Assembly: GCA_001829625.1 (NCBI GenBank)
Contig: MIBW01000012.1
Coordinates: 20,945 to 59,809, forward strand
Direction: 5' to 3'
Source of the DNA: Sulfurimonas sp. GWF2_37_8
GTDB taxonomy: Bacteria > Campylobacterota > Campylobacteria > Campylobacterales > Sulfurimonadaceae
Length of the DNA: 38,865 bases
The position numbers were made by a program, and so were the translations under genes. Under the pieces are notes generated by a model that ran no database searches, had not been told where the DNA came from, and was given only the letters and a program-made list of their open reading frames with translations. Every line of letters begins with the position of its first letter. Positions within the stretch are counted from its first letter, which is position 1. This document shows positions 1 through 38,865 of this stretch, piece by piece.

Positions 1-1337
1 GCGTTTTCGATTTTAGAGGAGTGAATATGCATCGAACTTTCATTTGAATCACAAAAATCACTGATATATTCCGCCACAAGCATACCTGCAACAACCGTTT
101 CGCTTACAGAGTTTCCGCCCAAACGGTTAAATCCATGCAAATCCCAACACGCGGCTTCGCCACAAGAATAAAGCCCTCGAAGCGTTTGCGATTCGCCTGT
201 GTATTTGGTACGGATACCGCCCATAGAATAGTGTTGTGTCGGGCGTACCGGTATCCAATCCACTGCAGGGTCTATTCCCAAAAAGTTTTCACAAATCTCT
301 TTTACTTCTCTAAGGTTTTTTTCTATATGTTCACGTCCCAAAAGAGTGATGTCTAGCCAAAGATGGTCTCCGTAGCGGCTTTTCACCCCTTTGCCTTTAC
401 GTATATGTTCGGTCATGCGGCGGCTCACTACATCACGGCTTGCAAGCTCTTTTTTCTCAGGTTCATAATCAGGCATAAATCTATAACCATCTTTATCCAA
501 AAGCAAACCCCCATCCCCGCGACACCCTTCCGTTGTGAGAATGCCTACAGGCACTATGGCCGTCGGGTGAAACTGTATCGCTTCCATATTCCCAAGTGTA
601 GCTATGCCGCTCTCAAGCGCTAGAGCTTGCCCTGTTCCCTGACAGATGATTGCGTTTGTGGAGATACTATAGATACGCCCATACCCACCCGTAGCGATTG
701 TCGTCGCTTTGGCAACATAGGCTACAAGTTCTCCGCTCATGAGATTTCGTGAAACAACACCATAACACCTTCCATCATCTACGATAAGTGCCATCGCTTC
801 TTGACGTTCATGTATTTCTACCTCTTCTTCATGCGCTTTGTTATCCATCGCATAAAGCATACTATGCCCTGTGCCATCGGATGTATAACAGGTTCTCCAT
901 TTTTTTGTACCGCCAAAATCTCTTGCGGTAATAAGTCCATGCGCTTCATATTTTTCATCTATCGTCACTTTTTGTGCATTCATAATGGCAAAATGACCTC
1001 CTCTATGTACCCTGCTCCACGGCACACCCCAAGCTGCAAGTTCTCGTATAGCTTTTGGCGCGCAATGGACAAACATTCGTGCTACAAGCTGATCCGCTCC
1101 CCAGTCACTTCCCTTTATCGTATCAGAAAAATGCACATCTTCATTATCGCCCTCACCCATCTTACAATTTGCCAAAGAAGCTTGCATACCGCCCTGCGCG
1201 GCAGCTGAGTGTGAGCGTTTTGGTGGCACAAGGCTGAGTATTAACGCATCGTGTCCTCTGCGTTTGACACCCGTAGCCACACGCAAACCTGCCAAACCTC
1301 CACCTATAATAAGAACATCTGTATAGATTATTTTCAT
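1..1337 (-). CDS. frdA: Fumarate reductase flavoprotein subunit FrdA (partial, C-terminus beyond window)
   Basis: Open reading frame of 445 codons from ATG at 1337, running off the window start; the family is about 650 residues, so roughly the last third is missing. It is the catalytic FAD subunit of quinol:fumarate reductase, which reduces fumarate to succinate on the cytoplasmic face. Visible: N-terminal FAD fold IIGGGLAGL (residues 10-18); [10 protein letters not shown] (41-50) whose His43 is the covalent FAD attachment position in the Wolinella enzyme; QFHPT, GCRGDGG, QHYSMGG and GFNRLGGNS substrate/FAD motifs all intact. It overlaps frdC by 4 nt (ATGA), so the two are translationally coupled, and frdB probably follows outside the window. 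In this phylum the same enzyme may run as succinate dehydrogenase; the sequence cannot decide. Several forward-strand ORFs lying over it are shadows. Confidence 0.97.
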
Positions 1338-2068
1338 TTGTGTTGCCCTATCATAATAGTTTCTGACTTGTATTGCACCCCATCACTAAAATCATGCGTG
1401 AGACCTATATAAGTATATTTCGCCAAAGAAGCCAAACCTATGATAATATAAACAGCTATCATGAGCTGCATCAAAAACTTAAAACGTCTGCGAGATAGCT
1501 CTGTATTTTTACCTTCCATAAATCCCCATTTTAAAACCACTCGATACAAACCTATAAACGCATGGGAAACAACAGAGAGTAAAAGCATAAAATAAAGCGG
1601 CCCCATCAACTCTTCTACAACTCTATACGAACTTGCATACGGTCCAATATTTGATGGCTGTGTTATCATGATATAGAGATGGACTGAAGCGATAAAAAAC
1701 ATCATAAAACCCGTAACAACCTGAATCATCCATAAAGAACTATCTTCATGTTTCATGCGTTTTGTGTGCTCTTTGATGGTTTTGTACTGCTGATAACTTG
1801 CGGGAAATTTTCTCAGTGCAAGCGCTGCATGAAAGATAAAGATGACAGATATAGCCGATGCAAGAAAAGAAATGATACCCGGATACGTCTCACCAAAAAA
1901 GTAATACCCCTCAAACATAACAGTCACGCGGTACATCATCTCATTGGAGATTAGGATAGAAGCTTCAAAAAGAATATGTCCCATAATAAAAAACGCAAGA
2001 ACAACTCCTGAGAGACTTTGAAGAAAATCCATTCTTGCGGGTGTTTTATCTATCTTTTCCACTTCCAT
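1334..2068 (-). CDS. frdC: Fumarate reductase cytochrome b subunit FrdC
   Basis: 244-residue membrane subunit anchoring the reductase and carrying two b haems. Five hydrophobic segments are visible. The four axial histidines fall at H31, H80, H130 and H169, spacings 49/50/39, exactly those recalled for Wolinella succinogenes FrdC (H44, H93, H143, H182). E53 corresponds to the quinol-site Glu66. The position equivalent to Glu180, the E-pathway residue two before the last haem histidine, is Val167 here (SVVSH against AVELH in Wolinella). First gene of the frdCA(B) operon; ends inside the ATGA overlap with frdA. Identification is very secure; loss of the E-pathway glutamate is the odd point. Confidence 0.96.
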
Positions 2069-2230
2069 TAAAACTCCACTTATTTATTATTTTGAAATTT
2101 TACTCTATTTTTCTCAATACAAACTATGTGATACTATTTGTAATATCAAATTTCTGTAACTCTTATCTATTTATCAAAAACTTATATTTTTATATGATAG
2201 AATAAGAAATTACAATAATAAGGACGCTAT

Positions 2231-4132
2231 ATGTTAAGTAAGTTAAGTATTCAGAAAAAGATGAATTACTTCATTTTGATGGTAACCGTATCTGTTTTCG
2301 CAGCCACTTTGTTTGTATTTTTCTCGATGCGATATATTGAGACAAAATATGAGTTTCTCCATGAAAACTCAATGAAAGGTGCTCTTGAAACACTTGAGAT
2401 AGAAAAAAGGCTCAACTATGTGAGCCGTATAACACGTGATATTATGCTCGGTGGAGAGTATAAAATAGGTATGGAGAAACTAGACAAGTCGATAGCTGAA
2501 GTCGCGATACTATTTCAAGATCTCGAAAAAATCGCAAATGATGCAAGTGCTAAGGGTATGCTCGAAGATGCAAAAACATCTACAATTGTTTTTTTAGAAA
2601 ACTCTCGTACAATGATGCAAAATCTCACCTCAGAGCAAATCGTAACTTCTAAAGAAGAGATTTATCATACATACAAAACAGAACTCACACCTTATGCCGA
2701 TGCATCAAGAATCTCATTTAAAAAACTTGAAGCTTCCAAGCAAGAAGAGTTAGACGCAGTCTCTGTTGAGCTTGCAGAACGTATCAATTTTTATAAGACA
2801 CTTATCTTTATAGTCGGTGTTTTTATTGGTATCGTTGTCTTTATAGTAGCTACGATGATTCGTATTTCTATGACAGATGGTATCAAAAACTTTACAAATC
2901 TTATCCAATACTCTGTTGCAGGTGATTTTAGTCATAAATGTTCAGATTGTACTCGGGATACAGAGCTTGGGGTGATGGGTCATGAGCTTACAAAACTTCT
3001 TGATCATATCCAATACCTCATCAATGAGATTAACTCAAGTATTGTTGATGCTTCCAATGGTCGCTTCACATACAAAATCTCAGCTGGAAGTATGGAGGGA
3101 GAGTTTGTTAAAGCAATAGAAAATGTTTCAAGAAGTATAAATTTTATGGAAACGCAAAACAAACAAGTCCAACGTGATATCTTTAATGCAAAAATAAGCG
3201 GTATGAATATTGGTGTTTCAGAATCACTTACAGTTATCCAACAAGATTTAAACGGCAATATCAATGATCTCAAAACCATCACATCTGCCACAAAAGATGC
3301 GGCACAACTCGCAGATGAGTCAAGTAAAAGTATCAACCAGATTGTTGATGAGCTCAATCAACTCAGCGATCAAGTCAATATCAACAACCACGGTATCTCT
3401 GAGCTTACAAACCAAACCAACAATATTACATCTATCATACAACTAATCACAGACATTGCAGAACAAACAAATCTCCTCGCTCTAAACGCAGCTATCGAAG
3501 CAGCACGCGCAGGTGAACATGGACGCGGTTTTGCCGTTGTTGCAGATGAAGTCCGTAAACTCGCAGAGAGAACACACAAAGCAACAGGAGAAATTTCTGT
3601 CTCTATTAAATCACTCCAACAAGATATGAATGAGATACAGACAAGTTCCGAAGCAATGAAAGTCACAGTTGAAGCTTCAGCAAACAAAATCAACAGTTTT
3701 GAGAGCACTCTTCATGAGCTTAGAAATAGTTCTTCTGATATTGTGGATTATTCATATAGTATGGAAAATAGTGTTTTTGTTGTGCTTGCAAAAATCGATC
3801 ATATTCTTTATAAATCTCGTGCTTACAACTCTATCGTAACACTCAAAAAAGTTTTACCAACAGCTACTCCGCATGAGTGCCGTTTAGGTAAATGGTATGA
3901 TGGAGAGGGAAAACGCAGGTTCTCAGCAACTACTTCATATCCACTTATCGCCGCGCCACATGCTGTTGTTCACAACAATGCAAATAAAAATCTTGAGCAA
4001 CTTGAAACAAGACCTGATTTGATACTTGATCATTCTGAAGAGATTATTCGTAATTTCACAGAGATGGAACAGGCCTCAACAGAACTGTTTGCCCTTATGG
4101 ATAGAATGCTCGAAGAGTCTAAAACTCTCTAA
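2231..4132 (+). CDS. Methyl-accepting chemotaxis protein with C-terminal CZB zinc-binding domain
   Basis: 633 residues. TM1 about 12-33, periplasmic four-helix-type sensor to about 187, TM2 about 188-210, HAMP-like linker about 210-270, second linker repeat about 280-310, then the signalling domain with the near-invariant hairpin ([19 protein letters not shown]) around 405-450. The C-terminus holds a CZB (chemoreceptor zinc-binding) domain: H524, then HECRLGKWY (H548/C550), H577 and H581 give the His3-Cys zinc set. CZB proteins are linked in other bacteria to zinc or hypochlorous acid sensing; the ligand here is unknown. Start chosen on AGGA six bases upstream of the ATG. Monocistronic, followed by a strong hairpin terminator. 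Confidence 0.95.
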
Positions 4133-4144
4133 GCTAACTGTGTT

Positions 4145-4516
4145 TTATTCCCAATCCTCATATTTGGATTGGGAGTGTTTATCTTTTTTATAACGTCTTG
4201 CGTTTTTATTTTTTTCCAGCTGATTAGAGCGGTACAAAACATCTGTTTTTATCTCTGCGATTTGTGTCTCTGAGTTTGCGTAAGAGATCATTTTTTTGAT
4301 GAGATTTTCCAAATCCTGCAAATCACCCTTATACAAATCTACCGCTTCAACTCTCTGAAAAACCTTTAACGCTGCATCAAGTTTTTTCTCATATGCTTCT
4401 TTAGTCAGTTCTGCTGTACTAGATAAAAAAGCGATAAGACTTTTGTGAAATCTTTCCATCGCTCTAACATAACGAAGTCTTGAAGAACTCTCTATGACTT
4501 TTTTAGATGCTGCCAA
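4145..4516 (-). CDS. Small basic coiled-coil hypothetical protein
   Basis: 123 residues, not recognised. No signal peptide, membrane segment or cysteine. Mostly predicted helix: a heptad-like stretch about 10-55, a second helix about 60-110, then a lysine/arginine-rich tail ending in an acidic YEDWE. The composition suggests a cytoplasmic protein that binds nucleic acid or a partner through helices, but that is only a guess. The start codon is TTG at 4516 with AGGG seven bases upstream; no ATG lies early in frame. Divergent from the rhodanese gene (57-bp gap) and convergent with the chemoreceptor, whose terminator hairpin overlaps its 3' end. Confidence 0.75.
   Translation of the reverse strand: MAASKKVIESSSRLRYVRAMERFHKSLIAFLSSTAELTKEAYEKKLDAALKVFQRVEAVDLYKGDLQDLENLIKKMISYANSETQIAEIKTDVLYRSNQLEKNKNARRYKKDKHSQSKYEDWE
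4149..4180 (+). terminator. Rho-independent terminator of the CZB chemoreceptor gene
   Basis: Perfect 9-bp stem TCCCAATCC (4149-4157) / GGATTGGGA (4166-4174), 8-nt loop, followed on the + strand by GTGTTTATC and a T6 run. It lies inside the last codons of the convergent gene at 4145-4516, so the coding end of that gene doubles as terminator. Confidence 0.8.
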
Positions 4517-4540
4517 TTTCTACCCTATTGTTTATTTATA

Positions 4541-4549
4541 GCTACAATT
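4541..4549 (+). promoter_or_regulatory. Extended -10 element GCTACAATT upstream of the rhodanese gene
   Basis: TACAAT hexamer (4543-4548) preceded by GC, 25 bases before the TTG start. The same nonamer stands upstream of three other genes in the window. On the opposite strand the overlapping bases read TATAAT (4552-4547), which could serve the divergent gene. No clear -35, as is usual for sigma-70 promoters of this phylum. Confidence 0.45.
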
Positions 4550-4573
4550 ATACAATTTAATCTGGAGAAAAAA

Positions 4574-4969
4574 TTGAAAAAAACTCTTTTCACACTTCTA
4601 CTTTTACTGACGACTTCACTTTTAGCAGATGTCATAAATGAATATCCCTCACAAAAAATACTCGATACAAAAATACCCGTCGTTGATATACGTACAGCCT
4701 CTGAATGGAGGGAAAGCGGACTTTTCAAGGGTGCTATCCCTATAACATTTTTTAATGAGCAAGGTGGTTATGATGTCAATGCCTTTATCACAGAGCTAAA
4801 CAAAAAAGTCAATACAAAAAAACCTTTTGCACTTATCTGCCGTACAGGAAGCAGAACAAAAATGCTCTCTGGATTTCTCTCAAAAGAGTTTGGTTATGAG
4901 ATTATCAACCTTGATGGCGGCATGATGTATGTTCAAGGAAAAAAACTCCCTATTGTTCCTTACAAATAA
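4574..4969 (+). CDS. Periplasmic single-domain rhodanese-like protein
   Basis: 131 residues: signal peptide about 1-18 (KK, then a Leu/Thr core, LLA cleavage site) and one rhodanese domain. The active-site loop CRTGSR puts the catalytic cysteine at C89; the DIRTASEWRESG segment (38-49) is the typical substrate-side motif. Rhodanese domains carry sulfur as a cysteine persulfide; in a sulfur-metabolising organism a periplasmic copy could handle sulfane sulfur, but the substrate is not shown. The start is TTG with GGAG six bases upstream; no other start keeps the signal peptide. A possible 38-codon membrane ORF begins three bases after the stop. Confidence 0.9.
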   Translation: MKKTLFTLLLLLTTSLLADVINEYPSQKILDTKIPVVDIRTASEWRESGLFKGAIPITFFNEQGGYDVNAFITELNKKVNTKKPFALICRTGSRTKMLSGFLSKEFGYEIINLDGGMMYVQGKKLPIVPYK

Positions 4970-4972
4970 AAA

Positions 4973-5089
4973 ATGCCTGCGTTTATCAAGTTTCTTTTCT
5001 ACTTAACACTCAGAAGCATTGTCACTTTGAGTGTTCTTAGTTTATTTATATTTTTGCTTTGGGGCGCGCTGTATCTACTTCTCTATTAG
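4973..5089 (+). CDS. Possible 38-residue membrane miniprotein
   Basis: ATG at 4973 opens a 38-codon frame that begins MPAFIKFLFYLTLRS and continues as one long hydrophobic helix ending in LLLY. The lysine and arginine are all in the N-terminal third, giving an N-in single-span topology. It starts three bases after the rhodanese stop, so translation by re-initiation is possible, but no Shine-Dalgarno sequence is visible. Its last 44 bases overlap the 3' end of the convergent RND gene. An 8-bp inverted repeat (5005-5012/5028-5035) lies within it. T-rich DNA readily produces hydrophobic ORFs, so this is tentative. Confidence 0.33.
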   Translation: MPAFIKFLFYLTLRSIVTLSVLSLFIFLLWGALYLLLY

Positions 5090-8000
5090 GATCGATACTA
5101 TTAACAACCGCGAAAAGCGTCGGTAGATAGATAAGATTCAAAAAAGTTCCCCATACAAGTCCAAAACCTATAGAAATAGCGATAGGCTGTAAGATAACTG
5201 CTTGACCAGATGCATAAAATATTAGCGTATAAAGTCCCAAAAATGTTGTAATTGAAGTGATAAGAATAGGTCTGAGTCTCAGCTTGGCACGTTTGAAAAA
5301 TTCCTCTGCCCTATGTGTACCTTTGAGAAAATCAAGCATAAGTATCCCATCATTGATAACAACTCCAGAAAGTCCCAAAATACCGATAATAGAAGGCATA
5401 GTAAGCGGCATACCCAAAAATTTATGCCCAACGAGCGCACCCAAAATTGAGAGTGGGATAACGCTCATGACCATAAGCACATATTTAACTTTTGAAAATA
5501 TCAATAGCAAAGTCAAAAAGATAAGAAATAGTGCCAAAAGCACTGTTTTTTTCATATCGCCTTGAAGCTGTTTATTTTTCTCTTTTTCTCCAAGAAGATC
5601 GACTTCTATCCCTTTGAGACTTATTTCTTGCAATGTCTCTTCTAGTTTAGAGAGTATCTCTTGTGGTGTTATGCTGCGTTTATCAACATTTGCAAAGACT
5701 GTTTTTACGATACTTCCATTAAGTTTGTCAATCTTTTCATAATCGCGTATTTTGATAATCTCGGCTATATCTGTGAGTTTGACAAATCTTCCATCGGGGA
5801 GTGCAATACTAAAATCAAGTAAGGTTTGTATATTGTCTTTTTGCGCATCAAATGTTTTAATTTCCATAACACCCTGCTCATTAAAAGTGGTGCTTTGACG
5901 CGCTTCAAGAAAATATTTACTCAATATTTTCGCCACAGAAGCTTCACTCAAACCTAAACTCTCACCAAAAGAGTTGATTTTGATTTTATACTCCATTTTC
6001 CCGTATTTGATGTTATCACTAAAATTTGCAACACCTTGTATTGTGGAAAGTTTCTCTTCGATTATTTTTATAGCGGCTTCAAGTTCTTTATCATTTTTAC
6101 CAGAGAGATTTATTTGTATATCACTTCGGATGAGTCCAGGTTTATCTTCCATCACACCGAGTTCAAGAAGATTGTATTTTTCTTTATATTTTTCGATGAT
6201 TGCAGCCGCTCTTGGAGAGAGCTCAAAGGTCTGTTTGAGTCGCATTTTTTCAGGGTCATTAAAATCAAAACTAAAATTTAGAAGCGGATTAAGATATCTA
6301 TTGATAAATCCTATATCTTCTCTATCATAAAGCTCCATTGTAATAAAAAAAACATTGTTGTTGTTTTCTGTATCTCCTGAGAGTGTTCTTCTGTATCCGC
6401 TTGAAGCTGATGTGGATTTGAATGAGAACTCTTGCCCATGTTGCATCAGCTCCGCTTCTATCTCTTTTGCTATAGTAAATGTATCCTCTAGCGGTGTATT
6501 GATATCAAGTTTTCCTGAGATATATAGGTTGTTTCCGTCAAAATTTGGAAAGAACTGAAACTTCATCGACTGAGCCGTTACAACTGTCAAAATCGGGATA
6601 AGCACCAAAAACATCACAACAAAACTCTTTTTATATTTAATATGAAAATAGAGTATTTTTTCATAAAAATTTTGTAAAGGTTCCCAATCCACAATAGGTT
6701 TTGTTTTTTTGAGAAGCTCTTTTGCATGCAGAGGTAAAAAGAAAAAACTCTCTATAAGGGAACCAAACAAAATAATCACAACCACTATAGGTACTAAAAC
6801 CAAAAACAGAGCGATTTCTCCAGTCATCATAAACATAGGTAAAAACGCAGCTGCCGTAGTAAGAGTTGCAAGCGTAACAGGAAGTATAACTTCTTTGAGA
6901 CCCACAACGGCGGCTTCATGAGCCTCCATGCCCTCATCTATATGACGCTGGATATTTTCGCCCACAACGATGGCATCATCTACAACGATTCCGATAACGA
7001 TAAGTGCGCCCAAAAGTGAGACGATATTGATAGAATATCCCATGTAGTAGATAAACAAAAGCCCAATGATAAAAGAAAATGGTATCCCCATGGTAACAAT
7101 AAATGCAATACGAATATTGATGAGAATATACATCGAGATAAAAACAAGAATAAGCCCAAACATCAAGTTTGATATGACGATATTGAGACGATCTTTTATC
7201 GGTTTTGAACTATCTTGTGAGAAGCTAAACGCAACTCCTGGATAATTTTTGCTGACTTTTTCTATGTATTGGCGCAAATCTTTAGAGAGTTCTATAGAAT
7301 TTCCCTCTTCTGCTTTAGAAACTACCAGTGTGAGTGTCGGTTTGTTGTTGAAAGTCGTGAGTGTTTGCGTCTGCGGATAATAGATATTGACCTTTGCGAT
7401 GTCGCCAAGTCGTATATATTTTGCGTCTATTTTTAAAATAGCATCTTCATACTCTTTTGCGTCTGTTTTACCATTGACCGTAGAAACAAAGACAAAATTT
7501 CCTTTTTGCTCTATATCTCCTATAGGGTAGATATAAGAGAGCCCTGAGATGGCTTCTGTGACACTTATAGGATTGAGCCCATACGCAAGAAGAGCCTCAG
7601 AATTTATCTCTATCGCCACCTCTTCATTTGAATCCCCGCGGATTGAGACATCACTGATATTTTTGATACGGGCTATTTTGGATTTGACATCCGAAGCGAT
7701 AATGGTAAGCTCTCCTCTGGAGAGTGTATCTGAAGCAACGGAGATACGAAGAAGAGATTTACTTTTATCCAAAAGTATTGCGATAGGTTCGACCATATCT
7801 GAAGGAAGATATTGTCTGCTCCCAGCTACTGCATCTTTAACTTTATTGAGAAGATTGATTTTATCGGCATGTTCGTTGAGTGTGAGCATAATGCCAAAAC
7901 GCCCTGGGGTAATGGTTGTTTCACTTTTGTCTATACCATTAATATTGGCTATAGCGTCTTCAAGATCACGCACCGCCATCTTGTCCATATTGCTTGCACT

Positions 8001-8165
8001 AGCACCCGAATAAGTTCCTGCCACCATAATCTTATCAAGCTCCACGTCAGGAAACATCTCTTTGGGAATGTTAATGTATGCATGAACTCCAAGATAAAGC
8101 AAAAAAGCTAATAATGCATAATTGAGGCGTTTATTATGTATAAAATATTCTATTAATTTAATCAT
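5046..8165 (-). CDS. RND-family efflux transporter (AcrB/HAE-type inner-membrane pump)
   Basis: 1039 residues, full length for the family. Layout: TM1 about 12-30, large periplasmic porter loop to about 330, TM2-TM6 about 335-480, second periplasmic loop about 545-855, TM8-TM12 to the end. TM4 carries GIVVDDAIVVGEN with the paired aspartates (about 394-395) of the proton relay. The TM10 position of AcrB Lys940 is occupied by Asn in VVINDGIL, as in many non-AcrB RND members. Proton-driven export of an unidentified substrate is the likely role. It sits 29 bases downstream of an unrecognised gene on the same strand; no periplasmic adaptor (MFP) or outer-membrane channel is in the window, so it is either an orphan pump or pairs in trans. 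Confidence 0.93.
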   Translation of the reverse strand: MIKLIEYFIHNKRLNYALLAFLLYLGVHAYINIPKEMFPDVELDKIMVAGTYSGASASNMDKMAVRDLEDAIANINGIDKSETTITPGRFGIMLTLNEHADKINLLNKVKDAVAGSRQYLPSDMVEPIAILLDKSKSLLRISVASDTLSRGELTIIASDVKSKIARIKNISDVSIRGDSNEEVAIEINSEALLAYGLNPISVTEAISGLSYIYPIGDIEQKGNFVFVSTVNGKTDAKEYEDAILKIDAKYIRLGDIAKVNIYYPQTQTLTTFNNKPTLTLVVSKAEEGNSIELSKDLRQYIEKVSKNYPGVAFSFSQDSSKPIKDRLNIVISNLMFGLILVFISMYILINIRIAFIVTMGIPFSFIIGLLFIYYMGYSINIVSLLGALIVIGIVVDDAIVVGENIQRHIDEGMEAHEAAVVGLKEVILPVTLATLTTAAAFLPMFMMTGEIALFLVLVPIVVVIILFGSLIESFFFLPLHAKELLKKTKPIVDWEPLQNFYEKILYFHIKYKKSFVVMFLVLIPILTVVTAQSMKFQFFPNFDGNNLYISGKLDINTPLEDTFTIAKEIEAELMQHGQEFSFKSTSASSGYRRTLSGDTENNNNVFFITMELYDREDIGFINRYLNPLLNFSFDFNDPEKMRLKQTFELSPRAAAIIEKYKEKYNLLELGVMEDKPGLIRSDIQINLSGKNDKELEAAIKIIEEKLSTIQGVANFSDNIKYGKMEYKIKINSFGESLGLSEASVAKILSKYFLEARQSTTFNEQGVMEIKTFDAQKDNIQTLLDFSIALPDGRFVKLTDIAEIIKIRDYEKIDKLNGSIVKTVFANVDKRSITPQEILSKLEETLQEISLKGIEVDLLGEKEKNKQLQGDMKKTVLLALFLIFLTLLLIFSKVKYVLMVMSVIPLSILGALVGHKFLGMPLTMPSIIGILGLSGVVINDGILMLDFLKGTHRAEEFFKRAKLRLRPILITSITTFLGLYTLIFYASGQAVILQPIAISIGFGLVWGTFLNLIYLPTLFAVVNSIDPNREVDTARPKAKI

Positions 8166-8194
8166 TTATTCTCTTTATATCAAACTTGTTTTTA

Positions 8195-8668
8195 TTATAG
8201 CAGCGACTTTATAACATTACTTACACCTTGATGTAGATTGTAGTTTGAGATAGGAAAATCAAGTGCTTCATTTTCCAGATTGACCGTATAGCGACTAAGA
8301 TAATCTCCTAAGAGTTTTAAATCAATAGCTTGATAGTTTTTTGTGAGTGCCACATCTATTTGCGTACGCAAAAGTACACCCGCTGCGTTTGACTTTTGTA
8401 TGGTAAACGCAAGGGTTTTAAGACTCACAAAATCACTCCACATCAAAAAAAGTTCAGGGGTGAGACTCTCTACATGAGCACCTTCAGGTGTGAAAAGAAG
8501 ATTCATCTCTTTAAGCGGTATCAATATACTCAAAATAGCACTCGAAAACGGGACAACTTTATCTGCCCAAAACGGGGATTCATTTCTTGTTTTGAGCTCA
8601 TCGGCCAAACTCTGCGCTATGGTCTCAAGAGTCGCGTTTTTAAATAGTTCATAACTTTGTGTTTGCAT
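8195..8668 (-). CDS. Conserved-looking hypothetical protein upstream of the RND pump
   Basis: 157 residues, not recognised. Cytoplasmic by appearance: no signal peptide; one moderately hydrophobic stretch around 40-55 (VVPFSSAILSILIPL) that is too polar at its edges to call a membrane helix. Begins with a helix-rich segment and FWADK. The order of hydrophobic stretches faintly recalls the all-helical part of conjugation coupling proteins, but there is no ATP-binding motif and I do not assign that function. ATG at 8668 with AGAGA upstream. It is co-directional with the RND gene (29-bp gap), so a shared operon is likely. Confidence 0.75.
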   Translation of the reverse strand: MQTQSYELFKNATLETIAQSLADELKTRNESPFWADKVVPFSSAILSILIPLKEMNLLFTPEGAHVESLTPELFLMWSDFVSLKTLAFTIQKSNAAGVLLRTQIDVALTKNYQAIDLKLLGDYLSRYTVNLENEALDFPISNYNLHQGVSNVIKSLL

Positions 8669-8861
8669 TCATATCTCTTTTAAATAATTTGGAAGTTTTT
8701 TTCCTCAAGATGAGTAGTAAAATCAAAAAATTATATCTCTTAAGCTATGAAGAGTATATTAAAAAATTTATGTGAAAATGAAATTATGTATTTAAGAATA
8801 GATACTATATCTTGACATATATTAATGCTTATGTAACAGACATTTTGCTACCATCTCTTTC

Positions 8862-9557
8862 ATGAAAAGACACACGTACTCCATCCTTATTTCCATTTTT
8901 ATTCATTCTATTATTTTTATAACTGTTTTATATAGCTTTAGCAGTGTCTTAAAAATCCAAACGCAGGAGGAGCAAAAGTTTTGCTTACACCTTTGTACTA
9001 TGCAGCCTAGCGTTGCGCTAAATGAAGAAAAAAAACATAAAGAAGAAAAAGTAGAACTATCCAAAACAATAGAAATACCAAAAGCTAAAACGCAGCCTGC
9101 ACCGATAAACAAAAAAGTAGAAGTGAAAGATGCACCTATACAAAAAGAAAAAACAGCTCCTAGTGTTCCTGCTAAAAGTATGCAAACAGATGTAGTAAGT
9201 CCACAAACGCAGCCCTTAGTTACTATAGAAAATCCAACTGAACAAGAAGTTGCACCAGTTATAATCAAAGAAGAAGATGTCTATTTACAAGAGCATTTAA
9301 CGCTGATTAAACAGCTTTTGGAAGAAAATCTTTATTATCCGCGAAGCGCAAGAAAAAAAGGTATCACAGGAGAAGTTATCGTAAAGTTTAAGCTTATGCG
9401 AGATGCTAGAGTAGAATATATAAAAGTAGTAAAGTCTCCAAATGATGTTTTAAGCAGAGGTGCCATTGAGACGATAGAAAATATTGCTTCAAAGTTTCCA
9501 AAACCAGAAAATGATTTAATCTTAACAGTTCCAATATTTTATGATTTGAATAAGTAA
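8862..9557 (+). CDS. tonB: TonB-family energy transducer
   Basis: 231 residues. One N-terminal signal anchor (about 7-28), then a long Lys/Glu/Pro-rich periplasmic spacer (about 55-140), then the TonB C-terminal domain (about 150-231) with the family pattern YYPRSARKKGITGEV and a valine-rich beta strand. TonB proteins carry proton-motive energy from ExbB-ExbD to outer-membrane receptors; no exbB, exbD or receptor gene is adjacent, so this is an orphan copy. The spacer holds an unusual CLHLC cysteine pair near residues 41-45. No Shine-Dalgarno precedes the ATG; instead a -10-like GCTACCAT ends seven bases before it, suggesting a leaderless mRNA. Three AAACGCAG octamers occur within the gene. 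Confidence 0.9.
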   Translation: MKRHTYSILISIFIHSIIFITVLYSFSSVLKIQTQEEQKFCLHLCTMQPSVALNEEKKHKEEKVELSKTIEIPKAKTQPAPINKKVEVKDAPIQKEKTAPSVPAKSMQTDVVSPQTQPLVTIENPTEQEVAPVIIKEEDVYLQEHLTLIKQLLEENLYYPRSARKKGITGEVIVKFKLMRDARVEYIKVVKSPNDVLSRGAIETIENIASKFPKPENDLILTVPIFYDLNK

Positions 9558-9572
9558 AATGGGAGTAAAAAG

Positions 9573-9647
9573 TGGTGACCCCGAGGAGAATCGAACTCCT
9601 GTAACATGGATGAAAACCATGGATCCTGACCGCTAGACGACGGGGCC
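9573..9647 (-). tRNA. tRNA-Glu (UUC)
   Basis: 75 nt including an encoded CCA. Acceptor GGCCCCG pairs with CGGGGTC (one G-U), discriminator A. D arm, T loop GTTCGATTC and a TTTTCAT anticodon loop with anticodon TTC are present. Second gene of a two-tRNA transcript, 17 bases after tRNA-Lys. Confidence 0.96.
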
Positions 9648-9664
9648 ACTTTTTATTGTAAATA

Positions 9665-9740
9665 TGGTGTCCTGTGATGGATTCGAACCATCGGCCACAT
9701 CATTAAAAGTGACGTGCTCTACCAGCTGAGCTAACAAGAC
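9665..9740 (-). tRNA. tRNA-Lys (UUU)
   Basis: 76 nt including an encoded CCA. Acceptor GTCTTGT pairs with ACAGGAC (one U-G). D arm AGCTCAGCTGGTAGAGC, anticodon stem CGTCA/TGATG around CTTTTAA with anticodon TTT, T loop GGTTCGAATCC. First gene of the tRNA-Lys/tRNA-Glu transcript. Confidence 0.97.
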
Positions 9741-9747
9741 ATGTTAG

Positions 9748-9770
9748 AAAAAACAAACATCTCTGTTTGT
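9748..9770 (-). promoter_or_regulatory. Hairpin plus T-run in the 5' leader of the tRNA transcript
   Basis: Perfect 7-bp stem (9753-9759/9764-9770) with a four-base loop, followed on the minus strand by six T residues. It has the form of an intrinsic terminator but lies only a few bases after the expected transcription start and before tRNA-Lys, so it may be a processing signal or attenuator rather than an ordinary terminator. Confidence 0.5.
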
Positions 9771-9778
9771 GGAGGGGA

Positions 9779-9807
9779 ATTATAGGCAAATCATTTTTAT
9801 ATGTCAA
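9779..9807 (-). promoter_or_regulatory. Consensus sigma-70 promoter of the tRNA-Lys/Glu operon
   Basis: On the minus strand TTGACA (9807-9802), a 17-base spacer, and TATAAT (9784-9779): both hexamers and the spacing are perfect consensus. Expected start near 9772, about 32 bases before tRNA-Lys. Confidence 0.88.
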
Positions 9808-10013
9808 GTTTTTGAACTAGAAATATGAAATTTCTAGGTAATTTGTATGATATCAGTGGCTTAATAAACTAAAATCGTTTGACACAGGCATAATAATAGG
9901 GATATTTGGCAGTTTTTTATAATAATTTTAATGATACTATTTTGCTTTGTAGCACTCTTTACTTCTTATTATTTTAATTTTGCATGAAAAAATTTATTAG
10001 ACTTCTTGCATAA

Positions 10014-10151
10014 CCTAAATTATGCAAGATAGTAATACTTTTGCCCATCCAAATAGAGCCTTTGTGTAGTAGCAAGTTCTTTGTCACCTAAATGAATAAT
10101 TGTAAAAATATGTTCTTGAACAGCTACAAGTAACACCTCATACTCTTGCAC
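10014..10151 (-). pseudogene. Decayed short ORF of unknown origin
   Basis: Within the 460-bp gene-poor stretch 9741-10202. From GTG at 10151 the frame reads QEYEVLLVAVQEHIFTIIHL then GDK. At a run of four T (10079-10082, + strand) the sense turns poor; dropping one base restores a natural-looking continuation (GDKELATTQRLYLDGQKYYY) ending in TAA at 10019-10021. This pattern suggests a one-base frameshift in a gene remnant; no family is recognised. A perfect 9-bp inverted repeat (10004-10012/10019-10027) closes it. The rest of 9808-10202 is A+T-rich with nothing supportable beyond the tRNA promoter. Confidence 0.35.
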
Positions 10152-10202
10152 ATCTTAGTATTTTATTTGTTTTAAAAAAAAATCAACTGCAATACACTTT
10201 AT

Positions 10203-11087
10203 CTACTCAATAGGGATATAAATCTCAGTAATTTGTTTTTCAGGATTTTTCATCTGTTCTATCATATTTACATACTTTTCAAATGGTGGCAAATCTCTGA
10301 ATTTATATCCATTTTGTTCACACCAGCTATAAAGTCCAAGCCAACTTTCTAAATTATCATCACAACTTCCATAGTGAATAGTCATAGCATATTTTCCACC
10401 TTCTATTGTTTTTGTCTCGTAACCATATTTTTGTAAGAAATCAATTTTCTCTTTGTCCCAAGCGATACTCGCATCATATCTGATATTTTGAGGTTGAGTT
10501 ACCGTTGGGTCATCGTGGCAAACTCCTATTAACTCACCCTTTTTTGGATCTAAATCTACAGTAAAACCATCTTTAATTTTTTGAAAAATAGTAACATCGC
10601 TATTTTTAATTCTATCTCCAAGATTATCAAAACTACTTGAAAGCCTCTCCCAAGCTATTTTTGAGCTAGTATTATATTCACCATTTTCTCTAGTAAAAAC
10701 TACAAATTTTTCCTCTAATTTCACTATTTCTGGCTCTTGCATAAGTTTTCCTTTAAAATCTTGCAAAAAATCACTTTTGATTTTTTTGTATTCAGTTGGA
10801 CTCATCCCAAAGATTTTTTTAAAAGCTTTATTAAAACCATTTGGTGTCTCAAATCCAACATTTAAGGCAACATCTATAATAGAACTATTTTGTATCACTT
10901 TGAGTTGTGCTTTTTCAAGTCTAAGTCTTGTGATATACTCCATCATCGATTCACCAACATTTATCTTAAAAATTCTGCAAAAATGGTATTTTGAATATCC
11001 TGCAATTTTTACCAATTCTTCTATATCTAGTGAACTATTCAAGTTTTGTTCAATATAGTAAATTACTTTTAAAATTTGCTCGTTCAT
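10203..11087 (-). CDS. AraC-family regulator with C-terminal GyrI-like effector-binding domain
   Basis: 294 residues. Two AraC-type helix-turn-helix units occupy about 1-105 (GYSKYHFCRIFK about 30-41; GFETPNGFNKAFKKIFG about 78-94, followed by MSPTEYKK). Residues about 120-294 form a GyrI/Rob-type small-molecule-binding domain. This N-DNA-binding, C-sensor order is that of Rob and related drug- or metabolite-responsive activators. ATG at 11087 with GGAGAG upstream. It is last in a co-directional set with the oxidoreductase, DUF2141 and Crp-like genes (66-bp gap), and may regulate that set. The block is A+T-richer than its neighbours and lacks the octamer common elsewhere, suggesting transfer. 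Confidence 0.92.
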   Translation of the reverse strand: MNEQILKVIYYIEQNLNSSLDIEELVKIAGYSKYHFCRIFKINVGESMMEYITRLRLEKAQLKVIQNSSIIDVALNVGFETPNGFNKAFKKIFGMSPTEYKKIKSDFLQDFKGKLMQEPEIVKLEEKFVVFTRENGEYNTSSKIAWERLSSSFDNLGDRIKNSDVTIFQKIKDGFTVDLDPKKGELIGVCHDDPTVTQPQNIRYDASIAWDKEKIDFLQKYGYETKTIEGGKYAMTIHYGSCDDNLESWLGLYSWCEQNGYKFRDLPPFEKYVNMIEQMKNPEKQITEIYIPIE

Positions 11088-11153
11088 TTTTACTCTCCAT
11101 TTTTGATAGTGTTATTTTAGAATTTCTATAAATATTTGTCTTGTCCTATGTTG

Positions 11154-12554
11154 CTATTTTGCACTTTTAATCTTCTCACAACACATTTCAGCCGATAGTA
11201 TCGCAGGACTAAAACCGCCAGCTATAACAAATTGCCCTGTAAAATAGAGATTATTTATTTGTTTTGATTTGATTTGTGGCACTCTAAAAAACTGCTTTGG
11301 TGTAGGTTTGTATCCATAGGCTGTACCATTTGGGGTTTTTATGTATCGCATCATCGTTTTTGGTGTGGCGACTTCGGCAAATTCGATACACTCTTTAATA
11401 TTTGGATAGTGAATTTCTAGTTTATCCAAACAGTTTTCTAGCAACATTTCTTTTTGTTTTTTATACTCTTCACTACTCAAACTTTTCCAATTTTTAAGCT
11501 CATCCGAGATACATATTTCTCCAAAAGATTTGCTTTCATCCACAAGCCCAGCATCAATCTGTGAATAATCCACAAACACCAAAGGTTGTTTCCCCTCTAC
11601 TATAAAATTTGAATAAGCACCTTTTCCGTAAACATTTTTGAGATTTTTTGAAAATCCTATGTAGATAGTTGAGATAGACTCGGCAATCTGTTTTTCTTCT
11701 TTGTAAGCAATATCAAAAAGTTTGTAAGTATCAGCTGGAGCAATATTTGAGATGACAATATCTGCTTTGAGGCTGATGTTTTCATTTTTACAGCTATAAA
11801 TTACCTCTTTGTTTGAAGCCTTTATCACTGTTGCTTTTGTGATAACTTTTCCACCATTTTGTTTTATCACATCTGCCAAATACTCGCTTAGCTTATAACT
11901 TCCACCCTTGATGAAATACCCTCCACCCTCATAATAGGAGCTTTGAGCCACTGCATGGAGTAAAATACTTAATGTATCTGGTGAATCGTTGTAGTATTGA
12001 ACATTGGCATTTAAAATAAGTTTTAGCTCCTCATTTTGTGTCAGATTATCAAGTATTTCCGTGACACTTTTGTTTTTGTATTTTAAAAGTTTGGAAAAGA
12101 AAAATGGGAACAAAAGATAGTGATACCACGTGAGATTTGAAAGTTTTTCAAGACAATTTGCTAGAGTAAAAATGAGTTCAAAGTACCTATCTATCGCTTC
12201 GCTTTCGTTTGGAAACTTCATTTTTAAAGCTTTTTTAGCATTGTCCACACCATCTGGCATAACAAATTCCCCAAACTTTGAGTGAACTTTAAAAAACTCA
12301 TTTGGCTTGATAAATGCAACATTTTTATACACATCAAGCTTATCAAATATTTCTTTGATTTGTGGGCTATAAACTCCATCCATCTCATGAAGCCCTACTT
12401 CACAAGTAAACCCACCATGTCGCTTAAAAGTTGTAGCACACCCACCCACGATATTGTGTTGCTCAAGAAGTGTAACTCTAAATCCATCTTTTGAGAGTAA
12501 AGCTCCAGCCGTTAATCCCCCAAGTCCTCCGCCAATAATTACTATATTTTTCAT
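11154..12554 (-). CDS. FAD-dependent phytoene-dehydrogenase-like oxidoreductase (CrtI/CrtISO/RetSat type)
   Basis: 466 residues. N-terminal dinucleotide fold IIGGGLGGLTAGALL (6-20) with LLEQHNIVGGCATTF after it, the family hallmark; a C-terminal FAD motif NLYFTGQFVIAGGFSPA (about 434-450) closes the site. The superfamily includes carotenoid desaturases, isomerases and retinol saturases, so a redox reaction on a polyene or other unsaturated lipid is likely, but no phytoene synthase or other carotenoid gene is near and the substrate cannot be named. Start overlaps the stop of the upstream DUF2141 gene by 4 nt (ATGA), so the two are translationally coupled. Confidence 0.88.
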   Translation of the reverse strand: MKNIVIIGGGLGGLTAGALLSKDGFRVTLLEQHNIVGGCATTFKRHGGFTCEVGLHEMDGVYSPQIKEIFDKLDVYKNVAFIKPNEFFKVHSKFGEFVMPDGVDNAKKALKMKFPNESEAIDRYFELIFTLANCLEKLSNLTWYHYLLFPFFFSKLLKYKNKSVTEILDNLTQNEELKLILNANVQYYNDSPDTLSILLHAVAQSSYYEGGGYFIKGGSYKLSEYLADVIKQNGGKVITKATVIKASNKEVIYSCKNENISLKADIVISNIAPADTYKLFDIAYKEEKQIAESISTIYIGFSKNLKNVYGKGAYSNFIVEGKQPLVFVDYSQIDAGLVDESKSFGEICISDELKNWKSLSSEEYKKQKEMLLENCLDKLEIHYPNIKECIEFAEVATPKTMMRYIKTPNGTAYGYKPTPKQFFRVPQIKSKQINNLYFTGQFVIAGGFSPAILSAEMCCEKIKSAK

Positions 12555-12958
12555 TTTTGTACCTCGATTTTTAGATTTTTATTATTGTTAAGTTCAAATT
12601 TTGCATCTTCAAAGTTTGGTTTTCTAAATACTTTTGGATTGTTTGAAAATCCAAAAGCTTCTTTCGGGATACCTATAAAATTTTTATCCAACAAACTATT
12701 TTGATTTTCATCACAAAATAAAGCTATCGCATAAGTACCATTTGGAATATTCAAAAATGTATGGTTTATTTTTGAAGATAAAACTTTTAAATCAAGATTT
12801 TTATAAGCTTTGTCAATAGTTGGAAAACTCTCTTTTGAGTTATAAAGTCCAATTTTTAAAATTTTGCATTCGTTTTGCAGATTTTCTACTTCAACAAAAA
12901 TATCACTGCAAAATAAAGAATTACTCAAAACAATAAAACTAAAAATTTTTTTTTGCAT
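12551..12958 (-). CDS. Secreted DUF2141 protein
   Basis: 135 residues: signal peptide about 1-18 ending SLFCS, then a single beta-rich DUF2141 domain. The diagnostic parts are IGLYNSKESFP, an Asp/Asn-rich loop CDENQNSLLDKNF and GIPKEAFGFSNNP followed by PNFEDAKFEL. Function of the family is unknown; the domain often travels with lipid- or carotenoid-type oxidoreductases, which fits its ATGA coupling to the phytoene-dehydrogenase-like gene. Good Shine-Dalgarno GAGGAA upstream of the ATG. Part of the A+T-rich probable acquired block. Confidence 0.87.
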   Translation of the reverse strand: MQKKIFSFIVLSNSLFCSDIFVEVENLQNECKILKIGLYNSKESFPTIDKAYKNLDLKVLSSKINHTFLNIPNGTYAIALFCDENQNSLLDKNFIGIPKEAFGFSNNPKVFRKPNFEDAKFELNNNKNLKIEVQK

Positions 12959-13006
12959 GGTCGTTCCTCGATTTTTAACAAATCTTACAAAAACAAAAAA
13001 ACTTTG

Positions 13007-13615
13007 TCATTCACATATGTTAATTTTATACTCTTTTTTAAGACGACTAAGATGTTGTGGAGTGATACCTAAAAATGTGGCGATATGATACTGTGGAACT
13101 TTTTCTAGTAGATAAGGAGTTTGCTTCAAAAACTTTTCAAACCGCTCTTTTGCGCTTTTTGTTTCTCTTTCTATGATGTGATTGTGTAAATAACTATAAG
13201 CCTCTTCCGCCATCAATCTTCCAAATCGCTCCCCTTTTTTGAGCTTATTATAGATCAATTGAATATCCCAAAAAGAGGTCACGACAACTTCACAATCCTC
13301 CAAAGCTTCAATATGAATGGTTGAAGCTTTTTGATGCAAAAAACTTTCATAATCGGTCACAAAAAGATTTGACATATGGGCATTTGTATCGTTAAAAAAG
13401 ATACTCCAAGTAAAATCCTTCCCTCTTTCATTTATAACATAACCTCGTGCCAAACCTGAATTGATAAAATATAGCTCTTTACAGATATCCCCTTGATGGA
13501 GGATTATTTCACCTTTTTGAAAGGTTTTTAAACTTAATTGTGATGCGATAAGTTTCCACTCTAAAACATTAAATGATAAATCTCTCTGAATGAAATTTTT
13601 ATATAAACTAAACAT
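13007..13615 (-). CDS. Crp/Fnr-family transcriptional regulator
   Basis: Cyclic-nucleotide-binding-type beta roll (about 20-120; FQKGEIILHQGDICKELYFI) and a C-terminal winged helix-turn-helix (IATFLGITPQHLSRLKKE, near the end). I start it at ATG 13615 (202 residues) because AGGAG stands upstream and the product then aligns with family starts; the frame is open to a TTG at 13675, which would add 20 residues. No Fnr iron-sulfur cysteine set is visible and the effector is unknown. It is first in the co-directional block with DUF2141 and the oxidoreductase (48-bp gap) and may control it. Confidence 0.85.
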   Translation of the reverse strand: MFSLYKNFIQRDLSFNVLEWKLIASQLSLKTFQKGEIILHQGDICKELYFINSGLARGYVINERGKDFTWSIFFNDTNAHMSNLFVTDYESFLHQKASTIHIEALEDCEVVVTSFWDIQLIYNKLKKGERFGRLMAEEAYSYLHNHIIERETKSAKERFEKFLKQTPYLLEKVPQYHIATFLGITPQHLSRLKKEYKINICE

Positions 13616-13720
13616 CTTCGTTAATGCTCCTATGGTATCTGAGAGATTTGTTTCATAAGCTATGAAACGATTCAAAACCCATAATCAAAATACAAATTTT
13701 TATAAATCCCCTAAAGATTA

Positions 13721-14428
13721 CTATATCAGGAAAGAACTAGCTAAACCAATTATCCCGCCAAAAACGCCACCCCAAACTACAAGCCAATCAAGGTGTTCAC
13801 GGATAAGTCTTTGAACAATCTCTTTAACCATTATCGGTGTGAGTTCATCTAGTCTCGCATCGATGACGCGCTCGATAGAATGAAGTAGATCATCACTCAG
13901 TGAAGAGTTTTGCATATGTTGTTGGAGTGTATTGTTAAAAACATCAGAGTTTACTATCCGAATAACTGCGTGTTTCATCTTCAATGAAAATGGCTCTCTT
14001 AGACCTGAGAGTGCGTTTTCTCCTCCAAACATCCCAAGCATTCCGCCAAAAGAGGACTCCATAACCGTTTTACTTAGCGCATCAAACGCAGGTGAAAAAT
14101 CTGTTGCTTCGATAATAGGTTCGAGATTTATCTTTTTTTCTTCTTGTGCAAAAAATGCTTCAAGCTGTGTTTTTGTGAAGAACTCCTGCATCATGAGCTT
14201 TTTTATCGCCTCTTTGAAGGCCTCAAAACGCAGGGCAATAACACCTGAACCATACAGCAACGGCACGCGTTCAAAGAGCATATGAATGGCAAGTTGATTA
14301 GTAAGCGCCCCAGAAAGTGCAAAAAGTCCTGTAAATAACAAGAGAGAAGCATAGTCACCTGCGACAAAAGAGAGCAAGACTATAAGTATAGCGATAGCGT
14401 TTGTTATAAAACTTTTATTGATTTTCAA
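13721..14428 (-). CDS. DUF445-family membrane protein
   Basis: 235 residues. N-terminal hydrophobic helices (about 8-42) with GALTNQLAIHMLFERVP and GSGVIALR, the typical DUF445 opening, a helical soluble middle, and a C-terminal hydrophobic segment (about 215-234) preceded by REHLDWLVVWGG. Family members (YheB/YwaC-like) are uncharacterised membrane proteins. Start is TTG at 14428 with AAGGAC upstream; the next methionine would delete the first membrane helix. Stands alone between the acquired block and the zinc operon, with two AAACGCAG octamers, so it is probably resident rather than acquired. Confidence 0.85.
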   Translation of the reverse strand: MKINKSFITNAIAILIVLLSFVAGDYASLLLFTGLFALSGALTNQLAIHMLFERVPLLYGSGVIALRFEAFKEAIKKLMMQEFFTKTQLEAFFAQEEKKINLEPIIEATDFSPAFDALSKTVMESSFGGMLGMFGGENALSGLREPFSLKMKHAVIRIVNSDVFNNTLQQHMQNSSLSDDLLHSIERVIDARLDELTPIMVKEIVQRLIREHLDWLVVWGGVFGGIIGLASSFLI

Positions 14429-14605
14429 AACAGAGTCCTTTATTTAAAAACAAAATTATATCAAAACGCAAAGCATTACTACACAAGCGAGAGTTTTTTA
14501 CAGATGTTACATACTTTTGTAAAAAAGAATATACAACATCTTAAATTTTAAAAAAACTTATTTTTCGTAGCTTTAGGGGTTGGTTTAAATATACAATATT
14601 TGTTT

Positions 14606-15970
14606 TTAAAATAGAAGCACGATACCAAGCAAAAGAATGATGACAAGTGCGGCATACTCAAGAGTTTGTTGAAGTTTTGTGTTGGTTTGGCTTGTTTTTT
14701 TACGAAACATAGAACTCAGGAGTGCGGAGACAAAGATGATGGTGCTCATGCCAAGACTCATCACAAATGCAGATAAAAAGCCTACGGTATAGAGTCCCAG
14801 TGAGAACGAAAACAAAAAGAGCGTTATTGTTCCAGGGCAGGGAATTATACCTGCGGAGATGATGAGTGCAACATCCGTGGAGTTTTTCTCAAGCTTGCAT
14901 GAACCACAGCCGCAAGCGCTTACATGCGGCGAAGTGCTAAAAGTAAAAGCTGGTTTATTTTTGAGTGTTTTGTACACTTTGTATTTTTTATAAAAAAGAT
15001 ACAAAGCGATACCAATAATAAGAAGCGCGGTAATTTTTGTGCTGATAAAAAATGTGTCGTCCATAAATTGTGCCAAAAATGTTTCTACTAAAAAGTAGAT
15101 GACAAATGTGAGTAAAAAAGCAGAAAAAGTATGGACAATACCTATCATCAAAGAGATAAAAAGTGCTTTGTGATAAGAACGGTCGTTACTTAAAAAATAG
15201 CTTGCAACAAGTGTTTTTCCATGCCCTGGGCCCATAGCGTGAATGACGCCGTAAAGATACGCAAAAAGAAGAAGCAGAGCATAAGCGTAGGGATTTGAAT
15301 CCTCTTTTATCTCATTAAAAAGGTTTTTTATTTTTGCCATACTCGTTTCAAGGAGTGTCGTATTTGTTTCATTTGTTTGGATAGGGGTTTGTGGTTTTAT
15401 CTCCTCTATTTGCGTCAGTGGTGCTGCGCTAAAGAGAAGAGTCGCGCTAAAGAGATAGATGTTTTGTTGGTAGTGAAGTTCTATTTTTGGAATCTCTATC
15501 TCATTGATAACAAAACTAAAAAAACTCTCATCATCTTCAAACAAAAATCCCAAAAGGTCTTGGTCGGTCAAATCAATCGAGAGTTGCATATCATAACTAA
15601 GCACCATTTGTCTATTGAGTATTTCGAGTTTGAAGTTGTCGTAAGTCGGTGTGATAGGCTGTTCATTTTTTTTGTGTGAATATTTAATTTGTGTGAGCAT
15701 ATTTTTTGGTAAAAGATACTCTTTTTTGATTTTTAAAATAGCTTGAAGTTCCGAGGCATCTAAAATCTGGTTGGTATTTTTATCAAACTGCGTTGTTATT
15801 TCAGATGTATAGATATCTGAAAAAGACCACTGAGCATGGATAGTACAAAGCCTGTTTTCTTTCATACCAAAGGAGAGTTTGATCTCTGCTGTTGGAACCA
15901 TAAGCTGGCATGTGGCACAGCCTAAAAGATTGCTTATGAGAAGTGCTAAAAGGAAGAAGATTTTACTCAT
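14606..15970 (-). CDS. Fused ZevA-ZevB-like protein (DUF1007 plus NicO/RcnA-type transporter), probable zinc transport
   Basis: 454 residues. Signal sequence 1-18; periplasmic DUF1007-type region about 20-190 with an EF-hand-like loop FDKNTNQILDASEL; hydrophilic linker about 190-225; then a NicO/RcnA-type six-helix membrane domain with the signature HAMGPGHGKT (about 245), IVHTFSAF, and a second GHGK-like core IIPCPG (about 375). A cytoplasmic loop HVSACGCGSC could bind metal. In Haemophilus these are two separate proteins, ZevA and ZevB, needed for zinc uptake in low zinc. Last gene of znuA-znuC-znuB, overlapping znuB by 4 nt, which supports zinc rather than nickel or cobalt. Confidence 0.87.
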   Translation of the reverse strand: MSKIFFLLALLISNLLGCATCQLMVPTAEIKLSFGMKENRLCTIHAQWSFSDIYTSEITTQFDKNTNQILDASELQAILKIKKEYLLPKNMLTQIKYSHKKNEQPITPTYDNFKLEILNRQMVLSYDMQLSIDLTDQDLLGFLFEDDESFFSFVINEIEIPKIELHYQQNIYLFSATLLFSAAPLTQIEEIKPQTPIQTNETNTTLLETSMAKIKNLFNEIKEDSNPYAYALLLLFAYLYGVIHAMGPGHGKTLVASYFLSNDRSYHKALFISLMIGIVHTFSAFLLTFVIYFLVETFLAQFMDDTFFISTKITALLIIGIALYLFYKKYKVYKTLKNKPAFTFSTSPHVSACGCGSCKLEKNSTDVALIISAGIIPCPGTITLFLFSFSLGLYTVGFLSAFVMSLGMSTIIFVSALLSSMFRKKTSQTNTKLQQTLEYAALVIILLLGIVLLF

Positions 15971-16773
15971 CGCAATTTCTCCAAAAGTATAAAAAACATC
16001 AAACTAAGTGCCGAAATCAAGATGATGGAAGCCCCTGAAGTGAGGTTAAAACTATAAGAGAACCAAAGCCCGATAAGAGTAAATATTGAAGCGATAACTC
16101 CTGAGAAAAACATCATACTTAGCAATGATGATGAGAGACTTTGGGCTATATAAATAGGTATAGTTAAAAGAGCTATCACAAGGATAAGCCCAACAACTTT
16201 AATGGCAACAACAACGCTAAGAGCAGAAAGAATCAAAATAAGTGTATAAAAAAATGGGACATTTATGCTACGGATAGACGCGTATTCGCTATCGTAAGAG
16301 ACTGCTAAAATATCTTTGTACCAAAAAAGAAGTGCTAAAAGAATGAGAGCCAAAAGTCCACCCATATAATAGAGGTCTTCTTGATTTACCGCTAAGATAG
16401 AACCGAAAAGATAACTCATAAGATCAACATTGTATCCAGACGTAAGATCGACAAAGATGATACCAAGCGCCATACCAACAGCCCAAATAAGTCCGATAAA
16501 GATATCGATTTTATCTCTTTGGTGGATGGTGACAAAAGCCATAAAAAGAGCCGCTAAAATCGCAAATAAAGATGTTCCAACAAAAATAGGAATACCAGCA
16601 AATAGAGCAAGTCCAATACCGCCATACGCTGCATGAGCAATCCCTCCGACGAGAAAAACCATACGATTGACAACAACTAACGTGCCGATAATGCCTGCAA
16701 TAAAACTCACTAAAACACCTGCTATAAGGGCATTTTGAACAAATTGGTAACTAAGTGCTTCTAGCATTTGCAT
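15967..16773 (-). CDS. znuB: Zinc ABC transporter permease ZnuB
   Basis: 268 residues, an ABC-3 family permease with about eight hydrophobic helices. GGIAHAAYGGIGLALF (about 43-58) and the conserved VVAIKVVGLILVIALLTIP run (about 187-205) are characteristic. Forms the inner-membrane channel for the ZnuA-delivered metal. Overlaps znuC upstream by 13 nt and the Zev fusion downstream by 4 nt. Manganese or iron specificity is formally possible for ABC-3 permeases; the His-rich ZnuA argues for zinc. Confidence 0.92.
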   Translation of the reverse strand: MQMLEALSYQFVQNALIAGVLVSFIAGIIGTLVVVNRMVFLVGGIAHAAYGGIGLALFAGIPIFVGTSLFAILAALFMAFVTIHQRDKIDIFIGLIWAVGMALGIIFVDLTSGYNVDLMSYLFGSILAVNQEDLYYMGGLLALILLALLFWYKDILAVSYDSEYASIRSINVPFFYTLILILSALSVVVAIKVVGLILVIALLTIPIYIAQSLSSSLLSMMFFSGVIASIFTLIGLWFSYSFNLTSGASIILISALSLMFFILLEKLR

Positions 16774-17492
16774 TTTCCTAACATTTCTAAGAGTTCTACT
16801 TCGCAGACATGATTTATCTGGGTGTCAATTTTCGTGGCAAGTGCGCTTGTATCGTGAAATGAGAGTTTTTTGTTGATATGTGCAACCTTGCTTGCATACC
16901 CCATAATGATAGAAATATCATGACTCACAACGATAATAGTCATCTCTTCGTTGAGTTTTTTAAAGAGTTCATAAACTTGTTTTTGTCCTTCAGCATCGAT
17001 ACTTGAGGTAGGTTCATCAAGGATAAGAATCTCTGGCTTGCTAAAGAGTGCACGCGCTATCATGACACGCTGACGTTGACCGCCTGAGAGAAGGGCGATT
17101 TTTTTATCGGCATATTCAAGCATACCGACTTCTTTGAGTATCTCTTTTGCTTGAGTGATATCTTCTTTGGCATAACCAAAAAATTTTCTTTTTGATAAAC
17201 CCTGCGCCATCATAACCACTTCAATAACTTTGATTGGAAAATCAGTGTTGATGTTGGTATTTTGTGGTACATAACCAATCGATTCGATTTTGCTTATGTT
17301 TCCTTTCGTTGGTGTCAAAATCCCTAAAATGAGTTTTAAAAGGGTACTTTTACCACCACCATTTGGACCGATAATAGCGAGAAAATCTCTAGTATCTATG
17401 TCAAGATTGATATCCTCTAAAATCATCTCTTTGTCATACGAAAAAAAGAGATTTTGGAGTGAAATAAGGGTTTGTTTATTACTTGTTTGCAA
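16761..17492 (-). CDS. znuC: Zinc ABC transporter ATPase ZnuC
   Basis: 243 residues. Walker A GPNGGGKST (about 38-46), Q-loop YVPQ, signature LSGGQRQR (about 140), Walker B ILILDEPTS, switch histidine in VVSHD. Powers zinc import through ZnuB. The C-terminus ends in CKC, a possible extra metal site. The only start consistent with length is TTG at 17492, 14 nt inside znuA, with no clear Shine-Dalgarno; translation is probably coupled to znuA. Confidence 0.93.
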   Translation of the reverse strand: MQTSNKQTLISLQNLFFSYDKEMILEDINLDIDTRDFLAIIGPNGGGKSTLLKLILGILTPTKGNISKIESIGYVPQNTNINTDFPIKVIEVVMMAQGLSKRKFFGYAKEDITQAKEILKEVGMLEYADKKIALLSGGQRQRVMIARALFSKPEILILDEPTSSIDAEGQKQVYELFKKLNEEMTIIVVSHDISIIMGYASKVAHINKKLSFHDTSALATKIDTQINHVCEVELLEMLGKCKC

Positions 17493-18345
17493 TTGCTTGT
17501 GCCATTTTGATGAGATTTGAGGACCATTCAGGGCTCAAAGGTGATATTTTTACAACGTTTAGATTGCCTTCTTTTGCGATGATTTTGGCACTCTTATCTG
17601 AAAATTCTGCTTGTGCAAAGATGACATGAATCTTCTCCTCTTTAGATTTTTGTAAAATCTCTATAATCTCTTTGGGTTTTGGTTCTTTTCCTTCTACTTC
17701 GATAGTGACTTGCTTTAAGCCAAACTCATATGCGAAATAACCCCACGATGGATGAAAAACTAAAAAGTTAGTATGTTTTGGCGTATCTTTTAAGATGGTA
17801 TAAATGCGCTCTTGCGTTTGTCCAATCTCTTGTAAAAATAAATCGAGATTTTTTTTGTACTGAACTTCGTGTTTTTTGTCAATGCTCACAAGTGCCTCAT
17901 AGATGGCAAACGCCATGATTTTAACATTGTTTGGTGATGTCCATGTGTGTGGGTCGAGTCCATTCTCTTTGTGTTTTGTCTCATGCTGCTCATGTACTTC
18001 CTCGTGATGATTGTGTTCATCAAGGGCGATTTTTTCTACGCTGTCACTTATATTGATGATACGCATATTTTTGTTTTGTGAGGCAAAACGCCCAAGCCAA
18101 GCCTCTTCAAACTCAACACCAATACTCAAATAGAGTGTTGCCTGAGAGAGTGCCATCATTTGTGTGGGTTTTGGCTCGTAAGAGTGCGGTGAATTGCCAG
18201 GCATAACCATAAGTAAAACATCAATATGTTCGCCTGCAATTTTTTGAACAAATGTCTGCTGTGGCAGAATACTGACCGCAACGATAGGTTTTGCCAAAAG
18301 TGATGAAGCGATGTACAGAAGGGAAAATGTTAGAAATCGTAGCAT
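17479..18345 (-). CDS. znuA: Periplasmic zinc-binding protein ZnuA
   Basis: 288 residues. Signal peptide about 1-18. Metal-site residues by family position: H54 (GNSPHSYEP), H133 (LDPHTW), H198 (VFHPSW), plus an acidic residue late in the chain. Between about 109 and 126 lies a His/Glu-rich loop (DEHNHHEEVHEQHETKH), the mark of zinc-specific rather than manganese-specific members. Captures periplasmic zinc for ZnuBC. First gene of the operon, promoter in the 107-bp divergent region with the palindromic operator. Confidence 0.94.
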   Translation of the reverse strand: MLRFLTFSLLYIASSLLAKPIVAVSILPQQTFVQKIAGEHIDVLLMVMPGNSPHSYEPKPTQMMALSQATLYLSIGVEFEEAWLGRFASQNKNMRIINISDSVEKIALDEHNHHEEVHEQHETKHKENGLDPHTWTSPNNVKIMAFAIYEALVSIDKKHEVQYKKNLDLFLQEIGQTQERIYTILKDTPKHTNFLVFHPSWGYFAYEFGLKQVTIEVEGKEPKPKEIIEILQKSKEEKIHVIFAQAEFSDKSAKIIAKEGNLNVVKISPLSPEWSSNLIKMAQAIANK

Positions 18346-18385
18346 AATTGAAGACCTTTTTTTGGAAAGAATTGTACTTACTAGG

Positions 18386-18420
18386 CTCTTAAATGCAACT
18401 TAGTCGCATTTATTTAAGAG
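18386..18420. promoter_or_regulatory. Candidate Zur operator (21-bp palindrome) between znuA and the Fur-family gene
   Basis: Core 18391-18411 is a palindrome around a central T: left half AAATGCAACT, right half AGTCGCATTT, nine of ten base pairs matching. It is nested in an outer 8-bp inverted repeat CTCTTAAA (18386-18393) / TTTAAGAG (18413-18420). Size and symmetry suit a Fur-family dimer site and the position suits control of both divergent transcripts. The link to zinc is inferred from the neighbouring genes. Confidence 0.75.
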
Positions 18421-18452
18421 AAGCATAAGAGAGAAGTCGCTACCATTTTCAA

Positions 18453-18827
18453 ATGCAAATAGAAAAAATAATCGAAGAAAAGAATCTCAAACTTACTACA
18501 GCGCGCAAAGAACTCTTAGAGATTTTTGTCGTTTCTTCTAAACCTCTCTGTTTTGAAGATGTGAAGTCAAAACTCAGCATGGATAAAGCAACTTTTTATA
18601 GAAATGTTTCCAAATTTGAAGCAGAAACGATTTTAAATAGTTTTGAGTCCAATGACAAAAAACGCTACTACGAAATCAATGAAAGTGCTCATGCGCACTT
18701 TGTATGTAAGCGATGTAATAAAATAGAGTGCCTCAAAGAGAAACTCACTTACGAACTCAGAGGTTATATTATCGAAGATATGATTTTAAAAGGAGTATGC
18801 AAACAATGCAAGCAAATGAGTCTATAG
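18453..18827 (+). CDS. zur: Fur-family regulator, probably Zur
   Basis: 124 residues. Winged helix-turn-helix about 10-65 (LTTARKELLEIF; MDKATFYRNVSKFE), then the dimerisation domain with HAHFVCKRC. Two CxxC pairs, C85/C88 and C116/C119, form the structural Zn-S4 site; H80 and H82 are regulatory-site candidates. Divergent from znuACB, hence the Zur call over Fur or PerR. No Shine-Dalgarno is present; a -10-like GCTACCAT (18439-18446) ends six bases before the ATG, pointing to a leaderless transcript. Its 3' end overlaps ribA by 22 nt. At 124 residues it is somewhat shorter than typical Fur. Confidence 0.85.
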   Translation: MQIEKIIEEKNLKLTTARKELLEIFVVSSKPLCFEDVKSKLSMDKATFYRNVSKFEAETILNSFESNDKKRYYEINESAHAHFVCKRCNKIECLKEKLTYELRGYIIEDMILKGVCKQCKQMSL

Positions 18828-19393
18828 AAAAGTCAAAAATCGCCTCTTTACCAAGTAAATATGGAAAATTTAAGATTCAGGTATATAAGCAAGGATCTCA
18901 AGAACATATGGTTGTTATGAGTGAAAACTTCCAAACACTCACTACGCCGTATGTGCGTATCCACTCAGAATGTCTCACAGGCGATACCTTTGGAAGTTTA
19001 AAATGCGATTGCCAAAATCAGCTTGATTTAGCACTAAAATTTATCAACAAACATGGAGGTATGGTTATTTATCATCGCCAAGAAGGACGTAATATCGGGC
19101 TTCTAAATAAAGTAAATGCCTACGTTTTGCAAGATTTGGGACGCGATACTATTCAAGCAAATCTTGAGTTAGGATTTGAAGAAGATGAGAGAGACTACTC
19201 AGTCGTTGCTGCAATTTTTCAAGAATTTAATCTAAAAGCTATTCATCTTATCACAAACAATCCTGACAAAATCCTCTTTGTTGAGTCTTTGGGTGTGCGT
19301 GTTGTAGAACGTATTCCCGCGATTACAGCAGTAAATAAATACAACAAAAACTATTTAATGACAAAAAAAGAACAAATGAATCATATTTTATAA
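18806..19393 (+). CDS. ribA: GTP cyclohydrolase II RibA
   Basis: 195 residues from ATG 18806, close to the 196 of the E. coli enzyme. AGGAG (18791-18795) is ten bases upstream; the in-frame ATG at 18797 is too close to it and the longer frame back to 18728 only overlaps the regulator. Opens GTP to the first riboflavin intermediate. Catalytic zinc ligands C56, C67 and C69 (SECLTGDTFGSLKCDC), the HRQEGRNIG segment and ITNNPDK are intact. Overlaps the Zur-like gene by 22 nt, so a zinc-dependent enzyme is co-expressed with the zinc regulator. Confidence 0.95.
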   Translation: MQANESIEKSKIASLPSKYGKFKIQVYKQGSQEHMVVMSENFQTLTTPYVRIHSECLTGDTFGSLKCDCQNQLDLALKFINKHGGMVIYHRQEGRNIGLLNKVNAYVLQDLGRDTIQANLELGFEEDERDYSVVAAIFQEFNLKAIHLITNNPDKILFVESLGVRVVERIPAITAVNKYNKNYLMTKKEQMNHIL

Positions 19394-19405
19394 ATAGATG
19401 GTTTG

Positions 19406-19424
19406 ATAGTGATGACTATTTTTT
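19406..19424 (+). terminator. Weak terminator-like hairpin after ribA
   Basis: Five-base-pair stem ATAGT/ACTAT (19406-19410/19415-19419) with loop GATG, followed by a T-run continuing to 19424 and more pyrimidines. Short stem, so low confidence. Confidence 0.4.
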
Positions 19425-19535
19425 CTCTTTTATCTCTATCTTCAAATGCTCAAACCCAATCCCCAATACACTCTCCAAGAGTCTGCAAAACCTAAGGTGA
19501 ATGAGTATATCAGTTTCCAACGAGAAATTAAGCAA
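19416..19535 (-). pseudogene. Possible 3' gene remnant in the ribA-hspR gap
   Basis: The 273-bp gap 19394-19666 has no intact gene. On the minus strand, codons 19535-19416 read as a plausible protein end, LETDILIHLRFCRLLESVLG followed by a charged EHLKIEIKEKK tail and TAG, but there is no start and a TGA lies just upstream. A different frame has a 49-codon ATG ORF (19591-19442) of less natural composition. This looks like the C-terminus of a lost gene, perhaps a small regulator; no family can be named. Confidence 0.3.
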
Positions 19536-19666
19536 TCAAATAAACCTAATGTATTGAGTTTATCAATATAGATGATAAATATTTTTTTCATTGATATCTA
19601 AAAAATTGCTATGTCACTAGTCCTGTAATGAGAGAATACGTCACGTCACGTGAGAGTCTCAAAACG

Positions 19667-20053
19667 CTATTTTTTCTGAAATATTATCATCTCATACACA
19701 CTTTTTTTCGTCACAAGCGCTTTGTCAGGCGAAACAGAGTGTGCATTTTTTGCTTTTGCCACTTCATGTCTCAGTCCTGCCATCTCTTGTTCCATCTCAT
19801 CTACATTCTCTTTTAAACGCAGGATAATATCTACTCCCGCAAGATTGACACCAAGATCTCTTGTGAGTCTGAGGATAAGTTTTATCCTATCGATATCTCT
19901 TTGTGAATAGAGACGGATTCTCCCATCAGAGCGCGATGGAGTAACAAGGTTTTCTCTCTCATATTGACGCAATGTTTGTGGATGTATCTCCAAAATCTTT
20001 GCAACTATGCTGATGAGATAGACAGGTTCGTCATATTGATGATGCATACTCAT
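19667..20053 (-). CDS. hspR: MerR-family heat-shock repressor HspR
   Basis: 128 residues from ATG 20053, chosen because AGAGG lies seven to eight bases upstream and the product then starts like other HspR; the frame stays open to 20098 inside cbpA. MerR-type winged helix about 10-75 (YLISIVAKILEIHPQTLRQYERENLV, split by a turn), then a coiled-coil dimer helix (about 80-105). HspR represses chaperone genes in this phylum and binds HAIR sites; a near-perfect HAIR sits upstream of its own operon. Follows cbpA by 10 bases. Confidence 0.93.
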   Translation of the reverse strand: MSMHHQYDEPVYLISIVAKILEIHPQTLRQYERENLVTPSRSDGRIRLYSQRDIDRIKLILRLTRDLGVNLAGVDIILRLKENVDEMEQEMAGLRHEVAKAKNAHSVSPDKALVTKKSVYEMIIFQKK

Positions 20054-20063
20054 ATGTTTGCCT

Positions 20064-20918
20064 CTACGCCTTAGGCAATTTTTCTTGCATAATTTCAACT
20101 AAACTTGCATCAAGTTCATCTATATTTGGCAAAACTATATTTGCCCGCAAGTATAAGTCGCCGCGGACTTTAGTTTTTCTATCCATTGCCCCCAACTCTT
20201 TTACACGAAATCTCTGCCCATTTTTTGTGTTTTGAGGAATCTTAAGTTTTATCTCTTTATCAAGTGTCTGGATAGAGATCTTATCTCCAAAAAGTGCTGC
20301 ATGCAAAGGTACGTCAAAGTTTTTAACAAGATCGTTATCTTCTCGCTCATACTCCGAACTAGAGGCAACATTTATCTTCAAAAAAAGATCGCCTGCACGT
20401 CCGCCTTGTGCATGACCTTTGCCTTTGACACGCATCTTTTCACTGTTTTTTACGCCAGCCGGTATCTTGATATCAAAACGCTCACCGTTTACAGAGACCG
20501 AATGTGAGCCCCCGAGTATAGAGACTACAAATGGGATAGTGACGCTGCTTTCGATATCAAGGTTTGGTTCTTGTTGTGCAAAACCGCCACCAAAGCCCCC
20601 GCTGAAACCACCGCCGCCTGAAAACATACTACGAAGTATCTCATCCAAATCAGCACCACCACCACTGTGAGAACGAGAGAAATCATGGAAATTTTGTCCA
20701 CCGAACATTCCATCCCCTGCTCTGTCGTATTGAGCTTTTTTTTCTTTATCGCTCAATATCTCATATGCTGCGTTTATCTCTTTAAATTTTTCTTCTGCAC
20801 CGGCTTCTTTGTTGATATCGGGATGGTACTGACGCGCAAGTTTTCGATAAGCCTTTTTTATCTCTGCTTCGTTTGCGTCTTCTGATATTTCAAGTGTTTT
20901 ATATAATGATTTGCTCAT
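20064..20918 (-). CDS. cbpA: DnaJ-class co-chaperone CbpA
   Basis: 284 residues. J domain 1-70 with HPD at 32-34, Gly/Phe-rich linker about 70-115 (GGGGFSGGFGGGF), then two beta-sandwich client-binding domains about 120-280. No CxxCxGxG zinc repeats, so it is a type-II CbpA rather than DnaJ. Stimulates DnaK ATPase; in Helicobacter and Campylobacter the same cbpA-hspR order exists. Transcribed from a TTGACA/TATAAT promoter covered by the HAIR operator. AGGAAACA upstream of the ATG is the ribosome-binding site. Confidence 0.95.
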   Translation of the reverse strand: MSKSLYKTLEISEDANEAEIKKAYRKLARQYHPDINKEAGAEEKFKEINAAYEILSDKEKKAQYDRAGDGMFGGQNFHDFSRSHSGGGADLDEILRSMFSGGGGFSGGFGGGFAQQEPNLDIESSVTIPFVVSILGGSHSVSVNGERFDIKIPAGVKNSEKMRVKGKGHAQGGRAGDLFLKINVASSSEYEREDNDLVKNFDVPLHAALFGDKISIQTLDKEIKLKIPQNTKNGQRFRVKELGAMDRKTKVRGDLYLRANIVLPNIDELDASLVEIMQEKLPKA

Positions 20919-20957
20919 GATTGTTTCCTAAAAATTGTATTAAAATGCTTAAGCAAG

Positions 20958-20987
20958 ATTATATCACAAGAGTTGAGTGGATGTCAA
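20958..20987 (-). promoter_or_regulatory. Sigma-70 promoter of cbpA-hspR
   Basis: Minus strand TTGACA (20987-20982), 18-base spacer, TATAAT (20963-20958), both consensus. Expected start is about 20951, 33 bases before the cbpA ATG. The -35 is inside the HAIR operator. Confidence 0.85.
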
Positions 20988-20992
20988 TCAAG
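20972..20992. promoter_or_regulatory. HAIR operator for HspR
   Basis: Minus strand CTTGATT-N7-ACTCAAC against the HAIR consensus CTTGAGT-N7-ACTCAAG: 12 of 14 positions and the exact 7-base spacing. It overlaps the -35 of cbpA, so HspR would block RNA polymerase and autoregulate its operon. Confidence 0.85.
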
Positions 20993-21030
20993 TTTGTACT
21001 TGTAGGGGTTCAATCATTAAGAGCTACTTC

Positions 21031-21039
21031 GCTACAATT
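21031..21039 (+). promoter_or_regulatory. Extended -10 element GCTACAATT upstream of the M29-like gene
   Basis: TACAAT (21033-21038) with upstream GC, 31 bases before the ATG at 21070; ribosome-binding site CAGGAA lies between. One of four exact copies of this nonamer in 5' regions of the window. Confidence 0.5.
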
Positions 21040-21069
21040 CTAACTTAAATTTAACTCAGGAACAATACA

Positions 21070-22113
21070 ATGGATGGGATTTTACCGACTACAGCCGACT
21101 TTGAAACTTTGACGCACAGAGCTGCACTTTATTTGAGAGATATTTTACATTTAGTATTTCTCCATAGTCAAAAAGAAAACGCTATTGTGGTGTATGATAG
21201 AACTTCTCTTCTCTCAAGAATTTTAGAACAAGCATATAGAGAAGTTCTACCTCATGCTCTTTTTATCGATTTTAACACACTTCCTCCACTGGAAATACGC
21301 AAAATCCTTGATGCGCTTGAGGCTTTAGATTTTGTAGCACTAATCCAGTCCACCAATTTTCGTCTTGATGCTTTTCGCATACGCGTAGAACTCTTCAAAC
21401 GCAACATAAAAGTCATCGAACACCCGCATTTAGGTCGGATGTCGGATGAGGAAGCGTCCTATTATATTGACTCACTTGCTTATGATAGCGTATATTATCG
21501 CGGTGTCGGTCGCGCTCTCAAAGCAAAAATAGACAGTGTAAGTTCTGGAATTATCGATAGCGGTGGTGAGTTTTTACTTTATAATTCCCCTTTTGAATCT
21601 GCCAAAGTCAATATCGGCGACTACACAGGCATGACCAATATGGGTGGACAATTTCCTCTTGGTGAAGTTTTTACGGAAGCACAGGATTTGCGTGCAGTTC
21701 ATGGACGACTAAAAATTTTTTGTTTTGGCGATGTGACCTACAAAATCAACACACCGCAAATCCCTATCATACTTATCATTGAAAAGGGACAAGTTGTAGC
21801 TTGTGAAAACGCAACTCCTGAGTTTGAGCACATTCTCTCACTCATACGCAGAGATGAAGGTGGTATTGTTTTGATACGAGAACTGGGTTTTGGACTCAAC
21901 CGCGCTTTTAGTAAAACACGCACCGTCGCTGATACTGGAACTTATGAGCGTATGTGTGGTGTTCATGTCTCTTTAGGTGCAAAACATGGAACCTACGGCA
22001 AACCTGGATTTAAACGCGGTGATGGCTTGTATCATGTGGATGTTTTTGTGGATACGCATACGGTTATACTTGGGAATGAAGTAGTTTTTAAAGAGGGAAG
22101 CTACATAATTTAA
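21070..22113 (+). CDS. M29-like (aminopeptidase T type) metallopeptidase
   Basis: 347 residues, somewhat shorter than the roughly 410 of Thermus aminopeptidase T. The C-terminal half holds the M29 metal-site motifs in order: GGQFPLGEVF (E199), RELGFGLN (E271), GVHVSLGAKHGTYG (H299, with Y309) and YHVDVF (H322, D324). These match the family Glu-Glu-His-Tyr-His-Asp pattern, so a two-metal aminopeptidase is likely. The N-terminal domain is diverged and the enzyme may have another substrate. No signal peptide; cytoplasmic. Monocistronic, with a strong hairpin after it. Confidence 0.75.
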   Translation: MDGILPTTADFETLTHRAALYLRDILHLVFLHSQKENAIVVYDRTSLLSRILEQAYREVLPHALFIDFNTLPPLEIRKILDALEALDFVALIQSTNFRLDAFRIRVELFKRNIKVIEHPHLGRMSDEEASYYIDSLAYDSVYYRGVGRALKAKIDSVSSGIIDSGGEFLLYNSPFESAKVNIGDYTGMTNMGGQFPLGEVFTEAQDLRAVHGRLKIFCFGDVTYKINTPQIPIILIIEKGQVVACENATPEFEHILSLIRRDEGGIVLIRELGFGLNRAFSKTRTVADTGTYERMCGVHVSLGAKHGTYGKPGFKRGDGLYHVDVFVDTHTVILGNEVVFKEGSYII

Positions 22114-22120
22114 AAAAATT

Positions 22121-22203
22121 CTAAAATCAAAAAAGCGAGGAAACATACTTTTGTAGCTGACGAGCGTAGCAACGCAAAAGTTACGTTGCTATTTTGATTT
22201 TAG
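22121..22203. terminator. Nested bidirectional terminator between the M29-like gene and purH
   Basis: Outer perfect 12-bp inverted repeat (22121-22132/22192-22203; CTAAAATCAAAA and its complement). Inner 8-bp stem TAGCAACG (22167-22174) / CGTTGCTA (22184-22191) with TTTTGATTTT directly after it, a good + strand terminator. A competing pair ACTTTTG (22147-22153) / CAAAAGT (22175-22181) could replace the inner stem. The purH stop codon lies in the outer arm. It also holds CGAGCGTAGC, shared with the palindromic repeat near 30.77 kb. Confidence 0.75.
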
Positions 22204-23738
22204 TGAAGGAAGTGGCGGATTTCTGAGAAGTAAAGTGACATGCCAAACTCGTTAGCTGCGTCTATAATCTCCTCATCTCTTATGCTTCCACCAGGTTCTA
22301 TAACACTTTTAACACCCGCTGCAGCTGCAGCGTCAATAGAATCACGAAATGGGAAAAACGCTTCAGAGGCTAAAGCCGCGCCTGTTACATCAAGTCCCAT
22401 ATCTTTTGCTTTTTTCAAAGCACACTGAGAAGCGTCAACACGGCTTGTCATGCCCATACCAACAGCTACCATAGCTGAGTTTTTCACATATACAACACAG
22501 TTGGATTTTGTCAAAGAAGCAACTTTATAAGCTATCTCCATATCTTTCATCTCTTGTTCAGTTGCTGCGTTTGTGCTCATAAGTTTTGCGTTTTTCACTT
22601 CATCTTCACCAACTTTGTCCGCATCTTGGAAAACAAATCCACCGTCTATGTGTTTGAAGTCTTTTACATCATTTGCAAGAACGAGTTTGTCTGCACCCAT
22701 TTCAAAGAGTTTAATGCGTTTTTTACTTGCGAAAACTTCTTGCGCTTCTTCTGTAATACGTCCAGCAATAACAACCTCTAAGAAAATTTCGTTCATTTTC
22801 TCAGCTAACTCTTTTGTCACAACACCGTTCACGGCTACTACACCACCAAACGCAGATACAGGGTCACATTTGAGTGCTTCTACATACGCTTCTAAAAGCG
22901 TATCTTTTATGGCAAATCCACAAGGATTTCCGTGTTTTGTAATGCACACTGCGTTTTGTTCTCCAAACGCAGAGGCAATTTTTACTGCGCCGCTTAGGTC
23001 ATTTAAGTTGTTAAAACTTGCTTCGCCTTTTAGTGTTTTAAAGTTATTTGAATAGTGTTTGTCAAACTCATATAAAGCACCTTTTTGGTGAGGATTTTCG
23101 CCATAACGCGTGTCCATAACTTTGCTGCCGACTACAAATTGTTTTGCTCCAAAACCGCTGTTAAAACGCTGGTTCATGTAGTTTGCAATCATTGAGTCAT
23201 ACGCCGCTGTATGCTCATACGCTTTTATCATCAGTCCTAGACGAAAGTCTCTTGTGTTTTTCTCGTTTTCTATTGCATCAACAACAACTTCATAGTCACT
23301 TACATCTGTTACAATCATTACACTGTCAAAGTTTTTTGCTGCTGAACGTACCATCGCAGGTCCACCGATGTCGATGTTTTCAATGATATCATCAAAATCA
23401 TCTGTTTTTTCGATTGTTTCTTTAAATGGATAAAGGTTTACACACACCAAATCAATTGCTTCAACACCAAGCTCTTTGGCTTGATCAAGATGTGACTGTT
23501 TGTCGCGACGGTGTAAAATCCCGCCATGCACATAAGGGTTCAGCGTTTTAACGCGACCTTCAAAACATTCAGGAAACTTCGTAACTTCATCAATCTCAAT
23601 AGCCTTAACGCCATTCTCAACTAGTATCTTATAAGTTCCGCCTGTTGAGATAATCTCATAACCATTTTTTATAAGTGATTTACAAAAATCCACTACACCG
23701 TTTTTGTCACTTACACTTACTAATGCTCTTTTTAACAA
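22200..23738 (-). CDS. purH: Bifunctional AICAR transformylase / IMP cyclohydrolase PurH
   Basis: 512 residues, full length. N-terminal methylglyoxal-synthase-like cyclohydrolase (1-about 190; [24 protein letters not shown]) and C-terminal AICAR transformylase with [17 protein letters not shown] and FPFRDSID. Catalyses the last two steps to IMP. The start codon is TTG at 23738 with AAAGGAG eight to nine bases upstream. Contains four AAACGCAG/CTGCGTTT octamers. Ancestrally probably near purL, now separated by pfkA and a membrane-protein block. Confidence 0.97.
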
Positions 23739-23867
23739 AAATTCTCCTTTTTCTAAAGCAAAGCTTCATAAAAACTCTTTTCTCTAAAGAATTTTTAAAA
23801 TTGCGGAATTTTATCCAATTTGAGTTTAGATGGTGGTAAACTTAGAAAAACAATTATGGAAATTATC

Positions 23868-24827
23868 ATGAAAAATATAGCGATTTTATGTTCAGGCGGA
23901 GATGTTTCCGGTATGAATCCAGCACTGAAACATTTTGTAGAGTATGCACTTCAAAGAGGTTTAACACCCTATTTTGTTAATGACGGCTATGAAGGTCTTA
24001 TAGACAACAATATACTCAAAGCTGGTTATGAAGATGTTGCTGGTATCATCATTCGTGGCGGTACTAAGATTGGTTCAGCCCGTTCTAAACGTTTTATGCA
24101 AAGCGAATATAGAACTATTGCAAAAAAAAATCTTGACGCTCTTGCAATAGATATGTTGATAGTTTTAGGGGGAGATGGCTCTTTTCGTGGACTGCATGCG
24201 TTTTATCAGGAACACAAAATAAAATTTTGCGGCATTCCTGCAACCATCGATAACGATATCAACGGCACAGATTACTGTTTGGGTGTTGATACGGCGCTCA
24301 ATATTATCAAAGTTTCTATCGACTCTATCCGTGATACGGCATCTTCATTTAGACGTGCTTTTGTTATCGAAACTATGGGGCGCGACTGCGGTTATCTCGC
24401 ACTTGTCTCTTCACTCACCTCAGGAGCGGAGCTTTGTCTTATCCCTGAAGTTCCTTATAATTTAACCGTATATGAGCAACGATTCAAAGAGCAGATACAA
24501 AACGGCAGAAGATATTTTATCGCCGTAGTTTCAGAGGGCATCAAAGATGAGTCTCAAACTATAGCCAAATGGTTTGAAGAGAAAATAGGGATAGAGTCCA
24601 GAGTCAGCGTGCTCGGACATATCCAACGCGGTGGCAATCCTACAATATATGATAGACTTATGGCATATAAATTTATCAACCACGCCATCAACGCACTTAT
24701 AGACGGTAAAGAAGAGAGTATCATATGTTACACAACAAGTGGTTTTGAACTTCGAAGTATAGATACAGTAGTAGGTAAACGCAAAGAGTTAGACCCCGAA
24801 CTGCTATCCTTCTTGGCGAATGTTTAA
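23868..24827 (+). CDS. pfkA: ATP-type 6-phosphofructokinase PfkA
   Basis: 319 residues from ATG 23868, matching the 320 of E. coli PfkA; GGAA lies six to seven bases upstream. Earlier in-frame starts (ATG 23856, TTG 23820) would only add unmatched residues. Phosphorylates fructose 6-phosphate. GGDGS (D103, G104, S105) marks ATP rather than pyrophosphate use; the catalytic TIDND is near 126-130; the fructose-6-phosphate loop GHIQRGGNP is intact. The nucleotide loop has GGDVSGMN where E. coli has GGDAPGMN. Phosphofructokinase is absent from Campylobacter, so its presence separates this organism from that genus. A copy of its 3' end survives near 28.35 kb. Confidence 0.93.
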   Translation: MKNIAILCSGGDVSGMNPALKHFVEYALQRGLTPYFVNDGYEGLIDNNILKAGYEDVAGIIIRGGTKIGSARSKRFMQSEYRTIAKKNLDALAIDMLIVLGGDGSFRGLHAFYQEHKIKFCGIPATIDNDINGTDYCLGVDTALNIIKVSIDSIRDTASSFRRAFVIETMGRDCGYLALVSSLTSGAELCLIPEVPYNLTVYEQRFKEQIQNGRRYFIAVVSEGIKDESQTIAKWFEEKIGIESRVSVLGHIQRGGNPTIYDRLMAYKFINHAINALIDGKEESIICYTTSGFELRSIDTVVGKRKELDPELLSFLANV

Positions 24828-24839
24828 AATAAAGTAAGA

Positions 24840-24875
24840 TTGCAGCATAGAACTTTATGTTCTAAATTGCTGCAA
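24840..24875 (-). terminator. Bipartite hairpin between pfkA and the second chemoreceptor gene
   Basis: TTGCAGCA+TAGAAC (24840-24853) pairs with GTTCTA (24859-24864) and, after a 3-base bulge, TGCTGCAA (24868-24875). The minus-strand side continues into TCTTACTTTATTTT, so it probably ends the chemoreceptor transcript, whose stop codon lies in the loop; it may serve pfkA too. Confidence 0.65.
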
Positions 24876-26486
24876 CCTATCACTTAATGTTATAGAGTTT
24901 TCTTCTAGTCTTTTGATTTCTGTGGACATAGTATTACTGCTTTTGACATTCTTATCGACTTCTTTGCTTATCTCGGTTATTTGATGGATAATATGGTGTG
25001 TACTATTACCTGTTTTGTGCAAAGCATCCAAAGAAATATTCATAGCCACGGTTGTGTCGTGCATCGTCTCAACGGTCAATTCGATTTGTTTTTTCGCGCT
25101 TGATGAGACTTGCGTCAGGTTTTGTATATTGCTTGCGTTTGAGTTTATCTTTTCACTTACTTCATTGATGGATTGTACTATAACGCTTATAGTGACATTG
25201 ATTTCACTTAAGCTTTTTTGTGTTCTCTCTGCCAATTTTCTGACTTCATCCGCAACAACCGCAAATCCACGTCCATGTTCACCCGCACGAGCTGCTTCTA
25301 TGGCCGCATTGAGTGCAAGTAGATTTGTTTGATCGGCGATATCATGTATTACACTTAAAACACCTTTAATCTGTTCTGCATCATTACTCAATTTTGCAAG
25401 GTCATCAACTAGTGACATTTCAACATCGGCACTATTATGTACTTCACTTATCATCTCAACAATATTTTTACTTGCCACATCTAAAATCTCGCTTACTTTG
25501 GCGATATCCTCTCTGACTTTATCCGCATCAGAAGTAGCTTCTCGTATCATTTTTATCGTTTCTTCACCATATTTTGTTGTTTGTGTGATGATATTTGATG
25601 TTTCATACATACTTTTTGACATATCTACAAAGTGTTTATCAACTTCTTGCACAATTGTTCTGTTATTTTGTGCACTATTTTTTGAATCATCAATCGCATT
25701 TCTCGTAGAAGAAACAAGGTGATTTAAACTTCCATAAATATTTGATATCTCATCTGAACCGAGTTCATTTTTGCAAAAAGTAAAATCTCTTTGTGAGTTG
25801 ATATACTCCATACTTTCTTGTAACTTTTTGATAGAATCATGAATATTTTTTACAATTAAAAAACTTATGAATATAACCAATATAAGTGAAATAATAGATG
25901 TTATAAGTATCTGATTTTCAAAACTTGAGAGCTTTGCACTGAACTCTTCGATATTTTCATTTAAAGATTTTTTTGAAAAAACGACTAACAAACTCAACTC
26001 TTCTTTGGCTTTGACTGCCACCGAATTGTATGAAGCTATCGCATCAACTTTATCTTCTGCATCTGCACTTTTATCTGTAAATTCTTCCACCATCCCGATA
26101 CCGATTGTGTTAAGCGCTCTTGTTCGCAAAGATATATTTTGCACAATGCTTTTAAGTTCTTTAAACTCTTCCATGGAAGATAAAAGTTCAAGTTTAGCGA
26201 TAGATTTGCTTAACTCTTCTTGTATATTTTTGCTCTGTATCTCATAATCACTTTCAAGCTGCAACTGAGATGCGGCAGCTGTCAAAAATACATTTTGCAT
26301 TTGCGCAATTGAGTCAGAAATATCATTGGAGACAGATATTAAACGCATCTGCTTTGACTTAAAATCCTCAAAACTGCTCTTAGAAACATTTAAAGCACCA
26401 AAGCTAATAATACCGCTAATACCCAGAGATACCAGACCTATAACGACTATAAGCCATATCTTCGCTTTAATACTTAAATGTTCCAT
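24855..26486 (-). CDS. Methyl-accepting chemotaxis protein
   Basis: 543 residues. TM1 about 10-32, helical periplasmic sensor domain about 33-188 (4HB-type length), TM2 about 190-213, HAMP-like linker, signalling coiled coil with the conserved hairpin ([19 protein letters not shown]) around 380-425. No CZB domain and no C-terminal receptor-methylation pentapeptide. Ligand unknown. Transcribed with the DUF3373 porin-like gene upstream (32-bp gap), so it may sense something that porin admits. The signalling hairpin is nearly identical in amino acids to that of the CZB receptor at 2.2-4.1 kb. Confidence 0.94.
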
Positions 26487-26518
26487 TAATCTATATCCTT
26501 ATCTGGTTTTTCTTATTT

Positions 26519-27928
26519 CTAATATGCTACGTTAAACAATAAATAAACGTTATTTAATTTATCTAAAGTTGTTGGTACAGATATCGCAGCATCCGACATA
26601 CTCATCGGTGCCCCGATTTGATATCCGCTTCCGCTGTAATCATAATCGATCATCTGAGCACCTAAACGCAGGTGTGCATAACGGTTAATCGGCTGGATAT
26701 AATAAACCTCTGTAGCAGTCCCACGAGTTGCAAGTTTGTTTGTCAAATCGTTTGAACCCTGTGTAAAACTAAACCAATTTTCACTTCCCTTATTGTACTC
26801 AACTCCGATACGAGGGTTATTTAAAACCTCTATCGGCATCGTGTATCTAGCACCTATCCAAAAAGCGTGGCCGCTGATTGTGTCTGTATCTACAGTTGTT
26901 CCAATCATGTTTGTACTCAATAGACCTACATTTGCTCCATTATAAATACTAGTTTCCCCATTAGGCTTCGCCTGAGAAATAGCATAGTGAGCAAAGATAT
27001 CTAAACCGCTGTTTTTTATGTTAGTGAACTCTGCCATGAGCGTGTAGAGCATCATGTCACCAATATTTTTATTGTCATTTGGAACATTTGAAACGATATC
27101 TGTTGCACTCACTGCACTTATTTGCAATAATGAACCATCTATCCCTAGCCCCGTATCAAAGAAAGCACCCAATACATCTGAGTCTGCAATAGCATCAGAG
27201 TCTCCGATATATGTGTAAGATGTATTTGCCTGATAACCTTTGCCATAACCAACTCTTAAAGCCATATTGTCAACACCTGTGATTTTTTGAAGATTTGCAG
27301 TTGCTACGATACCATCTGCTGCCCCGTCAAAGCTGAGTGCCGAGTAGGTAGCTTTACGCACTGTGTTATCTTTAAACTGATGTGAAGGACCATCCGAACT
27401 TGGTTGACGACCAAGGGTAAGTGTTACAGGAACATCCCCTTTAAGTACAGTCCAATCTACATAGGCTCTTTCTACAAAAATACCGCTATCAGAAGGTCTT
27501 CTTCCTTGCATAGGGTCCATGCCAGAATACAAATACGCTTCTGCTGAATCCGCCCAATTTTTATACATAGTCAAACGACCTGTAAACTTCATATCATCCG
27601 TGATATCAGAACTCATATTGAGTCTTAAACGATTTGACCATACATTTTTTGCAGAACTTTTGTCGCCTGCTGCGTCTTGCATATCAAAGTTATCCACTCG
27701 TGTTCTAAACTCTAAACCAAAATCTATCTTATCAACCATCGATTTTGTCTCAACACTATCTACACGTTCTTCAAGTTCATCACTTGCGTTTGACTGAGTA
27801 GTTTGCAACTCTGCAACTTTTTTTTCAAGATTATTAATCCTATCTAGTAACTCTGCGTTTGTGTCCGCTGCGTTTAGAGACAATGCAATCATAGATGTAG
27901 CTAGACTTAGTGTAATTATTTTTTTCAT
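26519..27928 (-). CDS. DUF3373-type outer-membrane beta-barrel (porin-like) protein
   Basis: 469 residues. Signal peptide 1-20 (ALSLNA-A), a short coiled coil about 25-60 (LLDRINNLEKKVAEL) of the kind that trimerises or binds peptidoglycan, then a long beta-rich region with alternating aromatic strands ending in a terminal aromatic residue (NVAY), the usual Omp C-terminus. DUF3373 proteins are Campylobacterota outer-membrane proteins of unknown substrate. Good ribosome-binding site AAAGGGAAAAA. Preceded by the haemless cytochrome-like gene (15-bp gap) and followed by a chemoreceptor, likely one transcript. Confidence 0.88.
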   Translation of the reverse strand: MKKIITLSLATSMIALSLNAADTNAELLDRINNLEKKVAELQTTQSNASDELEERVDSVETKSMVDKIDFGLEFRTRVDNFDMQDAAGDKSSAKNVWSNRLRLNMSSDITDDMKFTGRLTMYKNWADSAEAYLYSGMDPMQGRRPSDSGIFVERAYVDWTVLKGDVPVTLTLGRQPSSDGPSHQFKDNTVRKATYSALSFDGAADGIVATANLQKITGVDNMALRVGYGKGYQANTSYTYIGDSDAIADSDVLGAFFDTGLGIDGSLLQISAVSATDIVSNVPNDNKNIGDMMLYTLMAEFTNIKNSGLDIFAHYAISQAKPNGETSIYNGANVGLLSTNMIGTTVDTDTISGHAFWIGARYTMPIEVLNNPRIGVEYNKGSENWFSFTQGSNDLTNKLATRGTATEVYYIQPINRYAHLRLGAQMIDYDYSGSGYQIGAPMSMSDAAISVPTTLDKLNNVYLLFNVAY

Positions 27929-27943
27929 GTTTTTCCCTTTTTC

Positions 27944-28201
27944 TTACATACCAGCCGCTTGAGGATGATCAGAATCCGCAGCATGACTGGTTAAATATTT
28001 TTTAAGATCTTCTTTATCAGCATCACTCAGTTTATCAATCCCCAGTTTCGCCATTTTACCCGCGTCGCCAAAAATTTTTTCCCATTGTTTAATTGCCTTT
28101 GAACTAGCATCTAAACCTAACTTTCCTGCGTTATCTTTACCATCCGAAAGTACCATCGTGGCAAGAACAGAAGACAACAAGAGAAGACGTATCAACTTCA
28201 T
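27944..28201 (-). CDS. Small periplasmic protein resembling a class-I cytochrome c without haem motif
   Basis: 85 residues with a signal peptide of about 19. The mature part (DASSKAIKQWEKIFGD, LSDADKEDLKKYLTSHAADS, ending PQAAGM) has the helix pattern and C-terminal helix of small cytochromes c, but there is no CxxCH and no cysteine at all. It may be a haem-lost paralogue used as a periplasmic partner; function unknown. AAAGGG upstream of the ATG. First gene of a probable operon with the DUF3373 barrel and the chemoreceptor. Confidence 0.75.
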   Translation of the reverse strand: MKLIRLLLLSSVLATMVLSDGKDNAGKLGLDASSKAIKQWEKIFGDAGKMAKLGIDKLSDADKEDLKKYLTSHAADSDHPQAAGM

Positions 28202-28324
28202 TTGAAACCCTTTTAAATATAATTTAGGTTAACTTTATCTGAACAATTATTAAACATTTCTTATTTTGTACTTAAATATAAACATTATATTACGAAGAGG
28301 TAGTTGATAGCTTAAGGGAAGTAT

Positions 28325-28405
28325 GAAATATTAGAAGTCGTAGATAAACGCAAAGAGTTAGACTCTAGGCTTTTATCCTACAGAAAAGTTGCTTTTAAGA
28401 GTTAG
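28325..28405 (+). pseudogene. Relic of a pfkA 3' end
   Basis: The frame 28325-28405 reads EILEVVDKRKELDSRLLSYR and a few more residues to TAG; the pfkA C-terminus reads DTVVGKRKELDPELLSFL. At DNA level 19 bases are identical (24776-24794 and 28345-28363) with further matches on both sides. Nothing upstream extends the gene. Lies between the cytochrome-like gene and purL. The remainder of 28202-28324 shows only A+T-rich upstream sequence for the operon. Confidence 0.6.
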
Positions 28406-30615
28406 ATATCTCTTTCAATAACTCTTTTGAAAGTGTTGAAATAGTTGTCTTGCAACTGTTCCATACTCATGCTGATGTCATTCACTACAATTGTGTTTCC
28501 GCCAACTGTTCCGATTTGCTCACATTTCAAGTCACCCAACATTGCTTCAAACGCAGCACAATTTTCTGGCTTAACTTCTATGATAGCACGGCTCATACTC
28601 TCTGCGAATATATCTCTTGTATCAGTTACTTGCATGCTAACATCACAGCCAAGACCTGAAGTCGCTGCCATTTTTGCTAAAGCAATAGCAACACCGCCGC
28701 TGCTTGCATCTTTAGCACACTCTAGCAAGTTTTTCTTGTTCGCTTCAATAACTAAATCCCAAAGAGCAAGCTCATTTTTGTAGTTGATTACAGGAAGTGT
28801 TCCCGCAACTGTGTGACAAATTTCTTTCATATATAAAGAACCGCCAAACTCAGACTTTGACTCACCTACTAGGTAAAGTACATTTCCCTCAGTTTGAAAG
28901 CTTGACATCAAAACATTGTTTTGGTCATCGTTTACACCAACAGTTGCGATTGATGGTGTTGGGAAAACAGAAACGCCGTTTGTTTCATTGTAAAGTGAAA
29001 CATTTCCACCAATTACCGGAGTTGTAAGCTCAGCACATGCTTCTTTAATACCTAAACAGCTTTGACCAAACTGCCACATAACTTCTGGGTTTTCAGGGTT
29101 ACCAAAGTTCAAACAGTCTGTAATTGCAAGAGGACGCGCGCCGCTCATGGCAACATTTCTGCCGCTCTCAATTACCGCAGCAGCGCCGCCGCCCATTGGG
29201 TCGATGTAGCAATAACGCACATTACAATCAGCTGACATGGCAAGTGCTTTTCCATTCTCTTTTACACGAATAACAGAAGCGTCAAGCATTCCGCCTTTCT
29301 TGATGGTATTTGTTTGAACCATAGAGTCGTACTGCGTATAAATCCACGCTTTGTCAACAACTTCCATAGATTTTGTGAGTGTCTCAAACGCCGCTTGATT
29401 AGAAACTTTTTCAAAATCATTAATTGTGACATGAGCGATTTCATCTAAATATTTTGGTCGTGTCATTGGACGGTTTAACTCAGGTGCTTCTTCGCTTACA
29501 GGATTTACAGGAACCTCAGCACATTTTTCACCGTGCCAGAAAAGTTCCATGTTGCCCGTTGCAGTTACTTCACCAATTACCGCAGCATCTAAGTCCCACT
29601 TTTCAAAAATGTCAATAATCGCCTGTTCTGAGCCTTTTTTAGCACATAAAAGCATACGCTCTTGACTCTCCGAGAGCATGAAATCATATGGAGACATATT
29701 TTCTTCACGAGCAGGAACTTTGTCAAGGTGCATAATCATACCGCTTCCTGAACGCCCAGCCATCTCAAAAGATGATGATGTAAGTCCAGCCGCACCCATA
29801 TCTTGGATACCCACAACATAGTCTGTTTTGAAAAGTTCTAAACACGCTTCAAGCAAAAGTTTTTCCGTAAAAGGGTCACCAACTTGCACAGTCGGACGCA
29901 AAGATTTTGACTCTTCTGTAAAGCTGTCAGATGACATAACTGCTCCACCAAGACCGTCACGGCCAGTTTTTGCACCAACGTACATTACAGGATTGCCGAT
30001 ACCATCCGCACGACCGTAAAAAATCTCATCTGTTTTTGCAAGACCCAAAGTAAATGCGTTTACAAGAATGTTTCCATTGTAGCACTCATCAAAACTTGTC
30101 TCACCGCCGATGGTTGGAACACCCATACAGTTGCCGTATCCACCAATTCCAGCAACAACACCACGCACTAAATAACGTTGGTGAGCAGAAATTTTGTCAT
30201 CATGCAATACATTTCCAAATCTTAATGCATTCAGGTTGGCAATAGGACGCGCGCCCATAGTAAATACGTCACGCATAATCCCGCCAACACCTGTTGCAGC
30301 ACCTTGGTAAGGCTCAATAAATGAAGGGTGGTTGTGCGATTCCATCTTAAATACAGCCGCATAACCACCGCCAATGTCAATCACACCTGCGTTTTCACCC
30401 GGACCTTGAATAACCCAAGGAGCACTTACGGGAAACCCTTTTAAGTGCACTTTTGAAGACTTGTAAGAACAGTGCTCACTCCACATAGCGGAAAAAATTC
30501 CCAACTCTACTAAATTAGGTTCACGACCTAAAATCTGTTTGATATGCGCGTAATCATCTTGAGAAAGTTTATGATTTGAGAGTTGTTTTTCGATGTCTTG
30601 AAGTTGTTGGCTCAC
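28402..30615 (-). CDS. purL: Phosphoribosylformylglycinamidine synthase subunit PurL (small type)
   Basis: 737 residues, the size of the PurS/PurQ-dependent small PurL. Motifs: [10 protein letters not shown] (near 45-55), [23 protein letters not shown] (ATP and Mg site), [15 protein letters not shown]-like [12 protein letters not shown], and [10 protein letters not shown] in the second half. Converts FGAR to FGAM using ammonia from PurQ; purS and purQ are not in the window. Start codon GTG at 30615 with AGGA seven to eight bases upstream. Confidence 0.96.
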
Positions 30616-30647
30616 AGGTGAATCCTAAAATTTGGTTTTTAAATGCG

Positions 30648-30656
30648 AATTGTAGC
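30648..30656 (-). promoter_or_regulatory. Extended -10 element GCTACAATT upstream of purL
   Basis: Minus-strand TACAAT (30654-30649) with upstream GC, 34 bases before the GTG start. Same nonamer as upstream of the rhodanese, M29-like and CNNM-type genes. Confidence 0.5.
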
Positions 30657-30719
30657 AAAAAGCGTGTAAAAGTAGTTTTAAAGTATGAAGAGGGTTTAAA
30701 AAAATTTCAAGACTAAAAA

Positions 30720-30785
30720 GATTGCCGCGTCACTTCTCTTCGCAAAGACGAAAGAAATCGTCACTGCGAGCGTAGCGTGGCAGTC
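30720..30785. repeat. Palindromic interspersed repeat, doubling as terminator of the rubrerythrin operon
   Basis: Imperfect inverted repeat: left arm 30720-30751 (GATTGCCGCGTCAC... to AAAGACGA), right arm 30758-30785 (TCGTCACTGCGAGCGTAGCG then TGGCAGTC), about 6-base loop. The right arm resembles the widespread proteobacterial TCATTGCGAGCG-type palindromic repeats. It is far more G+C-rich than its surroundings. On the minus strand it follows the rubrerythrin stop by ten bases and runs into CTTTTTAG, so it also fits as an intrinsic terminator. The 10-mer CGAGCGTAGC recurs near 22.16 kb. Confidence 0.7.
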
Positions 30786-30794
30786 TGCTCTTTT

Positions 30795-31454
30795 TTAGCC
30801 GACAGTTACATCTTTACTGCGTTTTTTAAAGTACTCTTTTTCTACGCGGCAAAGAGGGCAAGCTCCTGGAGGTTTTTTCCCTTTATGCACGTGTCCGCAC
30901 ACTTCACATACCCACTCTTCATCATCATCGCCTTCAAAGAAACCTTCTGCTTCAAGTGCTTCAAGAAGTTCTCTGTACTCTTTTTCATGCTCAACTTCCA
31001 CTTTTCCAATGGCTTTAAACATTCTTGCAATCTCTTTTAAGCCTTCTTCCTTCGCGATTTCTTCAAACTCTGGGTACATAATTTCATGTTCATACTGCTC
31101 ACCGTTTGCTGCATAAACCAAATTTTTAGCAGTTGAATCAAACTCAAAATTATTTACGAGTTTGTTATACGCCTTGTACTCGGCCATTGCATGGTATTTT
31201 TCATTGTTTGCAGCTTCTTGCAAAAATCTTGCAATTCTATGGAAGCCTTCCTTAAACGCAACGTCCGCGAAAAATTCATACTTATTTCTTGCCTGCGACT
31301 CTCCTGCAAAAGCTTTCATAAGGTTTACAGCCGTCAAGTTTTCCGTAACACACGCCATATGTTCACCACAGCAAACTAAAGTTCCGCCACCAACATTTTG
31401 CACTTCAACTTCATTGCCACATTTATTACATTTATAGGTTTCATATTTTCTCAT
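30795..31454 (-). CDS. Desulforubrerythrin (desulforedoxin-rubrerythrin-rubredoxin fusion)
   Basis: 219 residues, three metal domains. N-terminal desulforedoxin 1-38 with C9, C12, C28, C29; rubrerythrin four-helix diiron domain about 40-170 with repeated ExxH (NNEKYHAM; EVEHEKEY) and matching glutamates; C-terminal rubredoxin about 178-215 with CEVCG and CPLC. The same architecture is the Campylobacter jejuni Rrc/DRbr protein, an NADH-linked peroxide reductase. Cytoplasmic defence against hydrogen peroxide. Ribosome-binding site AAGGAG. Downstream of the ferritin-like gene by 12 bases, so one operon. Confidence 0.94.
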   Translation of the reverse strand: MRKYETYKCNKCGNEVEVQNVGGGTLVCCGEHMACVTENLTAVNLMKAFAGESQARNKYEFFADVAFKEGFHRIARFLQEAANNEKYHAMAEYKAYNKLVNNFEFDSTAKNLVYAANGEQYEHEIMYPEFEEIAKEEGLKEIARMFKAIGKVEVEHEKEYRELLEALEAEGFFEGDDDEEWVCEVCGHVHKGKKPPGACPLCRVEKEYFKKRSKDVTVG

Positions 31455-31466
31455 TTTAACTCCTTA

Positions 31467-31982
31467 TTATTGTAAATTTTTTTTCAAATCTGCTACAAAC
31501 TCTGTAATATCATCATGCAGTGTCTGAAGATCTTCTTCATGTTCCACTTCATCTGCAAGTATAGAACTAATGATATCGTAAGTAACAATATCCTTATTAC
31601 GTGTTGTTTCTACTATAGAACTATAAGTTCGTATAGCACACTGCTCCCCTTTAATAGCGTCTTGGAGTATTTTAACTACATCAAAATCTTTAGGTGCATC
31701 ATAACCACAATTTGTGTACGTCAGCCAATCCTGTGGATGCAATAGCGGCGTGCCACCAAGTTGCAAAATCCTATCAGCAATCATTGTTGCATGTCTAAGC
31801 TCATCTGCCGCGTGCTGGTTAAGCTCAACTACCGCCGCATCTTTCATAAGACCTTTGATAACTTTACTCTCTATAAAATACTGATAATATGCAAGCCATT
31901 CATCCGCATATGCTCTATTGAGTAGTGTGATAACTTCGCTAACCTCTATCCCTTTGATGATAGAATTTCCAACTCTTGCCAT
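31467..31982 (-). CDS. Ferritin-like diiron protein (bacterioferritin/Dps-like type)
   Basis: 171 residues, four-helix bundle. A complete Glu4-His2 diiron set is visible: E28, E61/H64 (ELRH), E113, E145/H148 (EVEH). Cysteines C92 and C115 lie near the site, as in the Dps-like (DPSL) proteins that combine a bacterioferritin-type centre with a cysteine pair. Probably stores iron or consumes peroxide while oxidising ferrous iron. Start ATG with AAGGAG upstream. First gene of the operon with desulforubrerythrin, which supports a joint oxidative-stress role. No haem-binding Met can be assigned, so bacterioferritin proper is less likely. Confidence 0.85.
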   Translation of the reverse strand: MARVGNSIIKGIEVSEVITLLNRAYADEWLAYYQYFIESKVIKGLMKDAAVVELNQHAADELRHATMIADRILQLGGTPLLHPQDWLTYTNCGYDAPKDFDVVKILQDAIKGEQCAIRTYSSIVETTRNKDIVTYDIISSILADEVEHEEDLQTLHDDITEFVADLKKNLQ

Positions 31983-32065
31983 TTCGTACTCCTTAAGTTT
32001 CTAAAAGATAATTTTTATCCTTTAGAACTTTACTCTTTAAATTCTTTGGTTTAGATTAAGAGCTT

Positions 32066-32590
32066 TTAATGAAATGAAAAGTCGTTTTTTGTACGAATCT
32101 TTTTTTTAAGAGAGAAGATATTAGTATATTTGATTGCAAGAATCTCATACTCTTTTGTAGCGTTTGGAAGCTTAAGTTTGAATTGCTCACCTATGCTTTT
32201 TCCCATCAGTGAACAGGCAAGTGGTGAGTGCACAGAGATAAGTCCGTTCTCCGGTTCACTTTCTAAAACACCACAAATCGTGTAGTGTTCTTCATCTTGG
32301 GTCTCTATGTTTTCTATCACAACACTGCTGCCAAAACTCACGCGTTCATGTGTGTGCAAAGAGGGATCAATTATCTGGGAATTTTGTATCATGGAGTTGA
32401 GATAAAAGAGTCTTTTGTCTATAAAACGCAGCTTCTCTTTTGCCGCTTGATAGTCTGCGTTTTCGCTTCGATCACCAAGAGCCGCTGCGATGAGTTTCTC
32501 ATGAGCGACTTTTGGTTTTTCAGATTCAAGCAGATACTTGAATTCTGTAACAAGAAGGTCATAACCTTCTATACTCATGGGCTCTTTCAA
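32066..32590 (-). CDS. greB: Transcript cleavage factor GreB-type
   Basis: 174 residues. N-terminal coiled coil about 15-75 with GDRSENADYQAAKEKL at the tip (about 39-54), the GreB form with the two acidic catalytic residues, and an FKBP-like C-terminal domain about 80-155 (LMGKSIGEQFKLKLP). Rescues backtracked RNA polymerase. About 16 residues longer than E. coli GreB because of a basic tail. I start it at TTG 32590, giving MKEPMSIEGYDLL, which parallels the GreB start; ATG 32578 is the alternative. Six bases separate it from the upstream unknown gene. Confidence 0.9.
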   Translation of the reverse strand: MKEPMSIEGYDLLVTEFKYLLESEKPKVAHEKLIAAALGDRSENADYQAAKEKLRFIDKRLFYLNSMIQNSQIIDPSLHTHERVSFGSSVVIENIETQDEEHYTICGVLESEPENGLISVHSPLACSLMGKSIGEQFKLKLPNATKEYEILAIKYTNIFSLKKKIRTKNDFSFH

Positions 32591-32596
32591 AAAAAC

Positions 32597-32926
32597 CTAA
32601 CTTGCAAAACCTACAATATAGTAGGTCTCTTTGTTATCAAGTTTGTTTACAGCGACTTTAAATTTTTCACTAAAGTGTTCTATTTTTTCACGCGCTGCTT
32701 GTGCTAACTCTTCACTTGGAGATTCTATCTTGATCTTGAAACAGTCATTTGTATTTGAAAGTGCGACATAAGAGTTATCCACTTTGAGATGATCATGTAA
32801 GTCCATGATATGTTTTTGTATTTTTTCGTATCCTGTAGTATTATTTTCGATTCTCTCTAGCTGGCTCATTAGAGCATCGTTTGGCACATAACCTAATTGT
32901 TTTAACATAGCATCTCTTTGTAACAT
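32597..32926 (-). CDS. Hypothetical protein upstream of greB
   Basis: 109 residues, not recognised. No signal peptide or membrane segment. N-terminal helical half (about 1-50, LERIENNTTGYEKIQKHIMD), then an alternating beta/alpha half (SYVALSNTNDCFKIKIES; helix EELAQAAREKIEHFSE; strands FKVAVNK and TYYIVGF) that would suit a small alpha/beta fold. ATG with AAGGAT upstream. Probably co-transcribed with greB. Confidence 0.75.
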   Translation of the reverse strand: MLQRDAMLKQLGYVPNDALMSQLERIENNTTGYEKIQKHIMDLHDHLKVDNSYVALSNTNDCFKIKIESPSEELAQAAREKIEHFSEKFKVAVNKLDNKETYYIVGFAS

Positions 32927-33056
32927 CTACTTTATCCTTACATTCATTTATTTTGTAAAAAAATAATAACAGTTTTTTGTAAACATTCAGAATTAATTTT
33001 ATTTGCTTTAACTATAATGATGCCTATTACTCAAATTTTAAAACAGAGAGATACTT

Positions 33057-33860
33057 ATGACTGAAGAGATACTCAAAAAAATAAAACAACTCCCTCCGCT
33101 TCCTGAGTCTGCTATGCAGATAGAGGCTGTCTATCAAAACCCTGATAGTAGTTTCAATGATATGGTAAAGATTTTAGAGAAAGATCCTCTTTTAACTGCG
33201 GACATTCTTAAAGCTGCCAACTCTCCACTTTATGGTTTCTCACGTGAGATAAACGCAATCAGCCAAGCGGTTGGACTTTTTGGTATGGGAACAGTGAGAG
33301 GTTTTGCCCTTGCTAGCATCGTCAAAAAAAGTTTTTCACTTGATCTCTCTCCTTATGGCATCACAAACGATATGTTTTCATTGATATCAAATAAACAGCA
33401 TGGACTTATGACAGCATGGTGTCTTAAAAAGGAAAATAGACTTCTTGGTGTTTTATCTCCAGCTGCGTTTCTTGTTGAAATAGGCAAAGTTCTTATTGCA
33501 CAACAAGTTATGGCAGATGCAAAACAAAATGAGTTTCGTGATGCACTCAAAAATCTTCAAGATGTAGAAGCAGCTGAGAGAGCTATCGTAGGAACAGATA
33601 CACCTGAAGTTAGTTCCACTATTTTTGCGCAATGGAAATTTGAAGAAGGACTTGTTGAAGTTATCAGACATTGTCAAGAACCAGAAAATGCAAGTACCCC
33701 AGAGAGCCAAAGAGCCGCTTCTATCTTGCGTGTAGTACGCGTAGCAGTCCCTATCAACGGTGTCATTACAGATGAAAGTATTGCTGCTGCAAAAAAACTC
33801 ATTGAAAGCTATAGTCTTGATATGGAAAGCTTTGATAAAGCACTTGAACACGCGAGATAA
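33057..33860 (+). CDS. HDOD-domain signalling protein
   Basis: 267 residues, nearly all one HDOD domain (about 8-205): LPPLPESAMQIEAV, DPLLTADILKAANSPLYGF, AISQAVGLFGMGTVRGFAL are typical. Like other HDOD proteins it lacks the catalytic HD dyad, so a regulatory role in signalling or chemotaxis is more likely than hydrolysis. GAGAGATA upstream of the ATG and TATAAT near 33013. Six bases upstream of rnr, so probably one operon with rnr and holA. Confidence 0.9.
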   Translation: MTEEILKKIKQLPPLPESAMQIEAVYQNPDSSFNDMVKILEKDPLLTADILKAANSPLYGFSREINAISQAVGLFGMGTVRGFALASIVKKSFSLDLSPYGITNDMFSLISNKQHGLMTAWCLKKENRLLGVLSPAAFLVEIGKVLIAQQVMADAKQNEFRDALKNLQDVEAAERAIVGTDTPEVSSTIFAQWKFEEGLVEVIRHCQEPENASTPESQRAASILRVVRVAVPINGVITDESIAAAKKLIESYSLDMESFDKALEHAR

Positions 33861-33866
33861 TTTCTC

Positions 33867-35819
33867 TTGAAATCTCTCCTCATCAGACTCACAGTGGGTC
33901 TGCACGAACAAGACATCAGTGCCACAGAGATGGTTTACATCAAAGATTTTTTAGCCAAAAAGTACATCACACAAAAAGAGGCAATTTACAAATTTAACTC
34001 TAAATATCGTGCTGGAACTTTAGGTCTTGTACAAAATAACACTGCATATCTTCATGTCATCGGTGAAAATGTTCGTGACCTTTTTATAGGTGATGGGGAT
34101 TTAGGAAGTGCAAAGGAAGGAGATTTGGTTATCGCAGCAAGACTTTTGGGTGTTCGTGGAACACCTGCTGCAAAAATTGCTCAAATAGTCGGGCGTGCTG
34201 TGAGCTACAGTGTCGCATACATCATCGAAAAAGAGGGACGCAGATCCCTCGTTGATATCAAAACAGACTATCCAATAGGTGCAGAACTTAGCAAAGAGCA
34301 ACTTTTAAATTATAATGTTTGGGATGTCTTTAAGATAGATAATCAAGAAAACGCCATCCTAGAAAAACTTGGCAATATGAATGTTCCTTTGGTCGATGAG
34401 AAAATCGTCCTTGCTCAGTTTAACAAACATGATGAATTTAATGAAGATGTACTGCAAATCGCTGCTTCTTTTGGAGCTGTAGATGCAAAAGAATATCCTA
34501 AACGCAGGGACCTTCGTTCTCTTGCGTTTTGTACGATTGACCCTGTGACTGCAAAAGATTTTGATGATGCTATCTATTGGGATGAGAAGAACAGCACACT
34601 TTATGTTGCTATCGCAGATGTCAGTGAATATGTCAAACCCTTTGGTGCCATCGATGATGAAGCTATATATAGAAGTTTTTCTATCTATTTACCACACCGC
34701 TCTATCCCTATGTTGCCACGCCAACTCAGCGAAACGCTTTGTTCATTGCAACCCCACGTGGACAGACTTGCTTATGTTTTTGAAATGAAACTTGATATGG
34801 AAACACTTGACGTTGCAAGCTCCTCTGTTTATGAAGCTCTCATCCATTCGCAAAGACGTTTCAATTATGAAGAGATAGACGCGTTTTTTGAGGGCAAACT
34901 CAAAGCCAAAAACAATGAAGAAAAAGAGATTTTTGCAGCTTTGAAGAAACTCAGAGTTGTCACAGACGCACTCAAAGAAAAAAGACTCAAAGTCGGTTAC
35001 AACTTCCGTTCTGCTGAACTTGAGATGACTATAGATGCAAACTCCAATCTAGTATCAACAGAGTTTGCAGAGGAAACTCCCTCACACGCACTTATAGAAG
35101 ACTGTATGCTTTTAGCCAACAAAGAAGCGGCAAAACAGTTTGAGAGAGGGATATTTAGAATACATGAGCCGCCAAGTCAGGCAAAACTGCAAAATCTTTA
35201 TCAGGAACTAGCTGGTATCGGTATGTCTATCGAGATTAAGAAATCCATCAAAGAGACCATCACTGATATCCAAAGACAAGCAACTGAGATGGGACTTGAA
35301 TCTGAGGTAGATACACTTATCATCCGCTCACAGATGCAGGCGCGTTATGCACCTCTAAACGCGGGGCACTTTGGTCTTGGGTTTGAGCAATATACGCACT
35401 TTACTTCACCCATCCGAAGATACTCCGACCTCATCGTCCATAGACTTCTCAAAGCTATCGCAAACCATGATACGGTTGAGGGTTCTTATGTCTTGCGTAA
35501 CATAGAAGCGCTTGCTATGGCGATAAGCGAAAAAGAGCGTGAAGCTAGCACTATCGAGGTCGAATTTATGGCAAGAAAATTTGCTCGCTGGGCACAAGAA
35601 AATCTAGGCAAAGAGTTTAAGGCGCGTATAAGCGGCACTGAGCCTGACCTCAAAGCTGATCTGCATGATACGATTATGGGTGCAAGACTGAGTCTCACTT
35701 CTACGATTCCTGTCATGTTGTTTGAAGATGTAATTGTTCGTATCGACAAAGTAGATATCCCAAAAGCCAAAATCTTTGCTATCGTCGTGCAAAAAATCGT
35801 ACAAAAAGATGAAGAATAA
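33867..35819 (+). CDS. rnr: Ribonuclease R
   Basis: 650 residues, the short RNase R of this phylum (E. coli 813). Cold-shock-like RNA-binding domains about 50-200; RNB catalytic domain about 220-560 with TIDPVTAKDFDDAIYW (Asp cluster for Mg), PHRSIPMLPRQLSETLCSLQ and FTSPIRRYSDLIVHR; weak S1-like C-terminus. A 3'-5' exoribonuclease for structured RNA. Start taken as TTG 33867, six bases after the HDOD stop, since the ATG at about 33930 would cut into the N-terminal helix. Stop overlaps the holA ATG by one base. Confidence 0.93.
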   Translation: MKSLLIRLTVGLHEQDISATEMVYIKDFLAKKYITQKEAIYKFNSKYRAGTLGLVQNNTAYLHVIGENVRDLFIGDGDLGSAKEGDLVIAARLLGVRGTPAAKIAQIVGRAVSYSVAYIIEKEGRRSLVDIKTDYPIGAELSKEQLLNYNVWDVFKIDNQENAILEKLGNMNVPLVDEKIVLAQFNKHDEFNEDVLQIAASFGAVDAKEYPKRRDLRSLAFCTIDPVTAKDFDDAIYWDEKNSTLYVAIADVSEYVKPFGAIDDEAIYRSFSIYLPHRSIPMLPRQLSETLCSLQPHVDRLAYVFEMKLDMETLDVASSSVYEALIHSQRRFNYEEIDAFFEGKLKAKNNEEKEIFAALKKLRVVTDALKEKRLKVGYNFRSAELEMTIDANSNLVSTEFAEETPSHALIEDCMLLANKEAAKQFERGIFRIHEPPSQAKLQNLYQELAGIGMSIEIKKSIKETITDIQRQATEMGLESEVDTLIIRSQMQARYAPLNAGHFGLGFEQYTHFTSPIRRYSDLIVHRLLKAIANHDTVEGSYVLRNIEALAMAISEKEREASTIEVEFMARKFARWAQENLGKEFKARISGTEPDLKADLHDTIMGARLSLTSTIPVMLFEDVIVRIDKVDIPKAKIFAIVVQKIVQKDEE

Positions 35820-36781
35820 TGTACAAAAGCGAGTTTGACAAACATATACAAAGTCACTCTATCACTAACGCTCTGCTCTTTTTTGGGGAGAGTAATTTTC
35901 TCATCGATATGTACACACAAATGATGAGCAATATTGAAGATGCTTCTATTTTAAAGTTTTACCACAACGAGTATGATTTTAACTCCGCAAAAGCGCATCT
36001 CTCTCAGGCTTCTTTATTTGGTGATAGAAACATTCTTATCATCAAAAGCGAAAAAAAAGTACCAAAAAAAGAGCTTGATGTTCTTTTTGGCTATTGCGAA
36101 AAAAACTCTGAAAATATCTTTATCTATGCCTACTATGGAGAAGATCAAAAAAGCTATGCAAAAGCTTATGATGCAAAAAAAGTGATGAGTGTACGTTTTT
36201 TTCATCCTAAAGATTTTGAAGCGCAAAATATCGTTATGTCACTTGCTCATGAGAAAAAAGTTCAAATAGACAAATATACTATTTCCCATCTTTTACACGT
36301 TCATAATGGCAATGTAGCTCTAGCTTGTAACGAACTTGACAAACTCAGAGTCTATGATAGAATTATCACCAATAAAGATATCGAACATCTGGTACATGGT
36401 TTGGCGGAGATCAATCTTGATGATTTTTTCAAAAAAATATTGGCTAAAAAAGAGTTCTTAGATGATTTGCAAAATCTTTTGGAACATGGAGAAGATGAGA
36501 TACGCATACTCACTGCGTTTACTTCTTTTGTAACACAACTTTATATGTTCAATATTTATATTCGTGTCAATGGAGCTGCAAATGCCATGGATATTTTGGG
36601 CTATCCTGCTCCCAAGTTTGTTGTAGATGAAAAAGCAGCACTCTCGATAAAGTTCAAACCTCAAGTTTATTATAAGTTGCATGAGCTACTTTTGGAGAGT
36701 GAACTCAAGATGAAAAGTTCACATATTGATAAAAGCGCTATTTTGTTTGCAGCACTAATAAAAGTTCAGAAGCTTCTTTAA
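35819..36781 (+). CDS. holA: DNA polymerase III delta subunit
   Basis: 320 residues. Clamp-loader AAA+-like fold: an N-terminal domain (LFFGESNFLIDMY about 19-31; SLFGDRNILIIKSEKKV about 62-78), HVHNGNVALACNELDKL (about 160-176), and a C-terminal collar-type helical domain. As expected for delta, no Walker A is present. Opens the sliding clamp. The ATG overlaps the rnr TAA (TAATG), so translation is coupled. Confidence 0.85.
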   Translation: MYKSEFDKHIQSHSITNALLFFGESNFLIDMYTQMMSNIEDASILKFYHNEYDFNSAKAHLSQASLFGDRNILIIKSEKKVPKKELDVLFGYCEKNSENIFIYAYYGEDQKSYAKAYDAKKVMSVRFFHPKDFEAQNIVMSLAHEKKVQIDKYTISHLLHVHNGNVALACNELDKLRVYDRIITNKDIEHLVHGLAEINLDDFFKKILAKKEFLDDLQNLLEHGEDEIRILTAFTSFVTQLYMFNIYIRVNGAANAMDILGYPAPKFVVDEKAALSIKFKPQVYYKLHELLLESELKMKSSHIDKSAILFAALIKVQKLL

Positions 36782-36793
36782 GAAAAATCTTCT

Positions 36794-37870
36794 CTAAGCT
36801 AATTTAGCTTTTTCTATCTTTTTTCTTTCAACTTTCATACGGTCTTGAAACTGCTTACTTTTGTCTTTTGCAAAAAGCTGCATATCCTCAATTTCATCCA
36901 TCTCATCAACAATTTCAACACCCAAAAGTGTTTCAATCGCATCTTCAAGGCTCACAACCCCGACTGTTTGTCCATAGTTATCAAAAACGATAAAAAGGTG
37001 CGTTTTTCTTTTTACAAAAAGGTCTATCAAATGTGGAACAGGAAGATTTTCTGAAACCATATGCACCTCATGAGAGATACTCTCAAGTGTTATAGTATCA
37101 TGGTCTTCATTACTCTCTTCAAGGATTTTTTGGTTAAAAACCATACCTACAATATCATCTAAAGTCTCTCCAAATATCGGAATACGTGAATGAATATACA
37201 TCCTGTCATCTTCGATAGCCTCTTCAATTTTTGTATCAGCTCTAAGGGCGAAAACAACGCTCCTTGGAGTCATAATATCTTTTGCTTTAATGTTTTTGAG
37301 CTTCAAAAGGTTCTCTATCAAATCACTCTCTTTTGATAATATCGCCCCTTCCCTCTCACCCATAGCAACGATTTCCATGATTTCATCACGTGAAAAATTG
37401 TTATGATGTTTTTTGTTTTTTGATATAAAATTTGTCAAAAAAGATGAAAACCAAGTAAAAGGCATACTTATAAACATCAGGTATGAGATAATATACGCCG
37501 ATGGAACTAAAAGTTTTTTCCAATAAAGCGCACCGATTGTCTTCGGAATAATCTCTGAAAAATACAAAATAAGCAGTGTAACAACAAACGCAACAAGAGC
37601 CTGCCACTCCTCTCCAAAAATTATCTGTGCTTGAGCACCGACACCTGCAGCACCCATTGTATGGGCAAATGTATTAACTGTTAGGATAGATGATATAGGT
37701 TTGTCAATATTGGTTTTGAGATTTTTTAGTTTATTGACTAGGGTATCATTTTCTCCATTGGATAAACTTTGTATATAAGAGTTTGTGCTTGAGAGTAAAA
37801 CTGCTTCAAGAACCGAACAAAGAAACGATATAAGAATTGCTACTAAGAGGTAAGTTATCAGGAGTGTCAT
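36794..37870 (-). CDS. CNNM/CorC (HlyC-type) membrane protein, DUF21 plus CBS pair
   Basis: 358 residues. DUF21/CNNM transmembrane domain about 1-150 with SVLEAVLLSS near 18-27 and FSEIIPKTIGA near 118-128; cytoplasmic CBS pair about 185-310 (KDIMTPRSVVFAL; YGQTVGVVSLEDAIETLLG). It ends in a basic helix about 320-358 and lacks the CorC_HlyC domain found in longer members. CNNM-type proteins (S. aureus MpfA) are linked to magnesium export; that function is inferred here. AGGA precedes the ATG by eight to nine bases. The ATG overlaps the stop of a 20-codon upstream ORF, which suggests regulated translation. Confidence 0.88.
   Translation of the reverse strand: MTLLITYLLVAILISFLCSVLEAVLLSSTNSYIQSLSNGENDTLVNKLKNLKTNIDKPISSILTVNTFAHTMGAAGVGAQAQIIFGEEWQALVAFVVTLLILYFSEIIPKTIGALYWKKLLVPSAYIISYLMFISMPFTWFSSFLTNFISKNKKHHNNFSRDEIMEIVAMGEREGAILSKESDLIENLLKLKNIKAKDIMTPRSVVFALRADTKIEEAIEDDRMYIHSRIPIFGETLDDIVGMVFNQKILEESNEDHDTITLESISHEVHMVSENLPVPHLIDLFVKRKTHLFIVFDNYGQTVGVVSLEDAIETLLGVEIVDEMDEIEDMQLFAKDKSKQFQDRMKVERKKIEKAKLA
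36796..36826 (+). terminator. Terminator after holA
   Basis: Palindrome AAGCTAATTTAGCTT (36796-36810) folds as a 5-bp stem with AATTT loop, followed by TTTCTATC and a T6 run on the + strand. It overlaps the stop codon of the convergent CNNM-type gene. Confidence 0.6.
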
Positions 37871-37929
37871 AGAGTTTTTCCTATGAACAGATTGGGTAAA
37901 CTACGCGAGTCTGGGTCGCTTTTGGTCAT
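37867..37929 (-). CDS. Possible 20-residue leader peptide of the CNNM/CorC gene
   Basis: ATG at 37929 with AAAGGA upstream (eight-base spacing), 20 codons, TGA overlapping the ATG of the CNNM-type gene in an ATGA. The product begins MTKSDPDSRSLP and ends NLFIGKTL. An N-terminal Asp-Pro stretch followed by LP and LF recalls the E. coli MgtL leader (MEPDPTPLP...), whose translation senses low Mg by ribosome destabilisation. The whole leader lies between a GCTACAATT promoter element and the main start. Size is too small for proof by composition. Confidence 0.45.
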   Translation of the reverse strand: MTKSDPDSRSLPNLFIGKTL

Positions 37930-37957
37930 TTAATATTTCCTTTAAAAAATTGGAGGC

Positions 37958-37966
37958 AATTGTAGC
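37958..37966 (-). promoter_or_regulatory. Extended -10 element GCTACAATT upstream of the CNNM/CorC leader
   Basis: Minus-strand TACAAT (37964-37959) with upstream GC; expected start about 37952, giving a leader of about 80 bases that contains the 20-codon ORF. Confidence 0.5.
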
Positions 37967-38064
37967 ATATTAAAGTTACTACTTAGATTTTTAGAACAAT
38001 TATCTTCAAACATTACATCTGCTTTAGACGCTGATATCTTTTATGCATTTACTAAGGAAGATTT

Positions 38065-38145
38065 GTGGAACGCTTTATCACTTTCATAGCACTTTTAATG
38101 CTCCTCACATTTTTCGACTTGCTAAACACTAAACGCAGCCGATAA
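38065..38145 (+). CDS. Possible 26-residue single-span membrane miniprotein
   Basis: GTG at 38065 preceded by AAGGAAG (38054-38060), 26 codons, TAA at 38143. Begins MERFITFIALLMLLTFFDLL and ends NTKRSR: one hydrophobic helix flanked by charged ends, C-terminus basic. Family not recognised. The good ribosome-binding site distinguishes it from chance hydrophobic ORFs. It ends 48 bases before the substrate-binding protein gene and could share its transcript. The rest of 37968-38064 shows nothing supportable. Confidence 0.4.
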   Translation: MERFITFIALLMLLTFFDLLNTKRSR

Positions 38146-38193
38146 TCTCAACAAGAATATGTTATGATTTTCCATATAAATAGAGAGTTGTGG

Positions 38194-38805
38194 ATGAAAA
38201 AATCATTTTTGTTTTTATTAGTTTTTTTTATATACTTCACTCCTTTAAGTGCAAAAAGTCAGAGCAATGTTCTTATCATTCACTCCTACTCTCAAGAGTA
38301 TAGCTGGACAAAAAAGCAGCATGAGAGTTTTGTTGGCTTTATCCGTCAAAATTTTAAAGCACCTTTGGAGATCTCCACTGAATATCTTGACACAAAACGC
38401 GTTGCGTTTACTCCTGAGTATAAAGAAAAATTTCGTACATATCTCCAAATGAAATATGCTGGATGTACTCCTGATCTTGTTTATGTCACAGATGACAATG
38501 CGTTGAACTTCGTGAGAGAGAGCAAGACCTCTCTTTTTTTTGAAGTGCCTGTTATATTTTCAGGTATCAACGATCTCAATCTGCAAACGCAGCTTGAACC
38601 TTCTCGTTATACAGGCGTTTATGAGATCAAAAAAATCCAAGAAAATATAAAACTGCTCAAAAGCTTTTCACCACAAACAAAAGATGTTTACTTTGTAGGT
38701 GATGCGACTGAAACTTACTCTGCGATAGAGCAAGATGTCAAGAACCAACAAAAAGATTTCTCTACAATGAAGTTTCATTTTATTCATAATGAAACTTCAT
38801 TGTAG
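38194..38805 (+). CDS. Periplasmic ABC-type substrate-binding sensor domain (artificially truncated)
   Basis: From ATG 38194 (GAGAG upstream) the product has a signal peptide of about 20 residues (MKKSFLFLLVFFIYFTPLSA), then an ABC substrate-binding fold: NVLIIHSYSQEYSWT, PDLVYVTDDNALNFV, PVIFSGIND, KDVYFVGDATETYSAIE. In this phylum such domains usually form the sensor of a longer histidine kinase or diguanylate cyclase. The frame enters a perfect inverted repeat at 38702 and meets a stop only in the reversed copy, so residues after about 196 and the stop are not trustworthy. The earlier in-frame ATG at 38164 is less likely because it would mask the signal peptide. Confidence 0.8.
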   Translation: MKKSFLFLLVFFIYFTPLSAKSQSNVLIIHSYSQEYSWTKKQHESFVGFIRQNFKAPLEISTEYLDTKRVAFTPEYKEKFRTYLQMKYAGCTPDLVYVTDDNALNFVRESKTSLFFEVPVIFSGINDLNLQTQLEPSRYTGVYEIKKIQENIKLLKSFSPQTKDVYFVGDATETYSAIEQDVKNQQKDFSTMKFHFIHNETSL

Positions 38806-38865
38806 AGAAATCTTTTTGTTGGTTCTTGACATCTTGCTCTATCGCAGAGTAAGTTTCAGTCGCAT
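38702..38865. repeat. Perfect 78-bp inverted repeat at the window end
   Basis: Bases 38702-38779 and 38788-38865 are exact reverse complements, separated by an 8-base loop, and the second arm ends at the last base. The native loop region already contains a short dyad (GTTTCATT / AATGAAAC) that could prime fold-back. Most likely an assembly or amplification chimera. Confidence 0.95.

Follow-up and report, generated by a model that had tools for sequence, protein, structure and literature searches.

The perfect palindrome that closes contig C12 of the Sulfurimonas sp. GWF2_37_8 draft genome is almost certainly an artificial fold-back chimera and not a biological structure. We base this reading on intact copies of the interrupted gene in relatives, on the continuation of that gene on another contig (C88), on a second case in which contig C10 is continued by contig C32, and on the complementarity found at the junctions. 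The window, i.e. the whole stretch of DNA analysed here (38,865 nt), corresponds to C12:20945-59809, and as C12 is 59,809 bp long the end of the window is also the end of the contig. The assembly itself comprises 1.906 Mb in 101 contigs and is 82.7% complete. Direct comparison of the two arms (38702-38779 and 38788-38865) shows complementarity at 78 of 78 positions, the right arm running flush with the final base, so that arm, loop and arm (78 + 8 + 78) take up the last 164 bases of the window. The geometry given in a preliminary description of this DNA (78-bp arms, a loop of 8 bases, a second arm reaching the final base) thus proved exact. The terminal fold is beyond chance: the energy of the folded strand lies at z = -28.6 relative to shuffled sequences, and when the same arm test was applied to 40,000 random cut positions, arms did not exceed 18 nt in all except two cases. 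Those two (29 and 44 nt) probably fall inside the fold-back of C10, which was part of the pool from which the cuts were drawn. The features of the terminal region are collected in Table 1.

Table 1. Features of the interrupted gene and the terminal palindrome (window coordinates)
Feature	Position	Strand	Evidence
Sensor gene (periplasmic, ABC_sub_bind-like), genuine 5' part covering about 200 of its roughly 510 codons	38194..38793	+	Protein identity of 88% (G016) and 77% (STC_53); PF04392 in intact homologue
Left arm, genuine, template of the copy	38702..38779	+	Arm comparison; conserved at the equivalent site in relatives
TTCATT, annealing site of the folded 3' end	38774..38779	+	Complement of AATGAA at 38788-38793; same short inverted repeat in G016 and STC_53
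Loop (TTATTCAT), authentic coding sequence	38780..38787	+	Arm comparison; junction alignment with relatives
AATGAA, common to true sequence and copied arm; inferred priming 3' end	38788..38793	+	Junction comparison
Artificial tail, 72-base reverse complement of 38702-38773	38794..38865	-	Not in relatives; true continuation is C88
Stop TAG, spurious, product of the join	38803..38805	+	ORF and junction comparison

The palindrome lies within a gene whose probable start is the ATG at 38194. Its closest homologues are found in metagenome-assembled genomes of Sulfurimonas (STC_122, 88%; STC_53, 77%), and the intact homologue in G016, a genome of the same genus as that of the window, encodes 511 aa with 88% protein identity to the window's sensor. 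The protein of the intact relative matches the Pfam ABC_sub_bind-like periplasmic domain (PF04392); reading by eye, this domain is followed by a hydrophobic, probably membrane-spanning stretch and then by a C-terminal part, for which no domain match was obtained in the G016 homologue. The label 'sensor' given earlier to the truncated gene is therefore reasonable. The gene is whole at this site in both of the relatives compared (G016 and STC_53), and neither of them carries a long inverted repeat there, which excludes a natural long inverted repeat in these two genomes. The comparison with an intact homologue that had been proposed at the outset is hereby provided, and it supports the reading as a fold-back chimera. 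A further homologue, in G008, also ends at a contig end (C91, 3,051 bp), without a fold-back.

The sequence across the junction is ...CATTTTATCAATAATGAACAG... in G016 and ...CATTATATTCATAATGAACTC... in STC_53, while the window reads ...CATTTTATTCATAATGAA followed directly by ACTTCATTG..., the true sequence ending between these two segments. As AATGAA is present at the equivalent site in both relatives, the true sequence extends as far as about 38793, and from the next base on the tail is a copy. Only T-S-L and the stop codon that follows (38794-38805) are accordingly derived from the join. The earlier statement that the stop and the last residues of the gene are products of the join holds for these, but not for the residues 'FIHNE', which are genuine.

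The missing half of the gene is found elsewhere in the same assembly. When the full G016 protein was compared with the genome of the window, residues 226-510 matched C88 from its first base with 73% identity, a value that is in part due to a run of N inside this contig. Downstream of the sensor gene, C88 and G016 carry the same next gene, and collinearity of C88 with contig C24 of G016 extends for about 7.7 kb more; C88 is also collinear with STC_53. In both relatives the distance from the equivalent of 38793 to the first base of C88 is 69 bp; no contig of the assembly spans this interval, and the putative C12-C88 join rests on synteny with the relatives. The sensor gene is thus very probably unbroken in the organism, the break having been made by assembly. 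The run of N comprises 84 bases (C88, locus L099, 148-231) and falls within the 3' half of the same sensor gene, which means that assembly ran into difficulty twice at this locus.

These observations bear directly on the possibility that the palindrome is a real, covalently closed hairpin end of a linear replicon. Although a perfect palindrome flush with the end of the sequence is what such an end would look like, here it interrupts a gene, and C88 carries the rest of that gene and the genes downstream of it in the order of the relatives, where the region is internal; the palindrome is hence not the true end of a replicon. Moreover, an unrelated gene on C10 shows the same kind of fold-back, and the arm sequences of C12 and C10 are unrelated to each other, leaving no common telomere motif between the two. 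We regard a hairpin end as having a practically negligible probability. Nor is there any sign of a viral end, as similar DNA was absent from phage records and the natural sequence of the junction had no exact match in viral contigs.

A palindrome scan of all 101 contigs, taken piecewise, revealed flush perfect fold-backs at 2 of the 202 contig ends, namely those of C12 (78-bp arms, 8-nt loop) and C10 (locus L013, 7441-7597; 72-bp arms, 13-nt loop). No perfect palindromes of this kind occur in the interior of any of the scanned contigs, and the only other perfect arms of at least 20 nt are a pair on C51, with arms and loop of 24 nt each, and a 35-nt pair lying 774 nt apart on C8. The fold-back of C10 falls where a histidine-kinase-like gene begins, just beyond a gene for a chorismate-binding protein of 312 aa (PabB-like, by reading). 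The histidine-kinase-like gene is whole in G016, and residues 32-466 of its product are found on C32 from base 3 with 93% identity, the continuation beginning about 67 bp beyond the C10 junction. The true sequence of C10 ends with TTTT, the complement of AAAA located 13 nt upstream, which amounts to a complementarity of at least 4 nt.

The second case also weighs on the view that the palindrome reflects a real chromosomal inverted duplication or inversion, fixed or present in a subpopulation. The natural short inverted repeats (TTCATT...AATGAA) could nucleate such events in cells too, e.g. in a minority of cells with hairpin-mediated inverted duplications arising at natural inverted repeats of 4-6 nt and sampled as two contig ends. 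Yet both cases, unrelated to each other, are flush with contig ends and have their true continuation elsewhere, none is found inside contigs, and the second arm never enters new sequence. Nor does the structure resemble invertible DNA, in which inverted repeats surround unique DNA: only the 8-nt loop separates the arms, and the long repeat expected for such an element is absent from the relatives. A real duplication or inversion is thus very improbable, and the minority-of-cells version of it has an equally slim chance. The preliminary description had ranked a real hairpin end or inversion below an artefact, a ranking that the continuation on C88 and the second flush case on C10 bear out.

The artificial fold-back, then, combines perfect arms (78/78) and a small loop (8 nt) with a few complementary bases linking the true 3' end to its new template (AATGAA/TTCATT), and the sequence comparison with the intact homologues and C88 places the junction outside the real chromosome. 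The end of the true C12 sequence, AATGAA, pairs with TTCATT 8 nt upstream, and this short inverted repeat is natural in both relatives. That the true ends of C12 and C10 are complementary to bases 8 and 13 nt upstream, respectively, is the mark of a self-primed, snapped-back 3' end. In the mechanism we propose, a single-stranded 3' end at about 38793 (...TTATTCATAATGAA-3') would fold back over the 8-nt loop, its last six bases annealing to TTCATT (38774-38779), and a polymerase would extend the folded end, copying its own strand to at least 38702. The assembler, following the chimeric molecules beyond the sensor gene, would then stop where the path becomes its own reverse complement. The true chromosome continues with the remainder of the gene, which the assembly places at the beginning of C88. 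The polymerase step and its timing, be it during whole-genome amplification, end repair or read joining, are inferred. The similar lengths of tail and gap (72 and 69 for C12; 68 and 67 for C10) may point to read length or the assembler as a common influence.

Taken further, these lengths could reflect a common read-length or k-mer geometry and thus a pure assembler artefact, in which the assembly of the contig ran on into its own reverse strand and no chimeric molecule was involved; the near absence of exact overlaps between contig ends also speaks in its favour. However, the natural inverted repeats of 4-6 nt are too short to join the strands in a k-mer graph, and as the turn of the strand requires a joining sequence, chimeric reads or misjoined read pairs would still be needed. 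We therefore consider this explanation unlikely. An arm length of one k was ruled out, the arms being unequal (78 versus 72), and among the contig ends we found no exact overlaps of a fixed k that would name the assembler.

Similar artefacts have been described. Among the chimeras formed in multiple displacement amplification (MDA), 85% are inversions, primed by short complementarity at the 3' end, which at most junctions comprised 2 or more and as many as 21 bases (Lasken & Stockwell 2007, PMC1855051). The fold-backs of C12 and C10 share with them the inverted join, a short deletion (here the loop) and the short 3' complementarity; loops as short as theirs (8 and 13 nt), however, point towards self-priming through a hairpin, and the same study judged that this is not a main route in MDA (PMC1855051). 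With their tiny loops and 4-6 nt of terminal complementarity, the two fold-backs are consistent with a self-primed 3' end, an event that can occur both during whole-genome amplification and during the end repair of a library. In the PDSM model, naturally occurring short inverted repeats give rise to fold-back reads during end repair (PMC10908179), which join a strand to its own complement as in C12, but these artefacts are low-frequency reads in human libraries and ours are contig ends. Artificial palindromes are also common after amplification (Pacasus, PMC6218980); they too are self-complementary fragments in which a polymerase has copied its own product, but they occur in long reads, while the arms here measure about 75 bases. 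Of the preliminary description's account, the fold-back chimera at a contig end is upheld by the intact homologues, C88 and C10; the MDA or long-read cause that it named is not established.

In practice, bases 38794-38865 (about 72) are to be trimmed, and their relevance is one of data quality only. The truncated sensor protein should not be taken for a pseudogene or a short protein, and both C12-C88 and C10-C32 can be scaffolded. A perfect terminal palindrome flush with a contig end offers a simple screen for fold-back errors in draft genomes.

Two other repeats were noticed in the window. A 44-nt direct repeat (80% identical) connects 24767-24810, at the 3' terminus of a gene resembling 6-phosphofructokinase (ORF 23820-24827), with 28336-28379, which lies between a porin-like ORF (26519-27928) and a PurL-like ORF (28402-30615); the copy at 28336-28379 reads VVDKRKELDSRLLS, lacks the remainder of the gene, and is perhaps a relic of a duplicated end of the 6-phosphofructokinase-like gene. 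A 155-nt inverted repeat (77%; 3452-3606 and 25189-25343) simply reflects the conserved signalling domain shared by two methyl-accepting chemotaxis proteins encoded on opposite strands.
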